Virus record (IMG/VR): IMGVR_UViG_3300037585_004733
Span: 1-56,444 of that record
DNA length: 56,444 nt
Direction: 5' to 3' (one strand)
Source: a virus
The position numbers and the translations under genes are program-made. How positions within the stretch are numbered: the stretch's first letter is position 1; the number at the start of each line of letters is the position of its first letter. Positions 1 to 56,444 of this stretch are shown in pieces. The notes beneath the pieces were generated by a model, which was not told the origin of the DNA, did not search any database, and saw only the letters and a program-made list of their open reading frames with translations.

Positions 1-111
1 AAAATGGAACAATAGATAAACCAACTCCTGAAGAAGAGTTAGAATCTATTAAGTTGCAATATCAAGATTCAATAGAAAAGCAGCAACAATACGCTGCTAT
101 TGCTCAAAGAT
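1..111. repeat. Direct terminal repeat, left copy
   Basis: Bases 1-111 are identical to bases 56334-56444, and the reading frame of the small gene at the end of the window continues into them without a break. This shows either a circular (circularly permuted) genome whose assembly overlap was kept, or a short direct terminal repeat. An odd length near a typical assembler k-mer favours a plain assembly overlap. A physical terminus cannot be told from sequence alone. Confidence 0.95.
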
Positions 112-170
112 GTTTGGGGGCGATTGAAATTCTCGAGAGATTAATCGGAACCGAGGATACTAGTGAGTGA
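3..170 (+). CDS. Hypothetical small coiled-coil protein, 3' part (5' part at 56282-56444)
   Basis: This is the C-terminal part of a 73-aa protein that starts at 56282 and crosses the contig join; the two parts share the 111-base repeat. The whole product is hydrophilic, rich in Glu, Lys and Gln, with a helical middle (KLQYQDSIEKQQQYAAIAQR) and ends GTEDTSE. It lies between a coiled-coil protein gene (55962-56279) and the holin-like gene, whose GTG start overlaps its stop by 8 bases. Function is not recognised. A structural or lysis-accessory role is possible from position only. Confidence 0.7.
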   Translation, partial: NGTIDKPTPEEELESIKLQYQDSIEKQQQYAAIAQRCLGAIEILERLIGTEDTSE

Positions 171-309
171 TTCACTTAAAGCTATAGTGACTAGTACCGG
201 AACTATATTAGTTAATGTATGGGAGCTAGTCCCTGAGGCACTAGGAGTTGTATTGATCGTAATGAATATAATCTATATATGGCTCAAAATCAAGAGATTA
301 ATTAAATAG
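163..309 (+). CDS. Small membrane protein, candidate holin
   Basis: A 48-aa product read from GTG at 163, with GAGG about seven bases upstream and an 8-base overlap with the preceding gene. Residues about 15-40 (ILVNVWELVPEALGVVLIV..IYIWL) form one or two hydrophobic segments, followed by a strongly basic tail (KIKRLIK). Short size, a transmembrane stretch and a basic C-terminus are typical of small holins, which permeabilise the inner membrane to release endolysin. The next genes include another TM-plus-coiled-coil protein (1103-1360). The endolysin itself is far away at 44427 in the same late direction. No family was positively recognised, so holin is an inference. Confidence 0.55.
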   Translation: MSDSLKAIVTSTGTILVNVWELVPEALGVVLIVMNIIYIWLKIKRLIK

Positions 310-317
310 GAGAGAAT

Positions 318-1103
318 ATGCCTAGAAAAAAGAAAAGTGCCGTTAAGAGGGCAATAGTAACCCCAGACAAGCACTTCCCTTTGGCAGATGGTCCAGCTAT
401 GAATGTTTTAGCACAGGCTATCGAATTAGTAAAACCGGATATTTATATTGATTTGGGAGATGTAGGGGAGTGGCATGGATGTTCACATTGGCAATGGAAA
501 AAAAAGAAAAGGCCTCCATTAGAATATCAGATGCCTTTTATACAAGAGGACATTGAAGATGTGAATGTTGGGATGGATTTTGTTGATAGAGCTTTAAAAA
601 AGGCTGGCTGTAAAGAGAAGCATATGATTGAAGGTAATCATGATGCATGGATGAATAATTTTGTTGATGAGCATCCATATCTTGCAGATCGCTATCTATT
701 CAAGAATGCTGTTAATCTTGAAAAGCGTAAATATCATTATACTCCTAATAGTGAATTTCTAACTATTGGAGACTTAAACTTTTATCATGGCAATCAATAT
801 GCCGGTATACAGCATACCAGAAATCACTTACTAAGATTAGGTTGTAATCTTATGTATGGGCATCACCATGATATACAGCAATCATCAGTTACTCATCTTG
901 ATGGATCTAAGAGCGCTTGGAGTATTGGGTGTTTAAAGGATATGAGTAAAGAGAAGAATGCATGGATGGGTGGTAGACCAAATAATTGGTCTCATGCTTT
1001 TGCCATAGTAGACTTTTATGATAAAGGCAATTTTACTGTTCAGATAGTATCTATTGCTGACGGTAAAACAAGTTTGTGGGGAGAAGTATTGGATGGTAAT
1101 TAA
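318..1103 (+). CDS. Calcineurin-like metallophosphoesterase
   Basis: This 261-aa protein has the ordered metal-binding motifs of the calcineurin-like phosphoesterase fold: D17-x-H19 (PDKH), G47-D48 (DLGDVGEW), G106-N-H-D109 (EGNHDAW), H157-G (YHGN) and G181-H-H-H (GHHHD). Such enzymes use two metals to hydrolyse phosphomono- or diesters; the substrate cannot be told here. A basic N-terminus (PRKKKSAVKR) could bind nucleic acid. The start has a strong AGGAGAG site, and the last base overlaps the next gene (TAATG). It sits in the late unit between a holin-like gene and virion genes, so a nucleic-acid or nucleotide phosphatase acting late is plausible. All catalytic positions appear present. Confidence 0.88.
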   Translation: MPRKKKSAVKRAIVTPDKHFPLADGPAMNVLAQAIELVKPDIYIDLGDVGEWHGCSHWQWKKKKRPPLEYQMPFIQEDIEDVNVGMDFVDRALKKAGCKEKHMIEGNHDAWMNNFVDEHPYLADRYLFKNAVNLEKRKYHYTPNSEFLTIGDLNFYHGNQYAGIQHTRNHLLRLGCNLMYGHHHDIQQSSVTHLDGSKSAWSIGCLKDMSKEKNAWMGGRPNNWSHAFAIVDFYDKGNFTVQIVSIADGKTSLWGEVLDGN

Positions 1104-1360
1104 TGGATATTTTTGCTATAATAGAGAAATTTGGTATACCGGTAGCCGTAGCAATGGCTTTCGGATTCTTTATATGGAAGCAAAACAAATTTATCCAGGA
1201 TACCTTAATGGAGGAGTTGGAAGAAAGTTTTAAGAGGCTAGAGGGTATTATCATCCAACTTATTAATCAACAAAAGAAAATACAAATAGAGCAAAAAGGT
1301 ATTGAAAAATCCTACAAAGCTCTTGTAGATATAGTAACTAAACTAATAAAGGAGAAGTGA
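1103..1360 (+). CDS. TM plus coiled-coil protein, holin- or spanin-like
   Basis: An 85-aa product with one N-terminal hydrophobic helix (residues about 5-25, IIEKFGIPVAVAMAFGFFIW) followed by a long charged amphipathic helix to the C-terminus. This topology resembles BhlA/UviB-type holin-like proteins and i-spanin-like proteins, both of which anchor in the inner membrane. The start overlaps the phosphoesterase stop (TAATG), so translation is coupled. It lies in what may be the lysis cluster with the 48-aa candidate holin. The specific role is an inference. Confidence 0.6.
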   Translation: MDIFAIIEKFGIPVAVAMAFGFFIWKQNKFIQDTLMEELEESFKRLEGIIIQLINQQKKIQIEQKGIEKSYKALVDIVTKLIKEK

Positions 1361-1361
1361 T

Positions 1362-1661
1362 ATGTTTGGGACTTTAACAGCATTAGCAACAAAGCAAGTA
1401 GCTGCTTACGCAGGAATGGGTGTAGCAGGTATAGCTACTGCATATATTTTAAAGAAAATACCTAATAATCGCATTAAAGCTAAATTCGGCTCTTGGATGT
1501 ATAACCTTGGAGTCTTTTGTACTTTGGGACTATCTAAATGGAAATGGACTAAAACCGTTTGGAATAAAACTGTTGAGCCATATTGCATTGATCTGATTGA
1601 CAATATTGTTGTGACTGGTGTTGCAAAGTTCGTTGAAGGTCTTCGTTCGGATAATGACTAA
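1362..1661 (+). CDS. Hypothetical protein with hydrophobic N-terminus
   Basis: A 99-aa product. Residues about 10-30 (VAAYAGMGVAGIATAYILKKI) are a Gly/Ala-rich hydrophobic helix, and a second moderately hydrophobic part (WMYNLGVFCTLGL) follows. The rest is mixed, with several Trp and Lys. It follows the TM/coiled-coil gene directly, and its end overlaps the 43-aa basic gene. It could be a membrane-associated lysis accessory or a minor virion protein. No family was recognised. Confidence 0.6.
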   Translation: MFGTLTALATKQVAAYAGMGVAGIATAYILKKIPNNRIKAKFGSWMYNLGVFCTLGLSKWKWTKTVWNKTVEPYCIDLIDNIVVTGVAKFVEGLRSDND

Positions 1662-1785
1662 AAAAGAATCTAAGCCAAAGACTCGAAACTGGAAAGATTA
1701 TGATCAAGAGAGTGTATTATTATATTCCTATTTAAAGAAAAAGGGAAAGCATAAGCGTGCCGAAGAAAATAAAAAGAGTAAATAA
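1654..1785 (+). CDS. Hypothetical small basic protein (43 aa)
   Basis: An ATG at 1654 opens a 43-aa frame that overlaps the end of the previous gene by 8 bases and the start of the giant tail gene by 29 bases. The product is very Lys-rich at both ends (MTKKESKPKTRN and KKKGKHKRAEENKKSK) with an aromatic middle. It resembles in style the other tiny Lys-rich peptides of this phage at 38721 and 39610. A site such as GAAGG upstream is weak, so translation may depend on coupling. It could be a nucleic-acid-binding or virion-packaged basic peptide. Moderate confidence as a gene. Confidence 0.45.
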   Translation: MTKKESKPKTRNWKDYDQESVLLYSYLKKKGKHKRAEENKKSK

Positions 1786-4700
1786 GTTTGAGAAAGGATT
1801 AATTAATAATCCTGATAAGCGTGACATACCGGAAGGTGGTCTAGCTAATGCTACAAATGTAATGGTTGATATCCCTGGCCAAGTTAGGCAGATGGGAAAC
1901 GAAGTTACGTCATATGTATTAGGAGCCGATAATAGTTCGCTATCAGGAGCATTAACTCCTGGTTACGGTACGCATGTTTTAAAAGCAGATCATAATATGG
2001 TCAACTTTAATACTCAAGCTGCAAAGATGATTATAGTGCAAAATAATCAAGACTTTAATGTTATTGGCAATGGGATTGAATATGCAGATGAAATAGATAC
2101 CGGATGGACTGGGTCACAAATTAATCCTACCTTTTTTGATTTTAATGGTACACTCAGAGTTTCCCAAGGAGCGTTTAATCATGATGATCATGAGAATTAT
2201 GTATTTACACATATAAATAAAGTATGGTTTGCAGATGCGGTAGATTCTGCTGATGCTAATGCAGGTGCAAAGAAAATATATGCTCATGGGAATACAAGCG
2301 GAGGTTATGGAGGAGCTACATCAGGTGACTGGATAGATGTTCCTCAGCGGATTAAAAGGCCTGGTGACTCTCTGTTAACAGAAAATGATGCAATTACTTC
2401 TAGCGCCCTGCCAATTGTGCCGGGCAGGCCTTATGTAGATATAGAGTGGACTAATGCAGAGAATGTTGGTGATAGCGGAGAGTGGCCTAGTGATACAGCT
2501 TATAAATTTGGTATATCCTATTTATATGATGGTATTGGTGAGGTTCTCCAAGAGTCATTAATTCATGTATGCGCTAATACAGTTAATCCAAGTGGAGACT
2601 GGGGAGATGATAATGGTATTCTTGGCATAAAAATGGGGTTTGTGGCGGATACTGGCATTGATATAGGCGCTGCTCCCTCATATGACCCTAGAATAGTTGG
2701 CGCACATTTATATTGGTGCGGCGATAGTACCGGAGATTTTGATGATCCATTGCTTATAGCTAAAGCTGATTTAATAAAATCTATAGTTACAACACATGAT
2801 GGTGAAGAAGCTTTAATGGATTATGAACAAGTTTCAGGCACTATTTATCGATATGGCAATAATATTACTACCTCTGGGCATTCTCATTTGCTATGTAGTA
2901 AGATTCCTACTACTACATATGAAGCTCAAACAACATTTCCTTCAACTGTTGAAACTAATTATGCAAGGTTTAAAACTGCTGTAATTTCTAATAGAAGATT
3001 ATATGCGGCAAATGTACAGAGATATAAAGAGAATAATATTGGGAATATAACAGCATTGCCAGCAGAAAATGATAGGATGCTAGTCTCTCCTGCTAATAAT
3101 ATGGACTTACTTCCTAGCAGTGATTATTTAGATATTGCCACTCAAGATGGAGATGCAATAACGGCGTTAGCCGCACTTGGTGATAAGATCCTGCAATTTA
3201 AAAATAATACTTTATATATTATTAATACATCTCAAGATTATGAATATGTTGAAGCAGAGCATAAATTTCTAGGAGTTGCATCTCCGTATGGAGTGATGAA
3301 AACTGAATTTGGGATTGTATGGGTAAATACTAATGGATGCTATATTTATGATGGCAAAGAAGTAAAAAATTTAGTAGATGGAAAGATTTCATTAATTAAA
3401 GATTCTACTCCGACTCTGATTAATGGAGAAAGTAAAGAAATGGAGATGCCTGGCTGGTCTCAATTTATAACAAACAGTCAGTATGGTCAGGTTGGATATA
3501 TAACATTAACTAAGCAGCTTGTTGTATTTGATTCTCCATATGGAACAACAAATCATTCTGGTGATATTATGGTATATGATTTTAGGACTCAAAGCTGGAC
3601 ATACGGCAAGGATAGAGTTGGATTAGCATCTAGATCAAATATTATTACTGATTATATTGATGAGTTAATATATATGACTTTTGGAGATCATTCATCCGGA
3701 GATACTGTTAGCCAATATATTATAGCCGGTAATTCTGGTGTAGCTGGACAGAATCAGGTATGGACAGTCGGTGGAATAACCACTGCCATGGTAAATACAG
3801 ACATAACTACGTCAATCATTCTAGAAATGAATAATGATACTCCTATAAGTGAACCTGTTAATATCATAGCATCTGAGGTAGATTCAGATTCAAACAATAC
3901 AATGATCCATAAACTTGCTACTGCTATTAGGGAAAAATTAGGCGCATCAGTTACAGTAAGCATTATAGATGCTGGATCAACTTTGCATATTTCATATGAT
4001 AAGTATTCTTCTGATCTTGCTACATATAGTAATGAAACTCCTTTGCAATTCGATACTGATGTAGGTGAAGTCCCAGTTAGTGCGGGTACTGTTCTTGCAC
4101 ATGGGAAACATTTGATTTCATCTGATGACAATGCGACAACTCGTAAAGTATACCCTGCAATTAGCTTTGGAGAGCCAACTGGCTCTAGTGAGAGTGGTGG
4201 AGTTTCAAATGGGGCCCGTTTAAGAATGGGTTTAGCTATAAACTCATCTGTTGTTGAGGCTGATCCTCTTTCTTATGGAGCAATTAGCCCTGAAGTTATA
4301 AGTGAGATGGCTATTCAATATCCTAATAGTAGGCTTTATGATACAGTAACAAATACAGGTAGACATCCAATGTGGTCGAGTTCGACAGCTGCTTATGAGG
4401 GTCAAATGAATGCATCATGGGCCAATGGTGAGATTAAACCGGATAATATATTCGAACATGTTGACCTAGATCATGATACCCCTGAATGGGAATATTTCAC
4501 AACAATAGATGGATTTTCCCTGCCTTATGATCATTTTCATAATCCAAGTGGAGATTATAATACTCCACAGACCAGTATGTATGGGTATCATCCATCTTCA
4601 GACAAGAGGTTTTGTAATCCAGGAGCAATATGGATTAAGAATTGGTTAGGCGTACCTGGAGATGGTCAATCTGATCCTGGGACTTCTGTTTTTCCCGATG

Positions 4701-7333
4701 AGAATCTACAAACACAATCTCTCCCATCATCAAAGCCAACATATCCTAATGGATGGTATAAAACTCCACTACGCACTCTTCCCATTAACCATGATTATGT
4801 TTATAATAAGAGTCATAATATGAATGGTTTTGGATACGCTTTCCTTATTGGGCAACAAGAAACAAAGGTTGACACAGTCTCTGGCATGGGTGACAACGTA
4901 GGTGAAGATGGAAAACCACATGTAAGTACAAGCGCTTTTAACTCATGGATGGTTGCTTGCGCAGCCGATAAAGCTTATATCCTACATCCAAGCTCGGGGG
5001 ATGTATCTTTGTTTACTCACATGATGAAATGGGCTGGAAATGTATCTTATATGGATATAGAAGCTACATATATATTAAATGAGGGAAATAATATAGCTGA
5101 ACAATTTATTAATGAAAAAGTATACTCATGGGATACAGATCCTATAGGTATGTTTAAGCGTCTTGGCGTTACACAAAGTACTCAGGCAACTGCATATTCT
5201 TCTTATGCCAGTGGTAGTATACCATTAACAACGTCTACTGGGTCCTCTAACCTTGGGACGATTAGCGGTACAGGCCCTGATGATGCTGTTGTTAAATTTG
5301 CGATATCAAGAGGTGGTTATTGGGGCGACTATTATTTTGATATTAGGATGGAGAATACAGAGCCGGTTGGTTCTTTCGAATTTGGAATTGACACGGTGAT
5401 ATCATTCGGCATCCCTCAGATTACTAGGATTAACCCCTTTGACGGAGCTATTCATACATATGAATTTACGACTTCACTTGCACAAGGAAATGGAGCCACT
5501 ACTGATATATTAACAGGATCCTCCACTACTGGAGTAATTCCTCCTGGCAATCATTTTCTCTGCAAGCTCGAGGCCGTTAATATACTTGAGATGAGCTTTA
5601 ATTCACTATTTGATCCATCTCAATACTATAATCACGATATTGGGATATCTGCTATACTAGGGAATAAGGTTAATGCGAATTGGGCGAATAATCTGAATTA
5701 CGATTATCCCATTATAGAGGATACAACTCATTTAAGTGGGCAAACTGGAATTAGCCTAAATAGTGTCGAAATAGAAGGAGAAATTGAACTTTCGTGTAAT
5801 ACTGTTAATATACTTCCATGTGGCTCAAGTCCTATAAAAGGAATAGATCCGGAACTTCCATCTACAAAAGGTGACTTACTAATAATGATAGTAGGCGATT
5901 ATGGCAGTGATTTTGCTGCAGGCACGCATTATGAATTTGGATTTGGTGGTGCAAGTTATCCAGCGTTTGGGGGAGTAGAAACAGAATATAACTTCCCATC
6001 TCCGGCTTATTTAAGCTACAAGAAAGTAAAAACTTTTGAAACTACTAATGCTGCTGGCAACGAGTGGCCGGTAAATAGCGTTACTTATTTATTATTCAAA
6101 GGCGAAGACCAAGGTTCTTTGATGCAAAATCACTTTTATGAATTAGCAACATGCAAAAAAGGTTTTGGAGCTGTTGGAATATGGCTCGATCACGAAGAGA
6201 CTGCTTTTTTAATAAACCAGAATAGTTCAGCATCGTTTCAGAATCTTGCACAGGGTATTGCTCCTGCCCCTCGAATTGTTTATGCTAGATTTTCTAGAAG
6301 TTATTATGATCATAGTGCATTTTATACCTTTACGCTCGATCATCCAAATCATCCAAGTGACAATTTTAATTATACTGCAACCTGGGAATCCGGAGCTTAT
6401 AAATCTTCATTAGATGTGGCTAGTAATTTTCAGGGACAATTAGAAACTGGATTAACTAGTCAAGCTATTCATGCAATAAATTATTTAGATAATACAGCCC
6501 TTTATAAGCCGCGTTTATGGACAGCAACAGGCAGGATATCTGGTGGTGGAAATAATGATATATTCATAAGGACAGTTGGTGCTGATGATAATTATCATGA
6601 TAGTAATGTAGATTTATCACTTGAATTAAGAATAGGAGATACATTTAAGATAAGTAATGCTCCAACAGCAACCAAGGAATATATAGTGGCTAATGTAGAA
6701 TATGGAGTTGGCGTAAATATTATTACGATTAAAACGTCTGGAGAAGGAATACCTGCTGGGAATATTGCAACAGAAGCAGAATTTTTTGCTGAGGGTGATG
6801 GGACTATCACATCATCAACAATAGTTTTACAAGAAACAAACGTACTTTCTAGCGGAGAGGGCTTTAGTATAGACGGGAAAGTACATACAGACCTGATGGT
6901 TAAGGGCTTTAAAAATGATAGTATATTTATACAAAGTCAAGAGGCTAAAGAAGGATCGATATTAATAGAAACTCCTGATTATATTCTTAACCAGGAATCG
7001 TCTAAATCAAATGTAAATAAAGTATATGTCTCTCTTAAAGATGAGTCATATTATAATAATGGGCGTTTCAGCATGCATTATGCCACTGATAATAATGATG
7101 ACTGGAGGGTATTGTACTTTAAGCCGATTGCAGGATCTGTAGATATTCCTCCAATGCCAGCTGCTAATATAGTTGTTGGAGATATATGGGGAAACCCGGC
7201 ATTATACTTTAATGAAGATCTTTCGTCATTAAAAAATGCATCATCTATACGTTTTAGAATAATCGGAACTGATTTCCAGTCATTTAAATTAAATGATATT
7301 AATATACTATTTAGAGATAAGCATATAAGCTGA
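1757..7333 (+). CDS. Giant tail hub / stabilisation protein
   Basis: A 1858-aa product from a GTG start. Its N-terminus has the pattern F-x-x-G-L-x-N-x-P-D-x-x-x-x-P-x-G-x-x-x-x-A-x-N-V, ending in Q-V-R-Q-M-G-N-E. This is typical of phage tail-tube/hub proteins of the T7 gp12 or P22 gp10 kind, whose N-terminal region binds the connector. Residues about 470-560 (ALGDKILQFKNNTLYII...GIVWVNTNGCYIYDGKEV) look like beta-propeller blades. The remaining two thirds are Gly/Ser/Asn-rich beta structure, as in host-contact tail parts, and make it far longer than the usual 600-800 aa. It is followed by fibre genes with TGATG coupling. Tail assignment is firm; the exact role of the C-terminal 1200 residues is unknown. 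Confidence 0.75.
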   Translation: MPKKIKRVNKFEKGLINNPDKRDIPEGGLANATNVMVDIPGQVRQMGNEVTSYVLGADNSSLSGALTPGYGTHVLKADHNMVNFNTQAAKMIIVQNNQDFNVIGNGIEYADEIDTGWTGSQINPTFFDFNGTLRVSQGAFNHDDHENYVFTHINKVWFADAVDSADANAGAKKIYAHGNTSGGYGGATSGDWIDVPQRIKRPGDSLLTENDAITSSALPIVPGRPYVDIEWTNAENVGDSGEWPSDTAYKFGISYLYDGIGEVLQESLIHVCANTVNPSGDWGDDNGILGIKMGFVADTGIDIGAAPSYDPRIVGAHLYWCGDSTGDFDDPLLIAKADLIKSIVTTHDGEEALMDYEQVSGTIYRYGNNITTSGHSHLLCSKIPTTTYEAQTTFPSTVETNYARFKTAVISNRRLYAANVQRYKENNIGNITALPAENDRMLVSPANNMDLLPSSDYLDIATQDGDAITALAALGDKILQFKNNTLYIINTSQDYEYVEAEHKFLGVASPYGVMKTEFGIVWVNTNGCYIYDGKEVKNLVDGKISLIKDSTPTLINGESKEMEMPGWSQFITNSQYGQVGYITLTKQLVVFDSPYGTTNHSGDIMVYDFRTQSWTYGKDRVGLASRSNIITDYIDELIYMTFGDHSSGDTVSQYIIAGNSGVAGQNQVWTVGGITTAMVNTDITTSIILEMNNDTPISEPVNIIASEVDSDSNNTMIHKLATAIREKLGASVTVSIIDAGSTLHISYDKYSSDLATYSNETPLQFDTDVGEVPVSAGTVLAHGKHLISSDDNATTRKVYPAISFGEPTGSSESGGVSNGARLRMGLAINSSVVEADPLSYGAISPEVISEMAIQYPNSRLYDTVTNTGRHPMWSSSTAAYEGQMNASWANGEIKPDNIFEHVDLDHDTPEWEYFTTIDGFSLPYDHFHNPSGDYNTPQTSMYGYHPSSDKRFCNPGAIWIKNWLGVPGDGQSDPGTSVFPDENLQTQSLPSSKPTYPNGWYKTPLRTLPINHDYVYNKSHNMNGFGYAFLIGQQETKVDTVSGMGDNVGEDGKPHVSTSAFNSWMVACAADKAYILHPSSGDVSLFTHMMKWAGNVSYMDIEATYILNEGNNIAEQFINEKVYSWDTDPIGMFKRLGVTQSTQATAYSSYASGSIPLTTSTGSSNLGTISGTGPDDAVVKFAISRGGYWGDYYFDIRMENTEPVGSFEFGIDTVISFGIPQITRINPFDGAIHTYEFTTSLAQGNGATTDILTGSSTTGVIPPGNHFLCKLEAVNILEMSFNSLFDPSQYYNHDIGISAILGNKVNANWANNLNYDYPIIEDTTHLSGQTGISLNSVEIEGEIELSCNTVNILPCGSSPIKGIDPELPSTKGDLLIMIVGDYGSDFAAGTHYEFGFGGASYPAFGGVETEYNFPSPAYLSYKKVKTFETTNAAGNEWPVNSVTYLLFKGEDQGSLMQNHFYELATCKKGFGAVGIWLDHEETAFLINQNSSASFQNLAQGIAPAPRIVYARFSRSYYDHSAFYTFTLDHPNHPSDNFNYTATWESGAYKSSLDVASNFQGQLETGLTSQAIHAINYLDNTALYKPRLWTATGRISGGGNNDIFIRTVGADDNYHDSNVDLSLELRIGDTFKISNAPTATKEYIVANVEYGVGVNIITIKTSGEGIPAGNIATEAEFFAEGDGTITSSTIVLQETNVLSSGEGFSIDGKVHTDLMVKGFKNDSIFIQSQEAKEGSILIETPDYILNQESSKSNVNKVYVSLKDESYYNNGRFSMHYATDNNDDWRVLYFKPIAGSVDIPPMPAANIVVGDIWGNPALYFNEDLSSLKNASSIRFRIIGTDFQSFKLNDINILFRDKHIS

Positions 7334-8823
7334 TGTCAAATATAAACCATTTAAATAAAACTAAAGGATTCCGGGTAAAAGTATCAAAAAAGCTACCCAA
7401 AGACAGCGAAGGCTTTGATGGTGAAATACGCGTTATTGTTAGAGATGGAGTATGGTTATACTTTAAATATGGACACTCTTGGTATAAGGCATCCTCGCAA
7501 AGCACAAAGGTAAGTGGCAGAGGAGGCAATACTCCAATAACTATGAGTGGAGTGTCAGGTAATACAGCTACACAAATTAATAGCCGGAATAATCAATTGG
7601 AGATGAGTGATAATATTAATTTAGGTACTAATGCTATGTCTTTTAATGGGAGGGGTAAGGGCATTAAGTTTGAGGACAGCACTACTGCAAGAGTAGATGT
7701 AGCTAATACTAAAATTGGGACCCTTGGTAGAATGGTACTTACTGATAATCAATTAGATGTAAGTAGTGGAGACTTAACAATACAGACCGGTTCAGGTGGT
7801 GCAGGAAATATTATTCTAGATGCCTATGGAGGGTCTGTAACAATAAAAGATCCAACCCCAGCTGATTTGTCTCCAACTTTTATTTTACAGTCTGATCATA
7901 ATGGAGCATTGGGACCTCAGTGGTATACTCTTTTTGATTCTGATAGTCCAGCTGTAACTGATTATATATTTTTTGATTCTCATGTAGGTAAAAATGATGC
8001 AGATGAACTTGTAACATATGTATATAAATATGCACAAATACTTAATGTTGAGGATGGGGATGAATGTTCAAATTTTTATACTTTGATTATGGCAAATGGG
8101 ACTTCAAGGAATCTTATTACTGGAACTGGTACTGTAGGAGATTTAGTTAATGTAAGTATAGGTTATGGAGCTACATCTACAGCTACTATAGCAGGTAATT
8201 TAGATATAGATGGGGCAAAGATTACAAGTGTAGGAGCTTTAGAGATAGACCCGGGTGGAGCATTATCAGTTACAGGACAGGACCTTATTATTGATGCTGC
8301 AAAATACCTTCGCTTAGATGGGAGTGCTTCAGGGAATACATATATATATGAAGCAACTGCTGATACGGTCAGGCATGTTGTAGGTGGAACTAACGTTATG
8401 GTATTGTCTGATAACGGTGGCGATGGAAATGAAGTTGCCTTTGGAGGTTGTGCAGGGTTTACTCAACTAGAACCCAGCTATGATGCAGTAGCCACTATTG
8501 TAGACTTTAGGAAATCAAATAAACAGAATGTAACATTTGGGGCTGGAAACATAGGGCATGTCATATTTTACTTCCCTGAAGTATCAGGCAATTTTCAGCT
8601 ATTATTAAAACAGGATGGCACAGGAAGTAGAACTATTACAGGTCTTTATAAAGTTTATGCATTTGATGAAACTATTGCTGAGGGAGAAGGTCAAGTTAAA
8701 TGGGCAGGTGGCTCTGCTCCAACATTAACAACAGATGCTAATCATGTTGATATATTGTCATTTTATTGGGATGCTGAGAATGAAATAGTTTATGGTGTAG
8801 CAACATTGGATTTTCAATTCTAA
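7333..8823 (+). CDS. Tail fibre protein
   Basis: A 496-aa Gly/Ser/Thr/Asn-rich product. The N-terminal about 55 residues (EGFDGEIRVIVRDGVWLYFKYGHSWYKA) resemble the small adaptor domain found at the start of many phage fibres. The centre (NLGTNAMSFNGRGKGIKF, SGDLTIQTGSGGAGNIIL, TIAGNLDIDGAKITSVGALEI) is a series of short beta-strand repeats as in trimeric fibres. The C-terminal about 110 residues (FGAGNIGHVIFYFPEVSGNFQLLLKQDG) look like a globular beta tip. Its start overlaps the giant tail gene stop, and it is coupled to the next structural gene. Receptor binding or a shaft role is inferred from family style. Confidence 0.72.
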   Translation: MSNINHLNKTKGFRVKVSKKLPKDSEGFDGEIRVIVRDGVWLYFKYGHSWYKASSQSTKVSGRGGNTPITMSGVSGNTATQINSRNNQLEMSDNINLGTNAMSFNGRGKGIKFEDSTTARVDVANTKIGTLGRMVLTDNQLDVSSGDLTIQTGSGGAGNIILDAYGGSVTIKDPTPADLSPTFILQSDHNGALGPQWYTLFDSDSPAVTDYIFFDSHVGKNDADELVTYVYKYAQILNVEDGDECSNFYTLIMANGTSRNLITGTGTVGDLVNVSIGYGATSTATIAGNLDIDGAKITSVGALEIDPGGALSVTGQDLIIDAAKYLRLDGSASGNTYIYEATADTVRHVVGGTNVMVLSDNGGDGNEVAFGGCAGFTQLEPSYDAVATIVDFRKSNKQNVTFGAGNIGHVIFYFPEVSGNFQLLLKQDGTGSRTITGLYKVYAFDETIAEGEGQVKWAGGSAPTLTTDANHVDILSFYWDAENEIVYGVATLDFQF

Positions 8824-9374
8824 TGGCAACAGTTAATCTACTACCAAATGCTGATATATCAAACAGCCCTGCTTGGACACTTTCAACAGGGACAGATATT
8901 TATGCACTTATAGATGATGCAGGTACAGGAAATGTTGGGTCTGATTCAAGTATGATTTCTGCTACTGCTTCAGGTAAGAGTTGCTCAGTAGCCTTTCAAG
9001 ACCTTGATGCAGGATTATCTGGTGCTACTATAAATTCTGTTACTGCTGTGATTGAGTGTAATAATAATGGTAGAGGGCGTACTTATGAGATAACTTGCAA
9101 GATAGGTCGTGCTGCAGGTGTGGATTATACAGAAAGTACAGGAACAGTAGCTGCAAGTATTGGTTGGTTAACAAAAACTTTCACAGAAAGGACAACCTCT
9201 GATGGCTCAAGTGCTTGGACTTTTGGAGATGTAAATGATATGAGGATGGTATTGGAATTGACTGCACATTCAGGACATGTAACAGGAATTAGTTATGCTT
9301 ATTTAACTGTGGATTATACAGCTGCTACAGCAGCAAGTACAGACAACGCAATATTTTTTGGAACTAATTTTTAA
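8823..9374 (+). CDS. Predicted beta-sandwich tail-associated protein
   Basis: A 183-aa product rich in Thr, Ser, Gly and Ala. Alternating beta strands (SVAFQDLDAGLSGATINSVTAVIECNN, YEITCKIGRAAGV, MRMVLELTAHSGH) suggest a jelly-roll or carbohydrate-binding-like fold. The tail end (TDNAIFFGTNF) is typical of the last strand of capsid or fibre-tip proteins. The TAATG overlap couples it to the fibre gene, so it may be a fibre tip, fibre chaperone or adhesin. About 60 bases with a clear AGGAG site separate it from the internal virion gene group. Confidence 0.6.
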   Translation: MATVNLLPNADISNSPAWTLSTGTDIYALIDDAGTGNVGSDSSMISATASGKSCSVAFQDLDAGLSGATINSVTAVIECNNNGRGRTYEITCKIGRAAGVDYTESTGTVAASIGWLTKTFTERTTSDGSSAWTFGDVNDMRMVLELTAHSGHVTGISYAYLTVDYTAATAASTDNAIFFGTNF

Positions 9375-9434
9375 TCATTTGGAAAAGTATACAACAAAGT
9401 GTTAAATTGCGGGCAATTTTAAGGAGTAAATAAA

Positions 9435-10136
9435 ATGGTATCAAATGGACAACAAGGACCTCCGGTAACAAAAAGACAGGCGCAAAGTAATCGAAGAGCA
9501 ATTAAGCGTAAAAACTTAAGAGATGTAAGGCAATATGGTTACCAAAGCGGTGAACAAGCTCAGAAAGCTGGCACTAATTCTATGGTGGGTAGAATACTAG
9601 GATCTGGAGGAGGTATGGCTGCCTTATGGGCGTTATCAGCATTCGTGCCTGCAATTGGTATTCCTGTAATGTATGCGTTAGCTGCTGGTGCCGGAAGTTA
9701 TTATGGATCTAAAAAAGGTGAAAAGAATGTTGGCGGGTATGATATAGATCCTCTTGAAGGAAATTTATTCTACAAAGATGAAGAAGAAGATATTATAAAT
9801 GACATGAATCTCCTGCAAAATAAAGCTGATACAGCGAGAGTTAAAAATGCCGGTATTGATGCCCTTACTGCATACTTATCTGTTGGTGGTAATCTTCCTG
9901 GATTAAAAGGAGCTAATAAGCCAATCAGTCCATCAGCTGCAAGTGCAGTTGGCCCGGTTGGACCGATGCCAGCTATTACTAAGCCAGGATTTATGGATAT
10001 GGTTAAAACTGTAGGAGCTAATCTTGGTGAAAAAGCTACAGCTCCTAGTTTAGGCAATTTACTTGAATCTGGTAAAACATTAAGTGCAATCCAAGCTCCA
10101 TTTAGTATTTATAATTATACTAAGAATGATAAATAA
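9435..10136 (+). CDS. Predicted internal virion protein with glycine-zipper membrane segment
   Basis: A 233-aa product with a basic N-terminus (KRQAQSNRRAIKRKNLRDVRQ). A long hydrophobic Gly/Ala-rich hairpin follows at residues about 52-95 (GRILGSGGGMAALWALSAFVPAIG, then MYALAAGAGSYYGSKKG), and then an acidic patch (KDEEEDIIND). Basic head plus glycine-zipper membrane segment is common in ejection proteins of short-tailed phages, which insert into the host envelope during DNA delivery. It opens a run of six genes of growing size (9435-24829) with no recognisable enzymes except the polymerase-like one. Ejection role is inferred. Confidence 0.6.
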   Translation: MVSNGQQGPPVTKRQAQSNRRAIKRKNLRDVRQYGYQSGEQAQKAGTNSMVGRILGSGGGMAALWALSAFVPAIGIPVMYALAAGAGSYYGSKKGEKNVGGYDIDPLEGNLFYKDEEEDIINDMNLLQNKADTARVKNAGIDALTAYLSVGGNLPGLKGANKPISPSAASAVGPVGPMPAITKPGFMDMVKTVGANLGEKATAPSLGNLLESGKTLSAIQAPFSIYNYTKNDK

Positions 10137-10634
10137 ATGAATACTTTATTTTCTTCCTATGTAAGTGGCGGTGGTTATGGAGGTTATTCTGGATTTAGTT
10201 CCGGTCAATTTGATGCAGACTATGCTGATGAGGAACTTGGAAATATATGGGAAGACTTTTTAGGCTTAGATTGGGGGGATGAAGATCCTCTCGCAATTGG
10301 CATGAGCTATGAAGGTTCAGAATTTATAGATAGTGAGCGGGATGCACGTAATCAATTAACTGATTTATATTCAGGCTTTCAAGCAGATACATTTGGAGCC
10401 AGAAAGAAGGCGGCAGAGCAAACAAAGAAATTTGATATAACATCTGGGAGAACTGGATTAATTTCCGGTAAAAGATTATCTGGACGAGAAGAGATATTAA
10501 CTGATTCTGCGGAGGAGCAACAAAGTTTATTCTCTAACTATCTCTCTAGTCGTACTGGCTTAGCCGGAACTATAGACGACGCAAGAAAAGACTGGGTTGA
10601 TTGGCTAGAATCACAAGAACCAGGGGAGGGATAA
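10137..10634 (+). CDS. Predicted minor virion protein
   Basis: A 165-aa acidic product with a Gly/Tyr/Ser-rich start (SSYVSGGGYGGYSGFSSGQ) and a charged helical second half. Residues about 100-125 carry KKFDITSGRTGLISGKRLSGREE. A related block, INIGRSNLMSGTHLDSLKSL, occurs in the next protein, which points to shared ancestry or a shared binding partner. It is packed tightly between the glycine-zipper protein and that paralogue. Function is unknown; a structural role is inferred from context. Confidence 0.55.
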   Translation: MNTLFSSYVSGGGYGGYSGFSSGQFDADYADEELGNIWEDFLGLDWGDEDPLAIGMSYEGSEFIDSERDARNQLTDLYSGFQADTFGARKKAAEQTKKFDITSGRTGLISGKRLSGREEILTDSAEEQQSLFSNYLSSRTGLAGTIDDARKDWVDWLESQEPGEG

Positions 10635-11483
10635 ATGGCCGGTAGAAGCTTAGGAGATATTTATACGCAAAGCAGTTTTAAAGGAACTAGTTCTGGGGGT
10701 TTATCTATAGAAGATTTAGATGAGCTTTTTACAAAAGAAAGCGGAGGTTCAACAAGTGGTATTTCACCATGGGAGCTGAATTATCAAGATATAAATGCTT
10801 TCTATTATGATGGTCCTAGTGACGTGGCCACTGATCCTAATAGTCCCTTTATAACAGATGAATCTGGTAACTGGACCTATTCCCCAGATAATACTGATAT
10901 AGGGAAAGAGGATTTATATTGGAAGTATGATCAAAAGAAAGAATTTGATATAGAGAATATGTATGACAGGAAGATGAGTTCTCTTTCGGGAACTATCGAC
11001 AAAATGTTTAGAGAGAATAAGCAGAATAAACTCGCAACATCCATTAATATTGGAAGATCTAATCTTATGTCAGGGACACATTTAGACAGTTTAAAATCTC
11101 TATCAGAAGATGCAAATATGAAGCTTATTAAAACTAAAGCAGATATAAATATTGATGCTATTAAAACAGATATGAAGGTTAAAAACCTGCGGAAGGAATA
11201 CGAGTCTGGGATATTAGATGTTACTGATGATATTGGTGCTACGGCTGATATAGAAGCAGGGAGCTTAGGTTGGATTATTGATGAAAATGTAGTTAGTCAA
11301 TATGGCTTAACAACTGGCAATGTAGGTGATGTAATTACAATAAACGGCATAAAGTATACATATAAAAACTATAATACAGTATGGAAGTGGAGAGGGAAAA
11401 CAAGGTCTTATGGCTGGGTTCAGGAAGGTGCTGGTCCAGATCAAGGCAATAATGCCGGTAGCGATAACTGGGATAGTATTTAA
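10635..11483 (+). CDS. Predicted minor virion protein, partly paralogous to 10137-10634
   Basis: A 282-aa product. The first 100 residues are Gly/Ser/Asp-rich and likely extended. Residues about 105-190 are a charged helical section that includes the GRSNLMSG block shared with the previous protein. The C-terminal about 80 residues form a beta-rich unit ending with Trp- and Gly-rich sequence (YNTVWKWRGKTRSYGWVQEGAGP). It follows its neighbour without a gap and precedes the 591-aa helical protein after a clear AAGGAG site. No enzyme motif was seen. Confidence 0.55.
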   Translation: MAGRSLGDIYTQSSFKGTSSGGLSIEDLDELFTKESGGSTSGISPWELNYQDINAFYYDGPSDVATDPNSPFITDESGNWTYSPDNTDIGKEDLYWKYDQKKEFDIENMYDRKMSSLSGTIDKMFRENKQNKLATSINIGRSNLMSGTHLDSLKSLSEDANMKLIKTKADINIDAIKTDMKVKNLRKEYESGILDVTDDIGATADIEAGSLGWIIDENVVSQYGLTTGNVGDVITINGIKYTYKNYNTVWKWRGKTRSYGWVQEGAGPDQGNNAGSDNWDSI

Positions 11484-11499
11484 AATTTAAGGAGATTTA

Positions 11500-13275
11500 A
11501 TGGCAAGAACCCCCGCACAAGAATTTATGAGAGGTATAAATGCGGAGTCATCTGATTTAGATGATCAGCTAGCTAGTACAGTAGGTGGTATTATGAATCA
11601 ACTGCCTTCCTTGTTAATGAACTATAGCTTGAAAGAAGATGCATTAGCAAAATCTATTGCTACAAAGTCTGCTGAAAATATACTATTAAAGTCTAGCAAG
11701 TTCACTGATAGCAAGCAATACGAAGATAGCATTTCCTATGTTGAGAATTTATTTGCAGAGCATGGTGATGATCTTACTATGACTGCAGTTAGAAATAATG
11801 CATTAGAAGCTTTAAATGAAAATATGTTTAACTTTAATGAAAATGAAAGTGCTACTATTAAGCTTAATTCTTTATTAAGTGATGAGCGTACAGCAAGAAC
11901 TGCATTAGATACTGATGCATATAGAGAAGTTATTAATGACTTTACTTCAATTTTTAATGCTAAGAAAAATTTTCTATCAAAGCAGGCTATTAATAGTTAC
12001 AGTGAAAAACAAGATGATATGTTGAGCTGGTTAGATCATGCTATTTTAACTATGAGTTGGGATGATGATCTAGAATCTCCAGGCCTACAAACTGCAGATA
12101 AAAATATTGAAATGTCTGGGCATGCATTAAAGTTAAATGACTTGAAGGCTGCATTTAAATACCTAGGAGAGGCAGGTAAAGGTATAGCTGCTGGGTCTGA
12201 ACATGCTGCTTATGCTGCTGCAGTACCACAATTAATAACAATAGGTAAGCAACATAATGCATCTGTAGATAAACTTACAAATCAAAAGTATGCTAAATGG
12301 GTATATAAATTCCCCATTCCTAGTCAGGCAAATGCATCTGATTCTAAGGCAATGAAAATGATGGGGCAACAAGTTGAAGTTCAATTGAGTAATATCCTTA
12401 AAGACACTACTGTTAAAGAATTAAAAGATGATGAAGGGATTCCTCTTGCTTCTGATAGCAACAAAAGCATATTAGGGATTATTCAATATCTAGAAGACCA
12501 AGGCGTATGGATGGACATGAATGCCGCAGTTCCTATGCTAGATCAAGTCTTAAACTTTAAGGGAACGGGCAAAGACGTAGAAAGACATGAAGCTATTAAC
12601 TTTTATTTTGGATTGCAAATGTATGATCAGTATTATCAAACTGGAGCGATAGCTAATATGGCAGCGGCTAACGCAGGGCAAAGCTTTGCAGGAGACTTAC
12701 AGGAGTTTGCTACGACAGCCGCTACTGTTAGCGATAGTGTAAATACTAATTTTAATGAAATTGAAGATGTTAGTAATCTTGTTCCTGTTGGGAATGATGA
12801 GTTTGGAACTCCTATATATCAACGTAGAGATACATGGGATATGGACCAGATTGATAAGGTAAATCAAAATAAAGCAGTACAAGATTCTTTGAAACAACAA
12901 CATTTAGATGCTTTGGTTGCATTAGATAGTCTAGCCTCTACATCTACACCTACTACCATTCCTATTGATCCTGGTAATGTAGGATTTGATCGAAGACAAG
13001 CACATCAATCAGCAGAAGGACTACTTGGGCTTGATACCGATAGCTACAGAGAGGATTTAGTACTTGACTCAACTGGGAAAACACTAGGTGCAAATATTAT
13101 TGAAAGATTGCAAGCTCGAACAGGAGATACATTAAGTGATATTCTCGTAAATCAATCACTCGATGATAATGAAACTAGCATGATAATTGAAGAATTATTT
13201 AATAATAGCATGAAGTATTTTGGACAAGAGTTTGAATCAATTGAGGCGATGCTAGCAGAAATTATGAATCAATAG
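11500..13275 (+). CDS. Predicted internal virion protein, helical (591 aa)
   Basis: A 591-aa product that is largely alpha-helical by composition (runs rich in Ala, Leu, Glu, Lys), without signal peptide or membrane segment and with no recognised motif. The start MARTPAQEFMRGINAESSD has a strong AAGGAG site. It lies between smaller virion proteins and three giant ones, an arrangement seen in short-tailed phages for ejected internal core proteins. Assignment rests on context and composition only. Confidence 0.55.
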   Translation: MARTPAQEFMRGINAESSDLDDQLASTVGGIMNQLPSLLMNYSLKEDALAKSIATKSAENILLKSSKFTDSKQYEDSISYVENLFAEHGDDLTMTAVRNNALEALNENMFNFNENESATIKLNSLLSDERTARTALDTDAYREVINDFTSIFNAKKNFLSKQAINSYSEKQDDMLSWLDHAILTMSWDDDLESPGLQTADKNIEMSGHALKLNDLKAAFKYLGEAGKGIAAGSEHAAYAAAVPQLITIGKQHNASVDKLTNQKYAKWVYKFPIPSQANASDSKAMKMMGQQVEVQLSNILKDTTVKELKDDEGIPLASDSNKSILGIIQYLEDQGVWMDMNAAVPMLDQVLNFKGTGKDVERHEAINFYFGLQMYDQYYQTGAIANMAAANAGQSFAGDLQEFATTAATVSDSVNTNFNEIEDVSNLVPVGNDEFGTPIYQRRDTWDMDQIDKVNQNKAVQDSLKQQHLDALVALDSLASTSTPTTIPIDPGNVGFDRRQAHQSAEGLLGLDTDSYREDLVLDSTGKTLGANIIERLQARTGDTLSDILVNQSLDDNETSMIIEELFNNSMKYFGQEFESIEAMLAEIMNQ

Positions 13276-13284
13276 GAGAGAGAA

Positions 13285-16200
13285 TTGATACCGGGCATTC
13301 AAGCACATAATCCTAATACGTTAAATGATAGCACTTCTAAGCGAACTGTAGCTGAATTTGATACATGGTTTCGTAATAAATATGGCGATACTATATTACC
13401 TGGATTAACAGGTAGTGAGTTAGCTTATTATGCTGACAGAGAGATGTATAGCAACCAATTACTTCCGATGCTACATGACTTTAATATGGGTGGCAATTCT
13501 AACTCCAAACCAAAAATCTCAACGTCTCTAGTTAAAGAGGATGCGGGTTTTATTAACGGCTCAAAGTATACCCAAGATGATTGGAGATCTGATCCGGAAG
13601 AAGTAAAGCAACATAAGCAAGATATATTAGATGAGTCTTGGACTCAAGCAATATGGGATGAAGCTATTAGACCATTATTTAATCTCATTCCAGGGCATGC
13701 TGATCAACCAGAAGGCACAGCAAACCCAGTGCATGTATATGGTCATAAGTTTAGAGAGATGATTAATTTCGCTCCTGAATTTGGGATAGCTGAACTTGCT
13801 AATATACTTGATGTAGGGGCTCATATGCAGGGTATGCAGGGTATGGCTGAAGGATATACAAAGGCCTTGGGTGGAGGTATTCCAGGAGCATATACCCCCG
13901 GAATAATGCCACAAGGGGCAGAACAGGCATTAACTCAGGGAGCTGAATATGATCCCGAGAATGACCCTTATAACGACTTAAAAGAATTAGTCCAGGATAA
14001 TGATAAGCTAAACGAAACATTATATATGCTTAGGCATAAAGCTTATGAGTGGTATAATGATTCAGAGGCTGAACGTAAAGCACGTGAAGCTAGAGATCCA
14101 GCCATACAAGCATATAATAAATGGGTAGAGAGTGAGCCTGCTACTGCTAAAAACTTCTGGCATCCACATATGATTACTCGTGGATTTACTGAGGTTGCCC
14201 CTAGCGTTACGCTAGCTGTATTACCAGGAGTTGCATTAAGAGTAGGTGCAGGCTTAGTAGGTAGGCAAGCAGCTGGAATGCAAGTTGCAGGTATGATACA
14301 GGGAGGCAAAATTGGAACAGCAATGGAGACTATTGGTGGAGCTACTTATTCTGTAACTAATGCAATGTCTACACTTTCTGGCTATATGTCTATTCCTATG
14401 ATTATGGCGATGGAAGGTGGTTCAGAGTTCCAAGAGTCCATGTATTACCTTACAAAAGATCCTGAAGGACCACAACTCCCTCCACAAAAAGCAGTGCCTA
14501 TTGCTGGTACTGTTTCTACAGCATATTCTTTTATGTCTGGGTCTGCAGAAAAATTTCAGTTGGGAATTTTTGCTAAGTATCTTGGCATGGAAAAACAAGC
14601 TAAAAAATCATTTCTTACTGCTCTTTCCAGAAGACTTTTTATGAACTCTGAAAAATATGGTGGATGGGAGAAGTTCTTGCAAAAGGCTGGTACAGGTGGG
14701 CAATTACTTACTGATAATTTTATTGAAGCTGGTGTTGAATCTACGCAAACTGTTATGCAATTAATTACTAATGAGGCATTAAGAAATGGGATTGCTCAAC
14801 ATCCTGATAGAGCTTTAGAATTACTTGCCAAGCAAGTATGGGAAACTAATTACAGAGAGATGTATTTTGAAAATCCTGAAGTAACTCAAACATTCTGGCA
14901 ATCGTTTGCAGGTATGGCTCCTATGACTGTAGGCTCTCATTATGCCGGTAAATCTTTGTCTAATGATGAGATGTTTAAGGATCTACTTATGGATGGCCAT
15001 AAGATATCGGTAGAGCAAAAAGGCAATAACGTCAAGGTATTAGTAAACGAAGAGGTAATTACTGACTTAGACTTTGATAGCCCAGGACAAGCACAAGGAT
15101 TTAAAAAAGATTTAGATCAAGGGCTTAATGATAATGCTCCACAGTTTTCGCAACCATTTAAAGATTTTAATATTCAAGATATAGAAACTCCAGAGCAAAT
15201 GGCTCATGCACTTTCTGTTACCTTATGGAAAGGTAAGCATAGTGAGGATGGCAAAGCTCATTCCCAAGCTGGTAAGCCTATGATTAGTTATTGGCATTCA
15301 TTGCGTAGAGGCAATATGCCAGATACTACCCCAAGAGAAAATGATTCTCCGGAAGAAGCTGCTCGTAAGATTACTCAAGGGGTATTAATACAAGCTAAAT
15401 CTAATCCTGCAAACGTTAGGCAATGGCTGGCAAAGCTTATCCAAGGTATAGGTAGGATTGATAAAAAGAGAGCTGCAAATCTTATTAATAATCTTGAGAT
15501 ACCAGAATCTTTAAAAATAGAAATTGCTCAAGATATTGCTAGTCATAGTAAGGGAGAAAAGAAGGCACGTATTGGTGGAGAGGGCGATGGAACAAAAAGT
15601 TCTACTGAAATCTTAGATGATGTTCCTGATCAAGCATATATTGACGACTTAGCTGATCCTGATTCCAATGCATTAGATTCTGATGTAGATGTAGCATTAA
15701 GAGAAGCTGGCTTTGAATTTACCCTTGGAGAAGCTAATAGTTCTAGACAAGATTATAATACTGATGTTCTAAATGAACCTGAAATGGATGATCCTGATTT
15801 TGCTCAAAAGAATAGTGAGGAAAAACAATTCGAGCGAGATGTAAGAAATGCTCAATCTAACCTAGCAGCTCAAATTACTGCCATGAATTTGGACGTTAAT
15901 ACTTTAAAGGATGAGAAATTAGCACAAGCATTAATGCGTATGGTTGCTATTGGCTTGGATTCACAGACTGTATTATCAGCGCTTTCAGGTCGTAAGGCTG
16001 ATCCTTCTAAAGGAATAGAAGCTAAGGCTAAGTTAAGTAATACTAAACTAAATAAGCTTCAAAAGTCTTTAGGTCTAGGGTTTTCCAAGCAAGATATTTC
16101 TACTAATAGACCTAAGGTTGAGAATGCAGTTGTTGCTGAAATTGAAAAGCAAGCAGCCAAAGGCATTGTAGAGCCAGTAGTAGAAGATACTCCAGCTCCA

Positions 16201-16698
16201 GTTGTTGATTCTAAGACCGTAGAAGGCTTTGTAAAGGCCAATAAAAAAGTTCTGGATGAAGTACTTAAGACGAAAAAAGACAGCCTTATAGATGGCTCTA
16301 TTGCTGCAATACTACCCCAAGATGCATCTTACGGTGTAGATGAGGTAAGAGCACAGCTTGGACTAAAAGAGACAGTTCCTCAAGAGTCTCCAGTTGAAGA
16401 GGCGCCTTCGGCTCCAGCAATCCCAGAACAAGATATAGCAGCTATTATGGCTGCACAACAACAAGGTGTAGCAGCTGAGCTAGCAGATGAGTTTGGGGAT
16501 AATTTTGATGTACCGGTAGACGATTCTAATTTAGGAGATGACCTGGAGGATAGTGATCTAGAGGGTTTAAGTCCAGAGGTTCTTAAAAAAATGAATGAAT
16601 TGGATAGTGAAGATTTGACTATTGGCTCAAGTGAGTCTGCATCTGAAATAGCTTCAGGTCTAAATGATAAAGTTCAAGATGAATTGGGAGATTGTTAA
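13285..16698 (+). CDS. Large internal virion protein with membrane-active segment (1137 aa)
   Basis: An 1137-aa product from a TTG start with GGAGAG eight bases upstream. Residues about 300-375 contain several Ala/Gly/Met-rich hydrophobic helices (VTLAVLPGVALRVGAGLVG, MSIPMIMAMEGG). A later block (EAGVESTQTVMQLITNEAL) resembles segments found in giant phage ejection proteins. The last about 200 residues are Asp/Glu/Ser-rich and probably disordered. It may form part of a DNA-ejection channel. The stop overlaps the start of the polymerase-like gene (TAATG), so the two are co-translated and may act together. No lysozyme or peptidase motif was recognised. Confidence 0.6.
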   Translation: MIPGIQAHNPNTLNDSTSKRTVAEFDTWFRNKYGDTILPGLTGSELAYYADREMYSNQLLPMLHDFNMGGNSNSKPKISTSLVKEDAGFINGSKYTQDDWRSDPEEVKQHKQDILDESWTQAIWDEAIRPLFNLIPGHADQPEGTANPVHVYGHKFREMINFAPEFGIAELANILDVGAHMQGMQGMAEGYTKALGGGIPGAYTPGIMPQGAEQALTQGAEYDPENDPYNDLKELVQDNDKLNETLYMLRHKAYEWYNDSEAERKAREARDPAIQAYNKWVESEPATAKNFWHPHMITRGFTEVAPSVTLAVLPGVALRVGAGLVGRQAAGMQVAGMIQGGKIGTAMETIGGATYSVTNAMSTLSGYMSIPMIMAMEGGSEFQESMYYLTKDPEGPQLPPQKAVPIAGTVSTAYSFMSGSAEKFQLGIFAKYLGMEKQAKKSFLTALSRRLFMNSEKYGGWEKFLQKAGTGGQLLTDNFIEAGVESTQTVMQLITNEALRNGIAQHPDRALELLAKQVWETNYREMYFENPEVTQTFWQSFAGMAPMTVGSHYAGKSLSNDEMFKDLLMDGHKISVEQKGNNVKVLVNEEVITDLDFDSPGQAQGFKKDLDQGLNDNAPQFSQPFKDFNIQDIETPEQMAHALSVTLWKGKHSEDGKAHSQAGKPMISYWHSLRRGNMPDTTPRENDSPEEAARKITQGVLIQAKSNPANVRQWLAKLIQGIGRIDKKRAANLINNLEIPESLKIEIAQDIASHSKGEKKARIGGEGDGTKSSTEILDDVPDQAYIDDLADPDSNALDSDVDVALREAGFEFTLGEANSSRQDYNTDVLNEPEMDDPDFAQKNSEEKQFERDVRNAQSNLAAQITAMNLDVNTLKDEKLAQALMRMVAIGLDSQTVLSALSGRKADPSKGIEAKAKLSNTKLNKLQKSLGLGFSKQDISTNRPKVENAVVAEIEKQAAKGIVEPVVEDTPAPVVDSKTVEGFVKANKKVLDEVLKTKKDSLIDGSIAAILPQDASYGVDEVRAQLGLKETVPQESPVEEAPSAPAIPEQDIAAIMAAQQQGVAAELADEFGDNFDVPVDDSNLGDDLEDSDLEGLSPEVLKKMNELDSEDLTIGSSESASEIASGLNDKVQDELGDC

Positions 16699-19600
16699 TG
16701 GCCTGTCCTGTTAATAGAACGGAAATGATTAGAAGAATGTATGATTATGTTGCGCAATATTTAGGCGACACTAGATTTACTTTAGGTGATGCCAATACAG
16801 GCCCAGCAATATCATTGCAATATTTACGAGAAAGATTTAAGGCAAAGAATCCTGGATTAGTTGATTATCTAGATGAGGCAATTGCACAACATTTAAATAA
16901 TGAAGATCTAGTGGTATTATACCAAAGCACTAAACAGCCATTAAGTAAGGCTCCTCAAACTGTTATTAAGTATCCTTTAAATCCCATTGTGGATGATTAT
17001 TTAGGGTATAAAGCTGCCGATCAAACTGATTACGACAATGAAGATAATGGTCCTGCTAAAAACTCTCATATAGGTGATGGTCCAGGTTCTCATTTAATGG
17101 TTAATGATACTACCGGTACTAGTAAATATGATACATTATGGTTCTCTGCCTTAGGGTTAAGGCTTGACAAGCATGAACTTGCAGCACCATATAATGCTGT
17201 AAGACAAGCAGTAATCTTTGAAGAATTTTATGAATGGGTAAAATCTCAATACTCAGGGCAAGTTGATCCTTCTGATAAATTGCAAATGAATAAGCTAAGA
17301 ATGTTTTATCTTGTTAATAGACCTATGAATAGAATGGAAGTGTCTAGAAGGCAAGCTCTAATGTATGTCAATCGATTATTATTTGATAAGGGATATAAAG
17401 AGCAGGGTGATATTGATTATAAAGGACTCTACTGGAAACATAGCTTTAAAGATAAAAATGGGAGAGTAGTTAATCTTAAAACACAACGCCTTGAGCCAGA
17501 ATATGTTCCCACTAATTTTATAGATGGATTGCATACGAATGTAAGAGGTCGCTCTATGGGAGATATGACTGTATATTTTGCATTAGATAATATGATGAAT
17601 CTAATCCCAAAGCAAGATGGAGGATGGTTTGCAACTGATACTTCTAATGAGATGAGTTATTCAGAATTTGTAAACCTTGAGACAGCATTGTCTGAACAAA
17701 ATATGACATTTGTTGGAATGTCTGCTGGCGATAAAGGGAACATGCTTGTTTCCTATATTCTTCCTGAACATCTTGAAGATATTGCCCCTAAAAAAGATAT
17801 TGTTCAATATTTTTGGAAAAAAGAAGTTGATATAAGGCTAATCAATAGTTTAGATGATTTTGATGGAAGCTTTGATGAGTGGTATAGTAACTACCTATCT
17901 ATGTTCGAGTCTACAGACCCAGCTATTAAACTAAATCATACTCAAAAGCAGAATTTTGTAAAAATGACCAAGCTATTAGATAAGTTTATGGTAGCAAGAT
18001 TTGCTAAGCTCATGAAGAAAGAATTAAAGCAGCATTATAATAAAGCTGATGCTGCAAAGCATTTGAATGGGTTTCTTCAAAGTGCACTTGAAATACCCCG
18101 CATGAACAAGACTAGAGCAATACCTATGCATAAATGGCTTGCAGGTATTTTAGCAGGACATGAATGGTATAAAGGTGTACGTGGTAATTCTTATTTAGAT
18201 TATAAATCATTACATACATTTCATAGAATGAAAATACCGGTAACAAAAGGAATGATACTCGAAGAGATGAGTGATACTCGTCACCTTGTATTTGACCACG
18301 AAAATGTAGATATTTATGTAAATGATAAAAAGATAGAGCATTATACTGAAGTTGCAGGTTTATTAGGCGTAAAGAATATATCTGATGGGTGGAGTATGGT
18401 TTCTACTGACTTTTTAGATAGAACAGCTGATAATGCTGGTAATACAGCTGTCTTAGAAAATGATCATGGTACTCGTGAAGTTAAGAGTGTTGTAATGTAT
18501 TTATCTAAGGATGGTAAAAATTATGTTGAGCTTAAGCATTCAGAGCAACAAGCTATTGGTGAGGTAAAAATTACCCAAAAGGGAGATAAGAATGCGTTAA
18601 TAGCACAAACAATTAGTACAGATAATGGTATATTAATGTATGATGGTGATGGCAATACTATTGATATGATTTCTGATCTTGATGTTGCCAAAACTACTAC
18701 CGGAACATTCAGGAGAAAAATTGCTTCAGATAATTTTGCTAAGTTTAATTTGCCTACAGAATCTAGAAGAGTAGTCATACTTCCAAGGCCGTCATCTAAT
18801 CACTCTGTGTATGGGCCAGTACAAGTTCTTAATGCATTAAACTTTAAACCTGGAACTCTTTCTGATTTAGAAACTCAAGAATTAAATGATTTTATAGAAG
18901 CTTTTGATGCTATGATGCATGAGAATAGTGATGTTTGGACATCTACTATGTTAGGTGCGGTTGATGATCCTGATGCTATGCGTAGAATCGTTGGCTATAT
19001 GTATTCAGATAAAGCAGAAGCAAAGGATAATATTCGCAATAAAATGAATGCTACTGACGGCATTGGAATACATCATCCGGATAATATTACGGGATATATT
19101 GCTATGCTAAGCAATAACTTCCTTATAAAAGGAGCACTTCAAGCTCGAACATTTGTTCAAAAATTGCTTGGAAGTGGAGCTACTAAGAATGAAATGGTGG
19201 GTTCTGATTATGTGATGAAGCCAGACCTTGAAGGACGTATTCCATTAGATGAGAATGGAAACCCTATTGGAGTTATATTATCTGCTGGGAATAGAGGCAT
19301 TTTTAATAAAGCAGTAAAAATGATGATAGATGCTAAAGGCGTTGAATCTATTTTATCAGAATTACAGGATAATGAGCTTGTTAATTCAAGTATGTATAAT
19401 CAGATTGTATCTGGGTCAAAAGAGGAAAAGTTAAAGCTTATCTCTAGAGTATATAATAAAAATGTAAGCTTGGTAAATGAATTTCTAAATGATGAAGCCT
19501 TTGATGATATGCATGTACTTACATATCGATCTCCGATTTTAAGTTCTGTATCTGTTGCAGCTAGAAAGATATTAGAATTTACACAAGATGATGGGAATGC

Positions 19601-21143
19601 TGTTTATCACCATCCATCTGATACATTTAAGAGATTAATTGGAGATTATGATATCGATGAGGCTGGTGTTTTTGTAGTTGGAGCTGAATTTGTTCAAGCA
19701 TTATATAAGTTTCAAAACTCATCATTTCATAAACAGCGTTCAGATTATTCAGTAGACCTAGATATATTTGAGCTTGGCGAGGCTGCAGAATTATCTAATA
19801 AGCCAGGGCTATTTAAAGAAATGGTTATGCAGATTAAAGGTCACAGGACTCAAGGAAGCACAACAAATACTAAAAATTTAATAGGAACACTCTCGCAACA
19901 TATTAATAATATTGGATTTAGCGATGGATTAGAGCTTAGACCTAAAAACTTTAATGATAGTATTATAATGAATTATGCTCCTTTAGCTGCAGGCGTAACA
20001 CAGTCTAAATTAGATGCATTAGGGTGGACTTGGGCAAGTATTATAAAAATTGGCGATCAGAACTATTTAAAGACAACAGTAGAGCATGAAATGATGCTCT
20101 TAATTAATGCAGCAACTGACCATCCTAAGCTAAATCTTATCACTAAGCAATGGGGATTTGGTAAATCTCCTAAAGAAGGTAATAAAGAACCGGATAATAA
20201 TTGGCTTGTAAGAAAAATGTTTACTGCACATCGGGGAGGTCAGCAAGTTTCTACAGATGAGATTAGTGGAGCCCATATTAGATTAATGCGTGGGTTTAAA
20301 GATAATGATGGTGAATATCACAATGGAATATTAAGCCAATTTAATTATTCTAGAGTAAAACGTGGTGAAGATGGCCTTGGAAGAAAAATGAAAATGGGCC
20401 AAGTATGGTATAAGCTTGAAGAATTATATCGATTCTTACAAAATACTCCTAGTGAGCAAGCTGAGATACTTACAAGTCATGATCCAATAAAACAGCATTC
20501 TCTTCCTGATTTAAGCATTAATAGCTTAGACATGAATAATGTTACTACAATAGAAGAAAAATTAATTATACGTCCATGGCAGATGGTATTAGATAGATAT
20601 GGCGATGACTTTGCTAGTTCTCCATTTGCATATGAAGAGGATAGGATAGAATTTGCCCACTTTCAAGCTGCTGATAATGTTCAGGATTATGTAGCCAATA
20701 AATATAAGATTACTAGGGAAGGTGCAAAGAAGGCTATTATATTATCTAAGAGATTATTGCATAATTTTCATGCAGTTTTTGCAGAAAATAATAAGTATAC
20801 ATCTGAAGCTGTAAACTATGATGATGATTTGCTTATCTTAACTAAAAACTTTGAAGATGCAATTAAGCAGGGTGTTGATAAATATGGCGATGGATTTAGT
20901 GCATATGTGTCATTGAAGTATCTTGAAGGTTATTATAATACTACAGAGCAAGCACATAAAAGAAAATTGGATATCCTTCCCCCACTTGAGTTATGGAATG
21001 AAGAAGTTTATGTAGAGTACATGAAGAGCTGGGAGAAAGAGTTTTTTAAAGGGGAAATGGTTGTTGATCCGGCTGAACTAGAGAAATATAAGTCAAGATC
21101 TAAAGGACTTAAAACTGCTAATTTAATAGCGAGGTGTAACTAA
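16698..21143 (+). CDS. Candidate virion RNA polymerase, two-barrel type (DYDID motif)
   Basis: A 1481-aa protein. ATG 16698 overlaps the upstream stop and has GGGAG at proper distance, so it is preferred over a TTG six bases earlier. Residues 983-987 are D-Y-D-I-D within GDYDIDEAGVFVV. This fits the DxDxD metal-binding loop of two-barrel RNA polymerases. It is preceded at 942-960 by TYRSPILSSVSVAARKI and then HHPSDTFKRLIG, the same order as the R-x-P block and catalytic loop in crAss-like virion RNA polymerases. Those enzymes are packaged, injected and transcribe early genes. Flanking genes encode giant virion proteins, consistent with packaging. The motif is seen; the family name is inferred. 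No N4-type (single-subunit) polymerase motifs were found. Confidence 0.65.
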   Translation: MACPVNRTEMIRRMYDYVAQYLGDTRFTLGDANTGPAISLQYLRERFKAKNPGLVDYLDEAIAQHLNNEDLVVLYQSTKQPLSKAPQTVIKYPLNPIVDDYLGYKAADQTDYDNEDNGPAKNSHIGDGPGSHLMVNDTTGTSKYDTLWFSALGLRLDKHELAAPYNAVRQAVIFEEFYEWVKSQYSGQVDPSDKLQMNKLRMFYLVNRPMNRMEVSRRQALMYVNRLLFDKGYKEQGDIDYKGLYWKHSFKDKNGRVVNLKTQRLEPEYVPTNFIDGLHTNVRGRSMGDMTVYFALDNMMNLIPKQDGGWFATDTSNEMSYSEFVNLETALSEQNMTFVGMSAGDKGNMLVSYILPEHLEDIAPKKDIVQYFWKKEVDIRLINSLDDFDGSFDEWYSNYLSMFESTDPAIKLNHTQKQNFVKMTKLLDKFMVARFAKLMKKELKQHYNKADAAKHLNGFLQSALEIPRMNKTRAIPMHKWLAGILAGHEWYKGVRGNSYLDYKSLHTFHRMKIPVTKGMILEEMSDTRHLVFDHENVDIYVNDKKIEHYTEVAGLLGVKNISDGWSMVSTDFLDRTADNAGNTAVLENDHGTREVKSVVMYLSKDGKNYVELKHSEQQAIGEVKITQKGDKNALIAQTISTDNGILMYDGDGNTIDMISDLDVAKTTTGTFRRKIASDNFAKFNLPTESRRVVILPRPSSNHSVYGPVQVLNALNFKPGTLSDLETQELNDFIEAFDAMMHENSDVWTSTMLGAVDDPDAMRRIVGYMYSDKAEAKDNIRNKMNATDGIGIHHPDNITGYIAMLSNNFLIKGALQARTFVQKLLGSGATKNEMVGSDYVMKPDLEGRIPLDENGNPIGVILSAGNRGIFNKAVKMMIDAKGVESILSELQDNELVNSSMYNQIVSGSKEEKLKLISRVYNKNVSLVNEFLNDEAFDDMHVLTYRSPILSSVSVAARKILEFTQDDGNAVYHHPSDTFKRLIGDYDIDEAGVFVVGAEFVQALYKFQNSSFHKQRSDYSVDLDIFELGEAAELSNKPGLFKEMVMQIKGHRTQGSTTNTKNLIGTLSQHINNIGFSDGLELRPKNFNDSIIMNYAPLAAGVTQSKLDALGWTWASIIKIGDQNYLKTTVEHEMMLLINAATDHPKLNLITKQWGFGKSPKEGNKEPDNNWLVRKMFTAHRGGQQVSTDEISGAHIRLMRGFKDNDGEYHNGILSQFNYSRVKRGEDGLGRKMKMGQVWYKLEELYRFLQNTPSEQAEILTSHDPIKQHSLPDLSINSLDMNNVTTIEEKLIIRPWQMVLDRYGDDFASSPFAYEEDRIEFAHFQAADNVQDYVANKYKITREGAKKAIILSKRLLHNFHAVFAENNKYTSEAVNYDDDLLILTKNFEDAIKQGVDKYGDGFSAYVSLKYLEGYYNTTEQAHKRKLDILPPLELWNEEVYVEYMKSWEKEFFKGEMVVDPAELEKYKSRSKGLKTANLIARCN

Positions 21144-24100
21144 TGGCGTGTGAAAGAGAGCAAGCTAGAGTAAGTAATGTAATCAAGAATATTGAAGATT
21201 CTTATGAAGAATCTTTCGGACGTAACCCAGAAGATTTTGATGCTCGTGAAAATATTGCATTAGAAATTGAACTAAACAAAAATGATATACTGATAACAAA
21301 AAATGCTCTTGCTATAGAAAAAGCAAAACTTTCAAAGAAAAAAACTTACACTAGCAAAGAAAAGATTCGATTAGAAAAAGCATTAAAGAACTTTGAAAAG
21401 CTATCAAAGAGATTAGATGTAGAATTTAAAACTTATCCTTTGAAGAAAAAATTAATGATTGGCATACGAAACTTAATGCTTAATAGGCTTGAAATTAATG
21501 CTGATGAAAATACATATAGTGAATCTTTTGAGCCTGATGTATTAATTAAATCTATGAAAGATATATTAGTTAAAAGGCATATTCCGTTTAATTCATTAGA
21601 GCAACTACCAATGGCTGAAATAAATTCAATGCATAATTTTATTGCAAAGTCATTTATAAAGCAAGATAAGCTTGAACATAAGAATAAAAGAACTAGATTT
21701 TCAACTCAAATTAAAGATCCGGCTATGGCAATGTTAGATGCAGATAAAACTATGACTGCATATAGATTTATTGAGCGGTCAAAGGATTATATTGCGGATA
21801 GATATGCTCAAGCTAATAAATATCATGAAGAAATCTCAGAAATTGAAAGTTTGATAGAAAACGACGCTCATAGTGGTACCTATTACCGCGTTTCAGACAC
21901 TGCGGCAAACCCAGCGTCCAGAAAAAAAGAAAGTGTCAGGAACATGGTAGCAATGGCCTCAGATATGCTAAACGGTCAAACTAGATACTTTCAGCATCAA
22001 AATATCTATAATCCAGATGGAAGCTTAACTGCAGAGTATTTAGAAGATAAAAAAGAGTATGAAAAGAAACTAAGGCATAATCTTACCAACAAAGTTCAGA
22101 TTAAAGATGGAAGAACTATTGTTCAAGGCATCTATGATGGTGGAGATATTCAAAAATTTACAGATCCTAAAACTAAAAAAGATTTTTATTATATCTCAGT
22201 TAGAGCTGAAGATGGTAATGGACATGAATATTTTAGGGTTTATGAAGTTCCTACTAGAATGATAGAATGGGAAGGTGATACCGGAGTTAAAAAGCGTGTA
22301 CCTCAAATGATGTTTCCTGATTATATAGATACAAACGAAGAATGGAAAAAATATTTCACATCAGAAAATACTCGAGGTAATTTATTATCTGATAGAATGG
22401 ATGAAGGTTGGTACACTGCAAGTACATATGTACCATTAGAGGGAGAATATAAAGAAGCTAAGACTGGTAGATTAAAAACATTTAAAACATCAGCATGGAA
22501 TCGATTTGTTAAAGATGATACCGTAGATAATGCTAATGATCCATTGCCAGACTCTGTTAAGGATTTTGTAGTTCAGATGAGAGGTTTCTTTAAATTCGCT
22601 CATGGATCTGCGATTAGTAAATCAATATCAGCAAATAAAAAGAGAAAAAATGCTATAACCAAAGCAAAGCAAGAAGGTAGAGTAAAGTCTGAAAATATTG
22701 ATGAAGCTTTGGAAGAAATTATGGGAATAGACTTCTATAATAATGTCTTTGAAAAGGATGGTAATTTAATTACAGTTAATACTATAATGGGCCATCGAGA
22801 TTTATATCTTCCATTTAAGTTTAATATCGTAGACACCATTAATAATAATTTACGCACCCATGAACATATCGAAAGAGGTATTGAGAAGATAGAAGATAGT
22901 ATTAATGCTTTAATTGATGATCCTGATGGGGATATGAATGAAGTTATTAGATTAAATGAAGAGCTAATCAAGGAAAAGGATATACTCCAGCACTCTCAAG
23001 AAATGCTTGAAGTTATGACCGGTAAACGAAGCTCTCATGATGTTAATACCAAAATGAGTCAAGAGACTATATTTGGGTTTGCTAGACATAGAGGCGCTGC
23101 TTCAAGTCCAATAGCTAATTTCTATCCTAATTATGATGGCATAAGAAAAGATATGGATGTCTTTTATGAATATGCTGATGAGCTAGCTAAAGTTACTTCT
23201 CAAAATGAATTGAAATCAGATTTAATTGAGCCAATGATTTATACTAAGGGAGACAATACCAAACGGTATTTAATAAGTCAGTTAAAAGCTACATTTGGAC
23301 AATTAGATGCTGGTGCTGAGCTATTTTTCTTTAAATATGGAGATGAACAACTAGCAGATATATTAAGCAAAATGCCGGGAGTAAATATTAGTCCAGAAGG
23401 ATTATATTTCTTCTTAAAAAGTAATAGTGCATTAGTTAGTGGAAATTTGCTTGGGGCAGGATCTGCTATGAATAATAACTTTCAAAGATTTAGTATCTAT
23501 ATGAAAGCTAATGTTCAACTACAGCTTGCTATTGATGATTTACCTCAAGCAACTAAAGATATGATTGTTAAAAAATCTGGAACTGATGATGTAATGCAGA
23601 TGATTGGAGATGCACTGATTAGTGCTACAGGGGAGGAGCCGTCATTCTTTACTGGCATGCATACTAAAAAAGATTTAGCTTTATTGTGGCTAACGCCAAA
23701 AATGTTCTTAGCTAGGTCATTAAAGAATAATGGTTTCTGGATGAGATGGATTGAGAAGGTTATAGAACGTGGAGGTAATGATGCTAATGCTGCTGGAAGA
23801 AGAGTTTTTATGCGTGGTGTATATGATTTAGCTCATGGATTAGCCGAAGGAAGTGTTAACAAGAAAACAGAAAAGGCAATCATTAGTAAACTTAAAAGAG
23901 TCATGACTACTGATATGATTAATACATTCTTGCATTGGGGATTACGTGGTGGTTGGATGTATAATATATTTAAAAGAACTAATTTAGGTAAATCTTTTAG
24001 TTTTATGGAATCTGAAGGAGAAATGCGTAAGGAATCATCTGTAATGGGAGCTTTAATGACTGTAGCTCAGCTTAAGAATGAAGCAGGATGGAAAGAGTGG

Positions 24101-24829
24101 GAAAGAGAGGAAGGAAAATCTAGATATGAGCATCCAGAGGTTCTTGCTGGCGCAAGAAATCTTACTAATGCTACTATGTTTGGTATGTCACAACAGTTTC
24201 AACCTCTATTTTTACGTGGAGCTATGGGACAAACTTTATTTAAATTTTGGAATTATACTCGTGCAGAGGCTGCTTTAGAATGGAATACTTGGAGATCTTA
24301 TCGAGATAGCTTGCAGAAACTCCCATTAAATGAACGTAAAAGAATATACGGTCAGATCTTTACAAATGATGTAGAAAGCATGCATCCATCTATGCAAGGT
24401 TGGGCTAAAATGTTAAGAACAAGAGTTTTAGTGTCAACGGCTGTTATAGCCGGCCAAATATACTTACCTATTTTTACAGAAGCAAGTAAATGGGGGATGA
24501 AATTAGGTGGGAAAATGTTAGGGACATCATTTGGAAGTATACGTCGTGGTGGTAGTTCTATTGTGGCTGATACAGCATTCAGAGGTATAGGTCTTATACT
24601 TAAATCATTTGCAATATATGGCAATGATAAAGATGATGACGAATATTATCGAGAATCAATGCGATATTTTCTTCCTATATATATGAATATGGTAATAGAT
24701 ACATTATGGAGAGTATTCCTATCAAATGATGAATATTCATTAAGTGAAATATTCTCAAATAATGTTACTATATATAATAAGGGATTTGGGAATCTAGTTA
24801 AAGAAGTTGACGGGCTCTTTAGTGAGTAG
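21143..24829 (+). CDS. Giant internal virion protein (1228 aa)
   Basis: A 1228-aa product coupled to the polymerase-like gene (TAATG, with GAGGTG upstream). Both proteins begin MAC. The N-terminal about 110 residues are a Lys/Glu-rich coiled coil. Another coiled coil lies near 560-620. The C-terminal third has many Trp, Phe and Gly with amphipathic and partly hydrophobic helices (VLVSTAVIAGQIYLPIF, GIGLILKSFAIYG, MYNIFKRTNLGKSFSF), suggesting contact with membranes. It is the last gene of the rightward unit, right before the terminator. An ejection-protein role or partner of the virion polymerase is likely from context. No catalytic motif was recognised. Confidence 0.6.
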   Translation: MACEREQARVSNVIKNIEDSYEESFGRNPEDFDARENIALEIELNKNDILITKNALAIEKAKLSKKKTYTSKEKIRLEKALKNFEKLSKRLDVEFKTYPLKKKLMIGIRNLMLNRLEINADENTYSESFEPDVLIKSMKDILVKRHIPFNSLEQLPMAEINSMHNFIAKSFIKQDKLEHKNKRTRFSTQIKDPAMAMLDADKTMTAYRFIERSKDYIADRYAQANKYHEEISEIESLIENDAHSGTYYRVSDTAANPASRKKESVRNMVAMASDMLNGQTRYFQHQNIYNPDGSLTAEYLEDKKEYEKKLRHNLTNKVQIKDGRTIVQGIYDGGDIQKFTDPKTKKDFYYISVRAEDGNGHEYFRVYEVPTRMIEWEGDTGVKKRVPQMMFPDYIDTNEEWKKYFTSENTRGNLLSDRMDEGWYTASTYVPLEGEYKEAKTGRLKTFKTSAWNRFVKDDTVDNANDPLPDSVKDFVVQMRGFFKFAHGSAISKSISANKKRKNAITKAKQEGRVKSENIDEALEEIMGIDFYNNVFEKDGNLITVNTIMGHRDLYLPFKFNIVDTINNNLRTHEHIERGIEKIEDSINALIDDPDGDMNEVIRLNEELIKEKDILQHSQEMLEVMTGKRSSHDVNTKMSQETIFGFARHRGAASSPIANFYPNYDGIRKDMDVFYEYADELAKVTSQNELKSDLIEPMIYTKGDNTKRYLISQLKATFGQLDAGAELFFFKYGDEQLADILSKMPGVNISPEGLYFFLKSNSALVSGNLLGAGSAMNNNFQRFSIYMKANVQLQLAIDDLPQATKDMIVKKSGTDDVMQMIGDALISATGEEPSFFTGMHTKKDLALLWLTPKMFLARSLKNNGFWMRWIEKVIERGGNDANAAGRRVFMRGVYDLAHGLAEGSVNKKTEKAIISKLKRVMTTDMINTFLHWGLRGGWMYNIFKRTNLGKSFSFMESEGEMRKESSVMGALMTVAQLKNEAGWKEWEREEGKSRYEHPEVLAGARNLTNATMFGMSQQFQPLFLRGAMGQTLFKFWNYTRAEAALEWNTWRSYRDSLQKLPLNERKRIYGQIFTNDVESMHPSMQGWAKMLRTRVLVSTAVIAGQIYLPIFTEASKWGMKLGGKMLGTSFGSIRRGGSSIVADTAFRGIGLILKSFAIYGNDKDDDEYYRESMRYFLPIYMNMVIDTLWRVFLSNDEYSLSEIFSNNVTIYNKGFGNLVKEVDGLFSE

Positions 24830-24860
24830 CTCCGGATGTTCTTCATATAAATTAATTAAG

Positions 24861-24887
24861 CGCTCTAGTTTTTTTAGAGCGTTTTTT
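24861..24887 (+). terminator. Rho-independent terminator at the convergence point
   Basis: A perfect 7-bp stem CGCTCTA / TAGAGCG with a T-rich loop is followed by six T residues at 24882-24887. It lies about 30 bases after the last rightward gene and before the convergent leftward gene that ends at 24924. On the other strand the same stem is followed by TTAATTAATTT, so it may also work weakly for the leftward unit. Confidence 0.88.
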
Positions 24888-24923
24888 ATTGCTATTAGTT
24901 CTTTTTTTATGTCTTTTATTGGT

Positions 24924-25271
24924 CTATTGTTTGTCACCGATTAACTCCAAGAAATGATTAACGTCTAATGCAACATAGGTTTTACTTCTATTTCGTTTAA
25001 ATACAAGCACAGGCTCCCTTCCGCTGCAATTATCTTCAGCCTGTTCCAAAGAAGCCCATAAATCTAAGCGCTCTTTGTTTTTACATTCAAAACTGTAGCC
25101 TATCACATCTTGAGCTGCAGGGGAAAGAACTATGTCTTCCCCACACATACCCATTGTTTGTGACTTGATGTCATCATCGCGCAAAGCTGGAAAAGCCTCC
25201 TTTAACTTGTCTCTCAAAAAGTTTTGGAGTCTTCTCCCTTTTGCTTTGGCGCTCTTTACGTTACTCATCAT
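24924..25271 (-). CDS. PD-(D/E)xK nuclease, Holliday-junction-resolvase-like
   Basis: A 115-aa protein with the pattern K-x-K-G-R-x-L-Q at residues 9-16, then G-x-x-G-E45-D46-I-V-L-S, then E62-C-K64-N (FECKNKERLDLW) and a Q-A motif at 77-78. This E-D...E-x-K order is the active site of the restriction-endonuclease-like fold as found in small phage resolvase-like nucleases of similar length. It probably cuts branched DNA during recombination-dependent replication or before packaging. It is the final gene of the leftward operon and overlaps the preceding gene by 11 bases. A second ATG three bases downstream is an equally good start. Confidence 0.72.
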   Translation of the reverse strand: MMSNVKSAKAKGRRLQNFLRDKLKEAFPALRDDDIKSQTMGMCGEDIVLSPAAQDVIGYSFECKNKERLDLWASLEQAEDNCSGREPVLVFKRNRSKTYVALDVNHFLELIGDKQ

Positions 25272-25500
25272 CCTCTTGGGATAAATCTATTATTTTTGTA
25301 TTAGATCGTCTTGATCTTATATAGAATTTTGCTTGATCCCATATTGATGACATTTTCTTTTCATCAATGTCATATGGATTAAGCTCTAATATTGCTTTTG
25401 CAAGCTTTTCACCTTCTTTCATTTTAAGATAATAATATCTCTGTGTAGGACCGTGAATATCACCGCCTTTAAAATCTGGATCAATATCTTCTATATTCAT
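25261..25500 (-). CDS. Hypothetical protein (79 aa)
   Basis: A 79-aa, mixed-charge, mostly helical product ending in an acidic tail (SQEDDE). ATG at 25500 overlaps the upstream stop (ATGA) with AAGGA ten bases before. It is flanked by the nuclease gene and an 85-aa gene within the replication operon. No motif was recognised. Confidence 0.6.
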   Translation of the reverse strand: MNIEDIDPDFKGGDIHGPTQRYYYLKMKEGEKLAKAILELNPYDIDEKKMSSIWDQAKFYIRSRRSNTKIIDLSQEDDE

Positions 25501-25754
25501 TCTTTAGGTTCCTTTATCCTATTTATAGCGTTTTTAATTATTATATTTAACTCTTCCGGAGAAGGTAATATAGCCTTAAGTTTATCTTTTACTCTAGCTT
25601 TTTCTTTTTCTATGTCAGCATATCCCAACACCCATTCTAATGCTTCTATCCATCCTTGATTATTAGCCCAATCAGTTTCACTCATAGGCATAGTTCCATC
25701 ACGAGCATCATATTCTTTTTGCAATAATTCTTCTATTGTCTCCTTATTCTTCAT
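25497..25754 (-). CDS. Hypothetical protein (85 aa)
   Basis: An 85-aa product read from ATG 25754 (MKNKETIEELLQ), which overlaps the zinc-finger gene stop by 11 bases. A longer frame from 25823 would add 23 basic residues, but it lacks a ribosome site and lies inside the upstream gene. The sequence has an N-terminal helix, a Trp-rich centre (DWANNQGWIEALEWVLGYADIE) and a basic helical end. Similar small proteins of unknown role are common in phage replication operons. Function unknown. Confidence 0.6.
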   Translation of the reverse strand: MKNKETIEELLQKEYDARDGTMPMSETDWANNQGWIEALEWVLGYADIEKEKARVKDKLKAILPSPEELNIIIKNAINRIKEPKE

Positions 25755-25971
25755 CAAAAAACCACTTTCTTTTTTTATTTTTAGGTCCAATCTCTTTAAT
25801 CGCACATTTTTTACATATTTCATATGTATATGGATCTACAAGTGCTGCTATAGCTGGATGTGGCCTGCGAATGAAAATATTCACAGGCTTTATCCAGCTT
25901 GTACCACAGCCTTTGCACTTAAAGCTGGCCTTCTTTTGATTCGGATTGCTTAGCGTTGGCAAGTTCTTCAA
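25744..25971 (-). CDS. Small zinc-finger protein
   Basis: A 75-aa product with two CxxC pairs, C19-x2-C22 (KCKGCG) and C53-x2-C56 (ICKKC), giving a four-cysteine zinc site, and a basic tail (KNKKRKWFF). The start is TTG at 25971 with GGAG eight bases upstream; no ATG is available upstream of the first cysteine pair. It overlaps the 58-aa gene by 53 bases. It may bind nucleic acid or mediate protein contacts. Role unknown. Confidence 0.6.
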   Translation of the reverse strand: MKNLPTLSNPNQKKASFKCKGCGTSWIKPVNIFIRRPHPAIAALVDPYTYEICKKCAIKEIGPKNKKRKWFFDEE

Positions 25972-26095
25972 TTATCAACTCCAATTCATTTATTTGTCTA
26001 AACAAATCAAGCATACGCTTTGAAGTTTGCTCTCTAAATACATTTATGCCATCTTTCCAGTCAGCATCTTCAGTCATTCTATCATATCCGCTCAT
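25919..26095 (-). CDS. Hypothetical small helical protein (58 aa)
   Basis: ATG at 26095 overlaps the stop of the 148-aa gene (ATGA) with GGGAG ten bases upstream, and the frame runs 58 residues. The product begins MSGYDRMTEDADWKDGINV and continues as a charged helix suited to a coiled coil (LFRQINELELIIEELAN). It overlaps the next gene start by 53 bases, as is common in this compact operon. Function unknown. Confidence 0.55.
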   Translation of the reverse strand: MSGYDRMTEDADWKDGINVFREQTSKRMLDLFRQINELELIIEELANAKQSESKEGQL

Positions 26096-26538
26096 ACTGT
26101 TTCATCTCCCAGTGATTGATAAGATACTTCACCAGTTTCTGGGTCAAAGGCTGACTTAGGCTTACTATCTACAAATCCACTATCAGATAAAAATTCTTCC
26201 ACTCCCATAGTAGCTTCTTGATCCCATTGTACTGACATTTCACCTTCTACCATAGCCCAATACAAAGTAAGATATACAATTGCATCTTTAATGCGACCTC
26301 TAATATCTTCTCTTTGAGATGTATAGCCATTTATATGAGCCGTTATGCCATCCATATGCTTCATAAGAAATGTCATCAATACTTTATCTCTTGTAGTATT
26401 TAACTGCCTGGCTGTTCTTTCAAAGTTTGCAAAAACATTGATAGTATCATGAGCATATTCTTTCTGCCCACTATCCCTTGTTTCTTTAACTTCATCTATT
26501 ATTTTGACGAAAAGTTCATCAAATTGTGATTTGTTCAC
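26092..26538 (-). CDS. Conserved phage protein, DUF1599-like helical protein
   Basis: A 148-aa product from GTG 26538 with AAGGAG at good spacing, overlapping the primase-helicase end by 20 bases. It shows a pattern met in phage helical proteins resembling nucleotide-modification-associated domains: K-E-Y at 26-28, F-x-x-F-E (NVFANFERTARQ), K-H (FLMKHMDGI), then D-A-I-V-Y-L (RIKDAIVYLTLYWAMVE). Such domains are thought to act on or sense nucleotides, but the exact activity is not known. The C-terminal 40 residues are acidic. Family call is tentative. Confidence 0.5.
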   Translation of the reverse strand: MNKSQFDELFVKIIDEVKETRDSGQKEYAHDTINVFANFERTARQLNTTRDKVLMTFLMKHMDGITAHINGYTSQREDIRGRIKDAIVYLTLYWAMVEGEMSVQWDQEATMGVEEFLSDSGFVDSKPKSAFDPETGEVSYQSLGDETV

Positions 26539-28306
26539 GTGTATTCTCCTTAAATATTCTGTTATTTTCTACTCTTAGACTTACATCTAAGTGCTCACGT
26601 TCTCTATTAGCTTCACATCTTACTCTAAGATATTCTATTAATCCTGTAGTTCTGCTCTTAGATGGAATAACTGATAATAACTTATTAGTATTATAAGCTG
26701 TTCTAAATGAGCCTTTAGCTGATGCCATATTCATATTGCCTTCATGGAATGCAGATTTAGTAATCTCACTAACAGTAAATATAATTAAATTATGTCTTAC
26801 TGCAAGTTCCATCATTGCTTGAGATGCTTCTTCTGTTTTCATATTAGGATCACGTTGTTTAGATTTAAATAAACCCATATGATCAACTACGACTATTTCC
26901 GGTTTGACTGGCAACATCATAATCCTTTTCTCTAACTCACTGGCGTAAGGACTTGAATAATCTACAGTTAGCCATTTAAAACGTTTATCCATACCATTTT
27001 GCATTTGCTGATAATGAGACTTTAAATCATCTTCAGACCATCCCATTTCAATTTGAACAAATCTAGACCATATTTGCCTTGGACTCATTTCCATTTCTAT
27101 AAAGTATGTGGGCCTTTTAAGTCCATTAACAATATTTTGTAAAAGCATTGTTTTCATACTTTTAGGAGGAGCTTGAATAACAACTACTTCTCCAGGATAA
27201 ATAGGAAAATTTTCTCCTTCAAATATAGTTCCTAGATTAAGAGGATCTCTATTTAATCTATAAAAATCAATTAATGCATTTTCCATAGATGAAGAATCCA
27301 TAACTGCCTGGTTTTTCTTAGACTTATAGAGCTTACAGGTTTCTTGGCAATGACTGTCCATGATTTTATCTCCACATCCATATCTATTACCTTGTCCACC
27401 ATGAGATTCATAAGCACTTTTAATAATACTTTCCATTTCTTTAACTGTAAATGGACTACTAGAATCATCTACTTGCTGTCTCCATTGCTCCATAACAATA
27501 CGTACAATTGATTCAGGATAAAGCCATCTAAACCATGCAGAAAGACGTAAAGCAGTAGCATGACGTTCACCTTGTGCATTACTAGATAGCATATTAGAAA
27601 TACAAGGATAATTTACTGGATCAGGATTCCTACCTTGACTAATAAATTCAGGAGTTGCCGGTTCATCCTTTTTCTCTCTTTCTAGTACATCAAAGACAGG
27701 ATTGCATTCTAAATCAAAATCATCTACATCTCCAGGCTTTGTTGCTATTAATTGCATAGTAGCTTTAATATCAGATGCATTTAATTGATTTTTTGTTATT
27801 TGACACTTCCATAATCGAGCTTTTAGATTTTTAGTATTAACAATTCTAATTAGCCTCAGTTTATCTGTTACAGACACATCTGCATATTCAAATATACCTG
27901 CATTAGTCAAAGCATCTTTTACCTTTAAATGTAAGTCTTTGCAAGGCTTCCATCGAAATGCTGCTCCTGGTATTCCAAGATGAAATCCTTTATTGCCAGA
28001 AAAATATAATCTATATGGTATATCTAAGTCATCTAATAATAACGTTAATCCAATAGTTTTTTGTCTAGCATTTTCTAAATCATCAAAATCTTTGCCATCT
28101 ATATCTAATATAAATTCATCAGGCATGTAAACTAGCCCATCAAATCCTGATAATGTTTTATTTTTAGCGAAAAAATCAGTAATGCTGTCATCAAATTCAT
28201 ATAATGACATATATGTATCTCTATCTATATTCATCCAATTGCCTATTTCACTTGTATCCTGAAAGTAATGTCTTTGTGCTAATCCAAAGGCAAATTCTTT
28301 AATCAT
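26519..28306 (-). CDS. Primase-helicase fusion (AEP primase + RecA-like helicase)
   Basis: A 595-aa replicative enzyme. The N-terminal half shows archaeo-eukaryotic primase motifs: hhhD68-x-D70 (FILDIDGKD), S103-G-x-x-G-x-H109 (SGNKGFHLG) and a later D-x-L-R-L-I-R block. A Cys/His cluster near 310-325 (GCGDKIMDSHCQETC) may bind zinc. The C-terminal half is a RecA/DnaB-like helicase with Walker B IVVVDHMGLF near 468-477. Its Walker A is atypical, A-P-P-K-S-M-K-T near 378-385, keeping the Lys-Thr but losing the usual Gly residues. It would prime and unwind at the phage fork. No DNA polymerase was found nearby, so the host replicase is probably recruited. Confidence 0.85.
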   Translation of the reverse strand: MIKEFAFGLAQRHYFQDTSEIGNWMNIDRDTYMSLYEFDDSITDFFAKNKTLSGFDGLVYMPDEFILDIDGKDFDDLENARQKTIGLTLLLDDLDIPYRLYFSGNKGFHLGIPGAAFRWKPCKDLHLKVKDALTNAGIFEYADVSVTDKLRLIRIVNTKNLKARLWKCQITKNQLNASDIKATMQLIATKPGDVDDFDLECNPVFDVLEREKKDEPATPEFISQGRNPDPVNYPCISNMLSSNAQGERHATALRLSAWFRWLYPESIVRIVMEQWRQQVDDSSSPFTVKEMESIIKSAYESHGGQGNRYGCGDKIMDSHCQETCKLYKSKKNQAVMDSSSMENALIDFYRLNRDPLNLGTIFEGENFPIYPGEVVVIQAPPKSMKTMLLQNIVNGLKRPTYFIEMEMSPRQIWSRFVQIEMGWSEDDLKSHYQQMQNGMDKRFKWLTVDYSSPYASELEKRIMMLPVKPEIVVVDHMGLFKSKQRDPNMKTEEASQAMMELAVRHNLIIFTVSEITKSAFHEGNMNMASAKGSFRTAYNTNKLLSVIPSKSRTTGLIEYLRVRCEANREREHLDVSLRVENNRIFKENTREQITI

Positions 28307-28324
28307 GCTATCTCCTTGTTAAAA

Positions 28325-28382
28325 TAAGAGAGAGCTTTTCCCTCTAAAAGTATTAACCTTGCAGGGCCTAAACTCTCTCTTA
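28325..28382 (-). other. Inverted repeat / RNA stem-loop between SSB and primase-helicase genes
   Basis: A perfect 10-bp inverted repeat, TAAGAGAGAG at 28325-28334 and CTCTCTCTTA at 28373-28382, encloses a smaller CTTTT/AAAAG hairpin. It fills the 87-base gap between the primase-helicase start and the SSB-like gene stop. There is no T run on the minus strand directly after it, so an RNA-processing or message-stability role is more likely than termination. Confidence 0.6.
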
Positions 28383-28393
28383 TAGTTATTTAT

Positions 28394-28912
28394 TTAGAAA
28401 GGAATATCACTTGTTTCTGTGGTAGTCTCTTCAGTAACTTCCATTTTTGGCTTAACATATTCGTTGAAATACCTTTCAGCTTTTCCTTTAAAATATGCCA
28501 CATCTTTAGCATCAAACTCTTCAACTATATTTTTAAATTCAGTTGGAGCAATTTGATTTAAGATTCTAGTAAATTTACCATTCTTATAAAAGAATGCATT
28601 TACTTCTTGTCCGGTTAACTGCTCTGGACCATCATCCATCTTAATAACAGTTTCCCCTGTAGCACTTTCTAAAGCATCAGTGATACCTGCATTTGCAAAT
28701 CTAAATAAATTTCCAATTGCAAACTCTTCTCCATCTTTACCATGCTTTTCATATATTCTCATGTTAAAGTTATCAGGATATCCATCAAACCATACATCGA
28801 TATATTTACTGTCATTATAAGTGCCATATTTTGCATTACTGACGGTTAGTTTATGCCAACCTTCAGTCCATGCACCTGTGCCTTTTTTAGGCAATGTAAA
28901 TGTTCTAGACAT
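28394..28912 (-). CDS. Predicted single-stranded DNA-binding protein
   Basis: A 172-aa product. The N-terminal about 120 residues are beta-rich with aromatic residues (WHKLTVSNAKYG, IDVWFDGYPDNFNMRIYEK), in keeping with an OB-like fold. The C-terminus is acidic and ends T-S-D-I-P-F, the typical SSB tip that recruits replication partners. It lies between ERF and primase-helicase genes, which is where phage SSBs usually occur. It is not a close match to bacterial Ssb but resembles phage DUF669-type proteins in length and start. A strong AAAGGAG site precedes ATG 28912. Confidence 0.68.
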   Translation of the reverse strand: MSRTFTLPKKGTGAWTEGWHKLTVSNAKYGTYNDSKYIDVWFDGYPDNFNMRIYEKHGKDGEEFAIGNLFRFANAGITDALESATGETVIKMDDGPEQLTGQEVNAFFYKNGKFTRILNQIAPTEFKNIVEEFDAKDVAYFKGKAERYFNEYVKPKMEVTEETTTETSDIPF

Positions 28913-28922
28913 TCTTACTCCT

Positions 28923-29429
28923 TTATTGTTTCTTATTTACTTGATCGCTAGGACGAGGAGCACGTTTAATTCCGGTATTTCCATCGTCATCTGCTTGTGC
29001 TATACCTACCATCGATGATAGTAAATATCTTCTTCCGTATGTTGTTGCAGCACCTACACCATGAGGATCTTTCTTCATGATTGGCATACGGATTTCACTT
29101 TTAATCCACTCACCTGAACTATGCATTAACATTGATGTAATATAAAAACCATTATTATCATTGTCCCATCTGTTACCTTGAACTAATGCGATTTCATGTT
29201 TATTTAATGCAGGCATTGCAGTTTCTAATACTGATGCTAATGAAGCATACTTACTATTAAAAAATGGATTAGTGCTTTTAGCTTCTACCATTGTCATCTC
29301 ACCTTGAGCTTTAGCTAATGCTCCAGCTATTTTACCAATAGTTTCTGACATTACAGGCTCAAAAGCCTCAAAATCAAAATTATCAGAGTCGAGATAGTCT
29401 TCAACAGTTTTAGTTGTTTCTTCTGACAT
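28923..29429 (-). CDS. erf: ERF-family single-strand annealing protein
   Basis: A 168-aa protein with the clear ERF signature. A helix (IGKIAGALAKAQGEM) leads to N-P-F-F-N-S-K-Y-A-S-L near 53-63, then P-A-L-N-K-H-E-I-A-L-V-Q-G, H-S-S-G-E-W-I (HSSGEWIKSEIRMPI), G-A-A-T-T-Y-G-R-R-Y-L and finally Q-A-D-D-D-G. ERF proteins anneal complementary single strands and support genome circularisation or recombination-dependent replication. Length is slightly short for the family but all core blocks are present. It is followed 10 bases later by the SSB-like gene, with which it probably works. Confidence 0.93.
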   Translation of the reverse strand: MSEETTKTVEDYLDSDNFDFEAFEPVMSETIGKIAGALAKAQGEMTMVEAKSTNPFFNSKYASLASVLETAMPALNKHEIALVQGNRWDNDNNGFYITSMLMHSSGEWIKSEIRMPIMKKDPHGVGAATTYGRRYLLSSMVGIAQADDDGNTGIKRAPRPSDQVNKKQ

Positions 29430-29455
29430 GTACTTCTCCTATTAAGGGGGTGAAA

Positions 29456-29500
29456 GAAGGGGCAATATAGACCAATAATTTTGGAAGATACTACCCCTTC
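29456..29500 (-). other. Stem-loop between E1-like and ERF genes
   Basis: GAAGGGG at 29456-29462 pairs perfectly with CCCCTTC at 29494-29500, with a small CCAA/TTGG hairpin inside. It is in the 117-base gap between the ubiquitin-type cassette and the replication genes, so it could tune the amount of message reaching ERF. No T run follows it on the minus strand. Confidence 0.5.
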
Positions 29501-29546
29501 ATGATTTACACAGATAAGGAATACTTGTGTTAAGTGTATCTATAAA

Positions 29547-30209
29547 TTACGATACCATAACCGATTTTTCCAATAACATTGTTGGGAAATTAAATGAGAA
29601 TTGTCTGTTAAACGGTTGACCGGTTGCAAGTTTCCTTACTGCATTGGCTATAAAGCTACCACTCATTGAAGAGCAGTAAGCTGTAGCTTTTGCATTACAT
29701 GGTTCTGGACTTCCATTGGAATCAGAATACCATGTCTTTTTATACTTGGATAGAGTAGGCTTATCAAATATATATTGTTGATAATGTTCTGCTCCCATCC
29801 TTCCATCAATAAGAAATTCAGGTTTTACATGCTTATTTACACATAGAGCTTCTACAGCTTGTAGTCTTGATTCCATAGAATCAAATCCAAGAATAGCTAC
29901 ATCATTATTCCCTTGAGAATAATATTCTGTAAATCGCTCATTATATGTATACACCTGACTATTATCATTAATGGACATTATATGTCCTTCTAAGGCATCT
30001 ACTTTTGACTTATTAATATCAGCCAAAGTATATTGTGATACACCTATATTAACTGCCTCAACTTTATCCATATCATATAAACAGAATTGATCTGCACCCA
30101 TTCTGGCTAATTGTAAGGCTGCAGAGCTTCCAATAGCTCCGCAACCTAATATATGAAAAACGAATTGGTCTAAGTTATCTACTAATGCACTTGATCGTGT
30201 ATTTATCAT
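29547..30209 (-). CDS. E1/ThiF-like adenylyltransferase of a ubiquitin-like system
   Basis: A 220-aa protein with a ThiF/E1 Rossmann fold. It has the nucleotide loop G22-C-G-A-I-G27, then D46-x-D48 (LYDMDKVEAVN) and N54, Q-Y and S-K-V-D-A-L. D109 and R114 lie in ILGFDSMESR. C170 and C178 (EPCNAKATAYCSS) lie where E1-type proteins often have a thioester or structural cysteine. E1-like enzymes adenylate the C-terminal Gly of a ubiquitin-like protein and pass it on as a thioester. The start is ATG 30209, which has GGGGAGG upstream and overlaps the JAB gene stop (TAATG); a TTG 18 bases earlier is less likely. Compact size matches PRTRC-type ThiF proteins. Confidence 0.85.
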   Translation of the reverse strand: MINTRSSALVDNLDQFVFHILGCGAIGSSAALQLARMGADQFCLYDMDKVEAVNIGVSQYTLADINKSKVDALEGHIMSINDNSQVYTYNERFTEYYSQGNNDVAILGFDSMESRLQAVEALCVNKHVKPEFLIDGRMGAEHYQQYIFDKPTLSKYKKTWYSDSNGSPEPCNAKATAYCSSMSGSFIANAVRKLATGQPFNRQFSFNFPTMLLEKSVMVS

Positions 30210-31111
30210 TAATAAATGCCTCCCCAAGCTACTTCATTGCTTCTATAATCTGCATAAATATCATATGCATTAGAATTACTTCTATAAACATAATCTGCAG
30301 GAGGAGCGAACATTATATCTTCATCAAGAGCCTTTTTACTTAATAAGCCAATTAAATATTCACCGGCATATTTTGTTGCCAACTCATTGTTAAGTTCAGA
30401 TACAGCTTTAGTCCAATCATTATACGATAATGTACCATCAGAATAGCTTTTATTGATTTTATCAATAGAGTCACAAGCATAATTATATTCAGTGGGCTGA
30501 ATAAATACGCTAGTTTGACGATCTTCAACGCTAGGCTTGGCATTTAATGGATAGTTTTTGGTATAAGTAGTCTTGTAAGATTTAGGTGAATAGCTAGTTA
30601 TGGCTTGTTTTGTACATAACTTTCCTACTTCCTTAAGTATAGATTTTGGTACTTTATGTTCATCAGTTATTATTTCTAATTCTACATCTTCATGACAAAC
30701 AAAAGGTTTCCATACAGATACTCTTAATTTATATTCACCTTTTAAATTAACTACCAAGGCAAAACTAAAATCACCATCAGAATATTCTTGAATAGCATTT
30801 AAATCTGTTCCAGACCAGAATGCAGACATAGTATGATGACTATGCCACCATACAAATCTAAAATTCTTATCCTTATACTTAGCTCCGGCTTTGGTATAAT
30901 AAGGAGCTAATGCTTCTTTATCTAATACACAATTCCCAGCACTGATTGCTTGTTTTAATATTACCGGATCTTTTAGATGCCAATCACCTGCTTCATCTTC
31001 GATTGCTACAAGCATACCTCCAATTTCTGATTTCTCAGTATCATAAGCTGCTTGAGAATAATTGTGTATCTTTTTCCAGTCTTTATCATCCATATAAAAT
31101 GTATTTTCCAT
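30209..31111 (-). CDS. JAB/JAMM metallopeptidase (deubiquitinase-like)
   Basis: A 300-aa protein whose first 130 residues hold a complete JAMM motif: E29 (EIGGML), then H90-S-H92-x7-S100-x2-D103 (WWHSHHTMSAFWSGTD). JAMM peptidases bind zinc through the two His and the Asp and cleave after the Gly-Gly of ubiquitin-like proteins, either to mature the precursor or to remove it from targets. The C-terminal 170 residues are a separate unknown region that includes KSYKTTYTKNYPL and a helical part. It lies between the E2-like gene (20 bases upstream) and the E1-like gene (coupled). All catalytic residues are intact, so it should be active. Confidence 0.9.
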   Translation of the reverse strand: MENTFYMDDKDWKKIHNYSQAAYDTEKSEIGGMLVAIEDEAGDWHLKDPVILKQAISAGNCVLDKEALAPYYTKAGAKYKDKNFRFVWWHSHHTMSAFWSGTDLNAIQEYSDGDFSFALVVNLKGEYKLRVSVWKPFVCHEDVELEIITDEHKVPKSILKEVGKLCTKQAITSYSPKSYKTTYTKNYPLNAKPSVEDRQTSVFIQPTEYNYACDSIDKINKSYSDGTLSYNDWTKAVSELNNELATKYAGEYLIGLLSKKALDEDIMFAPPADYVYRSNSNAYDIYADYRSNEVAWGGIY

Positions 31112-31131
31112 TTTTACTCCTTGTTTTTAGC

Positions 31132-32739
31132 CTAAAAAGGCAGTTCAGCATCATTTAAATTAACCCTTGCTTCAGAAATCGTAGGATTAGATCTATATTG
31201 ATCTAATAATGATTGCTCGAGATCTGATGGTGGTTCAAGTTCTTCAAATTCAATCTCAAAATGTTCATGACCTTCAAAAACGTTTTGAACCCAACTATTT
31301 ACATCTTCATAATCGGACATATGCAGGTATTCAATAGCATCTGAAAAATCTATTCTATGAAGATTTATCATTAAAGCTCTAGATAGTCCTGTAGAAGCCC
31401 TACAATTAAAGTGATTAGCAAATTGAGCTTGAAATTCACCTATATAGTGACTAGTAGATTCATAAATATCTAGCCATTTGCGTTTTAATTGATAATAAGA
31501 CCAATTTTCATAATCATCATATGCGGTATTTCCCATTAATCGTAAATCTATTATCAATGCTTCTGATTTTGAGAGTATATCTGTATCGTTAGATCCATAT
31601 ACTTCAATATATTTTTCACAATCAGTTCTTAATAGACATTTATTAACATCACAATAGCTATCTTTCTTATCAATATTGTGATTAATTGAGTAATTGCAAT
31701 TATCACCTCTTGATGAGAAATTTATACCTATATTAGTCCATACTAATGTATCCATTCCGGGTAATTGTCCGAAAAACATATTTTGATATGAATTTAATGG
31801 TCCAGTAGTGCCTATTTTAAAAGATTTAGTCCATTGAGATATTAACATATGATATGCTAATAAATCACCACTATAAGTGGCATTTTTTATATCACTAACA
31901 TAATTACCAAAGCAAACTTGTCCATAACTATCAATTTGACTTCCATGATGATTGAAAATAGGAACTGATGCACTTGATGATAGGTTATTCGGGTTATTTA
32001 TGTAGGGAAATTTTATTCCTTCAAATAATGGCCTAAAAGTAGCGCCATGTGTATCAGATGTATGAGAAGTTGCACTATTAGATCCCAATGTTTGCCCTTT
32101 AATTGACTCAGTAAGCAACTGGATCAAGTCTACACTAGTAAAAACATTAATATCTCCCATTGAAACGATAATTTCTTCATCTCCTGCATATATAGTAGTA
32201 TGAACATTTTTAATTGTAGTTCTAAAAATAATACAATCTCTTTCAATATTTTCATACATACCTATCTTTTTGGATGTAACATAATCTATAGTAGTTTCAA
32301 TATTGTCAATTAAATTATTGGCTGACTCTAGTTGAGACTCTATTTTTTGGATATAATTAGTCATTATTTCTTCTACTTCTTCATCATGTTTCTTAAAATT
32401 TGTATTAGATGCTCTTAATCTATACAAATCATTATCTATAGAAGAAATACTTTCTTTAAATTGATTTATCATCCATTGTTTTTCACTAATAGCATTAAAA
32501 TATGTTGATATTTTTCTTTTTTGGGGAATATCAAACTTATTTAGTACTACATTATGTAACTTTTTATAAAATCTAGGCTGCCATCTAAAAGTTGGAGTTA
32601 TTCTAAAATCAGTTCCAAATCTTTGATTCATTCGCCTTAGTTTTAATAAAATTCTTTCTTGTGGTCCAGCAATTAAATCATTAGCAATTTTCTTTAGATT
32701 GATTAGATTTAAATTTAAGTTCTTTAATGTATAGTGCAT
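31132..32739 (-). CDS. Candidate E2-like conjugating protein (PRTRC-B-like) with coiled coil
   Basis: A 535-aa product. Residues 85-150 are a long coiled coil. Residues 240-330 contain F-P-Y-I-N, P-I-F-N-H264-H265-G, then D-S-Y-G-Q-V-C276-F-G-N-Y and a helix ending QWTKSF. The order His..Gly-x-(I/V)-Cys-(L/F)-G recalls the active site of prokaryotic E2-like proteins, including protein B of PRTRC cassettes. Four further cysteines (NCNYS.., SYCDVNKC.., TDC) near 348-374 could bind zinc. The end is acidic (ELEPPSDLEQ). ATG 32739 has AAAGGAG and lies inside the upstream zinc-ribbon gene. Position between Ubl, JAB and E1 supports the call; the sequence match itself is weak. Confidence 0.55.
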   Translation of the reverse strand: MHYTLKNLNLNLINLKKIANDLIAGPQERILLKLRRMNQRFGTDFRITPTFRWQPRFYKKLHNVVLNKFDIPQKRKISTYFNAISEKQWMINQFKESISSIDNDLYRLRASNTNFKKHDEEVEEIMTNYIQKIESQLESANNLIDNIETTIDYVTSKKIGMYENIERDCIIFRTTIKNVHTTIYAGDEEIIVSMGDINVFTSVDLIQLLTESIKGQTLGSNSATSHTSDTHGATFRPLFEGIKFPYINNPNNLSSSASVPIFNHHGSQIDSYGQVCFGNYVSDIKNATYSGDLLAYHMLISQWTKSFKIGTTGPLNSYQNMFFGQLPGMDTLVWTNIGINFSSRGDNCNYSINHNIDKKDSYCDVNKCLLRTDCEKYIEVYGSNDTDILSKSEALIIDLRLMGNTAYDDYENWSYYQLKRKWLDIYESTSHYIGEFQAQFANHFNCRASTGLSRALMINLHRIDFSDAIEYLHMSDYEDVNSWVQNVFEGHEHFEIEFEELEPPSDLEQSLLDQYRSNPTISEARVNLNDAELPF

Positions 32740-32899
32740 TTTTTAATTCTCCTTTGCATTGATTGCATTTTACTTTTTTTAATCCATAAGTAGGGAAGCC
32801 TTCATATACTTCGCTACAAATTGTACGTTTATTATAATTATATTGCTCTAGCCAGACACCTTTACATACAGGACAAGCTTTTAACTCATTTTTATTCAT
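32681..32899 (-). CDS. Small zinc-ribbon protein
   Basis: A 72-aa product with C9-x2-C12 (CPVCKG), C28 and C45-x2-C48 (CNQCKG), typical of a zinc ribbon, and a Lys-rich end. ATG 32899 has AAGGAA upstream. Its last 20 codons overlap the start of the E2-like gene in another frame. As the first gene after the structured leader it may regulate the cassette or bind a substrate. No specific family was recognised. Confidence 0.6.
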   Translation of the reverse strand: MNKNELKACPVCKGVWLEQYNYNKRTICSEVYEGFPTYGLKKVKCNQCKGELKNALYIKELKFKSNQSKENC

Positions 32900-33253
32900 T
32901 TAAAGATTCCTTAATTATATTCTAAGCCACACTCTCTTAATACGCAGTCAACACATTAATTTCAATCACTTGAATAAAATGTGGCTTTAGAATGTTAAAA
33001 TTATGTCATAACAATTATTATACAGTATAAACAGTGACACTCGAGGTATGCTATCTCACCTGCAATTAAAGATAAAGATCAGGCAGTCCTTTATCTGCTA
33101 TGACATATAAATATTTGGGGAAGCCTAACTCCTTAAACTTCCCCTATGCGATGACAGTCTCATGCTTTCAGGCCATGATGAGTAGTTCACCAACTATCAT
33201 TTAATTTTTGGGTGGTTTAACCTCCACCCTAGGTTCAGGAGACAATTAATGTC
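32900..33253 (-). other. 354-base non-coding, structured leader in the cassette
   Basis: No credible ORF is seen. Several strong inverted repeats are present: ATTCTAAGCCACA (32919-32931) with its complement at 32980-32993 (one bulged T), AGATAAAG/CTTTATCT (33070-33096), GGGGAAG/CTTCCCC (33117-33144) and GGGTGG/CCACCC (33210-33229). None is followed by a T run on the minus strand. A TATAAT-like box lies at 33017-33022, but its -35 is poor. The region probably acts as a regulatory or processed RNA between the Ubl gene and the E2-JAB-E1 genes. Confidence 0.55.
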
Positions 33254-33460
33254 TTAACAACCACCAGTCTTATTCGACTGAACTGCAGCTACTAAGTCAT
33301 CATCTTGCAATTGATAAGAACTACTTACATTATCGCCATTAACAGCAATAGTTGCATTAGAATCAATATTTAATTCTTCACGCAATTCGCAAATAGTTTC
33401 ACTTTTAACTTCCTGTGTGACGAATCCGCCACCACTTAACACTTTGATCTTACGAGCCAT
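33254..33460 (-). CDS. Ubiquitin/ThiS-like modifier ending Gly-Gly-Cys
   Basis: A 68-aa product with a beta-grasp-like pattern: strand 3-8 (RKIKVLS), strand 12-18, helix 22-31 (ICELREELN), strand 36-41 (ATIAVNGD), turn with L-Q-D-D-D at 51-55, strand 56-61, then T65-G66-G67-C68. The (D/Q)-D-x-D-x-(V/L) turn followed by a T-G-G end is the layout of ThiS, MoaD and ubiquitin-like proteins. One extra Cys after Gly-Gly would be removed by the JAMM peptidase encoded in the same cassette before activation by the E1-like protein. A strong AAGGAG precedes ATG 33460. It sits directly after the ParB-like gene. The fold is inferred; the tail is seen. Confidence 0.72.
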   Translation of the reverse strand: MARKIKVLSGGGFVTQEVKSETICELREELNIDSNATIAVNGDNVSSSYQLQDDDLVAAVQSNKTGGC

Positions 33461-33477
33461 TGTGTGCTCTCCTTATC

Positions 33478-34161
33478 TTACGAGTTAACTAGTATATCAT
33501 CATCACCATCAGAATTGATAGTCAATGATAATTCTTTTCTTTCTTCTACAGCTTTAATTACTTCATCACGAGGTATCATAAAGCTCATAGCAGACTTTAG
33601 AGTATATGCTGAGCCTACATTAAAGACCCAATATAATACTTTACGTAAAGAACGTTTAGTCACTTTACCAGTATATGAAGCATACATATTAATTGTAGCT
33701 AAATAAGTAAAAGGACTTTTATTTTCTTTATTAATACGTTTTAGTACCGGAATACCGCCTAACGTTTTAAGAGCAGTGATACAATTATGAGTTCTATCAC
33801 TTATTCTATTATGCCCACCTTTAAGATATATTTCAAGCTCTTGGGATGGACTCATTTTCATAACGCCATCATTAGTATGCATAAATAATTCTTCATATTC
33901 TTTCTTTGAAGATATATCTTTTACTACTAATGCAGGTATTTGTGCATCGGGGTCAATATAAGATAGAGCTGTAGCTCTTCTATGTCCGTCGATTAACTTT
34001 TTGTCTTCAGTTATAAGTACTGGAGTAATAACACCAGTTTTCTTAAAACTCAAGGCTAATGATTTAACTTTATTAGTTCTTTCTGCCGGGTTTAAGCTTG
34101 AATATTTCAGCTCTTTAACCGGAATAGATATTAAATCATAATCATATTGTTTTAATTGCAT
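33478..34161 (-). CDS. ParB/Srx-domain protein
   Basis: A 227-aa protein. The first 90 residues are a ParB N-terminal domain: L-K-Y-S..N-P-A-E-R, helix, T-G-V-I-T-P-V-L-I, then L-I-D-G59-H-R-R62-A-T-A-L, the nucleotide-binding G-x-R-R box. A helical part (SPSQELEIYLKGGHNRI, TKRSLRKVLYWVFN) may form the DNA-binding helix-turn-helix region, and the tail is acidic. ParB-domain proteins of phages and plasmids bind DNA and hydrolyse CTP or act as nucleases. PRTRC cassettes take their name from a ParB-related and a ThiF-related gene, and this gene lies right next to the Ubl gene. Translation overlaps the 83-aa gene. Confidence 0.82.
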   Translation of the reverse strand: MQLKQYDYDLISIPVKELKYSSLNPAERTNKVKSLALSFKKTGVITPVLITEDKKLIDGHRRATALSYIDPDAQIPALVVKDISSKKEYEELFMHTNDGVMKMSPSQELEIYLKGGHNRISDRTHNCITALKTLGGIPVLKRINKENKSPFTYLATINMYASYTGKVTKRSLRKVLYWVFNVGSAYTLKSAMSFMIPRDEVIKAVEERKELSLTINSDGDDDILVNS

Positions 34162-34393
34162 TTTTGCCTTCTTTCTTTTCTTTTATTGGTTCACCGGCTG
34201 CATCTCTAATTGAGAAGAGCCCTTTTATTTCATCTTCACTACTATCGTCATCAGTATGATTTAAGATAGCGTCTACATATCCTAAGATATAAGTTTCTGC
34301 TTCTTGCATGTAATCAAATGGACGGAGAGGGTGATCAGAGACCACCCCATCCTCTTTGACAGACAAGAACACAATATAATTAGGCTGTTCCAT
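34142..34393 (-). CDS. Hypothetical acidic protein (83 aa)
   Basis: An 83-aa product with a beta-alpha start (NYIVFLSVKEDG), an acidic middle (NHTDDDSSEDEIKG) and a Lys-rich end. ATG 34393 overlaps the upstream stop and has AAGGGA. It overlaps the ParB-like gene by 20 bases, so the two are probably co-translated. It could belong to the same cassette. No family was recognised. Confidence 0.55.
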   Translation of the reverse strand: MEQPNYIVFLSVKEDGVVSDHPLRPFDYMQEAETYILGYVDAILNHTDDDSSEDEIKGLFSIRDAAGEPIKEKKEGKNAIKTI

Positions 34394-34580
34394 TGTTGCT
34401 ATTCCCTTGCTTTTTAAGGAACCTAAGACCGGTTAATTCAAAATATCGTCTTTTGGTTGCCTCTATAAGAGTATCAGTTACGGTAACGCCAAATTCAGTC
34501 TTAGCTCCTAAGCCAAGCTTCTTGAATTTCTTTAATTGTCCTTTATAGAAACCTATTAGTTCTATGCGATTAATTGTCAT
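34380..34580 (-). CDS. Hypothetical small basic protein (66 aa)
   Basis: Read from ATG 34580 (MTINRIELIGFYKGQ), which has GAAAGGAG at ideal distance and an 11-base overlap with the upstream gene. The longer open frame up to 34799 lies inside that gene and is rejected. The product has a basic patch (KKFKKLGLGAK) and a helix (TDTLIEATKRRYFELTG). Function unknown; a nucleic-acid-binding role is possible. Confidence 0.6.
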   Translation of the reverse strand: MTINRIELIGFYKGQLKKFKKLGLGAKTEFGVTVTDTLIEATKRRYFELTGLRFLKKQGNSNNGTA

Positions 34581-34920
34581 TCTTTCTCCTTTCAAGAATA
34601 TATTGTACGTGTATTTCTTTGGGCATCTTCCCGCCGAAGTAATGTTTTGTTGCAGCACATAGCCACATAGTACTTGTAGTAGTATATTCATCATAAACAC
34701 CACCACCAGACTCTTCATGTTGTAAATGTAAAGTATAATCTGATGTTGGAAAGCTTCTATTTGAAAATACGAGACTAATCTTTTCGTCTCCTTTAGCAAG
34801 ATAATCCAAGAAAGTATCTGCTCCTGCTACAAATGGTTCTTTTACTAAGTTATAATTTGGCTCATCAAACACCCACATAGGGCCATGTTTATAAGCATTT
34901 ATAACACTTAAACTGTTCAT
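34570..34920 (-). CDS. Conserved viral protein, DUF6717-like
   Basis: A 116-aa product with W-V-F-D-E (GPMWVFDEPNYNLVKEPFVAG), F-S-x-x-x-F-P, and W-L-C-A-A-T-K-H-Y-F near the end. From memory, this order resembles a small family of unknown function (DUF6717-like) found in phages and large viruses. The conserved Trp and Cys suggest a compact domain. It is coupled to the 105-aa gene upstream (TAATG) and overlaps the 66-aa gene downstream. No activity is known. Confidence 0.5.
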   Translation of the reverse strand: MNSLSVINAYKHGPMWVFDEPNYNLVKEPFVAGADTFLDYLAKGDEKISLVFSNRSFPTSDYTLHLQHEESGGGVYDEYTTTSTMWLCAATKHYFGGKMPKEIHVQYILERRKNDN

Positions 34921-35237
34921 TAATACATCTCCTTTTCTCTTGATTGCATAAAAGAATTATATTCTTTCTTTTCATGTATAGTACAATTCTTGCATATTAA
35001 ATCGTATCTGTAATATTCTTGAATTGTATTTTCATCTAGCAATACTATTTGATATAATCTTCTCGTTTCCGGATGATTACTATATTTTTTACATAAGGCA
35101 TCTATACCATTCCATATATGTGCTTTCCTATTACTTCCATCATAATTTAGTTTAGCATCATCAAATGGAATTAGAAATACAGAGCCTAAGTCTGGTCTTA
35201 ATAACTCGGAATTTAATTCCCAATTCTTTTCTAGCAT
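34920..35237 (-). CDS. Hypothetical protein (105 aa)
   Basis: A 105-aa product with an alpha/beta pattern and a short Cys pair (LICKNCTIHEKKEY) near residues 80-95. A strong AAAGGAG precedes ATG 35237. It opens a sub-cluster after a hairpin at 35257-35276. Function not recognised. Confidence 0.58.
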   Translation of the reverse strand: MLEKNWELNSELLRPDLGSVFLIPFDDAKLNYDGSNRKAHIWNGIDALCKKYSNHPETRRLYQIVLLDENTIQEYYRYDLICKNCTIHEKKEYNSFMQSREKEMY

Positions 35238-35256
35238 TATGTCTCCTTTAAATTAA

Positions 35257-35276
35257 GGGGGCAGTTTCCCACCCCC
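35257..35276 (-). terminator. GC-rich hairpin, possible weak terminator
   Basis: Five G at 35257-35261 pair with five C at 35272-35276. On the minus strand the hairpin is followed by TTAATTTAAAGG, a poor T tract that runs into the next ribosome site. It may lower readthrough between the 35-aa membrane gene and the 105-aa gene. Confidence 0.4.
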
Positions 35277-35280
35277 ATAA

Positions 35281-35388
35281 TTACCACATAATTATGTGTT
35301 TAATAAAGTATACTATTCCTAACCATAGCAATGTATTCAATGCTATTAACATACATAGTTCAAAATAGTCTTTAAGTGGCCTAAACAT
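35281..35388 (-). CDS. Tiny membrane protein (35 aa)
   Basis: ATG 35388 overlaps the previous gene stop by 8 bases and has GGGAAG at good distance. The 35-aa product, starting MFRPLKDYFELC, has a hydrophobic helix (MLIALNTLLWLGIVYFI) over half its length and ends HIIMW. Such small inner-membrane proteins of phages are often early host-takeover or anti-host factors, but nothing specific is visible here. Confidence 0.5.
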   Translation of the reverse strand: MFRPLKDYFELCMLIALNTLLWLGIVYFIKHIIMW

Positions 35389-35617
35389 TTATTAGCTTCC
35401 CATAATGTTTTTGCATATTATTAAGAAGATTAGAAGAATCATCTTTTACATTAGATATTCTTTTCTGCTCTAATGCTACAGCTTGTATAATAATGGGATT
35501 ATCTAATTCAGTTCTATATGTTGATAGTTCTTTAAGTTCACTATCAAGTTTCTCGATATAATTAGATAAACTATTAATCACAATAGTCACTTCTTTATTT
35601 TCTACGTTAAGCTTCAT
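35381..35617 (-). CDS. Hypothetical coiled-coil protein (78 aa)
   Basis: Read from ATG 35617 (MKLNVENKEVTI) because GAGGAG lies just upstream; the longer frame from 35668 has no site. After a short beta start, residues about 15-70 are a charged coiled coil (NYIEKLDSELKELSTYRTELD). It overlaps the upstream gene by 11 bases. Function unknown. Confidence 0.58.
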   Translation of the reverse strand: MKLNVENKEVTIVINSLSNYIEKLDSELKELSTYRTELDNPIIIQAVALEQKRISNVKDDSSNLLNNMQKHYGKLINV

Positions 35618-36020
35618 TACGCATCTCCTCATTTTTTTGTTTAGAATCAGGTGTATCTCCAAAGCCAAATGATTCTAGTAAGTCACTTTGTGAGCTCTCA
35701 TCTAGATTATGTAGCGTTTTATGGAAATCATTAAGGTCATCCATCAATGTATTAACAAATTCTTGCTCTTCATCGCTGGCCTTTCTACTTAGCTCTACTT
35801 TATCAGTATTTAATCTAAACTGTAGGGCTTGAGTTAACATTATCCATTCTTTATATTTATTATCTATTATAGCATCAGATAGAATAGTAAAGAAATCACC
35901 ATGTTTTCCGGGCACTTTGATAAAAGCTTTTCTCAACTGTATAATACAATTATGAAGCTCAGTCATTATTTGTAAATAAAACTGCGCAGGCAGCTCTTTT
36001 ACACTTTTTATCTTGGTCAT
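35607..36020 (-). CDS. Hypothetical helical protein (137 aa)
   Basis: A 137-aa product of amphipathic helices (LQIMTELHNCIIQLRKAFIKV and others) with an acidic last third. A strong AAAGGAG site precedes ATG 36020. It is the first gene downstream of the large structured RNA region on the minus strand. No motif was recognised. Confidence 0.58.
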   Translation of the reverse strand: MTKIKSVKELPAQFYLQIMTELHNCIIQLRKAFIKVPGKHGDFFTILSDAIIDNKYKEWIMLTQALQFRLNTDKVELSRKASDEEQEFVNTLMDDLNDFHKTLHNLDESSQSDLLESFGFGDTPDSKQKNEEMRNEA

Positions 36021-36059
36021 ATTGTCTCCTTTGACTTTATGCGTTAATTAATTTGTTTG

Positions 36060-36660
36060 ATAATATCCCAGCACATAGCCCAAAGCCATTGAAAACTCCA
36101 CTCGAAGTTGCTTTATATGGACTACGCACCAAGAATAATAATGTGTGTGTATGCAAGACTTGATTAGTTACTTGCAAGAATCCGCTTCTATCCCCTAGTG
36201 AAAGGGCAATATCCTCTTGTTAGACTGTCGTCCTATCCTTATACTCCCTTGCGAGGAATACATTAGACAAAGCTATCATAGCTAATTAAGAGTGCATACA
36301 CCATGAAGAATGGTTAAGTATGCTTAATACCGGGAAAAGACTAATCTTTTCTATTTAACTGAATCCTACATTGGGTCAGTGATTAACTGTGCACTGTATC
36401 ATTTGATACCTGGTGCGAGTACAACCTCTACGCCTCTCTCGGCTTCCCAATTACCTGCACTACAATCTTTTCCATTATAGCTACACAGGTTTATACATAA
36501 ACCATATCATACACCGGATCAAGGTGTAAGTATGAACACACAAATTTAATAATAAAGCACATCACATCTTTCATCTCTAAGCTATTGATTTAGATGTATA
36601 ATGTGCCACGATATCGTTATGAAGGCTAATAAACAGGGCCGTTGCTACGATATACTTTTA
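36060..36660 (-). ncRNA. Candidate large structured RNA (GOLLD/ROOL-like in style)
   Basis: About 600 non-coding bases crowded with pairing. Local hairpins include AGCTA/TAGCT (36271-36283), CCAT/ATGG (36301-36313), TTAAG/CTTAA (36314-36327), GAAAAGA/TCTTTTC (36334-36351), GTATC/GATAC (36396-36409), GGTTTA/TAAACC (36488-36503), ACACC/GGTGT (36511-36527) and a two-part helix GCACAT..ACATCT with AGATGT..ATGTGC (36557-36606). Long-range pairs are 36147-36155 with 36293-36301, and 36125-36131 with 36411-36417. The strand is taken from the flanking genes and the tRNA. Size, richness of structure and a neighbouring tRNA are features of GOLLD and ROOL phage RNAs. Class membership is an inference. 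Confidence 0.6.
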
Positions 36661-36666
36661 ATTTAG

Positions 36667-36736
36667 TTGCGGGGGACAGAGTCGAACTGCCCAGATCAAG
36701 CTTATGAGGCTTAAATTGCTACCGGCATTCCCCGCT
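36667..36736 (-). tRNA. tRNA with CAT anticodon (Met/fMet-like), short D arm
   Basis: On the minus strand the 70 bases fold as a tRNA. The acceptor has six G-C pairs (GCGGGG with CCCCGC), position 1 A opposite A at 72, and discriminator A. The anticodon arm is TAAGC-CTCATAA-GCTTG, the variable loop is ATCTG, and the T arm is GGCAG-TTCGACT-CTGTC. The D arm is reduced to TGC-CGGTA-GCA. The 1-72 mismatch and CAT anticodon recall bacterial initiator tRNA, but the anticodon stem lacks its three G-C pairs. CCA is not encoded. It lies at the start of the structured RNA region. Confidence 0.72.
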
Positions 36737-36743
36737 GGAAAGA

Positions 36744-36796
36744 CGCTCTGGTGTCATCTAAGTGACAAGGTTAATAAAGGACCTTAATCCAGAGCG
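36744..36796 (-). other. Three-way-junction RNA element before the tRNA
   Basis: CGCTCTGG pairs with CCAGAGCG (36744-36751 with 36789-36796, 8 bp). Inside, AAGGT/ACCTT and TGTCA/TGACA form two further hairpins, giving a compact three-way junction. It sits between the 98-aa gene stop and the tRNA, seven bases before the tRNA 5' end. A role in RNA maturation or as part of the larger RNA is possible. Confidence 0.55.
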
Positions 36797-36809
36797 CTTG
36801 AAGAAGAAC

Positions 36810-37106
36810 TTATCTTATAAAGTTTCTAATCTTTTTACCTAACTGCATATTATTAGGAGTTTTATCTACAATCTTCTTTATTTCTTTGGTATAGCATTCT
36901 AAGCATTTATTAGCTTCACATATTTCATTTGAATCAATGATATTCAATACGTCAAGTAGTGCTCCACGATATGCGTGATTAGCTTCATACTCAGTGCATG
37001 ATAGATCACCATAATGACTATCCCATTCTTTATCTATTCTAGCTTTCTCGGCTTCATTATCTGCCATTAACTCTAGAACTGCTGCTTTGATTTGTTCTGT
37101 ATTCAT
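36810..37106 (-). CDS. Hypothetical protein (98 aa)
   Basis: Read from ATG 37106 (MNTEQIKAAVLELMADN), preceded by AAAGGAG; the longer frame to 37295 lies in the upstream gene. It is helical and acidic in the first half and Cys/Lys-rich in the second (SNEICEANKCLECYTKEIKK), with C-x5-C-x2-C that might bind a metal. Members of this small-gene cluster are probably early host-modifying proteins. Function unknown. Confidence 0.58.
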   Translation of the reverse strand: MNTEQIKAAVLELMADNEAEKARIDKEWDSHYGDLSCTEYEANHAYRGALLDVLNIIDSNEICEANKCLECYTKEIKKIVDKTPNNMQLGKKIRNFIR

Positions 37107-37125
37107 GATTGTCTCCTTTGAATAA

Positions 37126-37410
37126 TTATATTTCACCTTCCATTGCTGCCAATTCTTGTTCACGTAATTCATGTTCTTCATCTTCACAGACAGGACACAT
37201 GTACAACTCACATGTAGGATAATCATGAGGAATAATACAATCATCCAATACATCGATAGTTTCAATATGGATAACAGCAGTATCATTGATATCATCCATA
37301 CGATGATTTAATAAGTTGAAGTGTTGATTAGCTTGATCATAATCACTGTAAGTTGCTTGAACTGAACGACGATTATCTAACTCTGTTACATATACTTGAT
37401 ATACTTGCAT
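37126..37410 (-). CDS. Hypothetical early protein (94 aa)
   Basis: A 94-aa product with an alpha/beta pattern (VYQVYVTELDNR, VIHIETIDVLDD) and a C-terminal CPVC motif next to a very acidic stretch (EDEEHELREQELAAMEGEI). It is directly downstream of a sigma70-like promoter at 37440-37468 and has AGGAG before ATG 37410. No family was recognised. Confidence 0.6.
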   Translation of the reverse strand: MQVYQVYVTELDNRRSVQATYSDYDQANQHFNLLNHRMDDINDTAVIHIETIDVLDDCIIPHDYPTCELYMCPVCEDEEHELREQELAAMEGEI

Positions 37411-37439
37411 TTGATTCTCCTGATTGGTATAAGTTTATT

Positions 37440-37468
37440 ATAATAAGACGTACGAGTGCAGGTGTTAA
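37440..37468 (-). promoter_or_regulatory. Sigma70-like promoter for leftward genes
   Basis: On the minus strand, TTAACA (37463-37468), a 17-base spacer and TATTAT (37440-37445) lie just after a terminator and before the 94-aa gene. Each box matches consensus at five of six positions. It would drive the leftward early operon by host RNA polymerase. Confidence 0.65.
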
Positions 37469-37500
37469 GACCCACACTCATTGCCTATATAGATTGACCC

Positions 37501-37521
37501 GGAAAACCTCCCTAAAGGGAG
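37501..37521 (-). terminator. Rho-independent terminator/attenuator after the first early gene
   Basis: CTCCC/GGGAG (37508-37521) with loop TTTA is followed on the minus strand by GTTTTCC. The stop codon of the 80-aa gene lies inside the hairpin. A new promoter starts right behind it. Confidence 0.65.
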
Positions 37522-37754
37522 ATTTCCACTGTGTTGCTGGGTGTTGGAACCATTGACTGCAAATCCTTGAGAGTAAGGAAGTAAACTGCAGTTGATTGCT
37601 CACCAGTTTCACGGTTCACCTTGTTGCGATGCAACTCAAATACATCTTCACCATTAACAATGTGAGTCTTGACCCACTTGGCTTGGACTGGGGGATAAGT
37701 TCTGCCATCGATAGTCCATACGATAGGCATTGTGTCTTCGATTTTGTAAGTCAT
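37512..37754 (-). CDS. Hypothetical early protein (80 aa), first leftward gene
   Basis: An 80-aa product with beta-rich composition (PIVWTIDGRTYPPVQAKWVKTHIVNGEDVFELHRNKVN). A strong TGGAGG precedes ATG 37754. It has its own terminator, so it is expressed as a single-gene unit at the head of the leftward direction, often the place of immediate-early host-takeover genes. Function unknown. Confidence 0.6.
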   Translation of the reverse strand: MTYKIEDTMPIVWTIDGRTYPPVQAKWVKTHIVNGEDVFELHRNKVNRETGEQSTAVYFLTLKDLQSMVPTPSNTVEISL

Positions 37755-37923
37755 AATAGACCTCCATTTTGGATTGAAAAATAACGTAATGTGGTATGTA
37801 AAAACCCACTCAATGGGGTACGTGGTCAGTTGTTTAGGGGAGCATACAAATTCTACAATTTTTGAAACCTCTTTGAAAGTTAACGAAAAAGTATTATATT
37901 ACCGGTAATAAAAGGGGGCCTAA
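37755..37923. promoter_or_regulatory. Divergent control region with a rightward promoter
   Basis: This 169-base gap separates the leftward and rightward units. TTGAAA (37873-37878), 16 bases, then TATATT (37895-37900) form a rightward promoter for the 50-aa gene. Leftward, a short hairpin CCCA/TGGG (37805-37817) is followed by TTTTT on the minus strand. No clear leftward -35/-10 pair was found, so that start may use the phage's own polymerase. Confidence 0.5.
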
Positions 37924-38076
37924 ATGACATGGGCGAATTTAATTACAATTTTATATACGGTGAGTCTAACTATGGTTATGAAGCACCTCGATACTATGCC
38001 TGGGTATTCGTGCCCGGAGTATTGTGGAGTGCAGCATAAGCATTATCCTTTGGATTCACAATCCGATTTGGAGTAG
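37924..38076 (+). CDS. Small protein with N-terminal hydrophobic segment (50 aa)
   Basis: ATG 37924, with AAGGGGG upstream and a promoter directly before, opens a 50-aa frame. Residues 2-19 are hydrophobic (TWANLITILYTVSLTMVM). The rest has two Cys and several His (YSCPEYCGVQHKHYPLD), possibly a small metal site outside the membrane. It may be an early membrane protein. No family was recognised. Confidence 0.5.
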   Translation: MTWANLITILYTVSLTMVMKHLDTMPGYSCPEYCGVQHKHYPLDSQSDLE

Positions 38077-38135
38077 TAGAACACCAATTTTACTAAGTTG
38101 TTGTTTTATAGGGACTTAGCACTTTAAAAAAGTAT

Positions 38136-38164
38136 TTGACTTTAGGTTAAAAGCTTAGTAAACT
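38136..38164 (+). promoter_or_regulatory. Sigma70-like promoter for the rightward unit
   Basis: TTGACT (38136-38141), a 17-base spacer and TAAACT (38159-38164). It is the best sigma70 match seen in the window and lies 38 bases before ATG 38202. It rules out the longer upstream start for that gene. Confidence 0.72.
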
Positions 38165-38201
38165 AGTGGAGTGTTTTATATACAATTTAAGGAGACTTGA
38201 C

Positions 38202-38381
38202 ATGAAGAGATATATACTTGAGATTGCTTATAATGATGAGACTGAAGAGATTGAATATTTAACAGAAGAAATACTACATGAAGATACTACATTCTATTAT
38301 GGAGATATTGATCTTGGAGAGTATTTTGATGAAGAGACTATGGAGCTACTCAAAGATGGATATATTATAGGAGATTCATAA
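38202..38381 (+). CDS. Hypothetical very acidic protein (59 aa)
   Basis: A 59-aa product from ATG 38202 with AAGGAGA before it. A start at 38166 would fall at or before the transcription start. It is rich in Glu, Asp and Tyr (YNDETEEIEYLTEEILHEDTTFYYGDIDLGEYFDEE). Very acidic small phage proteins are often DNA mimics that block host enzymes; this is only a compositional hint. It is followed by a strong hairpin. Confidence 0.6.
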   Translation: MKRYILEIAYNDETEEIEYLTEEILHEDTTFYYGDIDLGEYFDEETMELLKDGYIIGDS

Positions 38382-38419
38382 TTTCTTCTTAACGCAAACA
38401 AGCGTTTGCTAAAGAAATT
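38380..38419 (+). other. Long stem-loop after the acidic gene
   Basis: AATTTCTT/AAGAAATT (38380-38387 with 38412-38419) encloses GCAAAC/GTTTGC (38394-38409). No T run follows, so it more likely protects or processes the message than terminates it. The acidic gene's stop lies at its edge. Confidence 0.55.
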
Positions 38420-38448
38420 GCAACAAGGATGGTCAATAAGGAGGTGAG

Positions 38449-38595
38449 ATGGATCCATTAGAAATGGAGAATATAATCGGTATTGTTACCAGGCAAATAG
38501 AAGATTTAACATACCGGGTTTATAAGTTGGAGGATAGCGTGGCAGAATTATATGCATATGCTGAAGAACAAAAAGAGGAGGGTATAGATGCCTAG
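38449..38595 (+). CDS. Small coiled-coil protein (48 aa)
   Basis: ATG 38449 with a near-perfect AAGGAGGTGAG site. The 48-aa product (MDPLEMENIIGIV..) is a heptad-like acidic helix (QIEDLTYRVYKLEDSVAEL). It overlaps the next gene (ATGCCTAG). It may dimerise or pair with the 63-aa coiled-coil neighbour. Role unknown. Confidence 0.6.
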   Translation: MDPLEMENIIGIVTRQIEDLTYRVYKLEDSVAELYAYAEEQKEEGIDA

Positions 38596-38779
38596 TTTAG
38601 ATGGTCACTCATTAAATGAAGAGATTAAAAAGCTAAGAGAAGAAATATTTACTGAATTACTCGCAATGCGAGAATCATTTCGAGAATTATATTCTTATAT
38701 AAATAAGAAGGAGTCTAGCGTTGAAAAGAAAGCCGAGAAAACCAAAAAGCCCAAAAAAGCCAGCATACCCCAAGCCTAA
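38588..38779 (+). CDS. Small coiled-coil protein with basic tail (63 aa)
   Basis: A 63-aa product: a charged helix (LNEEIKKLREEIFTELLAMRESF) and a Lys/Pro-rich end (KKAEKTKKPKKASIPQA). GAGGAGG precedes ATG 38588. It lies before the 274-aa gene of the packaging region. A scaffold or DNA-binding role is possible but not shown. Confidence 0.6.
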   Translation: MPSLDGHSLNEEIKKLREEIFTELLAMRESFRELYSYINKKESSVEKKAEKTKKPKKASIPQA

Positions 38780-38789
38780 AAAATATTAA
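38721..38789 (+). CDS. Overlapping Lys/Pro-rich peptide (22 aa)
   Basis: In the +1 frame inside the 63-aa gene, TTG 38721 has AAGGAG eight bases upstream and opens a 22-aa peptide, first residues MKRKPRKPKSPKKP. It ends TAATG, overlapping the next start, which has no ribosome site of its own. This arrangement suggests translational coupling. The short length keeps confidence low. Confidence 0.35.
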   Translation: MKRKPRKPKSPKKPAYPKPKKY

Positions 38790-39613
38790 TGGAAGATTTA
38801 GATAAAGATATTGAAGCTGGCTCCCAAGAAACGGATTGGTTTGGGAGCCTATTTGACAACTTACAGGCAGTATTAAAACAAACAGCCTTTAAAGCAATCG
38901 CCCCTCCAGGGGCAGACTTAGCATTAAAAGCGGCTAGAAAGGGAGTGCAGCATGCTGTTGGTGGAGTTGTTACAGATTTAGTTGATCCTTATGGGTATGG
39001 GACGAAAAGCTATAAGCCAAGTAAAGTTGAAGAGGTGATGGACATTTTAAAGTATTCAAAGGAAGATCCTGAGTATTATGATGAAGTGGCCAGTAGAGCA
39101 ACTAAAAGAAATAAGGCTCGTGAATTTCCTTTTCGTCAAGGGTTTGGCTTACCATCTAGAGATAATTGGGAAAAAATTTATAAACAGAATGAGGATGGCA
39201 CTTATAGATTTAGTACGGTTGACGAGCTAACTAAAATGCATGAATCCGGAGAATTGAGCAAGAAACAGGTTCTAGTAGCATTAAAAAATATTACTGATAT
39301 GAAGTGGGCAGAAGATGGTAGTCATGATCAATTAATGGCTAATTATGAAAGTTCGCGCAATGAAGATGGGAGTTTTAACTATTATGATAAATGGGATTTT
39401 GCTATTAATGAAGGCGAAGAGAGCGCCTGGTCTAAATTTAAGAAGTGGAATGATGATCGAGATAACATGAAAAATAAAAAAAATTTATTAGCGCATTTAA
39501 GTCGAGTAGGCATATCACAACTATTTGATCCGGTAGAATTTAAGGGGACTATTACTGAGGATGATATCTATCATGCGAATCAATTATCGGAAGAAATAAG
39601 GTCACAATATTGA
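38789..39613 (+). CDS. Hypothetical protein, possible minor virion protein (274 aa)
   Basis: A 274-aa product. Residues about 20-65 contain an amphipathic Ala/Gly-rich region (LKQTAFKAIAPPGADLALKAARKGVQHAVGGVV); the rest is charged, helical and rich in Lys, Asp and Trp. It starts directly on the stop of the overlapping 22-aa frame. Its position before TerS suggests a head or internal virion protein. No domain was recognised. Confidence 0.55.
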   Translation: MEDLDKDIEAGSQETDWFGSLFDNLQAVLKQTAFKAIAPPGADLALKAARKGVQHAVGGVVTDLVDPYGYGTKSYKPSKVEEVMDILKYSKEDPEYYDEVASRATKRNKAREFPFRQGFGLPSRDNWEKIYKQNEDGTYRFSTVDELTKMHESGELSKKQVLVALKNITDMKWAEDGSHDQLMANYESSRNEDGSFNYYDKWDFAINEGEESAWSKFKKWNDDRDNMKNKKNLLAHLSRVGISQLFDPVEFKGTITEDDIYHANQLSEEIRSQY

Positions 39614-39735
39614 AAAAAGGCTATCATACATGACCAAAGAAAAAGACAGCTCATCCGGCGGGTGAGAAGCATTCTAAGTCAAATGATAAGTTTAAATACA
39701 ATTTCCCAAAGAACCAATATAAAGAAGGAAGATGA
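39610..39735 (+). pseudogene. Small basic ORF interrupted by an in-frame TGA
   Basis: TTG 39610, with AAGG upstream, starts MKKGYHT, a start seen in tiny phage peptides. A TGA follows at 39631, and the same frame then continues for 33 codons of Lys-rich sequence (PKKKTAHPAGEKHSKSND...). It ends in an ATGA overlap with TerS, as real genes here do. It may be a mutated gene, a readthrough or frameshift product, or a sequencing error. Confidence 0.4.
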
Positions 39736-40460
39736 GAGTTTACCGGGTTAATGGGATAGAGCATAAAGTATTTGATCCCGATGACATTCTGCCAGCAGGA
39801 CTAATTGTTCAGTCTAATTGGAGAAAAGGAAGAGTCGGGGATTGGATTAAATCTGACGACGATTGTGTTCTGGAGGTATTGCGTCAGGGCACAATGAAGC
39901 GTCAGAAGGGGAAGAGTAGAGAAGTAGCTTATGTAGGTACATGCACAGGGACATTCCCGGCATATACTAATACTAAGATGGATACTTCTAAAAGAATTAA
40001 TATATATTCATTTGGAGGCGGGAGGTTGGCAGATGATGTATTAATAGAACGCGAAAATCTTTCTAAGTGTGAACAGGTTTTTGTTGTTTATTTAGCATCT
40101 GGACTAACACCACAAGAAGCTTATATAAAGGCTTATCCTACAAATGATCCTGGGTATGCAAAATTTAAATCTACTCAGCTAGTTAAAACAACGAGGATTA
40201 GATCAGCTATGAAAGAAGAATTAAAGCCAGTTTTAGAAGAACTCGATATAGACGAGAAGTTTATACTTAATAACATCAAGGAGGTTATTCTCTCTTCTGA
40301 AAAGGATGATACTCGCCTGAAGGCTCTTTTTAAACTGGCTGATATTATGGATATGGAAGATAAAACTAGAACTCAACAAACAACTCTCGCCGTAGGCGCC
40401 TTTAAAGGTTTTTCTGAAACCATGGTAGAGGCTGCTCAAAGACCAAAGGAAATAGAATAA
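39732..40460 (+). CDS. terS: Terminase small subunit
   Basis: A 242-aa product. Residues about 108-215 (CEQVFVVYLASGLTPQEAYIKAYP..., LVKTTRIRSAMKEELKPVLEELDIDEKFILNNIKEVI..., ALFKLADIMDM) show the helix-turn-helix and oligomerisation layout of small terminases, which recognise the packaging site. The N-terminal 100 residues are an additional beta-rich domain. Its start overlaps the interrupted basic ORF. TerL follows after an unusual 800-aa insertion. Confidence 0.75.
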   Translation: MRVYRVNGIEHKVFDPDDILPAGLIVQSNWRKGRVGDWIKSDDDCVLEVLRQGTMKRQKGKSREVAYVGTCTGTFPAYTNTKMDTSKRINIYSFGGGRLADDVLIERENLSKCEQVFVVYLASGLTPQEAYIKAYPTNDPGYAKFKSTQLVKTTRIRSAMKEELKPVLEELDIDEKFILNNIKEVILSSEKDDTRLKALFKLADIMDMEDKTRTQQTTLAVGAFKGFSETMVEAAQRPKEIE

Positions 40461-42862
40461 TGGCAGATCCTAAAAGAGTAGTATTAGACGAGAACGAGAA
40501 TCAAATACCAGAAGAAATGTCTGGCTTCCTTGGTTATGGAACTAGTGATCCTGCCCCACCTGAATATGAGATGGATAGGAATGAGTTAAACTGGCTACAG
40601 CAATCTGTAATGGATTTTTATCAAAATGAAAGTATAGACCCTGGCATTAGATCCGCGTTAGCGGCGCTAGATGACTGGATGCCTGGGATTCCTTTTCATG
40701 ATATTGTTCCGGATCCTCCAACATCTTTACCCGGGAGTACAATAATGCCAGGAACTCGCAAGCATATCGAAGGCCAAGATTATGACCCTAGGAATCCAGA
40801 GTCATGGCATTTTACTGAAGATGAGATTATTTCTGCTGATGCAGCTAGAGCTAGTTTTGGCAAGGTAGGTTTTGTTGGTGATGTCCTCACAGGAGCTGCA
40901 GGTGCATATAAAGCAGGTAAATATATAAAAGGTGCATATACAGAGGCTGGGAGCGTAAATGCTGCACTAAATAATGCACTTCAACAAGTTAAGAATTGGC
41001 GAAATCCTAAAGGAATTATTGATTCTCCTGAGCCGGGATATGGTGGATCATTTCCTGAGCCTAGAGCTAGTGCTGGATCACGGTACGATGCAAGCGATCC
41101 TAATGTAAATTGGTCTAGCCTAGATAATTCAAGAACCGGGTTTCTACCTCCACACGCAGGTCAAGGATTTTCTCAAGCACCTATATATGGGAGAGAGTAT
41201 GCCGGGGGAGCGTTTAAGCGAATAAATAATAGTGGTGATTTACATATGCCTAATATAGATGATGGAACTATTACCATTGGAGGTAATGTACAGTCTAATC
41301 TTGATTTAAATAATCTTCGACCTGCTTATGAAACGAATAATGGCTATGTAATTTATCAAGATATTACAGATAATCGACGCTTCTATTCTCTAGACCTTGG
41401 ATCTAATGGGTCATATACCTTAGTAGATGATACTAATGAATTAGAGAGCCTCTTAGATGGCTTTGATGGAACACTTGATTGGAATGAAATAAGCACTTTT
41501 AATAAAATGCTAGGAAACTCTCCGGCTGTTCCTAGTAATATTAAAGGCATACAAGATTCATTTGCAAATAGCATGAACCCAAATACATTATCAGAGCTCA
41601 ATCTCTCAGACCTAGATAATCTGCCTATGGGCCAAGAGCTCGCCGGCACATTAGAGAATGGAACAAAAGTTATTCTTAAGAATGGCGATGAGGTTGCTGG
41701 GCAAAAAATGTTTGAAGACGCGAACAATATAACAATTCAAACAAAGAATGGCGATACTGTGAATATAGCCGCAGATAATATAAAAAATATAACACGAAAC
41801 ACAAAAGGCAATCCATTGACCGTAAGGATTCAAGGAGATCGACCAGGGGTATTTAATGTTGCCTTTGATGATAAAAATAAAGATGTAGTTCATGTGGGAC
41901 AGCTAATTAAAGAGAAGGATCTTATTGGCCCTGTGCAACCGCTAACTAGTGGAACGCAAGGATCTCGCTTAAGATTTCAAGCTACTAGACTCCCCGATGG
42001 ACAATTAGAAATTAGTCATATATCTTTATTTGCAGATAATATTCATCAGGCTGGGGGTGATATAGCAAAGGGGATTTATAAAATGCCTGATGGCACAGAT
42101 TTCGATGTAATTGCAGATAGCAAATTACATACTAGATTTACAACAGAGACTGGCGAACTTAGGCAAATAACTAAGATTGTAGATAATGATACCGGAGACG
42201 TATTAAAGGAAATTATAACACCTGGAGGAAGAGCTGCAGAGAAATTGATAGCCAGAACTTCTCTTTCCGGTGGAAAAAGTTTAATAAAAATGATGGATAT
42301 GATGCCTGATGATGCTATTATTAGAGAGTCTGATATGACATTAGATTCTCTTTATGTCTTAATACATCAAACAGTAAAAAAATCTCAAGCCCGAGTTAGA
42401 GCAGGAAAATCTCCACTAAAAGTTGATATTAGTGACTGGCAACTTGGAGGATCAGGCAAACAAAGCAGTCAGTCTGCTTCATTTATGTTTGGGAATGAAA
42501 GGGTAGCACGCTCAAATTGGAGTAAACAGTTTGATAAGCTTATGCAAATGCCTTCTGGTGCGGATCAGAAACAAGCAACATTAGAACTTGTTGTTGAGAT
42601 ACAGCAAAAGATGAATAGAGCTATCGACAGGGGAGACCTTACTAGCGTTCATGGGAATTTATTTGAAGTAGTTGCCGGTACAAGTGGTCGTGTTGGTTAT
42701 GATGGGAAGGCAATAGGCTATAGTCAGTTTAGTGTTTCCGGGTTTAAATCTATTGTAGCCGGTTTATTTGGATATAGTACTTGGAATGAGTATTCTTCTA
42801 TGTTAAAAGATGAGAATACAAATAATGTGGAAAATCAGGTATTTGATCAGATTCAATTTTAA
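40460..42862 (+). CDS. Large unknown protein between TerS and TerL (800 aa)
   Basis: An 800-aa product coupled to both terminase genes (TAATG on each side). Residues about 130-165 hold a short Ala/Gly-rich hydrophobic part (GFVGDVLTGAAGAYKAGKYIKGAY). Residues 190-260 are Pro/Gly/Ser-rich. Beyond 270, beta-rich sections (TLENGTKVILKNGDEV, NITIQTKNGDTVNIAADNIKNIT) are followed by a helical C-terminus ending VENQVFDQIQF. No enzyme motif was recognised. An internal virion or ejected effector protein seems most likely. Confidence 0.5.
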   Translation: MADPKRVVLDENENQIPEEMSGFLGYGTSDPAPPEYEMDRNELNWLQQSVMDFYQNESIDPGIRSALAALDDWMPGIPFHDIVPDPPTSLPGSTIMPGTRKHIEGQDYDPRNPESWHFTEDEIISADAARASFGKVGFVGDVLTGAAGAYKAGKYIKGAYTEAGSVNAALNNALQQVKNWRNPKGIIDSPEPGYGGSFPEPRASAGSRYDASDPNVNWSSLDNSRTGFLPPHAGQGFSQAPIYGREYAGGAFKRINNSGDLHMPNIDDGTITIGGNVQSNLDLNNLRPAYETNNGYVIYQDITDNRRFYSLDLGSNGSYTLVDDTNELESLLDGFDGTLDWNEISTFNKMLGNSPAVPSNIKGIQDSFANSMNPNTLSELNLSDLDNLPMGQELAGTLENGTKVILKNGDEVAGQKMFEDANNITIQTKNGDTVNIAADNIKNITRNTKGNPLTVRIQGDRPGVFNVAFDDKNKDVVHVGQLIKEKDLIGPVQPLTSGTQGSRLRFQATRLPDGQLEISHISLFADNIHQAGGDIAKGIYKMPDGTDFDVIADSKLHTRFTTETGELRQITKIVDNDTGDVLKEIITPGGRAAEKLIARTSLSGGKSLIKMMDMMPDDAIIRESDMTLDSLYVLIHQTVKKSQARVRAGKSPLKVDISDWQLGGSGKQSSQSASFMFGNERVARSNWSKQFDKLMQMPSGADQKQATLELVVEIQQKMNRAIDRGDLTSVHGNLFEVVAGTSGRVGYDGKAIGYSQFSVSGFKSIVAGLFGYSTWNEYSSMLKDENTNNVENQVFDQIQF

Positions 42863-44418
42863 TGTCTAATATAAACTTACATAATGTTTCCAAGATGGAA
42901 GAGCAACTCCAGCTTGCAAAGCATGATTTAATAGCGTTTGGAAAGTTATTCTTGCCAGATGATTACATGCGATCAGAGACGCCCTTCTTTCATTATGAAG
43001 TGGCAGATGCATTATTAAATAAAGATTACCGGCAGTTAGGTGTTATTTTACCTAGGGGGCACGGAAAGACAGTATTGACTAAGTGTAATATCGTGCATGA
43101 TTTTTTGTTCACTGAGTCCCCATTATTCTATGGGTGGGTAGCAGCATCTAGTAAAATATCTGTTCCAAACTTAGATTATGTAAAATACCATTTGGAATAT
43201 AATGAAAGAGTGTCGTATTATTTCGGCGATGTTAAAGGGAGAAAATGGACAGAAGATGATATTGAACTTAAAAATGGCAGCAAACTTATCTCGAAGTCAA
43301 ACCTTTCAGGTATACGTGGCGGGGCTAAGCTGCATAAGAGATACGATCTTATCATCCTCGATGACTTTGAAGACGAGAATAATACCGTTACACCTGAGTC
43401 TCGTTCTAAAATCGCGAATCTTGTTACGGCAGTGGTCTTCCCTGCTTTGGAGCCAGTTGATGGCCGTTTGCGTATTAATGGTACGCCTGTGCATTTCGAT
43501 GCGTTTACTACAAACATTCTTAACGGGCATATCAAAGCTAAAGCTCAAGGCAAAGACTATTCATGGAAAGTCATAACATACAAGGCATTACAGCCAGATG
43601 GAACTCCTTTATGGCCAGATTGGTTTGGGCACAAGGAAATGGAGCGAAAGAAAAAGTTTTATGCGGACAGTGGGCAGCCGCAAAAGTTTTATCAAGAATA
43701 TATGATGGAAGTCCAAAATGAAGAAGATGCAATCTTTAATAGGAACCATATTAAGTATTGGGATGGAGTTTATAACCGGGATGATGAGACCGGTATTAAC
43801 TACATTAGAACGGCTGAAGGGGATGAGATTCCAATCAATATATTTGTTGGTGTTGATCCCGCTACAGACAGTACTCGCCGTGATTCTGACTTTAGTGTTT
43901 TACTTGCTGTGGGCGTCGACGCTAATAACAATTGTTATGTTCTTGATTATTTACGAAAGCGTTCGTTGCCTGTACTCGGTATTCCGGGAGATTCTAAAAA
44001 AGGGATTGTCGATTATATATTTGACTATAACAGAATATACGATCCAAGCTTATTCTGCATTGAAGATACGACTATGTCGAAGCCGGTATTTCAAGCCATT
44101 AATGCAGAAATGCGAAGAAGGAATGATTTCACTGTCAAGTTTACTGCAGAAAAGCCGGGTACGCGTATGTCTAAAAGAGACCGTATTCAAGAGATATTGG
44201 CTCAAAGGTTTGCGGTTGGTGGAGTCCATCTTAAAAAGGACCAGTACGATTTGCAACAAGAAATAATGACATTTGGCCCTCGTATGGGTCATGATGATAC
44301 TATAGATGCTTTAGCATATGCATGTAAATATGCTCATCCTCCTAATTCTGTAAAGCAGAATAAAGATGGGGATTGGTATAGACATCAACCAAAAGCAAAA
44401 AGCTGGGTAACAGCTTAG
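42862..44418 (+). CDS. terL: Terminase large subunit
   Basis: A 518-aa packaging motor. The ATPase has Walker A P64-R-G-H-G-K-T70 and Walker B L163-I-I-L-D-D168 with E170 in FEDEN. The nuclease part has G-V-D-P-A-T-D near 330, C-I-E-D near 399 and G-H-D-D-T-I-D-A near 475, which give the metal-binding acids. It cuts concatemers and drives DNA into the prohead together with TerS and the portal. The GHGKT variant is common in terminases of short-tailed phages. A reading frame of 182 residues inside it in another frame is a shadow. Confidence 0.95.
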   Translation: MSNINLHNVSKMEEQLQLAKHDLIAFGKLFLPDDYMRSETPFFHYEVADALLNKDYRQLGVILPRGHGKTVLTKCNIVHDFLFTESPLFYGWVAASSKISVPNLDYVKYHLEYNERVSYYFGDVKGRKWTEDDIELKNGSKLISKSNLSGIRGGAKLHKRYDLIILDDFEDENNTVTPESRSKIANLVTAVVFPALEPVDGRLRINGTPVHFDAFTTNILNGHIKAKAQGKDYSWKVITYKALQPDGTPLWPDWFGHKEMERKKKFYADSGQPQKFYQEYMMEVQNEEDAIFNRNHIKYWDGVYNRDDETGINYIRTAEGDEIPINIFVGVDPATDSTRRDSDFSVLLAVGVDANNNCYVLDYLRKRSLPVLGIPGDSKKGIVDYIFDYNRIYDPSLFCIEDTTMSKPVFQAINAEMRRRNDFTVKFTAEKPGTRMSKRDRIQEILAQRFAVGGVHLKKDQYDLQQEIMTFGPRMGHDDTIDALAYACKYAHPPNSVKQNKDGDWYRHQPKAKSWVTA

Positions 44419-44426
44419 GAGAGAAT

Positions 44427-44819
44427 ATGCCTAAATTTGGGAAGAATAGTCGTGAAAGACTTGCGACATGTGATAAAAAATTACAAGCAGTGTTTAATGA
44501 GGTCATTAAGCATGTAGATTGTTCAGTACTAGAAGGACATCGAGGTGAAGAAAGACAAAACAGATTCGTTGACGAGGGAAAAAGTAAAGTTCGTTTCCCT
44601 AATGGTAGGCATAATGCTATGCCTAGTCGTGCTGTTGATGTCACACCTTATCCCGTGGACTGGGAAGACCGAGAGCGTCAAACTCTTTTTGCAGGGTTTG
44701 TCATTGGGCTGGCTAGTGGGATGGGCATTAACCTTCGGTGGGGAGGCGACTGGGACCAAGACTTCCAGGTAGCAGATAATAAATTTGATGATTTTCCACA
44801 TTTTGAAATAAAGGATTAA
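44427..44819 (+). CDS. M15-family peptidase endolysin
   Basis: A 130-aa protein with the VanY/T5-lysin-type zinc site: E-G-H38-R..., H62 in GRHNAMPSRAVD with D71, and H125 in PHFE. Peptidases of this family cut the stem peptide of peptidoglycan. There is no signal peptide, so it needs a holin; candidates are at 163-309 and 1103-1360. GGAGAG precedes ATG 44427. A domain this small without a wall-binding part is typical for phages of Gram-negative hosts. Confidence 0.88.
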   Translation: MPKFGKNSRERLATCDKKLQAVFNEVIKHVDCSVLEGHRGEERQNRFVDEGKSKVRFPNGRHNAMPSRAVDVTPYPVDWEDRERQTLFAGFVIGLASGMGINLRWGGDWDQDFQVADNKFDDFPHFEIKD

Positions 44820-44821
44820 AT

Positions 44822-45214
44822 ATGGCAACACTAACACCAACACTAACCTTGTCTAGCACAGATGCAAGTAGCGATACTTTGGCATTATCAGTAACAGATA
44901 GTTTAACTATAGGGGCTCCGGCAATTGGTGTATCTAAGACTGCTATTGCGGCTTCTGGAGGAACAGCATCAGTACTTAAGCCTTCCGGATCAGCTAATCA
45001 ATACTTTTATATAAGGCATACTGGCTATCAGGCTGATGGGACAACAGCCACTACAAATCAAGTAGCAGTAGAACTTGGTGGCAATACTGACCTACTTAGG
45101 ATAGCTGCTGGAGAATGGGCTTTTTTCCCAGTAAAATCAGATGTTATTGTAGAGGCATTATCCTCTAGTTCACATCTTATATTAATTGAATATGCATATT
45201 GGACAGCTGCATAA
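44822..45214 (+). CDS. Predicted head decoration/structural protein A
   Basis: A 130-aa Thr/Ser/Ala-rich beta protein starting MATLTPTLTLSS. The block FYIRHTG...NQVAVELGGNT..LRIAAGEWAFFPVKS is repeated in altered form in the next protein, so the two are probably paralogues. It lies between endolysin and portal. A capsid decoration or neck role is likely, though not proven. Confidence 0.58.
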   Translation: MATLTPTLTLSSTDASSDTLALSVTDSLTIGAPAIGVSKTAIAASGGTASVLKPSGSANQYFYIRHTGYQADGTTATTNQVAVELGGNTDLLRIAAGEWAFFPVKSDVIVEALSSSSHLILIEYAYWTAA

Positions 45215-45236
45215 ATGAGATTTTAAGGAGAAATAA

Positions 45237-45692
45237 ATGGCGACACTAACACTACAACTTTCTGAAAGTTTAACTCTTAATGGTAGAGAAGAAGGTTCTA
45301 TAAAGACTGTATCATATGCTGGCATAAATGAAATATTTAAAAGAACTGTAACTATTGCAGCAGGAACTCATGCTACTCCACAGGAAGTGGTAACTTTTAC
45401 CGCAACACCAGCTGCAGCTACTGCCTATACATTAGATCAGGATCATGTAGTTTATATTAGGGTAACTAATTTAAGCTCAAATACTCTCGGGTTAATTTTA
45501 AATGGTGCTACTACTGCAATAGCATTTAGTCTTGGCGGCGGTCAATCACAAGTATTTAATAATGGCTTAATGCAAGGTGACGATACTGTAGACAGTATAG
45601 ATGCGGTTCCTTCAATTAAAATTGAAAGTATAGAGGTTACGGGAGATTCTGGGAATACTTCAGATATTGAGTTATTTGTAGGATTATCATAG
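45237..45692 (+). CDS. Predicted head decoration/structural protein B
   Basis: A 151-aa beta-rich protein starting MATLTLQLSES, with VYIRVTNLSSNTLGLILNG and a Gly-rich turn (AFSLGGGQSQVFNNG) matching the layout of protein A. The end (TSDIELFVGLS) looks like a final beta strand. AAGGAG precedes ATG 45237. Probably a virion surface protein. Confidence 0.58.
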   Translation: MATLTLQLSESLTLNGREEGSIKTVSYAGINEIFKRTVTIAAGTHATPQEVVTFTATPAAATAYTLDQDHVVYIRVTNLSSNTLGLILNGATTAIAFSLGGGQSQVFNNGLMQGDDTVDSIDAVPSIKIESIEVTGDSGNTSDIELFVGLS

Positions 45693-45699
45693 GAGAGAT

Positions 45700-48000
45700 A
45701 TGGCTAAAGTAGACAAAACAGCAGCTAGGGTAAGAAAGCTATTTAATAGCTGTAATCAAAAAAGCAGAGCTCAATGGGAGTATGTAAACCAAAAGGGATT
45801 TGATTTTTCTAATGACAATCAATTAACCGAAGAAGAAAGGCGTTCCCTGGAAGAACAAGGCATGCCTACTTTTACAATTAATCGTATCCTCCCTGTAGTA
45901 GAAATGCTTAACTATTATGCAACAGCATCTAATCCCAGATGGCAAGCAGTAGCAGCAGAAGGTAGTGATACTAATGTTGCTGCATTATTCTCAGATGTTG
46001 CTGATTATATTTGGTATAATTCTGATGGTCAAAGTTTGTATTCTAATGCTATTAATGACGCTATTACTAAATCATTAGGTTGGCTAATGGTTACTGTTAA
46101 TCCTGATAGTGATAATGGATTAGGTGATGTTATCGTTACTCAACCGGATCCATTTGATATTTATGTAGATCCTAAATCAAGAGATATGTTATTTAGGGAT
46201 GCAGGATTTATTTTAGTTAGAAAATTATTACCTACATCACAATTGGAGCAAATGTTCCCTGGATCAGTAAGAAAAATTAAAAAGGCTTCCTCTGATGAAA
46301 GCACAGATTATACTTATACAGAGAAGTCAATGGGGATTGATCAAAAGGATTTTGACTATAAGGATATAGATGAATCAGAATCAATTGATCCTAAAACCGG
46401 AGAGACTGATAAACTTTTAGAGTTCTTTGAAATTCATGAAAAAGTAAAAGTTCCATTAGTGAATATTACTTATAGATTACCGCCTGATCCTGCTCAAATG
46501 GAAGAAATCCAAAGTAAAGCTGCCGTACAAATAGAAGATATGAAAAAAGAGCTTGAGGTAGAGTTAATTGAGCAAGAAGCTAAAATGCGTGAGGCTGTAG
46601 ATGCTGGAGAGATGTTAAAGCCTCGATATGATTTAGAGATGGAAAAAGCTCAAGAAATGATGCAAGCTCAACTAGAATCTGCTAAACAAGAGTTTGCCGC
46701 ACAAATACAAGAAAGCATGTCTCAAGTAATTAATAAGATTATATCTAAAAAAGAATTTAATCAATTAATGAAGGATGAGAAGTTTGCTAGTCTTCTTATA
46801 GATCAAGTATCGTTCTATGGTTCTCGTATTAAACAAACCGGTATAGTTGGTGATGTAACTTTATATGAACATGTTTTGCCAGAAAATGTTGAAGAATATC
46901 CATTAATTCCTTTTAGCTTTAAATGGACAGGTACTCCATATCCAATGTCAGCTGTAGCTCCTTTAATTGGTAAGCAACGGGAGATGAATAAAGCTCATCA
47001 AATAATGGTGCATAATGCCTCATTAGGATCATCATTAAGATGGATGCATGAAGAAGGAAGCATTGATACCGATTATTGGGAAAAATATTCTAGTTCACCT
47101 GGAGCATTACTTCCAATTAGACCTGGAGCTGTTCCTCCTACTGCAGTACAACCCGCTCCATTATCTAATGCATTCTTCTCTATTGTTCAAGAAGGCAAAA
47201 ATGATATGGAGTATTTAGCTGGTATTTATGGAGCTATGCAGGGAGATACAAATACACAGCATGATACTTATCGAGGCATGCTTGCTATGGATGAGTATGG
47301 CACAAGACGAGTTAAGCAGTGGATGAAAAATAACATTGAGCCTGGATTACGACAATTAGGGAAAGTAATTGCAGAAATGTCTAGAGTTGTATATCAAGAT
47401 CATAGAATGTTTAGAATTGTACAGCCAAATAATATTAATGAAGAAAAACAGGTAGAGATTAATATTCCTATATATAATGACTTTGGTGATGTTATTGGAA
47501 AACAAAATGATTATAGTACTCTTAAGTTTGATGTACGCATTATTGCCGGTTCTACGCTACCGGTTAATAGATGGGCTTATTTAGATGAACTTAAAGAACT
47601 AATGAAACTAGGAGTGATTGACGATATTGCACTACTAGCTGAAACAGACTTACGTAATAAAGAGAATATCGTGAAACGTAAGAGCATGTACTCTCAACTC
47701 CAAAATCAAATTGGGCAACTTGAGGAACAAATGAAAAATGCATCTGGTACTATTGAAACACTTGAACGACAACTTGTTCAAGCTGGTATCAAAGGCAAAG
47801 TTCTTCAAGCTTCTATGGAAGTTAATAATAAGAAGAATGAAGTTAAGAGTAGACAAGAAAAAGAATATCTTGAGACACAGGCCCAACAGAAAGTTCTTAG
47901 AGAGACCCAAAGAGGTTTCGCTGAGAAGGAAAGAACTAATCTCAAGACCTCTTTAAACCAGGTAATAAAAGACTTGCAAAACAAAAAGAAAGAGTCTTAA
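45700..48000 (+). CDS. Portal protein (P22-like)
   Basis: A 766-aa protein. The N-terminal part has the P22-type portal style: G-x-P-T-F-T-I-N-R-I-L-P-V-V-E near 54-68, then Y-A-T-A-S-N-P-R-W, A-L-F-S-D-V-A-D-Y-I-W and D-P-F-D-I-Y-V-D-P-K-S. Residues about 265-345 form a long charged coiled coil, and another lies at the C-terminus (about 665-766), perhaps a barrel extension. It makes the dodecameric DNA entry channel and binds TerL. The gene order TerL - portal - scaffold - capsid agrees. Confidence 0.88.
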   Translation: MAKVDKTAARVRKLFNSCNQKSRAQWEYVNQKGFDFSNDNQLTEEERRSLEEQGMPTFTINRILPVVEMLNYYATASNPRWQAVAAEGSDTNVAALFSDVADYIWYNSDGQSLYSNAINDAITKSLGWLMVTVNPDSDNGLGDVIVTQPDPFDIYVDPKSRDMLFRDAGFILVRKLLPTSQLEQMFPGSVRKIKKASSDESTDYTYTEKSMGIDQKDFDYKDIDESESIDPKTGETDKLLEFFEIHEKVKVPLVNITYRLPPDPAQMEEIQSKAAVQIEDMKKELEVELIEQEAKMREAVDAGEMLKPRYDLEMEKAQEMMQAQLESAKQEFAAQIQESMSQVINKIISKKEFNQLMKDEKFASLLIDQVSFYGSRIKQTGIVGDVTLYEHVLPENVEEYPLIPFSFKWTGTPYPMSAVAPLIGKQREMNKAHQIMVHNASLGSSLRWMHEEGSIDTDYWEKYSSSPGALLPIRPGAVPPTAVQPAPLSNAFFSIVQEGKNDMEYLAGIYGAMQGDTNTQHDTYRGMLAMDEYGTRRVKQWMKNNIEPGLRQLGKVIAEMSRVVYQDHRMFRIVQPNNINEEKQVEINIPIYNDFGDVIGKQNDYSTLKFDVRIIAGSTLPVNRWAYLDELKELMKLGVIDDIALLAETDLRNKENIVKRKSMYSQLQNQIGQLEEQMKNASGTIETLERQLVQAGIKGKVLQASMEVNNKKNEVKSRQEKEYLETQAQQKVLRETQRGFAEKERTNLKTSLNQVIKDLQNKKKES

Positions 48001-48035
48001 ATTATTAAATACTCTATAAAGACAAGGAGAGTTAG

Positions 48036-48905
48036 ATGAAAGATTTAGAAGCTATGGAACAGGATAACCCACAGAATAGTGGCTCCAGTGAAGACTTCTT
48101 TAATGCTATAGAAGCACAAGTAAACGGTGCAATTATAGACAACGATCAACAACCACAGGACAACCCTCAGGTTCAAAGTGACCCTGCCCCGCAGGCAACT
48201 CACGCTCAAGCACCAGAGACCCCTACTAGTAAGGATGTTGATTGGGAGAAACGGTATCGGGATTCAAGTAGAGAGGCTACAAGAATGCGGCAAGAGTTAA
48301 ATAGACTTCAACCGTTCGTACCCGTTCTCGACGTAATGGCGCAAGATAGTGGCCTAGTTGATACAGTCAAGGATTACCTTGAAGGTGGTGGAAAGCCGGC
48401 AAAGAACGTACAAGAGCAATTAGGATTAGATGAAGATTTTATCTTCGATGCCGAAGAGGCAATGAATAATCCTACTTCAGATTCAGCTAAAGTATTTAAT
48501 GCTCAAGTTGATAAGATTGTCTCTGATAGAGTTAATAGTTCAATGCAAGTTCAAAACCAGCAAGTGCAACAAGATAAAGCGAAAGCTAAGATGCGGTCAG
48601 ATGCAAAAAATTTTATGGATAGACATGGTATGTCTGAAAAAGAATTTAGTAGCATGATGGCTGACTCTAGAGATCGTCAATTAACTCTAGATGATATTTA
48701 TTATTTACTTAATAAAGATAAATCTAGTAGTAATGTTGCAAAAGCAACCCAACAAGGAATCGTTAATCAGATGAAGAATGTTCAGAATCTTCCAACGAGT
48801 GTTGCCGGGATTAACACCCCTAGAGCAGAAGTCTCAGTGGAAGATACAGCATTCGACGCTATACTGGATCATGGCACTAGTCTTGATGATATATTCAATG
48901 GTTAA
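48036..48905 (+). CDS. Scaffolding protein
   Basis: A 289-aa hydrophilic protein between portal and capsid. It has a Gln/Pro/Asn-rich disordered start (DNDQQPQDNPQVQSDPAPQ), a coiled coil (WEKRYRDSSREATRMRQELNRL) and helical acidic parts. Scaffolds of this form guide capsid assembly and then leave. The order and composition are typical, though sequence identity to a known scaffold was not recognised. Confidence 0.78.
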   Translation: MKDLEAMEQDNPQNSGSSEDFFNAIEAQVNGAIIDNDQQPQDNPQVQSDPAPQATHAQAPETPTSKDVDWEKRYRDSSREATRMRQELNRLQPFVPVLDVMAQDSGLVDTVKDYLEGGGKPAKNVQEQLGLDEDFIFDAEEAMNNPTSDSAKVFNAQVDKIVSDRVNSSMQVQNQQVQQDKAKAKMRSDAKNFMDRHGMSEKEFSSMMADSRDRQLTLDDIYYLLNKDKSSSNVAKATQQGIVNQMKNVQNLPTSVAGINTPRAEVSVEDTAFDAILDHGTSLDDIFNG

Positions 48906-48962
48906 TCCCTACTAGAAGGTCTTGTAGACAGTTGATAGAGGGATAAAGAAAGGAAAAATCTG

Positions 48963-50519
48963 ATGGCAGATATTTTCAATCTGGGAACCCCGAGTAATGC
49001 CACTGCTGATACAGTTTCGACGAACGGAGTCACATCCGGTGCGAGATTCGGAACTGGACTAGATACCGGAGCACTTCGTAGAAAGTTTAATTTCGGTGAT
49101 CGAGTATCAGAGTTAGCATTATCTCAGGATCCCTTTTTTCGATTCGTAAGTAAGGTAGGCAAAAAGCCTACAGACGATCCAAGCTTCAAATATACTGAAA
49201 AGCGTGGATCATGGATGAAACGTTATGCATATGTATGTAATCATGGTACATCGGCTCCAGCTAATACAGCTGGCACTGAAGCTTCTGTAACACATGGTAA
49301 TGTTGATGCAGGTGATATTTATTATTTCACAATGATTACTGATTATAATTCTAAGGGTAACCTTCAGAATGTATATGGTCAGTCTTCTAATGAAATCTCA
49401 CCTGGAGACGCTGATACACAACCTGCATTCTTTCTTCCTGGACAATTAGTGAAGATTCCTTATATGACTGGCGTAACAGCTGGCTCATGGGATGATGCTT
49501 CAGCTTCTGCAGCTTCAACTGCAGATGATTATCTAGTTGTTAAAGTTATGACAGTTGATACTGATGCAGTGTCAAATGCAGCTAACTTAAAGTGTAAAGT
49601 CGTTCGTAAAGGTAGTGGAACAAGTGTATTTGAACTTGCTTCATATTCTGATTTCAACTCACCTCTAACTGGTCTAGATGTTTCTGGAAAATCAATTTCT
49701 GAATATCTAGAACCTAAAAGATGCTATGTAGTTGGTTCAGCTTTTGCTGAAGGATCTGGTTATCCTGAAACATGGAAAGACCAACCCTATTCAACCGGAC
49801 AAGGTCAAACCCAAATCTGGAAGACAGCAATGGCAATGACTAACACTGCACGTGCAACTTCACTTAAATATGAATCCAATGAATGGTCTCGTATTTGGCG
49901 TGAAAAACTAGTTGAACACAAATGGGATATTGAGCATTCAATACTATTTGGTTCACAGTACACTGATGGTGATGGTATTCAATATACTCAAGGTGGAATT
50001 GATTTCGTAGCAACATACGGAAATTCATTCAGCTTAGATATTAATACTAAAACTGCAGACGACTTTTTAGATGACATGTCTAATTATATGGATCCTCGTT
50101 ATAACTCTTCCGGTGGTACAGTATTTTTCTGTTCTACTGCAGTGTATAACTGGTTGCATAAATTAGGCGGCTATTTCAAGAACAATCTTGAAGTATCATC
50201 TAATTATCGTGCTGACATGGCTATTACTGGCAAGAAAAAAATCATGGGAGTTGACATTACTGTTATCTCTACACCTTATGGTGACATGAATGTAGCTCGA
50301 GATATTCACCTTGATGGTACGAATGTTAAGCTATTTGCTTGTAATATGAACTATGCTAAATATCGCCCACTCGTGGGTAACGGTCTCAACAGAGATACAT
50401 CTGTTTACGTTGGAGTTCAAACGTTAGAAAACAGTGGTATCGACCGCCGAGTTGATTTAATCTTAACAGAAGCTGGAATGGAATGGTCAATGCCCGAATG
50501 CCATGCCATCTGGTCTTAA
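48963..50519 (+). CDS. Major capsid protein
   Basis: A 518-aa protein directly after the scaffold, starting MADIFNLGTPSNATADTV. It has the layout of HK97-fold capsid proteins: an N-terminal arm (GALRRKFNFGDRVSELALSQDPFFRFVSKV), a Lys-rich loop, long beta-rich central domains, and an E-W-S-R-I-W-R-E-K-L-V-E helix followed by the HSILFGSQ block. The end (GIDRRVDLILTEAGMEWSMPE) is beta-rich. A strong GGAAAAATC site and the following decoration genes suggest high expression. Confidence 0.83.
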   Translation: MADIFNLGTPSNATADTVSTNGVTSGARFGTGLDTGALRRKFNFGDRVSELALSQDPFFRFVSKVGKKPTDDPSFKYTEKRGSWMKRYAYVCNHGTSAPANTAGTEASVTHGNVDAGDIYYFTMITDYNSKGNLQNVYGQSSNEISPGDADTQPAFFLPGQLVKIPYMTGVTAGSWDDASASAASTADDYLVVKVMTVDTDAVSNAANLKCKVVRKGSGTSVFELASYSDFNSPLTGLDVSGKSISEYLEPKRCYVVGSAFAEGSGYPETWKDQPYSTGQGQTQIWKTAMAMTNTARATSLKYESNEWSRIWREKLVEHKWDIEHSILFGSQYTDGDGIQYTQGGIDFVATYGNSFSLDINTKTADDFLDDMSNYMDPRYNSSGGTVFFCSTAVYNWLHKLGGYFKNNLEVSSNYRADMAITGKKKIMGVDITVISTPYGDMNVARDIHLDGTNVKLFACNMNYAKYRPLVGNGLNRDTSVYVGVQTLENSGIDRRVDLILTEAGMEWSMPECHAIWS

Positions 50520-50531
50520 GGAGGTCTGAAT

Positions 50532-51035
50532 ATGGCAAATCCAATGTATGGACAAAATAAAGCAGATGATGGTCTTGATATGGCTAGTAATGCTAACTTA
50601 GGTGGTTTAGATGTAATTGTAGGCGGTGATGATGAAGCATTTACTTTAAGTAAAGCTGATTGTTGCAAGACCTATGTTAACGGGAATGCTGGTGGCATGG
50701 ATATTAGTCTTCCCTCAATAAGTGCAGCAGATGCTGGGTTATGGATAAAAATTCAAACAGGAGTTACAGTAACTGCTTCTGATTTGATTTCTGTTACTGC
50801 CCAATCTGGAGATCTTCTTGAAGGTCATGTAATAATGACTAAAGCTACTGATGCAGTAGCTAACGCAGTTTACTTTGCAGCAGATGAATCTAATGACCTT
50901 ATTTTTTCAATGAATGGTGGCACTACCGGTGGTTTAATAGGTAGTTGGGCTAAATTCACTGTTAATAAGAATGGTTATTGGTCTGTTGAAGGTGAACTAA
51001 ATGGTAGCTCTACATTAGCTACTCCATTTTCTTAA
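50532..51035 (+). CDS. Capsid decoration protein 1 (paralogue pair)
   Basis: A 167-aa Gly/Ala/Ser-rich beta protein right after the capsid gene (AAGGAGG before ATG 50532). It contains LSKADCCKTYVN..GMDISLPSIS.AADAGLWIKIQTG, matched in the next protein by LARGDSGKIFFV..AYVISLPELSSNIAGWNAEFILRTAG. Head decoration is the likely role because of position. Confidence 0.6.
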   Translation: MANPMYGQNKADDGLDMASNANLGGLDVIVGGDDEAFTLSKADCCKTYVNGNAGGMDISLPSISAADAGLWIKIQTGVTVTASDLISVTAQSGDLLEGHVIMTKATDAVANAVYFAADESNDLIFSMNGGTTGGLIGSWAKFTVNKNGYWSVEGELNGSSTLATPFS

Positions 51036-51046
51036 GGAGGTAACTG

Positions 51047-51511
51047 ATGGCTAATGTAAAACTAGGCAGTCAAGCTTCTTGGAACAATGATTATGCTGAG
51101 TCAATAACCACTACTAAGCAATTAGCACGTGGTGATTCTGGCAAAATATTCTTTGTTGATCAAGGGTCTGGTGCTTATGTTATCAGCCTACCTGAACTAT
51201 CTAGCAATATTGCTGGATGGAATGCTGAGTTTATTTTAAGAACTGCAGGTGATGCAGTTGAAGTAAACTGCTATGGCGTTCCTCAAGGTGGTATAGCTGT
51301 AGCTGATCCAGTTGATACTGATAGCGATAAGATGTATGCTGTAGAAATAGGGCATACAGAAGCTGTCGCTTCTGCAACAGATGGAATAGCATTTGGTGCA
51401 AGTGCGACAAGTATTGGCGCAAGAATCAAAGTTACTACAGATGGTACATCTTGGTATGCTATGGGATTTGGTGGCGTTGCTGCTGATATCGTAGACTTAG
51501 ATACTGACTGA
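51047..51511 (+). CDS. Capsid decoration protein 2 (paralogue pair)
   Basis: A 154-aa product with the same beta layout as its neighbour and an identical style of ending (TDGTSWYAMGFGG against KNGYWSVEGELNG). AAGGAGG precedes ATG 51047. It is followed by a terminator, closing the capsid block. Duplication followed by divergence is likely. Confidence 0.6.
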   Translation: MANVKLGSQASWNNDYAESITTTKQLARGDSGKIFFVDQGSGAYVISLPELSSNIAGWNAEFILRTAGDAVEVNCYGVPQGGIAVADPVDTDSDKMYAVEIGHTEAVASATDGIAFGASATSIGARIKVTTDGTSWYAMGFGGVAADIVDLDTD

Positions 51512-51537
51512 TAACTAGTTAAAACAAAATGAATCTG

Positions 51538-51586
51538 CCCCCTCTCACCTGAGGACTTTTCTCTCCCCAGGGAGGGGGTGGGTTTT
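51538..51586 (+). terminator. Terminator after the capsid operon
   Basis: CCCCCTCTC (51538-51546) pairs with GGGAGGGGG (51570-51578), nine pairs with one G-T, and is followed by TGGGTTTTAT. It would limit readthrough from strongly expressed capsid genes into the connector genes. Confidence 0.8.
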
Positions 51587-51599
51587 ATCAAGGAGTTGA

Positions 51600-52397
51600 A
51601 TGAGCGAAACAGTAAGAAAAGCGAAACATGGTCAACCTATCTTTACCCAAGCGGCATATCTTTTTGGTTATAATTCTAGTAGTTTTATAAATAATCAAAA
51701 TCTTATTAGTGCATGGGTTATGGATGGAGTTTGCGATATCTCTCGTAAATTGTATTCTATCAATCCAAGAGATGCCGAGCAATTCACTCGTGTTCGTAAA
51801 TTTACTTCTAACCCAATTAGCATTGATGGTATTATGATTACTAATGTTATAAGAGATACTGGGAATACATATTATAATGAGGCTAAGAGTGTAACTAATG
51901 ATTATCGTATTGCAAAGCGTATACATCCTGGAGTAGCAGCTAGATTACAGGATCCAACTAGTTTACATTTCCGGTCTAAATATAATCCGGTATATTATTT
52001 TGAAGGACAAATAGAGGAAGAGCAAACTGGGAATAGGAATGAATTAATTCTTCAGGTATTACCGACTCCATCAGAAGCATCAGATGTAAAGATAACTTAT
52101 ATACCTTATACTCGAAGGGGCTCAAGTGATGGCTTTACATGGAACAAACTAAATCCAACACAGCATGCATTTATAGAATATTTCCCTGATGAAATGATAT
52201 ATATGGTGGCTAAATATATTGCCATTAGAATGCTAGAAGCTAAAATACAAGAATTAACATTGGTAGAAGAAGATATTGAATTGGCTACAGAATTAAGAAA
52301 GTCACATCTTATCTTGAAGCAAGAATATGAAGCCTATTTTCCTAAGCCTCAAAAACAAGAGCAAGAGGAAGAACAACCTCAAAGGAGAGCTAGATGA
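51600..52397 (+). CDS. Predicted head-tail connector/adaptor protein (265 aa)
   Basis: A 265-aa product. The N-terminal half is mixed, and residues 180-265 form long helices ending in a Gln/Glu/Arg-rich tail (KQEQEEEQPQRRAR). Motifs such as PVYYFEG and LPTPSEASDVKITYIPY recall adaptor proteins that cap the portal in short-tailed phages. Its ATGA overlap with the next connector-like gene supports a linked role. No exact family match. Confidence 0.55.
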   Translation: MSETVRKAKHGQPIFTQAAYLFGYNSSSFINNQNLISAWVMDGVCDISRKLYSINPRDAEQFTRVRKFTSNPISIDGIMITNVIRDTGNTYYNEAKSVTNDYRIAKRIHPGVAARLQDPTSLHFRSKYNPVYYFEGQIEEEQTGNRNELILQVLPTPSEASDVKITYIPYTRRGSSDGFTWNKLNPTQHAFIEYFPDEMIYMVAKYIAIRMLEAKIQELTLVEEDIELATELRKSHLILKQEYEAYFPKPQKQEQEEEQPQRRAR

Positions 52398-52699
52398 AGG
52401 TATCTGAATTAATGGAAAGGGTTGGGAGTGAAGAAACCGGTAGAGTTACTGCTTATTTAAAAGATGCATTAGAAGAGATGAATATGACTTCTCCTGAGCA
52501 TGTAACTAGTGTTGGTATTAATATAGTGGCAGATCAACGTTATTATGATCTTCCTGCAGATTATGTAAAGATATTAGATATTAGAATCAAGAACCATGCA
52601 AATAGTAGCGATGAATATAGAAGTATCCCACGCATGATTGGTGAGCCACCTGTAGAGGATGCTCCGGATTCTCATTATGGTTTTGGAGAGCTAGAGTAA
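52394..52699 (+). CDS. Predicted small connector protein (101 aa)
   Basis: A 101-aa product starting with a helix (KVSELMERVGSEETGRVTAYLKDALEEMN), then a strand (TSVGINIVADQRYYDLPADYVKILDIRI). The phrase Q-R-Y-Y-D-L-P-A-D-Y-V-K resembles the strand pair of phage adaptor proteins (P22 gp4-like or HK97 gp6-like in style). It is coupled to genes on both sides. Confidence 0.58.
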   Translation: MKVSELMERVGSEETGRVTAYLKDALEEMNMTSPEHVTSVGINIVADQRYYDLPADYVKILDIRIKNHANSSDEYRSIPRMIGEPPVEDAPDSHYGFGELE

Positions 52700-53451
52700 T
52701 GGCAGCATCAAAAGAATATGCTTATTTTATTAAAGGCAATAAATTATCTTTAGTTGAAAAAGATTTTAGCGGAACCGGTAGTGGGCTAAACTATACATAT
52801 AGTGCTGCTGATGGCATTGAACTTCCTTCTGGAGGAGGTACATGGAAAAGTCCATTAACTTCTGTTACTAATGGGATACAGATTGAATATACTCATGGTG
52901 GAGGTTATGAATTTACTTATAATTCATTTGTAGGATATGCAGCATATGTAAGCCTTACAGATACTAATGGTACCATTGCTGAATCAACTATAATTGGCAG
53001 TTCAACAAAAGGATTATATGCAATTGCAGCAGAGGGAATAAGTATAAATTGGGGGACATATTTAAGCATTGGAGATTACATTGTGGTAAGAGGGGATTCT
53101 GATTTATCAGGATTGCATAGAATCCATAGCTTTGAGAATTATGGGGGGACCAATAGAGCGATAGTTTTAGATACCAGATATCCATCATCAGGTGCTAATC
53201 AGCGACAAGGATCTTTAAGAGTATACTATGATGTAAAGCCATTATTAGATGAAGATTCAGAAATACAAATTCCTCGGTATAAAGCAGTAGCAATAAGCTA
53301 TTATATTAAAGCTAGACTATTAGAAGATATGGGGAAATTAAAAGAGTCAGAGTATTTTATGGCTAAATTTTTTAAACATTTAGAAAGACATGATGACGCA
53401 AAGGTATGGAGCTTAAGACAAGTTATGCCGGGTGGTCACGCAATTAGATAA
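52699..53451 (+). CDS. Predicted connector/tail protein (250 aa)
   Basis: A 250-aa product: a Gly/Ser/Tyr-rich beta first part (ELPSGGGTWKSPLTSV, HGGGYEFTYNSFVG), a central segment (LSIGDYIVVRGDSDLSGLHRIHSFENYGG) that resembles a small SH3-like barrel, and a helical end (YKAVAISYYIKARLLEDMGKLKESEYFMAKFFKHLERH). The last helices resemble those at the end of adaptor proteins, so it may be the second half of a split connector. Low certainty on function. Confidence 0.52.
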   Translation: MAASKEYAYFIKGNKLSLVEKDFSGTGSGLNYTYSAADGIELPSGGGTWKSPLTSVTNGIQIEYTHGGGYEFTYNSFVGYAAYVSLTDTNGTIAESTIIGSSTKGLYAIAAEGISINWGTYLSIGDYIVVRGDSDLSGLHRIHSFENYGGTNRAIVLDTRYPSSGANQRQGSLRVYYDVKPLLDEDSEIQIPRYKAVAISYYIKARLLEDMGKLKESEYFMAKFFKHLERHDDAKVWSLRQVMPGGHAIR

Positions 53452-53502
53452 CAATAAACGAGCCCATTCACGGACGGTCAGTCCTTAGGGCAGGAGGTAA
53501 AT

Positions 53503-53853
53503 ATGGCAAACTTACATAAATTTACAGTGCAAGAATCATTGAATGCATCAACAGGTAATGCTGGCGGATGGACAGTTAATACATTGCAAACAGTTGAAGG
53601 CAGCGATGATACATTAAATGAACTTCAGTTAAATGATGCTACTACTATAGTGGTACTACAAGCTACTGTAGAAACTCAAATAAGATTTACAACAACTTCA
53701 AATGATTCTGAACAGTTAACTACTGGAGATATTAGTATTCCTGCTAGTTCAATTGTTACCATGAATGTTCCAAGGAATTTAGGGACAGGGATATATTTAC
53801 AATTCGAGTCTGCATCTACCACTCATGGTAATTTAAAGATTGTAGAGGTATAA
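53503..53853 (+). CDS. Small beta-rich structural protein (116 aa)
   Basis: A 116-aa Thr/Ser/Asn-rich product with alternating strands (TIVVLQATVETQIRFTTTSND, IPASSIVTMNVPRNLGTGIYLQFES). It resembles in style the two decoration-like proteins at 44822 and 45237. GCAGGAGG precedes ATG 53503. It is coupled to the large fibre gene one base later, so it may form a fibre base or decoration. Confidence 0.52.
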   Translation: MANLHKFTVQESLNASTGNAGGWTVNTLQTVEGSDDTLNELQLNDATTIVVLQATVETQIRFTTTSNDSEQLTTGDISIPASSIVTMNVPRNLGTGIYLQFESASTTHGNLKIVEV

Positions 53854-53854
53854 T

Positions 53855-55933
53855 ATGCTGAATGGAATGATAAACTCAGTATCTCCAATAAATGTTTCTG
53901 GTGGAAGTTCTGCTGAAATATATTCAGATAAAACTAGAGATAATTATGGAATAGGTGAAAATCTAGTATTTAATGCTCATTCTACTGACAATATAGCTAT
54001 TGGTAAAGATGCTTTAAATAGTACTGGTAATGCTGCTCTCTATAATATTGCTATTGGCAGTGATGCTTTAACTGCAAATGCTACAGGCGATGGTAATGTA
54101 GGTATAGGTTTTAATGCTGGAAAGGCTCTTACAGTAGGTGGCTGTAATACATTAATGGGTTATAATGTTATGGATGCAGCTACTACTGCAACAAACAATA
54201 CTGCTATAGGTTATGCAGCTATGGGCACTGTGCCTGCTGCCCAAGCAGTTACTAAATGTGTAGCTATAGGTGGATATGCCTTAGTGGGTACAGCTGCTAC
54301 TACTACTGGTATAGACAATACAATAGCAATAGGGTATGAAGCTCTTAGTGGACTTACAACTGGTGCTGGCAATACTGCTATTGGACATCAAGCCTTAAAA
54401 ACTCATACAACTGGTAGTAATAATACAGTTATGGGTTATCAAGCTATGGATGATACAGATGACGATGCTAATACTTTATCTTCTTCAGATTGTACATTTA
54501 TAGGAAAAGGAGCAGGCGGTGGAGCTTGGGATAATGGTCCTTGTAGTAGGAATACCTCTCTTGGTTCTGGAAGTATGGCAGGAAACTTAGATAGTGCTGT
54601 TGATAATACTGCTATAGGTTCTACTGCACTATCAGCACTTACAAGTGGGATAAATAATACTGCTGTTGGTAGTGTATCAGGAGGCGGAATTACCTCTGGT
54701 AGCTATAATACAGCTATGGGAAAAGGAGCTTTAGCTTCAGCCTGTGCTGATGCCAATGTAGCTCTTGGATATGCATCTGCAATAGCTACTACAGGAGCTA
54801 ATAATGTTTCAATAGGATATGCATCTATGCTTACAGCTACAGCTGTAGACAGGTGTATATCAATAGGGTATGAAGCATTGGAACTTGCAAATACTAATAC
54901 TTCTGATGGTACTGTTGCTATAGGTTATAAAGCAGGCGAAAGTTATAATCCTGCTGCTGATGCTGTTGGTGGAACTACTCTTGTAGGATATAATTGCGGC
55001 AATGATGATGGTAATGCTGCACATGGATTAACAACAGGAATAAAAAATACTGCTGTAGGGTATGAAGCTTTAGGTGCTAATGCTAATGGTGCACTAACAG
55101 GTAGTGGCAATACTGTAATGGGATATAGAGCCGGGTATGGACTACATACTGGTGCATCATATAATACTCTTATAGGTACTGAAGCTGGAGATGCTATTAC
55201 AGTAGCTACTTATTGTGTAGCAGTTGGAAATCAAGCAGGTGGAAATCAAACTACAGGTTCTCAAAATGTTTATGTCGGTCATAATACTGGTCTTGGTGTT
55301 GATGGTGCAGGGGCTCATAATACTTTTATTGGTGATAATGCTGATGGAGTTAACACTCATTATCAATGTGCTATAGGCAAGGGAGCAGAAACTCAAAATA
55401 AATATGAAGTTCGTATTGGGGCTTTTGGTGGATTCCAATTTTTTTCAGGAGAATTTGAGGCTACTGTTACTGATGCTACTGAATTTAATGTTGCGGATAC
55501 AAATTATATGTTTAAAATACCTGCATTTGCTTATATAAAATCTATTAGTGCTACTTGTTTAAATTTGCATGGAGATAGTACAGCTGATTTTATGATAGTA
55601 AGGTCTGTAGATCCATCGGCTGGTGATGAAGATTTATTAAGTGAAGGAACTTCGGGTTGGATAGAACTACTTGGGGCTGGAGCAGATGGAACTATAAATA
55701 CAGGTAATTTAAGTAGTGGTGGAGCTCATGATTTAGAGGCTGGAAGTACATCAGGTAACTTGAAGCAAGTTTGGTATAATGAAAAGGTATCAAATCTAAA
55801 TACTGCTAATCATGCAACAGAATTAGCTGATAGTTATATTTGGCTTCTTAATGCAGGGACAGGCAATGCAGATAACAACCATACCACAAAAGCTAAATGG
55901 AGAGTATGCGTAGAGTTTATAGGGCAAGATTAA
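53855..55933 (+). CDS. YadA-head-like beta-roll fibre protein
   Basis: A 692-aa product. Residues about 45-520 hold more than 20 repeats of the type N-T-A-I-G-x-x-A-L / N-x-x-I-G (for example NTAIGHQALKTHTTGSNN). This is the left-handed parallel beta-roll repeat of YadA-type trimeric adhesin heads, also used in phage fibres. The last about 160 residues (FQFFSGEFEATVTDATEFNVAD...) are a different globular domain, perhaps a receptor tip. It lies at the end of the connector block and is probably a trimeric host-binding fibre. The repeated DNA makes copy-number variation likely. Confidence 0.8.
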   Translation: MLNGMINSVSPINVSGGSSAEIYSDKTRDNYGIGENLVFNAHSTDNIAIGKDALNSTGNAALYNIAIGSDALTANATGDGNVGIGFNAGKALTVGGCNTLMGYNVMDAATTATNNTAIGYAAMGTVPAAQAVTKCVAIGGYALVGTAATTTGIDNTIAIGYEALSGLTTGAGNTAIGHQALKTHTTGSNNTVMGYQAMDDTDDDANTLSSSDCTFIGKGAGGGAWDNGPCSRNTSLGSGSMAGNLDSAVDNTAIGSTALSALTSGINNTAVGSVSGGGITSGSYNTAMGKGALASACADANVALGYASAIATTGANNVSIGYASMLTATAVDRCISIGYEALELANTNTSDGTVAIGYKAGESYNPAADAVGGTTLVGYNCGNDDGNAAHGLTTGIKNTAVGYEALGANANGALTGSGNTVMGYRAGYGLHTGASYNTLIGTEAGDAITVATYCVAVGNQAGGNQTTGSQNVYVGHNTGLGVDGAGAHNTFIGDNADGVNTHYQCAIGKGAETQNKYEVRIGAFGGFQFFSGEFEATVTDATEFNVADTNYMFKIPAFAYIKSISATCLNLHGDSTADFMIVRSVDPSAGDEDLLSEGTSGWIELLGAGADGTINTGNLSSGGAHDLEAGSTSGNLKQVWYNEKVSNLNTANHATELADSYIWLLNAGTGNADNNHTTKAKWRVCVEFIGQD

Positions 55934-55961
55934 TAAAACTTAAATAAAAAGGAAATTAACA

Positions 55962-56279
55962 GTGAAATATAAAGACTGGAGTGCATTAAAGGCTGCTGGT
56001 AAAGTATCTTTTAAAAAGATAGCAGCGGTAGCAGAAGTAGAAGTAGTACATAACTCAGATGGAAGTATCAAGACACATGGCGTTTCATCTCAAAAAGCAT
56101 ATACTGTACTTGAAAAGAAATCTTACAATCCAGATACAGGGGAAGAATCAACTGTTGAAGAGAAATTAAGCCTGTCTGATTTGGAAAGTAAAGAATCACA
56201 ACTTACAGCTGAACTAGCAAAAGTACAAGCCGAACTTACGGAAGTTGGCAAAATGATAACTGAAATCAAAAAGGTATAA
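55962..56279 (+). CDS. Hypothetical coiled-coil protein (105 aa)
   Basis: A 105-aa product from a GTG start with AAAAAGGAAA upstream. An N-terminal mixed part (SFKKIAAVAEVEVVHNSDG) leads to a coiled coil over the last 40 residues (SDLESKESQLTAELAKVQAELTEVGKMIT). It may be a fibre chaperone or assembly protein because it follows the fibre gene. Function is not proven. Confidence 0.58.
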   Translation: MKYKDWSALKAAGKVSFKKIAAVAEVEVVHNSDGSIKTHGVSSQKAYTVLEKKSYNPDTGEESTVEEKLSLSDLESKESQLTAELAKVQAELTEVGKMITEIKKV

Positions 56280-56281
56280 TA

Positions 56282-56444
56282 ATGAAAACTAAAAAGGTAA
56301 CATCTAAAGAAGTAACCGATTCTAAAGTATCTGAAAATGGAACAATAGATAAACCAACTCCTGAAGAAGAGTTAGAATCTATTAAGTTGCAATATCAAGA
56401 TTCAATAGAAAAGCAGCAACAATACGCTGCTATTGCTCAAAGAT
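56282..56444 (+). CDS. Hypothetical small coiled-coil protein, 5' part
   Basis: ATG 56282 opens the 73-aa gene that continues at the left end of the window (3-170). It begins MKTKKVTSKEVTDSKVSENG. The start lies three bases after the stop of the 105-aa gene, whose end serves as its leader. See the entry at 3-170. Confidence 0.7.
   Translation, partial: MKTKKVTSKEVTDSKVSENGTIDKPTPEEELESIKLQYQDSIEKQQQYAAIAQR
56334..56444. repeat. Direct terminal repeat, right copy
   Basis: Identical to bases 1-111. Together with the uninterrupted frame across the join, it shows that the genome is circular as assembled. Confidence 0.95.

Follow-up and report, generated by a model that had tools for sequence, protein, structure and literature searches.

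Full prokaryotic sets comprising a ubiquitin-like protein (Ubl), an E1, an E2 and a JAB peptidase are best known from bacterial defence against phages, or else from operons on plasmids and in genomes whose role is not known. Ubl, JAB, E1-like and E2-like genes were described together as operon types 6a-6e by Iyer, Burroughs and Aravind in 2006 (PMC1779556), and the phage example given there is the tail Ubl of lambda/T1, which accompanies a JAB, without E1 or E2. According to the summary in PMC11354881, the Bil system (BilABCD) has two Ubl domains in BilA, a CEHH motif in BilB, and a pair of adenylation domains together with a Cys domain in BilD. We found no published account of a phage Ubl-E1-E2-JAB cassette in the open-access literature, which is weak evidence of absence with preprints outside the scope, and the jumbo-phage paper of Iyer et al. 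2021 makes no mention of JAB, ThiF or Ubl.

Components of the cassette

We analyzed a 56,444-nt stretch of viral DNA (IMG/VR record IMGVR_UViG_3300037585_004733, hereafter the window), in which positions 33460-29547 (minus strand) encode a 68-aa Ubl, an E2-like protein, a JAMM/JAB peptidase and a single-domain E1. All genes named in the initial annotation, which proposed a phage-borne Ubl pathway with an upstream ParB gene, are present on the minus strand. The features of the locus and its context are as follows.

34142..34393, minus strand: 83-aa protein, function not assigned, upstream of ParB/Ubl (homologues upstream of Ubl)
33478..34161, minus strand: ParB-N-domain protein, 227 aa, neighbour outside the conserved cassette (PHROG ParB 2.7e-8)
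33254..33460, minus strand: Ubl, 68-aa beta-grasp modifier with C-terminal K64-T-G-G-C68 (Pfam ThiS, AF2, Foldseek)
32900..33253, minus strand: intergenic stretch from Ubl to zinc ribbon (strong predicted RNA structure and terminator-like hairpin)
32681..32899, minus strand: zinc-ribbon protein, 72 aa, accessory, overlapping the E2 start (Pfam Zn_ribbon_TFIIB 6.8e-5)
31132..32739, minus strand: E2-like protein, 535 aa (active-site conservation, profile match)
30209..31111, minus strand: JAB/JAMM peptidase, 300 aa (Prok-JAB, invariant JAMM residues)
29547..30209, minus strand: E1, single-domain ThiF-like, 220 aa (Pfam ThiF, PDB matches)
28923..29429, minus strand: Erf-type single-strand annealing protein, context (Pfam ERF 2.2e-21, PHROG 4.4e-38)
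28394..28912, minus strand: SSB-like protein with acidic ...DIPF C-terminal tip, context (PF tip in homologues)
26519..28306, minus strand: primase-helicase, context (PHROG DnaB-like 8.9e-21, primase 6e-20)

The Ubl matches Pfam ThiS (E 6e-4) and is modelled by AlphaFold2 as a beta-grasp (pLDDT 83), for which the best PDB matches in Foldseek are the ThiS-like Mth1743, ubiquitin and SUMO. The fold initially proposed for this protein is thereby upheld, as is the Gly-Gly of its Gly-Gly-Cys end, which is conserved, whereas the terminal Cys is variable. K-x-G-G is present in all 49 distinct Ubls, with 0-60 aa after the Gly-Gly, and a similar C-terminal tail was found in just 2 of 1541 other ORFs (60-130 aa, same loci), so that its presence in the Ubls is not due to chance. 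K-x-G-G is usually followed by what appears to be a short removable tail. Since Lys64 lies directly before the tail, the expected trypsin remnant is Thr-Gly-Gly, not Gly-Gly.

As annotated, the E1 is a ThiF protein (Pfam ThiF, E 2.4e-19), and its PDB profile matches are UBA5, UBA6, MccB and ThiF. Its ORF had been listed as 29547-30227 from a TTG; a better start is the ATG at position 30209, sharing bases with the JAB stop codon (TAATG), for a protein of 220 aa. The sequence contains the ATP-binding GxGxxG and a catalytic-Cys candidate, C171 (C177 in the 226-aa numbering), which is invariant in the 37/37 E1s compared, PRTRC and crAss-like among them. The JAB matches Prok-JAB (E 1.6e-4), the PADLOC JAB profile (1e-7) and, in the PDB, an archaeal Rpn11-like deubiquitinase (E 3e-4). 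The full JAMM motif reported for it is complete (E..HxHx7SxxD), and E29, H90, H92, S100 and D103 are invariant across 77 JAB sequences when at most one gap is allowed. The predicted roles of this peptidase are trimming of the Ubl and its removal from conjugates.

No family match was found for the 535-aa protein, which has an N-terminal GPQ motif and coiled coil and a C-terminal Cys cluster (C348, C368, C374). We predict a UBC-like core at about 145-320, with PYI (245-247) and the catalytic-Cys candidate C276-x-G278. P245, C276 and G278 are invariant (54/54), and conservation outside the C276 region is low (mean column identity 15%). Thus the "His..GQVCFG" pattern first noticed here held for its Cys and Gly but not for its His: what is conserved upstream is (H/F)PYI at 244-247, with Phe replacing His in the window and close kin. 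Homologues in bacterial and archaeal assemblies bear HPHV..CLGN; hhalign connects these cellular proteins with the phage family, and the window protein matches them with a profile probability of 96.8% (E 2.9e-10). When the trimmed core profile of the cellular proteins was compared with the PDB, 26 of 27 matches were ubiquitin/SUMO-conjugating enzymes aligned over the active site, each of them sub-threshold (best E 0.1), while the combined phage-plus-cellular core profile retrieved no UBC and searches with full-length alignments were swamped by coiled-coil matches. Foldseek with the full-length AF2 model of the window protein matched nothing in the PDB, and hence no UBC fold; it returned six close viral models, unnamed proteins with 13-19% identity. 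The proposed UBC-like core is therefore not seen in the window model, but is favored by the HP..C-x-G active site and by the relatives' core profile, which matches E2 enzymes in register. On the basis of this active-site conservation and these profile links, the 535-aa protein is a putative E2. Used alone as query, it retrieved zero relatives from IMG/VR and INPHARED, and its close relatives were reached via JAB; a plasmid search for the cellular type gave no match. Its SSB-like "...ELPF" end, considered as a general link to replication, was seen in the window and one other locus (L011) only and was discarded.

The zinc ribbon scores just above its Pfam cut-off (22.6 versus 22 bits) and its gene occurs at 12 loci, window included, as do homologues of the 83-aa protein upstream of Ubl. 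The intergenic stretch has a fold z-score of -5.0 and a 12-bp terminator-like hairpin (33144-33117), with no Rfam match. The SSB-like protein has no Pfam match, and 54 of its 60 homologues share the PF tip. The ParB-N domain is weak in Pfam (E 1.4e-3) and clear in PHROGs, confirming the identity and place of this gene. However, among the fetched loci a ParB homologue adjoins Ubl in the window and L073 only, and ParB was found in 1/51 relatives with JAB as bait and 0/31 with E1 as bait, which rules it out as a core gene of the cassette.

Conservation within the phage replication module

We counted the cassette genes at viral loci with enough flank. With JAB as bait, E2 was found at 51/51, Ubl at 51/51 (one of them divergent, found via motif search and read by eye) and E1 at 76/76 loci. 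With E1 as bait, the counts were 56/56 for JAB, 31/31 for E2 and 28/31 for Ubl. Of the three loci where Ubl was missed, two or more are contigs on which it lies beyond the fetched flank. The random gene loss that would have spoken against a functional unit is thus not seen, and the order Ubl/E2/JAB/E1 is the usual one in related phages. Distance correlations inside the cassette (E2-JAB 0.92, Ubl-JAB 0.88, JAB-E1 0.85) exceed those between cassette genes and SSB or primase-helicase (0.52-0.74), indicating that the cassette genes share one history. The median dN/dS values of 0.17-0.31 indicate purifying selection on all four.

The cassette adjoins the Erf single-strand annealing, SSB and primase-helicase genes, and at 70/70 loci SSB, Erf or primase-helicase lies downstream of it. 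Its carriers include the window virus, dozens of uncultured relatives and crAss-like gut phages. In the crAss-like phages and Flavobacterium phage FpV4, the order Ubl/E2/JAB/E1 is retained, with genes for primase and/or uracil-DNA glycosylase as neighbours, cassette genes are annotated "ThiF" and "metalloprotease", and the crAss-like Ubl and E2 show a weak profile link to those of the window. The cassette also occurs in bacterial and archaeal assemblies, one Lokiarchaeota bin included. Taken together, these results show that the cassette is real and a conserved phage module, and both the genes and their co-occurrence support the initial proposal of a four-component Ubl pathway inside the replication region.

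A putative Ubl cycle and its alternatives

We consider it fairly likely that the cassette encodes a complete, reversible Ubl conjugation pathway inside the phage DNA-replication module. JAB would first trim the Ubl precursor, exposing ...K-T-G-G; the single-domain E1 would then use ATP to adenylate the terminal glycine of the Ubl and capture it on C171. From there, the Ubl would move on to the E2-like protein and be bound at C276, with the coiled-coil and Cys-rich parts of this protein perhaps selecting the substrate. It would then be joined to lysines at the replication/recombination complex, on phage SSB, Erf or the primase-helicase or on a protein of the host, until JAB takes it off again. 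The targets of conjugation are probably the phage replication/recombination machinery. More tentatively, it is possible that more than one phage lineage (the family of the window, crAss-like Steigviridae and Fipvunavirus) runs its own Ubl cycle as a core part of DNA replication or recombination, with Ubl modification controlling the phage replisome in a way comparable to the action of ubiquitin and SUMO on eukaryotic PCNA and proteins related to it.

The early-operon position also fits host takeover or counter-defence, in which the phage Ubl would be put on host proteins, or a decoy Ubl or JAB fed into host Bil- or CBASS-type systems, and Ubl/E1/E2/JAB systems of bacteria are known to defend against phages (PMC10097602; for Bil, the summary in PMC11354881). 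We nevertheless judge this unlikely, as the module is complete, fixed in place across the lineage and inherited as a unit, and a decoy would need fewer than all four enzymes. The initial annotation had likewise suggested that the phage might mark host or virion proteins or subvert a host Ubl defence. Counter-defence genes are usually patchy, and the fixed presence and position of the cassette, with module-wide co-inheritance, fit better with a core phage function.

A sulfur-carrier pathway, where a C-terminal thiocarboxylate on the Ubl would serve tRNA, DNA or cofactor thiolation as with ThiS, MoaD, Urm1 or TtuB, would agree with a Ubl closest in sequence to ThiS/MoaD, with the ThiF-like E1 and with the JAB plus ThiS-like operons known in sulfur pathways (PMC1779556). 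It is very unlikely here: the E1 has no rhodanese domain, no sulfurtransferase, thiolase or cofactor gene was found in the subset of window ORFs scanned, and the E2-like gene, dispensable for sulfur transfer, is always there, encoding an invariant Cys and the HP motif. Direct tagging by E1 and Ubl (SAMP/Urm1-like), with the 535-aa protein as scaffold or adaptor and not a UBC-type enzyme, would accord with the Foldseek result and the weak conservation beyond the C276 region, but is highly improbable given that C276 and G278 never vary and that the active-site segment is homologous to the HPHV..CLGN proteins.

If conjugation indeed takes place, viruses of bacteria use ubiquitin-like tagging for their own ends, as a standing gene group of the replication module. 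Among the carriers are crAss-like phages that can be cultivated, in which cassette genes go by the names "thiamine biosynthesis protein" and "metalloprotease". With such a set in phages, the question of what they tag becomes directly testable. The bacterial and archaeal occurrences, Lokiarchaeota included, bear on the spread of Ubl systems.

Comparison with PRTRC, Bil and other systems

The plasmid PRTRC cassette (TIGR03734-03741: ParB, C = Ubl, B = E2-like, A = JAB, ThiF) has the order C-(F)-B-A-ThiF, corresponding to Ubl-(ZnR)-E2-JAB-E1 here, and ParB lies upstream in the window as in PRTRC of the Candidatus Manganitrophus plasmid CP114559; the PRTRC order is found in Polaromonas too. However, window proteins score far below the curated cut-offs (ThiF 22.4 versus 144.75 bits, A 15.3 versus 101.8, ParB 16.4 versus 278.6), and the PRTRC B profile matches none of them. 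The E1 alone shows a detectable relationship to its counterpart, PRTRC ThiF (homology at 97% probability), and PRTRC E1s form a long branch of their own; for Ubl, E2 and JAB, comparison with 2-3 PRTRC sequences detected no profile relationship. The C-terminal Gly-Gly of the window Ubl is absent from both PRTRC_C proteins read, and PRTRC includes ParB, which nearly all window relatives lack. On cut-offs, profiles and ParB absence, the suggested membership in PRTRC is rejected.

Types 6a-6e were listed from bacterial genomes, plasmids and ICEs (PMC1779556), whereas the present cassette is in phage. The lambda tail assembly proteins I/K (Ubl, JAB-NlpC) likewise encode a phage Ubl and JAB together (PMC1779556), but there the genes belong to a tail module, with JAB fused to NlpC/P60 and without E1/E2, while the cassette described here belongs to a replication module. 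Bil shares the same four activities and, by gene letters, the order Ubl, E2, JAB, E1. Unlike the tandem BilA, the window Ubl is a single 68-aa domain, and unlike BilD, the 220-aa E1 is a single adenylation domain, without a second one or a Cys domain. In place of the BilB CEHH, the E2 has (H/F)PYI..C-x-G, where past C276 G278 alone is invariant and E2 relatives have no conserved E/H/H at +6/+8/+13. Moreover, Bil is a bacterial anti-phage system, whereas the present cassette is phage-borne. By its defining features, the cassette is neither PRTRC nor Bil, though its gene order matches both.

Gene layout of the cassette

The window, a virus record of 56,444 bases, contains tailed-phage terminase, portal and head genes, but no close named relative: megablast with the window gave no match, and the best matches of its terminase are only ~25% identical. 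The cassette and its neighbors are arranged as follows.

34161-33478, minus strand: ParB-N protein, upstream neighbor of Ubl
33460-33254, minus strand: Ubl, 68 aa
33253-32900, minus strand: gap of 354 nt between Ubl and zinc ribbon
32899-32681, minus strand: zinc ribbon, 72 aa
32739-31132, minus strand: 535-aa E2-like protein
31111-30209, minus strand: JAB peptidase
to 29547, minus strand: ThiF/E1 protein
downstream of E1, minus strand: Erf, SSB-like protein and primase-helicase, in that order

The E1 ORF as listed has a TTG start; an alternative ATG at 30209, which overlaps the JAB stop (TAATG) and agrees with the family start “MINxR,” gives 220 aa. The same minus-strand gene run encodes a DUF6717 protein (34570-34920; Pfam 2.5e-17), and a tRNA-Met (CAT) gene (36666-36736) lies upstream of the early operon. 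The 354-nt stretch after Ubl (32900-33253, minus) has a fold z-score of -5.0 and a 12-bp terminator-like hairpin, without an Rfam match; parts of it recur directly downstream of Ubl in two relatives (L011 and L007). The SSB-like protein (28394-28912) ends in SDIPF, with a PF end in 54/60 homologues, and SSB-tip-like ends are also seen on the E2-like proteins of the window (31132-32739; NDAELPF) and L011 (DADLPF).

Conservation among viral relatives

An IMG/VR search baited with the window JAB gave 257 relatives, 80 of which were kept, and was followed by iterated profile searches; near-identical copies among the loci make the counts non-independent events. With at least 3.5 kb upstream, 51/51 loci have the E2-like gene and 51/51 a Ubl (50 by profile, plus a divergent 96-aa ORF ending NNKVGG in L085). 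E1 is present in 76/76 loci with 700 b downstream, and SSB, Erf or primase-helicase in 70/70 with 2.5 kb downstream. The gene order is Ubl-E2-JAB in 49/50 loci (in L026, Ubl lies between E2 and JAB), and E1 comes immediately after JAB in 75/76. A second search, using E1 as bait to remove the JAB-bait bias, found JAB in 56/56, E2 in 31/31 and Ubl in 28/31 loci, two of the three misses being contigs of L028/L029 whose Ubl is located beyond the 6-kb flank. ParB, previously counted as a component, is a neighbor and no member, because only one other locus (L073) has a homologue.

Median dN/dS (Ubl 0.17, E1 0.20, JAB 0.26, E2 0.31) indicates purifying selection on all four genes, and pairwise-distance correlations are 0.76-0.92 among them vs. 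0.52-0.74 with SSB or primase-helicase. The four genes are thus one inherited module.

The E1 and JAB profiles also match crAss-like phages (Steigviridae), Flavobacterium phage FpV4 and gut contig MT835544 (E1, 2e-34 to 2e-63; JAB, 6e-19 to 1e-40), where by profile homology is a certainty for both proteins. Upstream of JAB, these encode a ~200-290-aa protein, whose N-terminal domain, Ubl-like in pattern, has KIKSG or KSGG at its end (78 aa in MT835544), and a ~370-490-aa protein, in which H-S-H...C-x-G is invariant in 10/10 across the crAss-like phages and FpV4; profile links of both to the window family are weak. In crAss-like phage cr106_1, an HNH endonuclease gene (975-1490) splits the Ubl-domain ORF (695-973) from that of the C-terminal extension (1506-1898). 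These cassettes, with genes annotated as “thiamine biosynthesis protein” and “metalloprotease,” adjoin primase and/or uracil-DNA glycosylase genes and, in crAss-like phages, exonuclease genes. The E1 tree supports the window family (100/99), crAss plus FpV4 (97/98) and their union (90/95), with PRTRC apart on a long branch. In MT835544, a 445-aa ORF directly after E1 (6954-8291) looks like a reverse transcriptase, its YADD motif read by eye.

Active sites and folds of the four proteins

The beta-grasp assignment of the 68-aa protein was upheld: its AF2 model (37 sequences; pLDDT 83) is strand-strand-helix-strand-strand with a floppy C terminus, and Foldseek returned ThiS-like Mth1743 as the sole match below 1e-3, with SUMO and ubiquitin chains ranking next. 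Every one of the 49 distinct Ubls has K-x-G-G, with GG terminal in 7 and a tail of 1-60 residues in 42, whereas such ends occur in 2/1541 other short ORFs; the tails fit processing by JAB, whose JAMM motif is complete and invariant. E1 matches UBA5, UBA6, MccB, ThiF, MoeB and Cap2 in PDB profile searches. C171 (counted from the ATG), its sole Cys invariant across window-family, crAss-like, cellular and PRTRC E1s (37/37), is a candidate catalytic residue.

The 535-aa protein has no match in family profile searches. P245, C276 and G278 are invariant in 54 relatives, within an (H/F)PYI...C-x-G element. When bacterial and archaeal genomes were scanned, 11 divergent loci came up (Verrucomicrobia, Myxococcales, other Deltaproteobacteria, Calditrichaeota, KSB1, a haloarchaeon, a Lokiarchaeota bin and others) with no phage hallmark in the scanned flanks. 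Nearly all of sufficient length match the phage order, a ~365-480-aa protein being succeeded by JAB and E1, and Ubl lies upstream wherever one was recognized; the E2-like motif is HPHV..dG.pCLGN (H, P, C and G invariant in 10/10). By hhalign, the cellular and phage E2-like families are linked with probability 96.8% (E 2.9e-10; core only, 92.8%, E 4.1e-7). When the trimmed cellular core profile was searched against all PDB sequences (hits up to E 10), 26/27 hits were ubiquitin- or SUMO-conjugating enzymes, each weak alone (best E 0.099) and mutually related, and the UBE2L3 alignment covers the strands, with both HPN and catalytic Cys lined up. Foldseek of the window model (pLDDT 75) found no UBC, nor did a combined phage and cellular core profile; in BFVD, six viral proteins share the fold of the model at 13-19% identity. 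On active site and homology we therefore call the protein E2-like, with a putative UBC fold.

Proposed function and relation to known systems

Since the set is complete, its catalytic residues invariant and the Ubl tails removable, we favor a conjugation-deconjugation cycle, in which JAB would trim the Ubl tail, and Ubl would be conjugated and later deconjugated. Sulfur transfer by the Ubl pathway is argued against, as no sulfur partner gene was found among the window ORFs scanned. For the conjugation cycle, the likeliest target, judging from gene position only, would be the replication/recombination machinery, because the cassette sits among replication genes in several phage groups.

We found no account of such a phage cassette in the open-access papers searched; the phage Ubl and JAB pair of Iyer et al. 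2006 (PMC1779556) is a tail-assembly pair. In how it works, the window cassette would resemble Bil, the PRTRC cassettes and the type-6 operons (PMC1779556), but the defining features of PRTRC and Bil exclude it from both.
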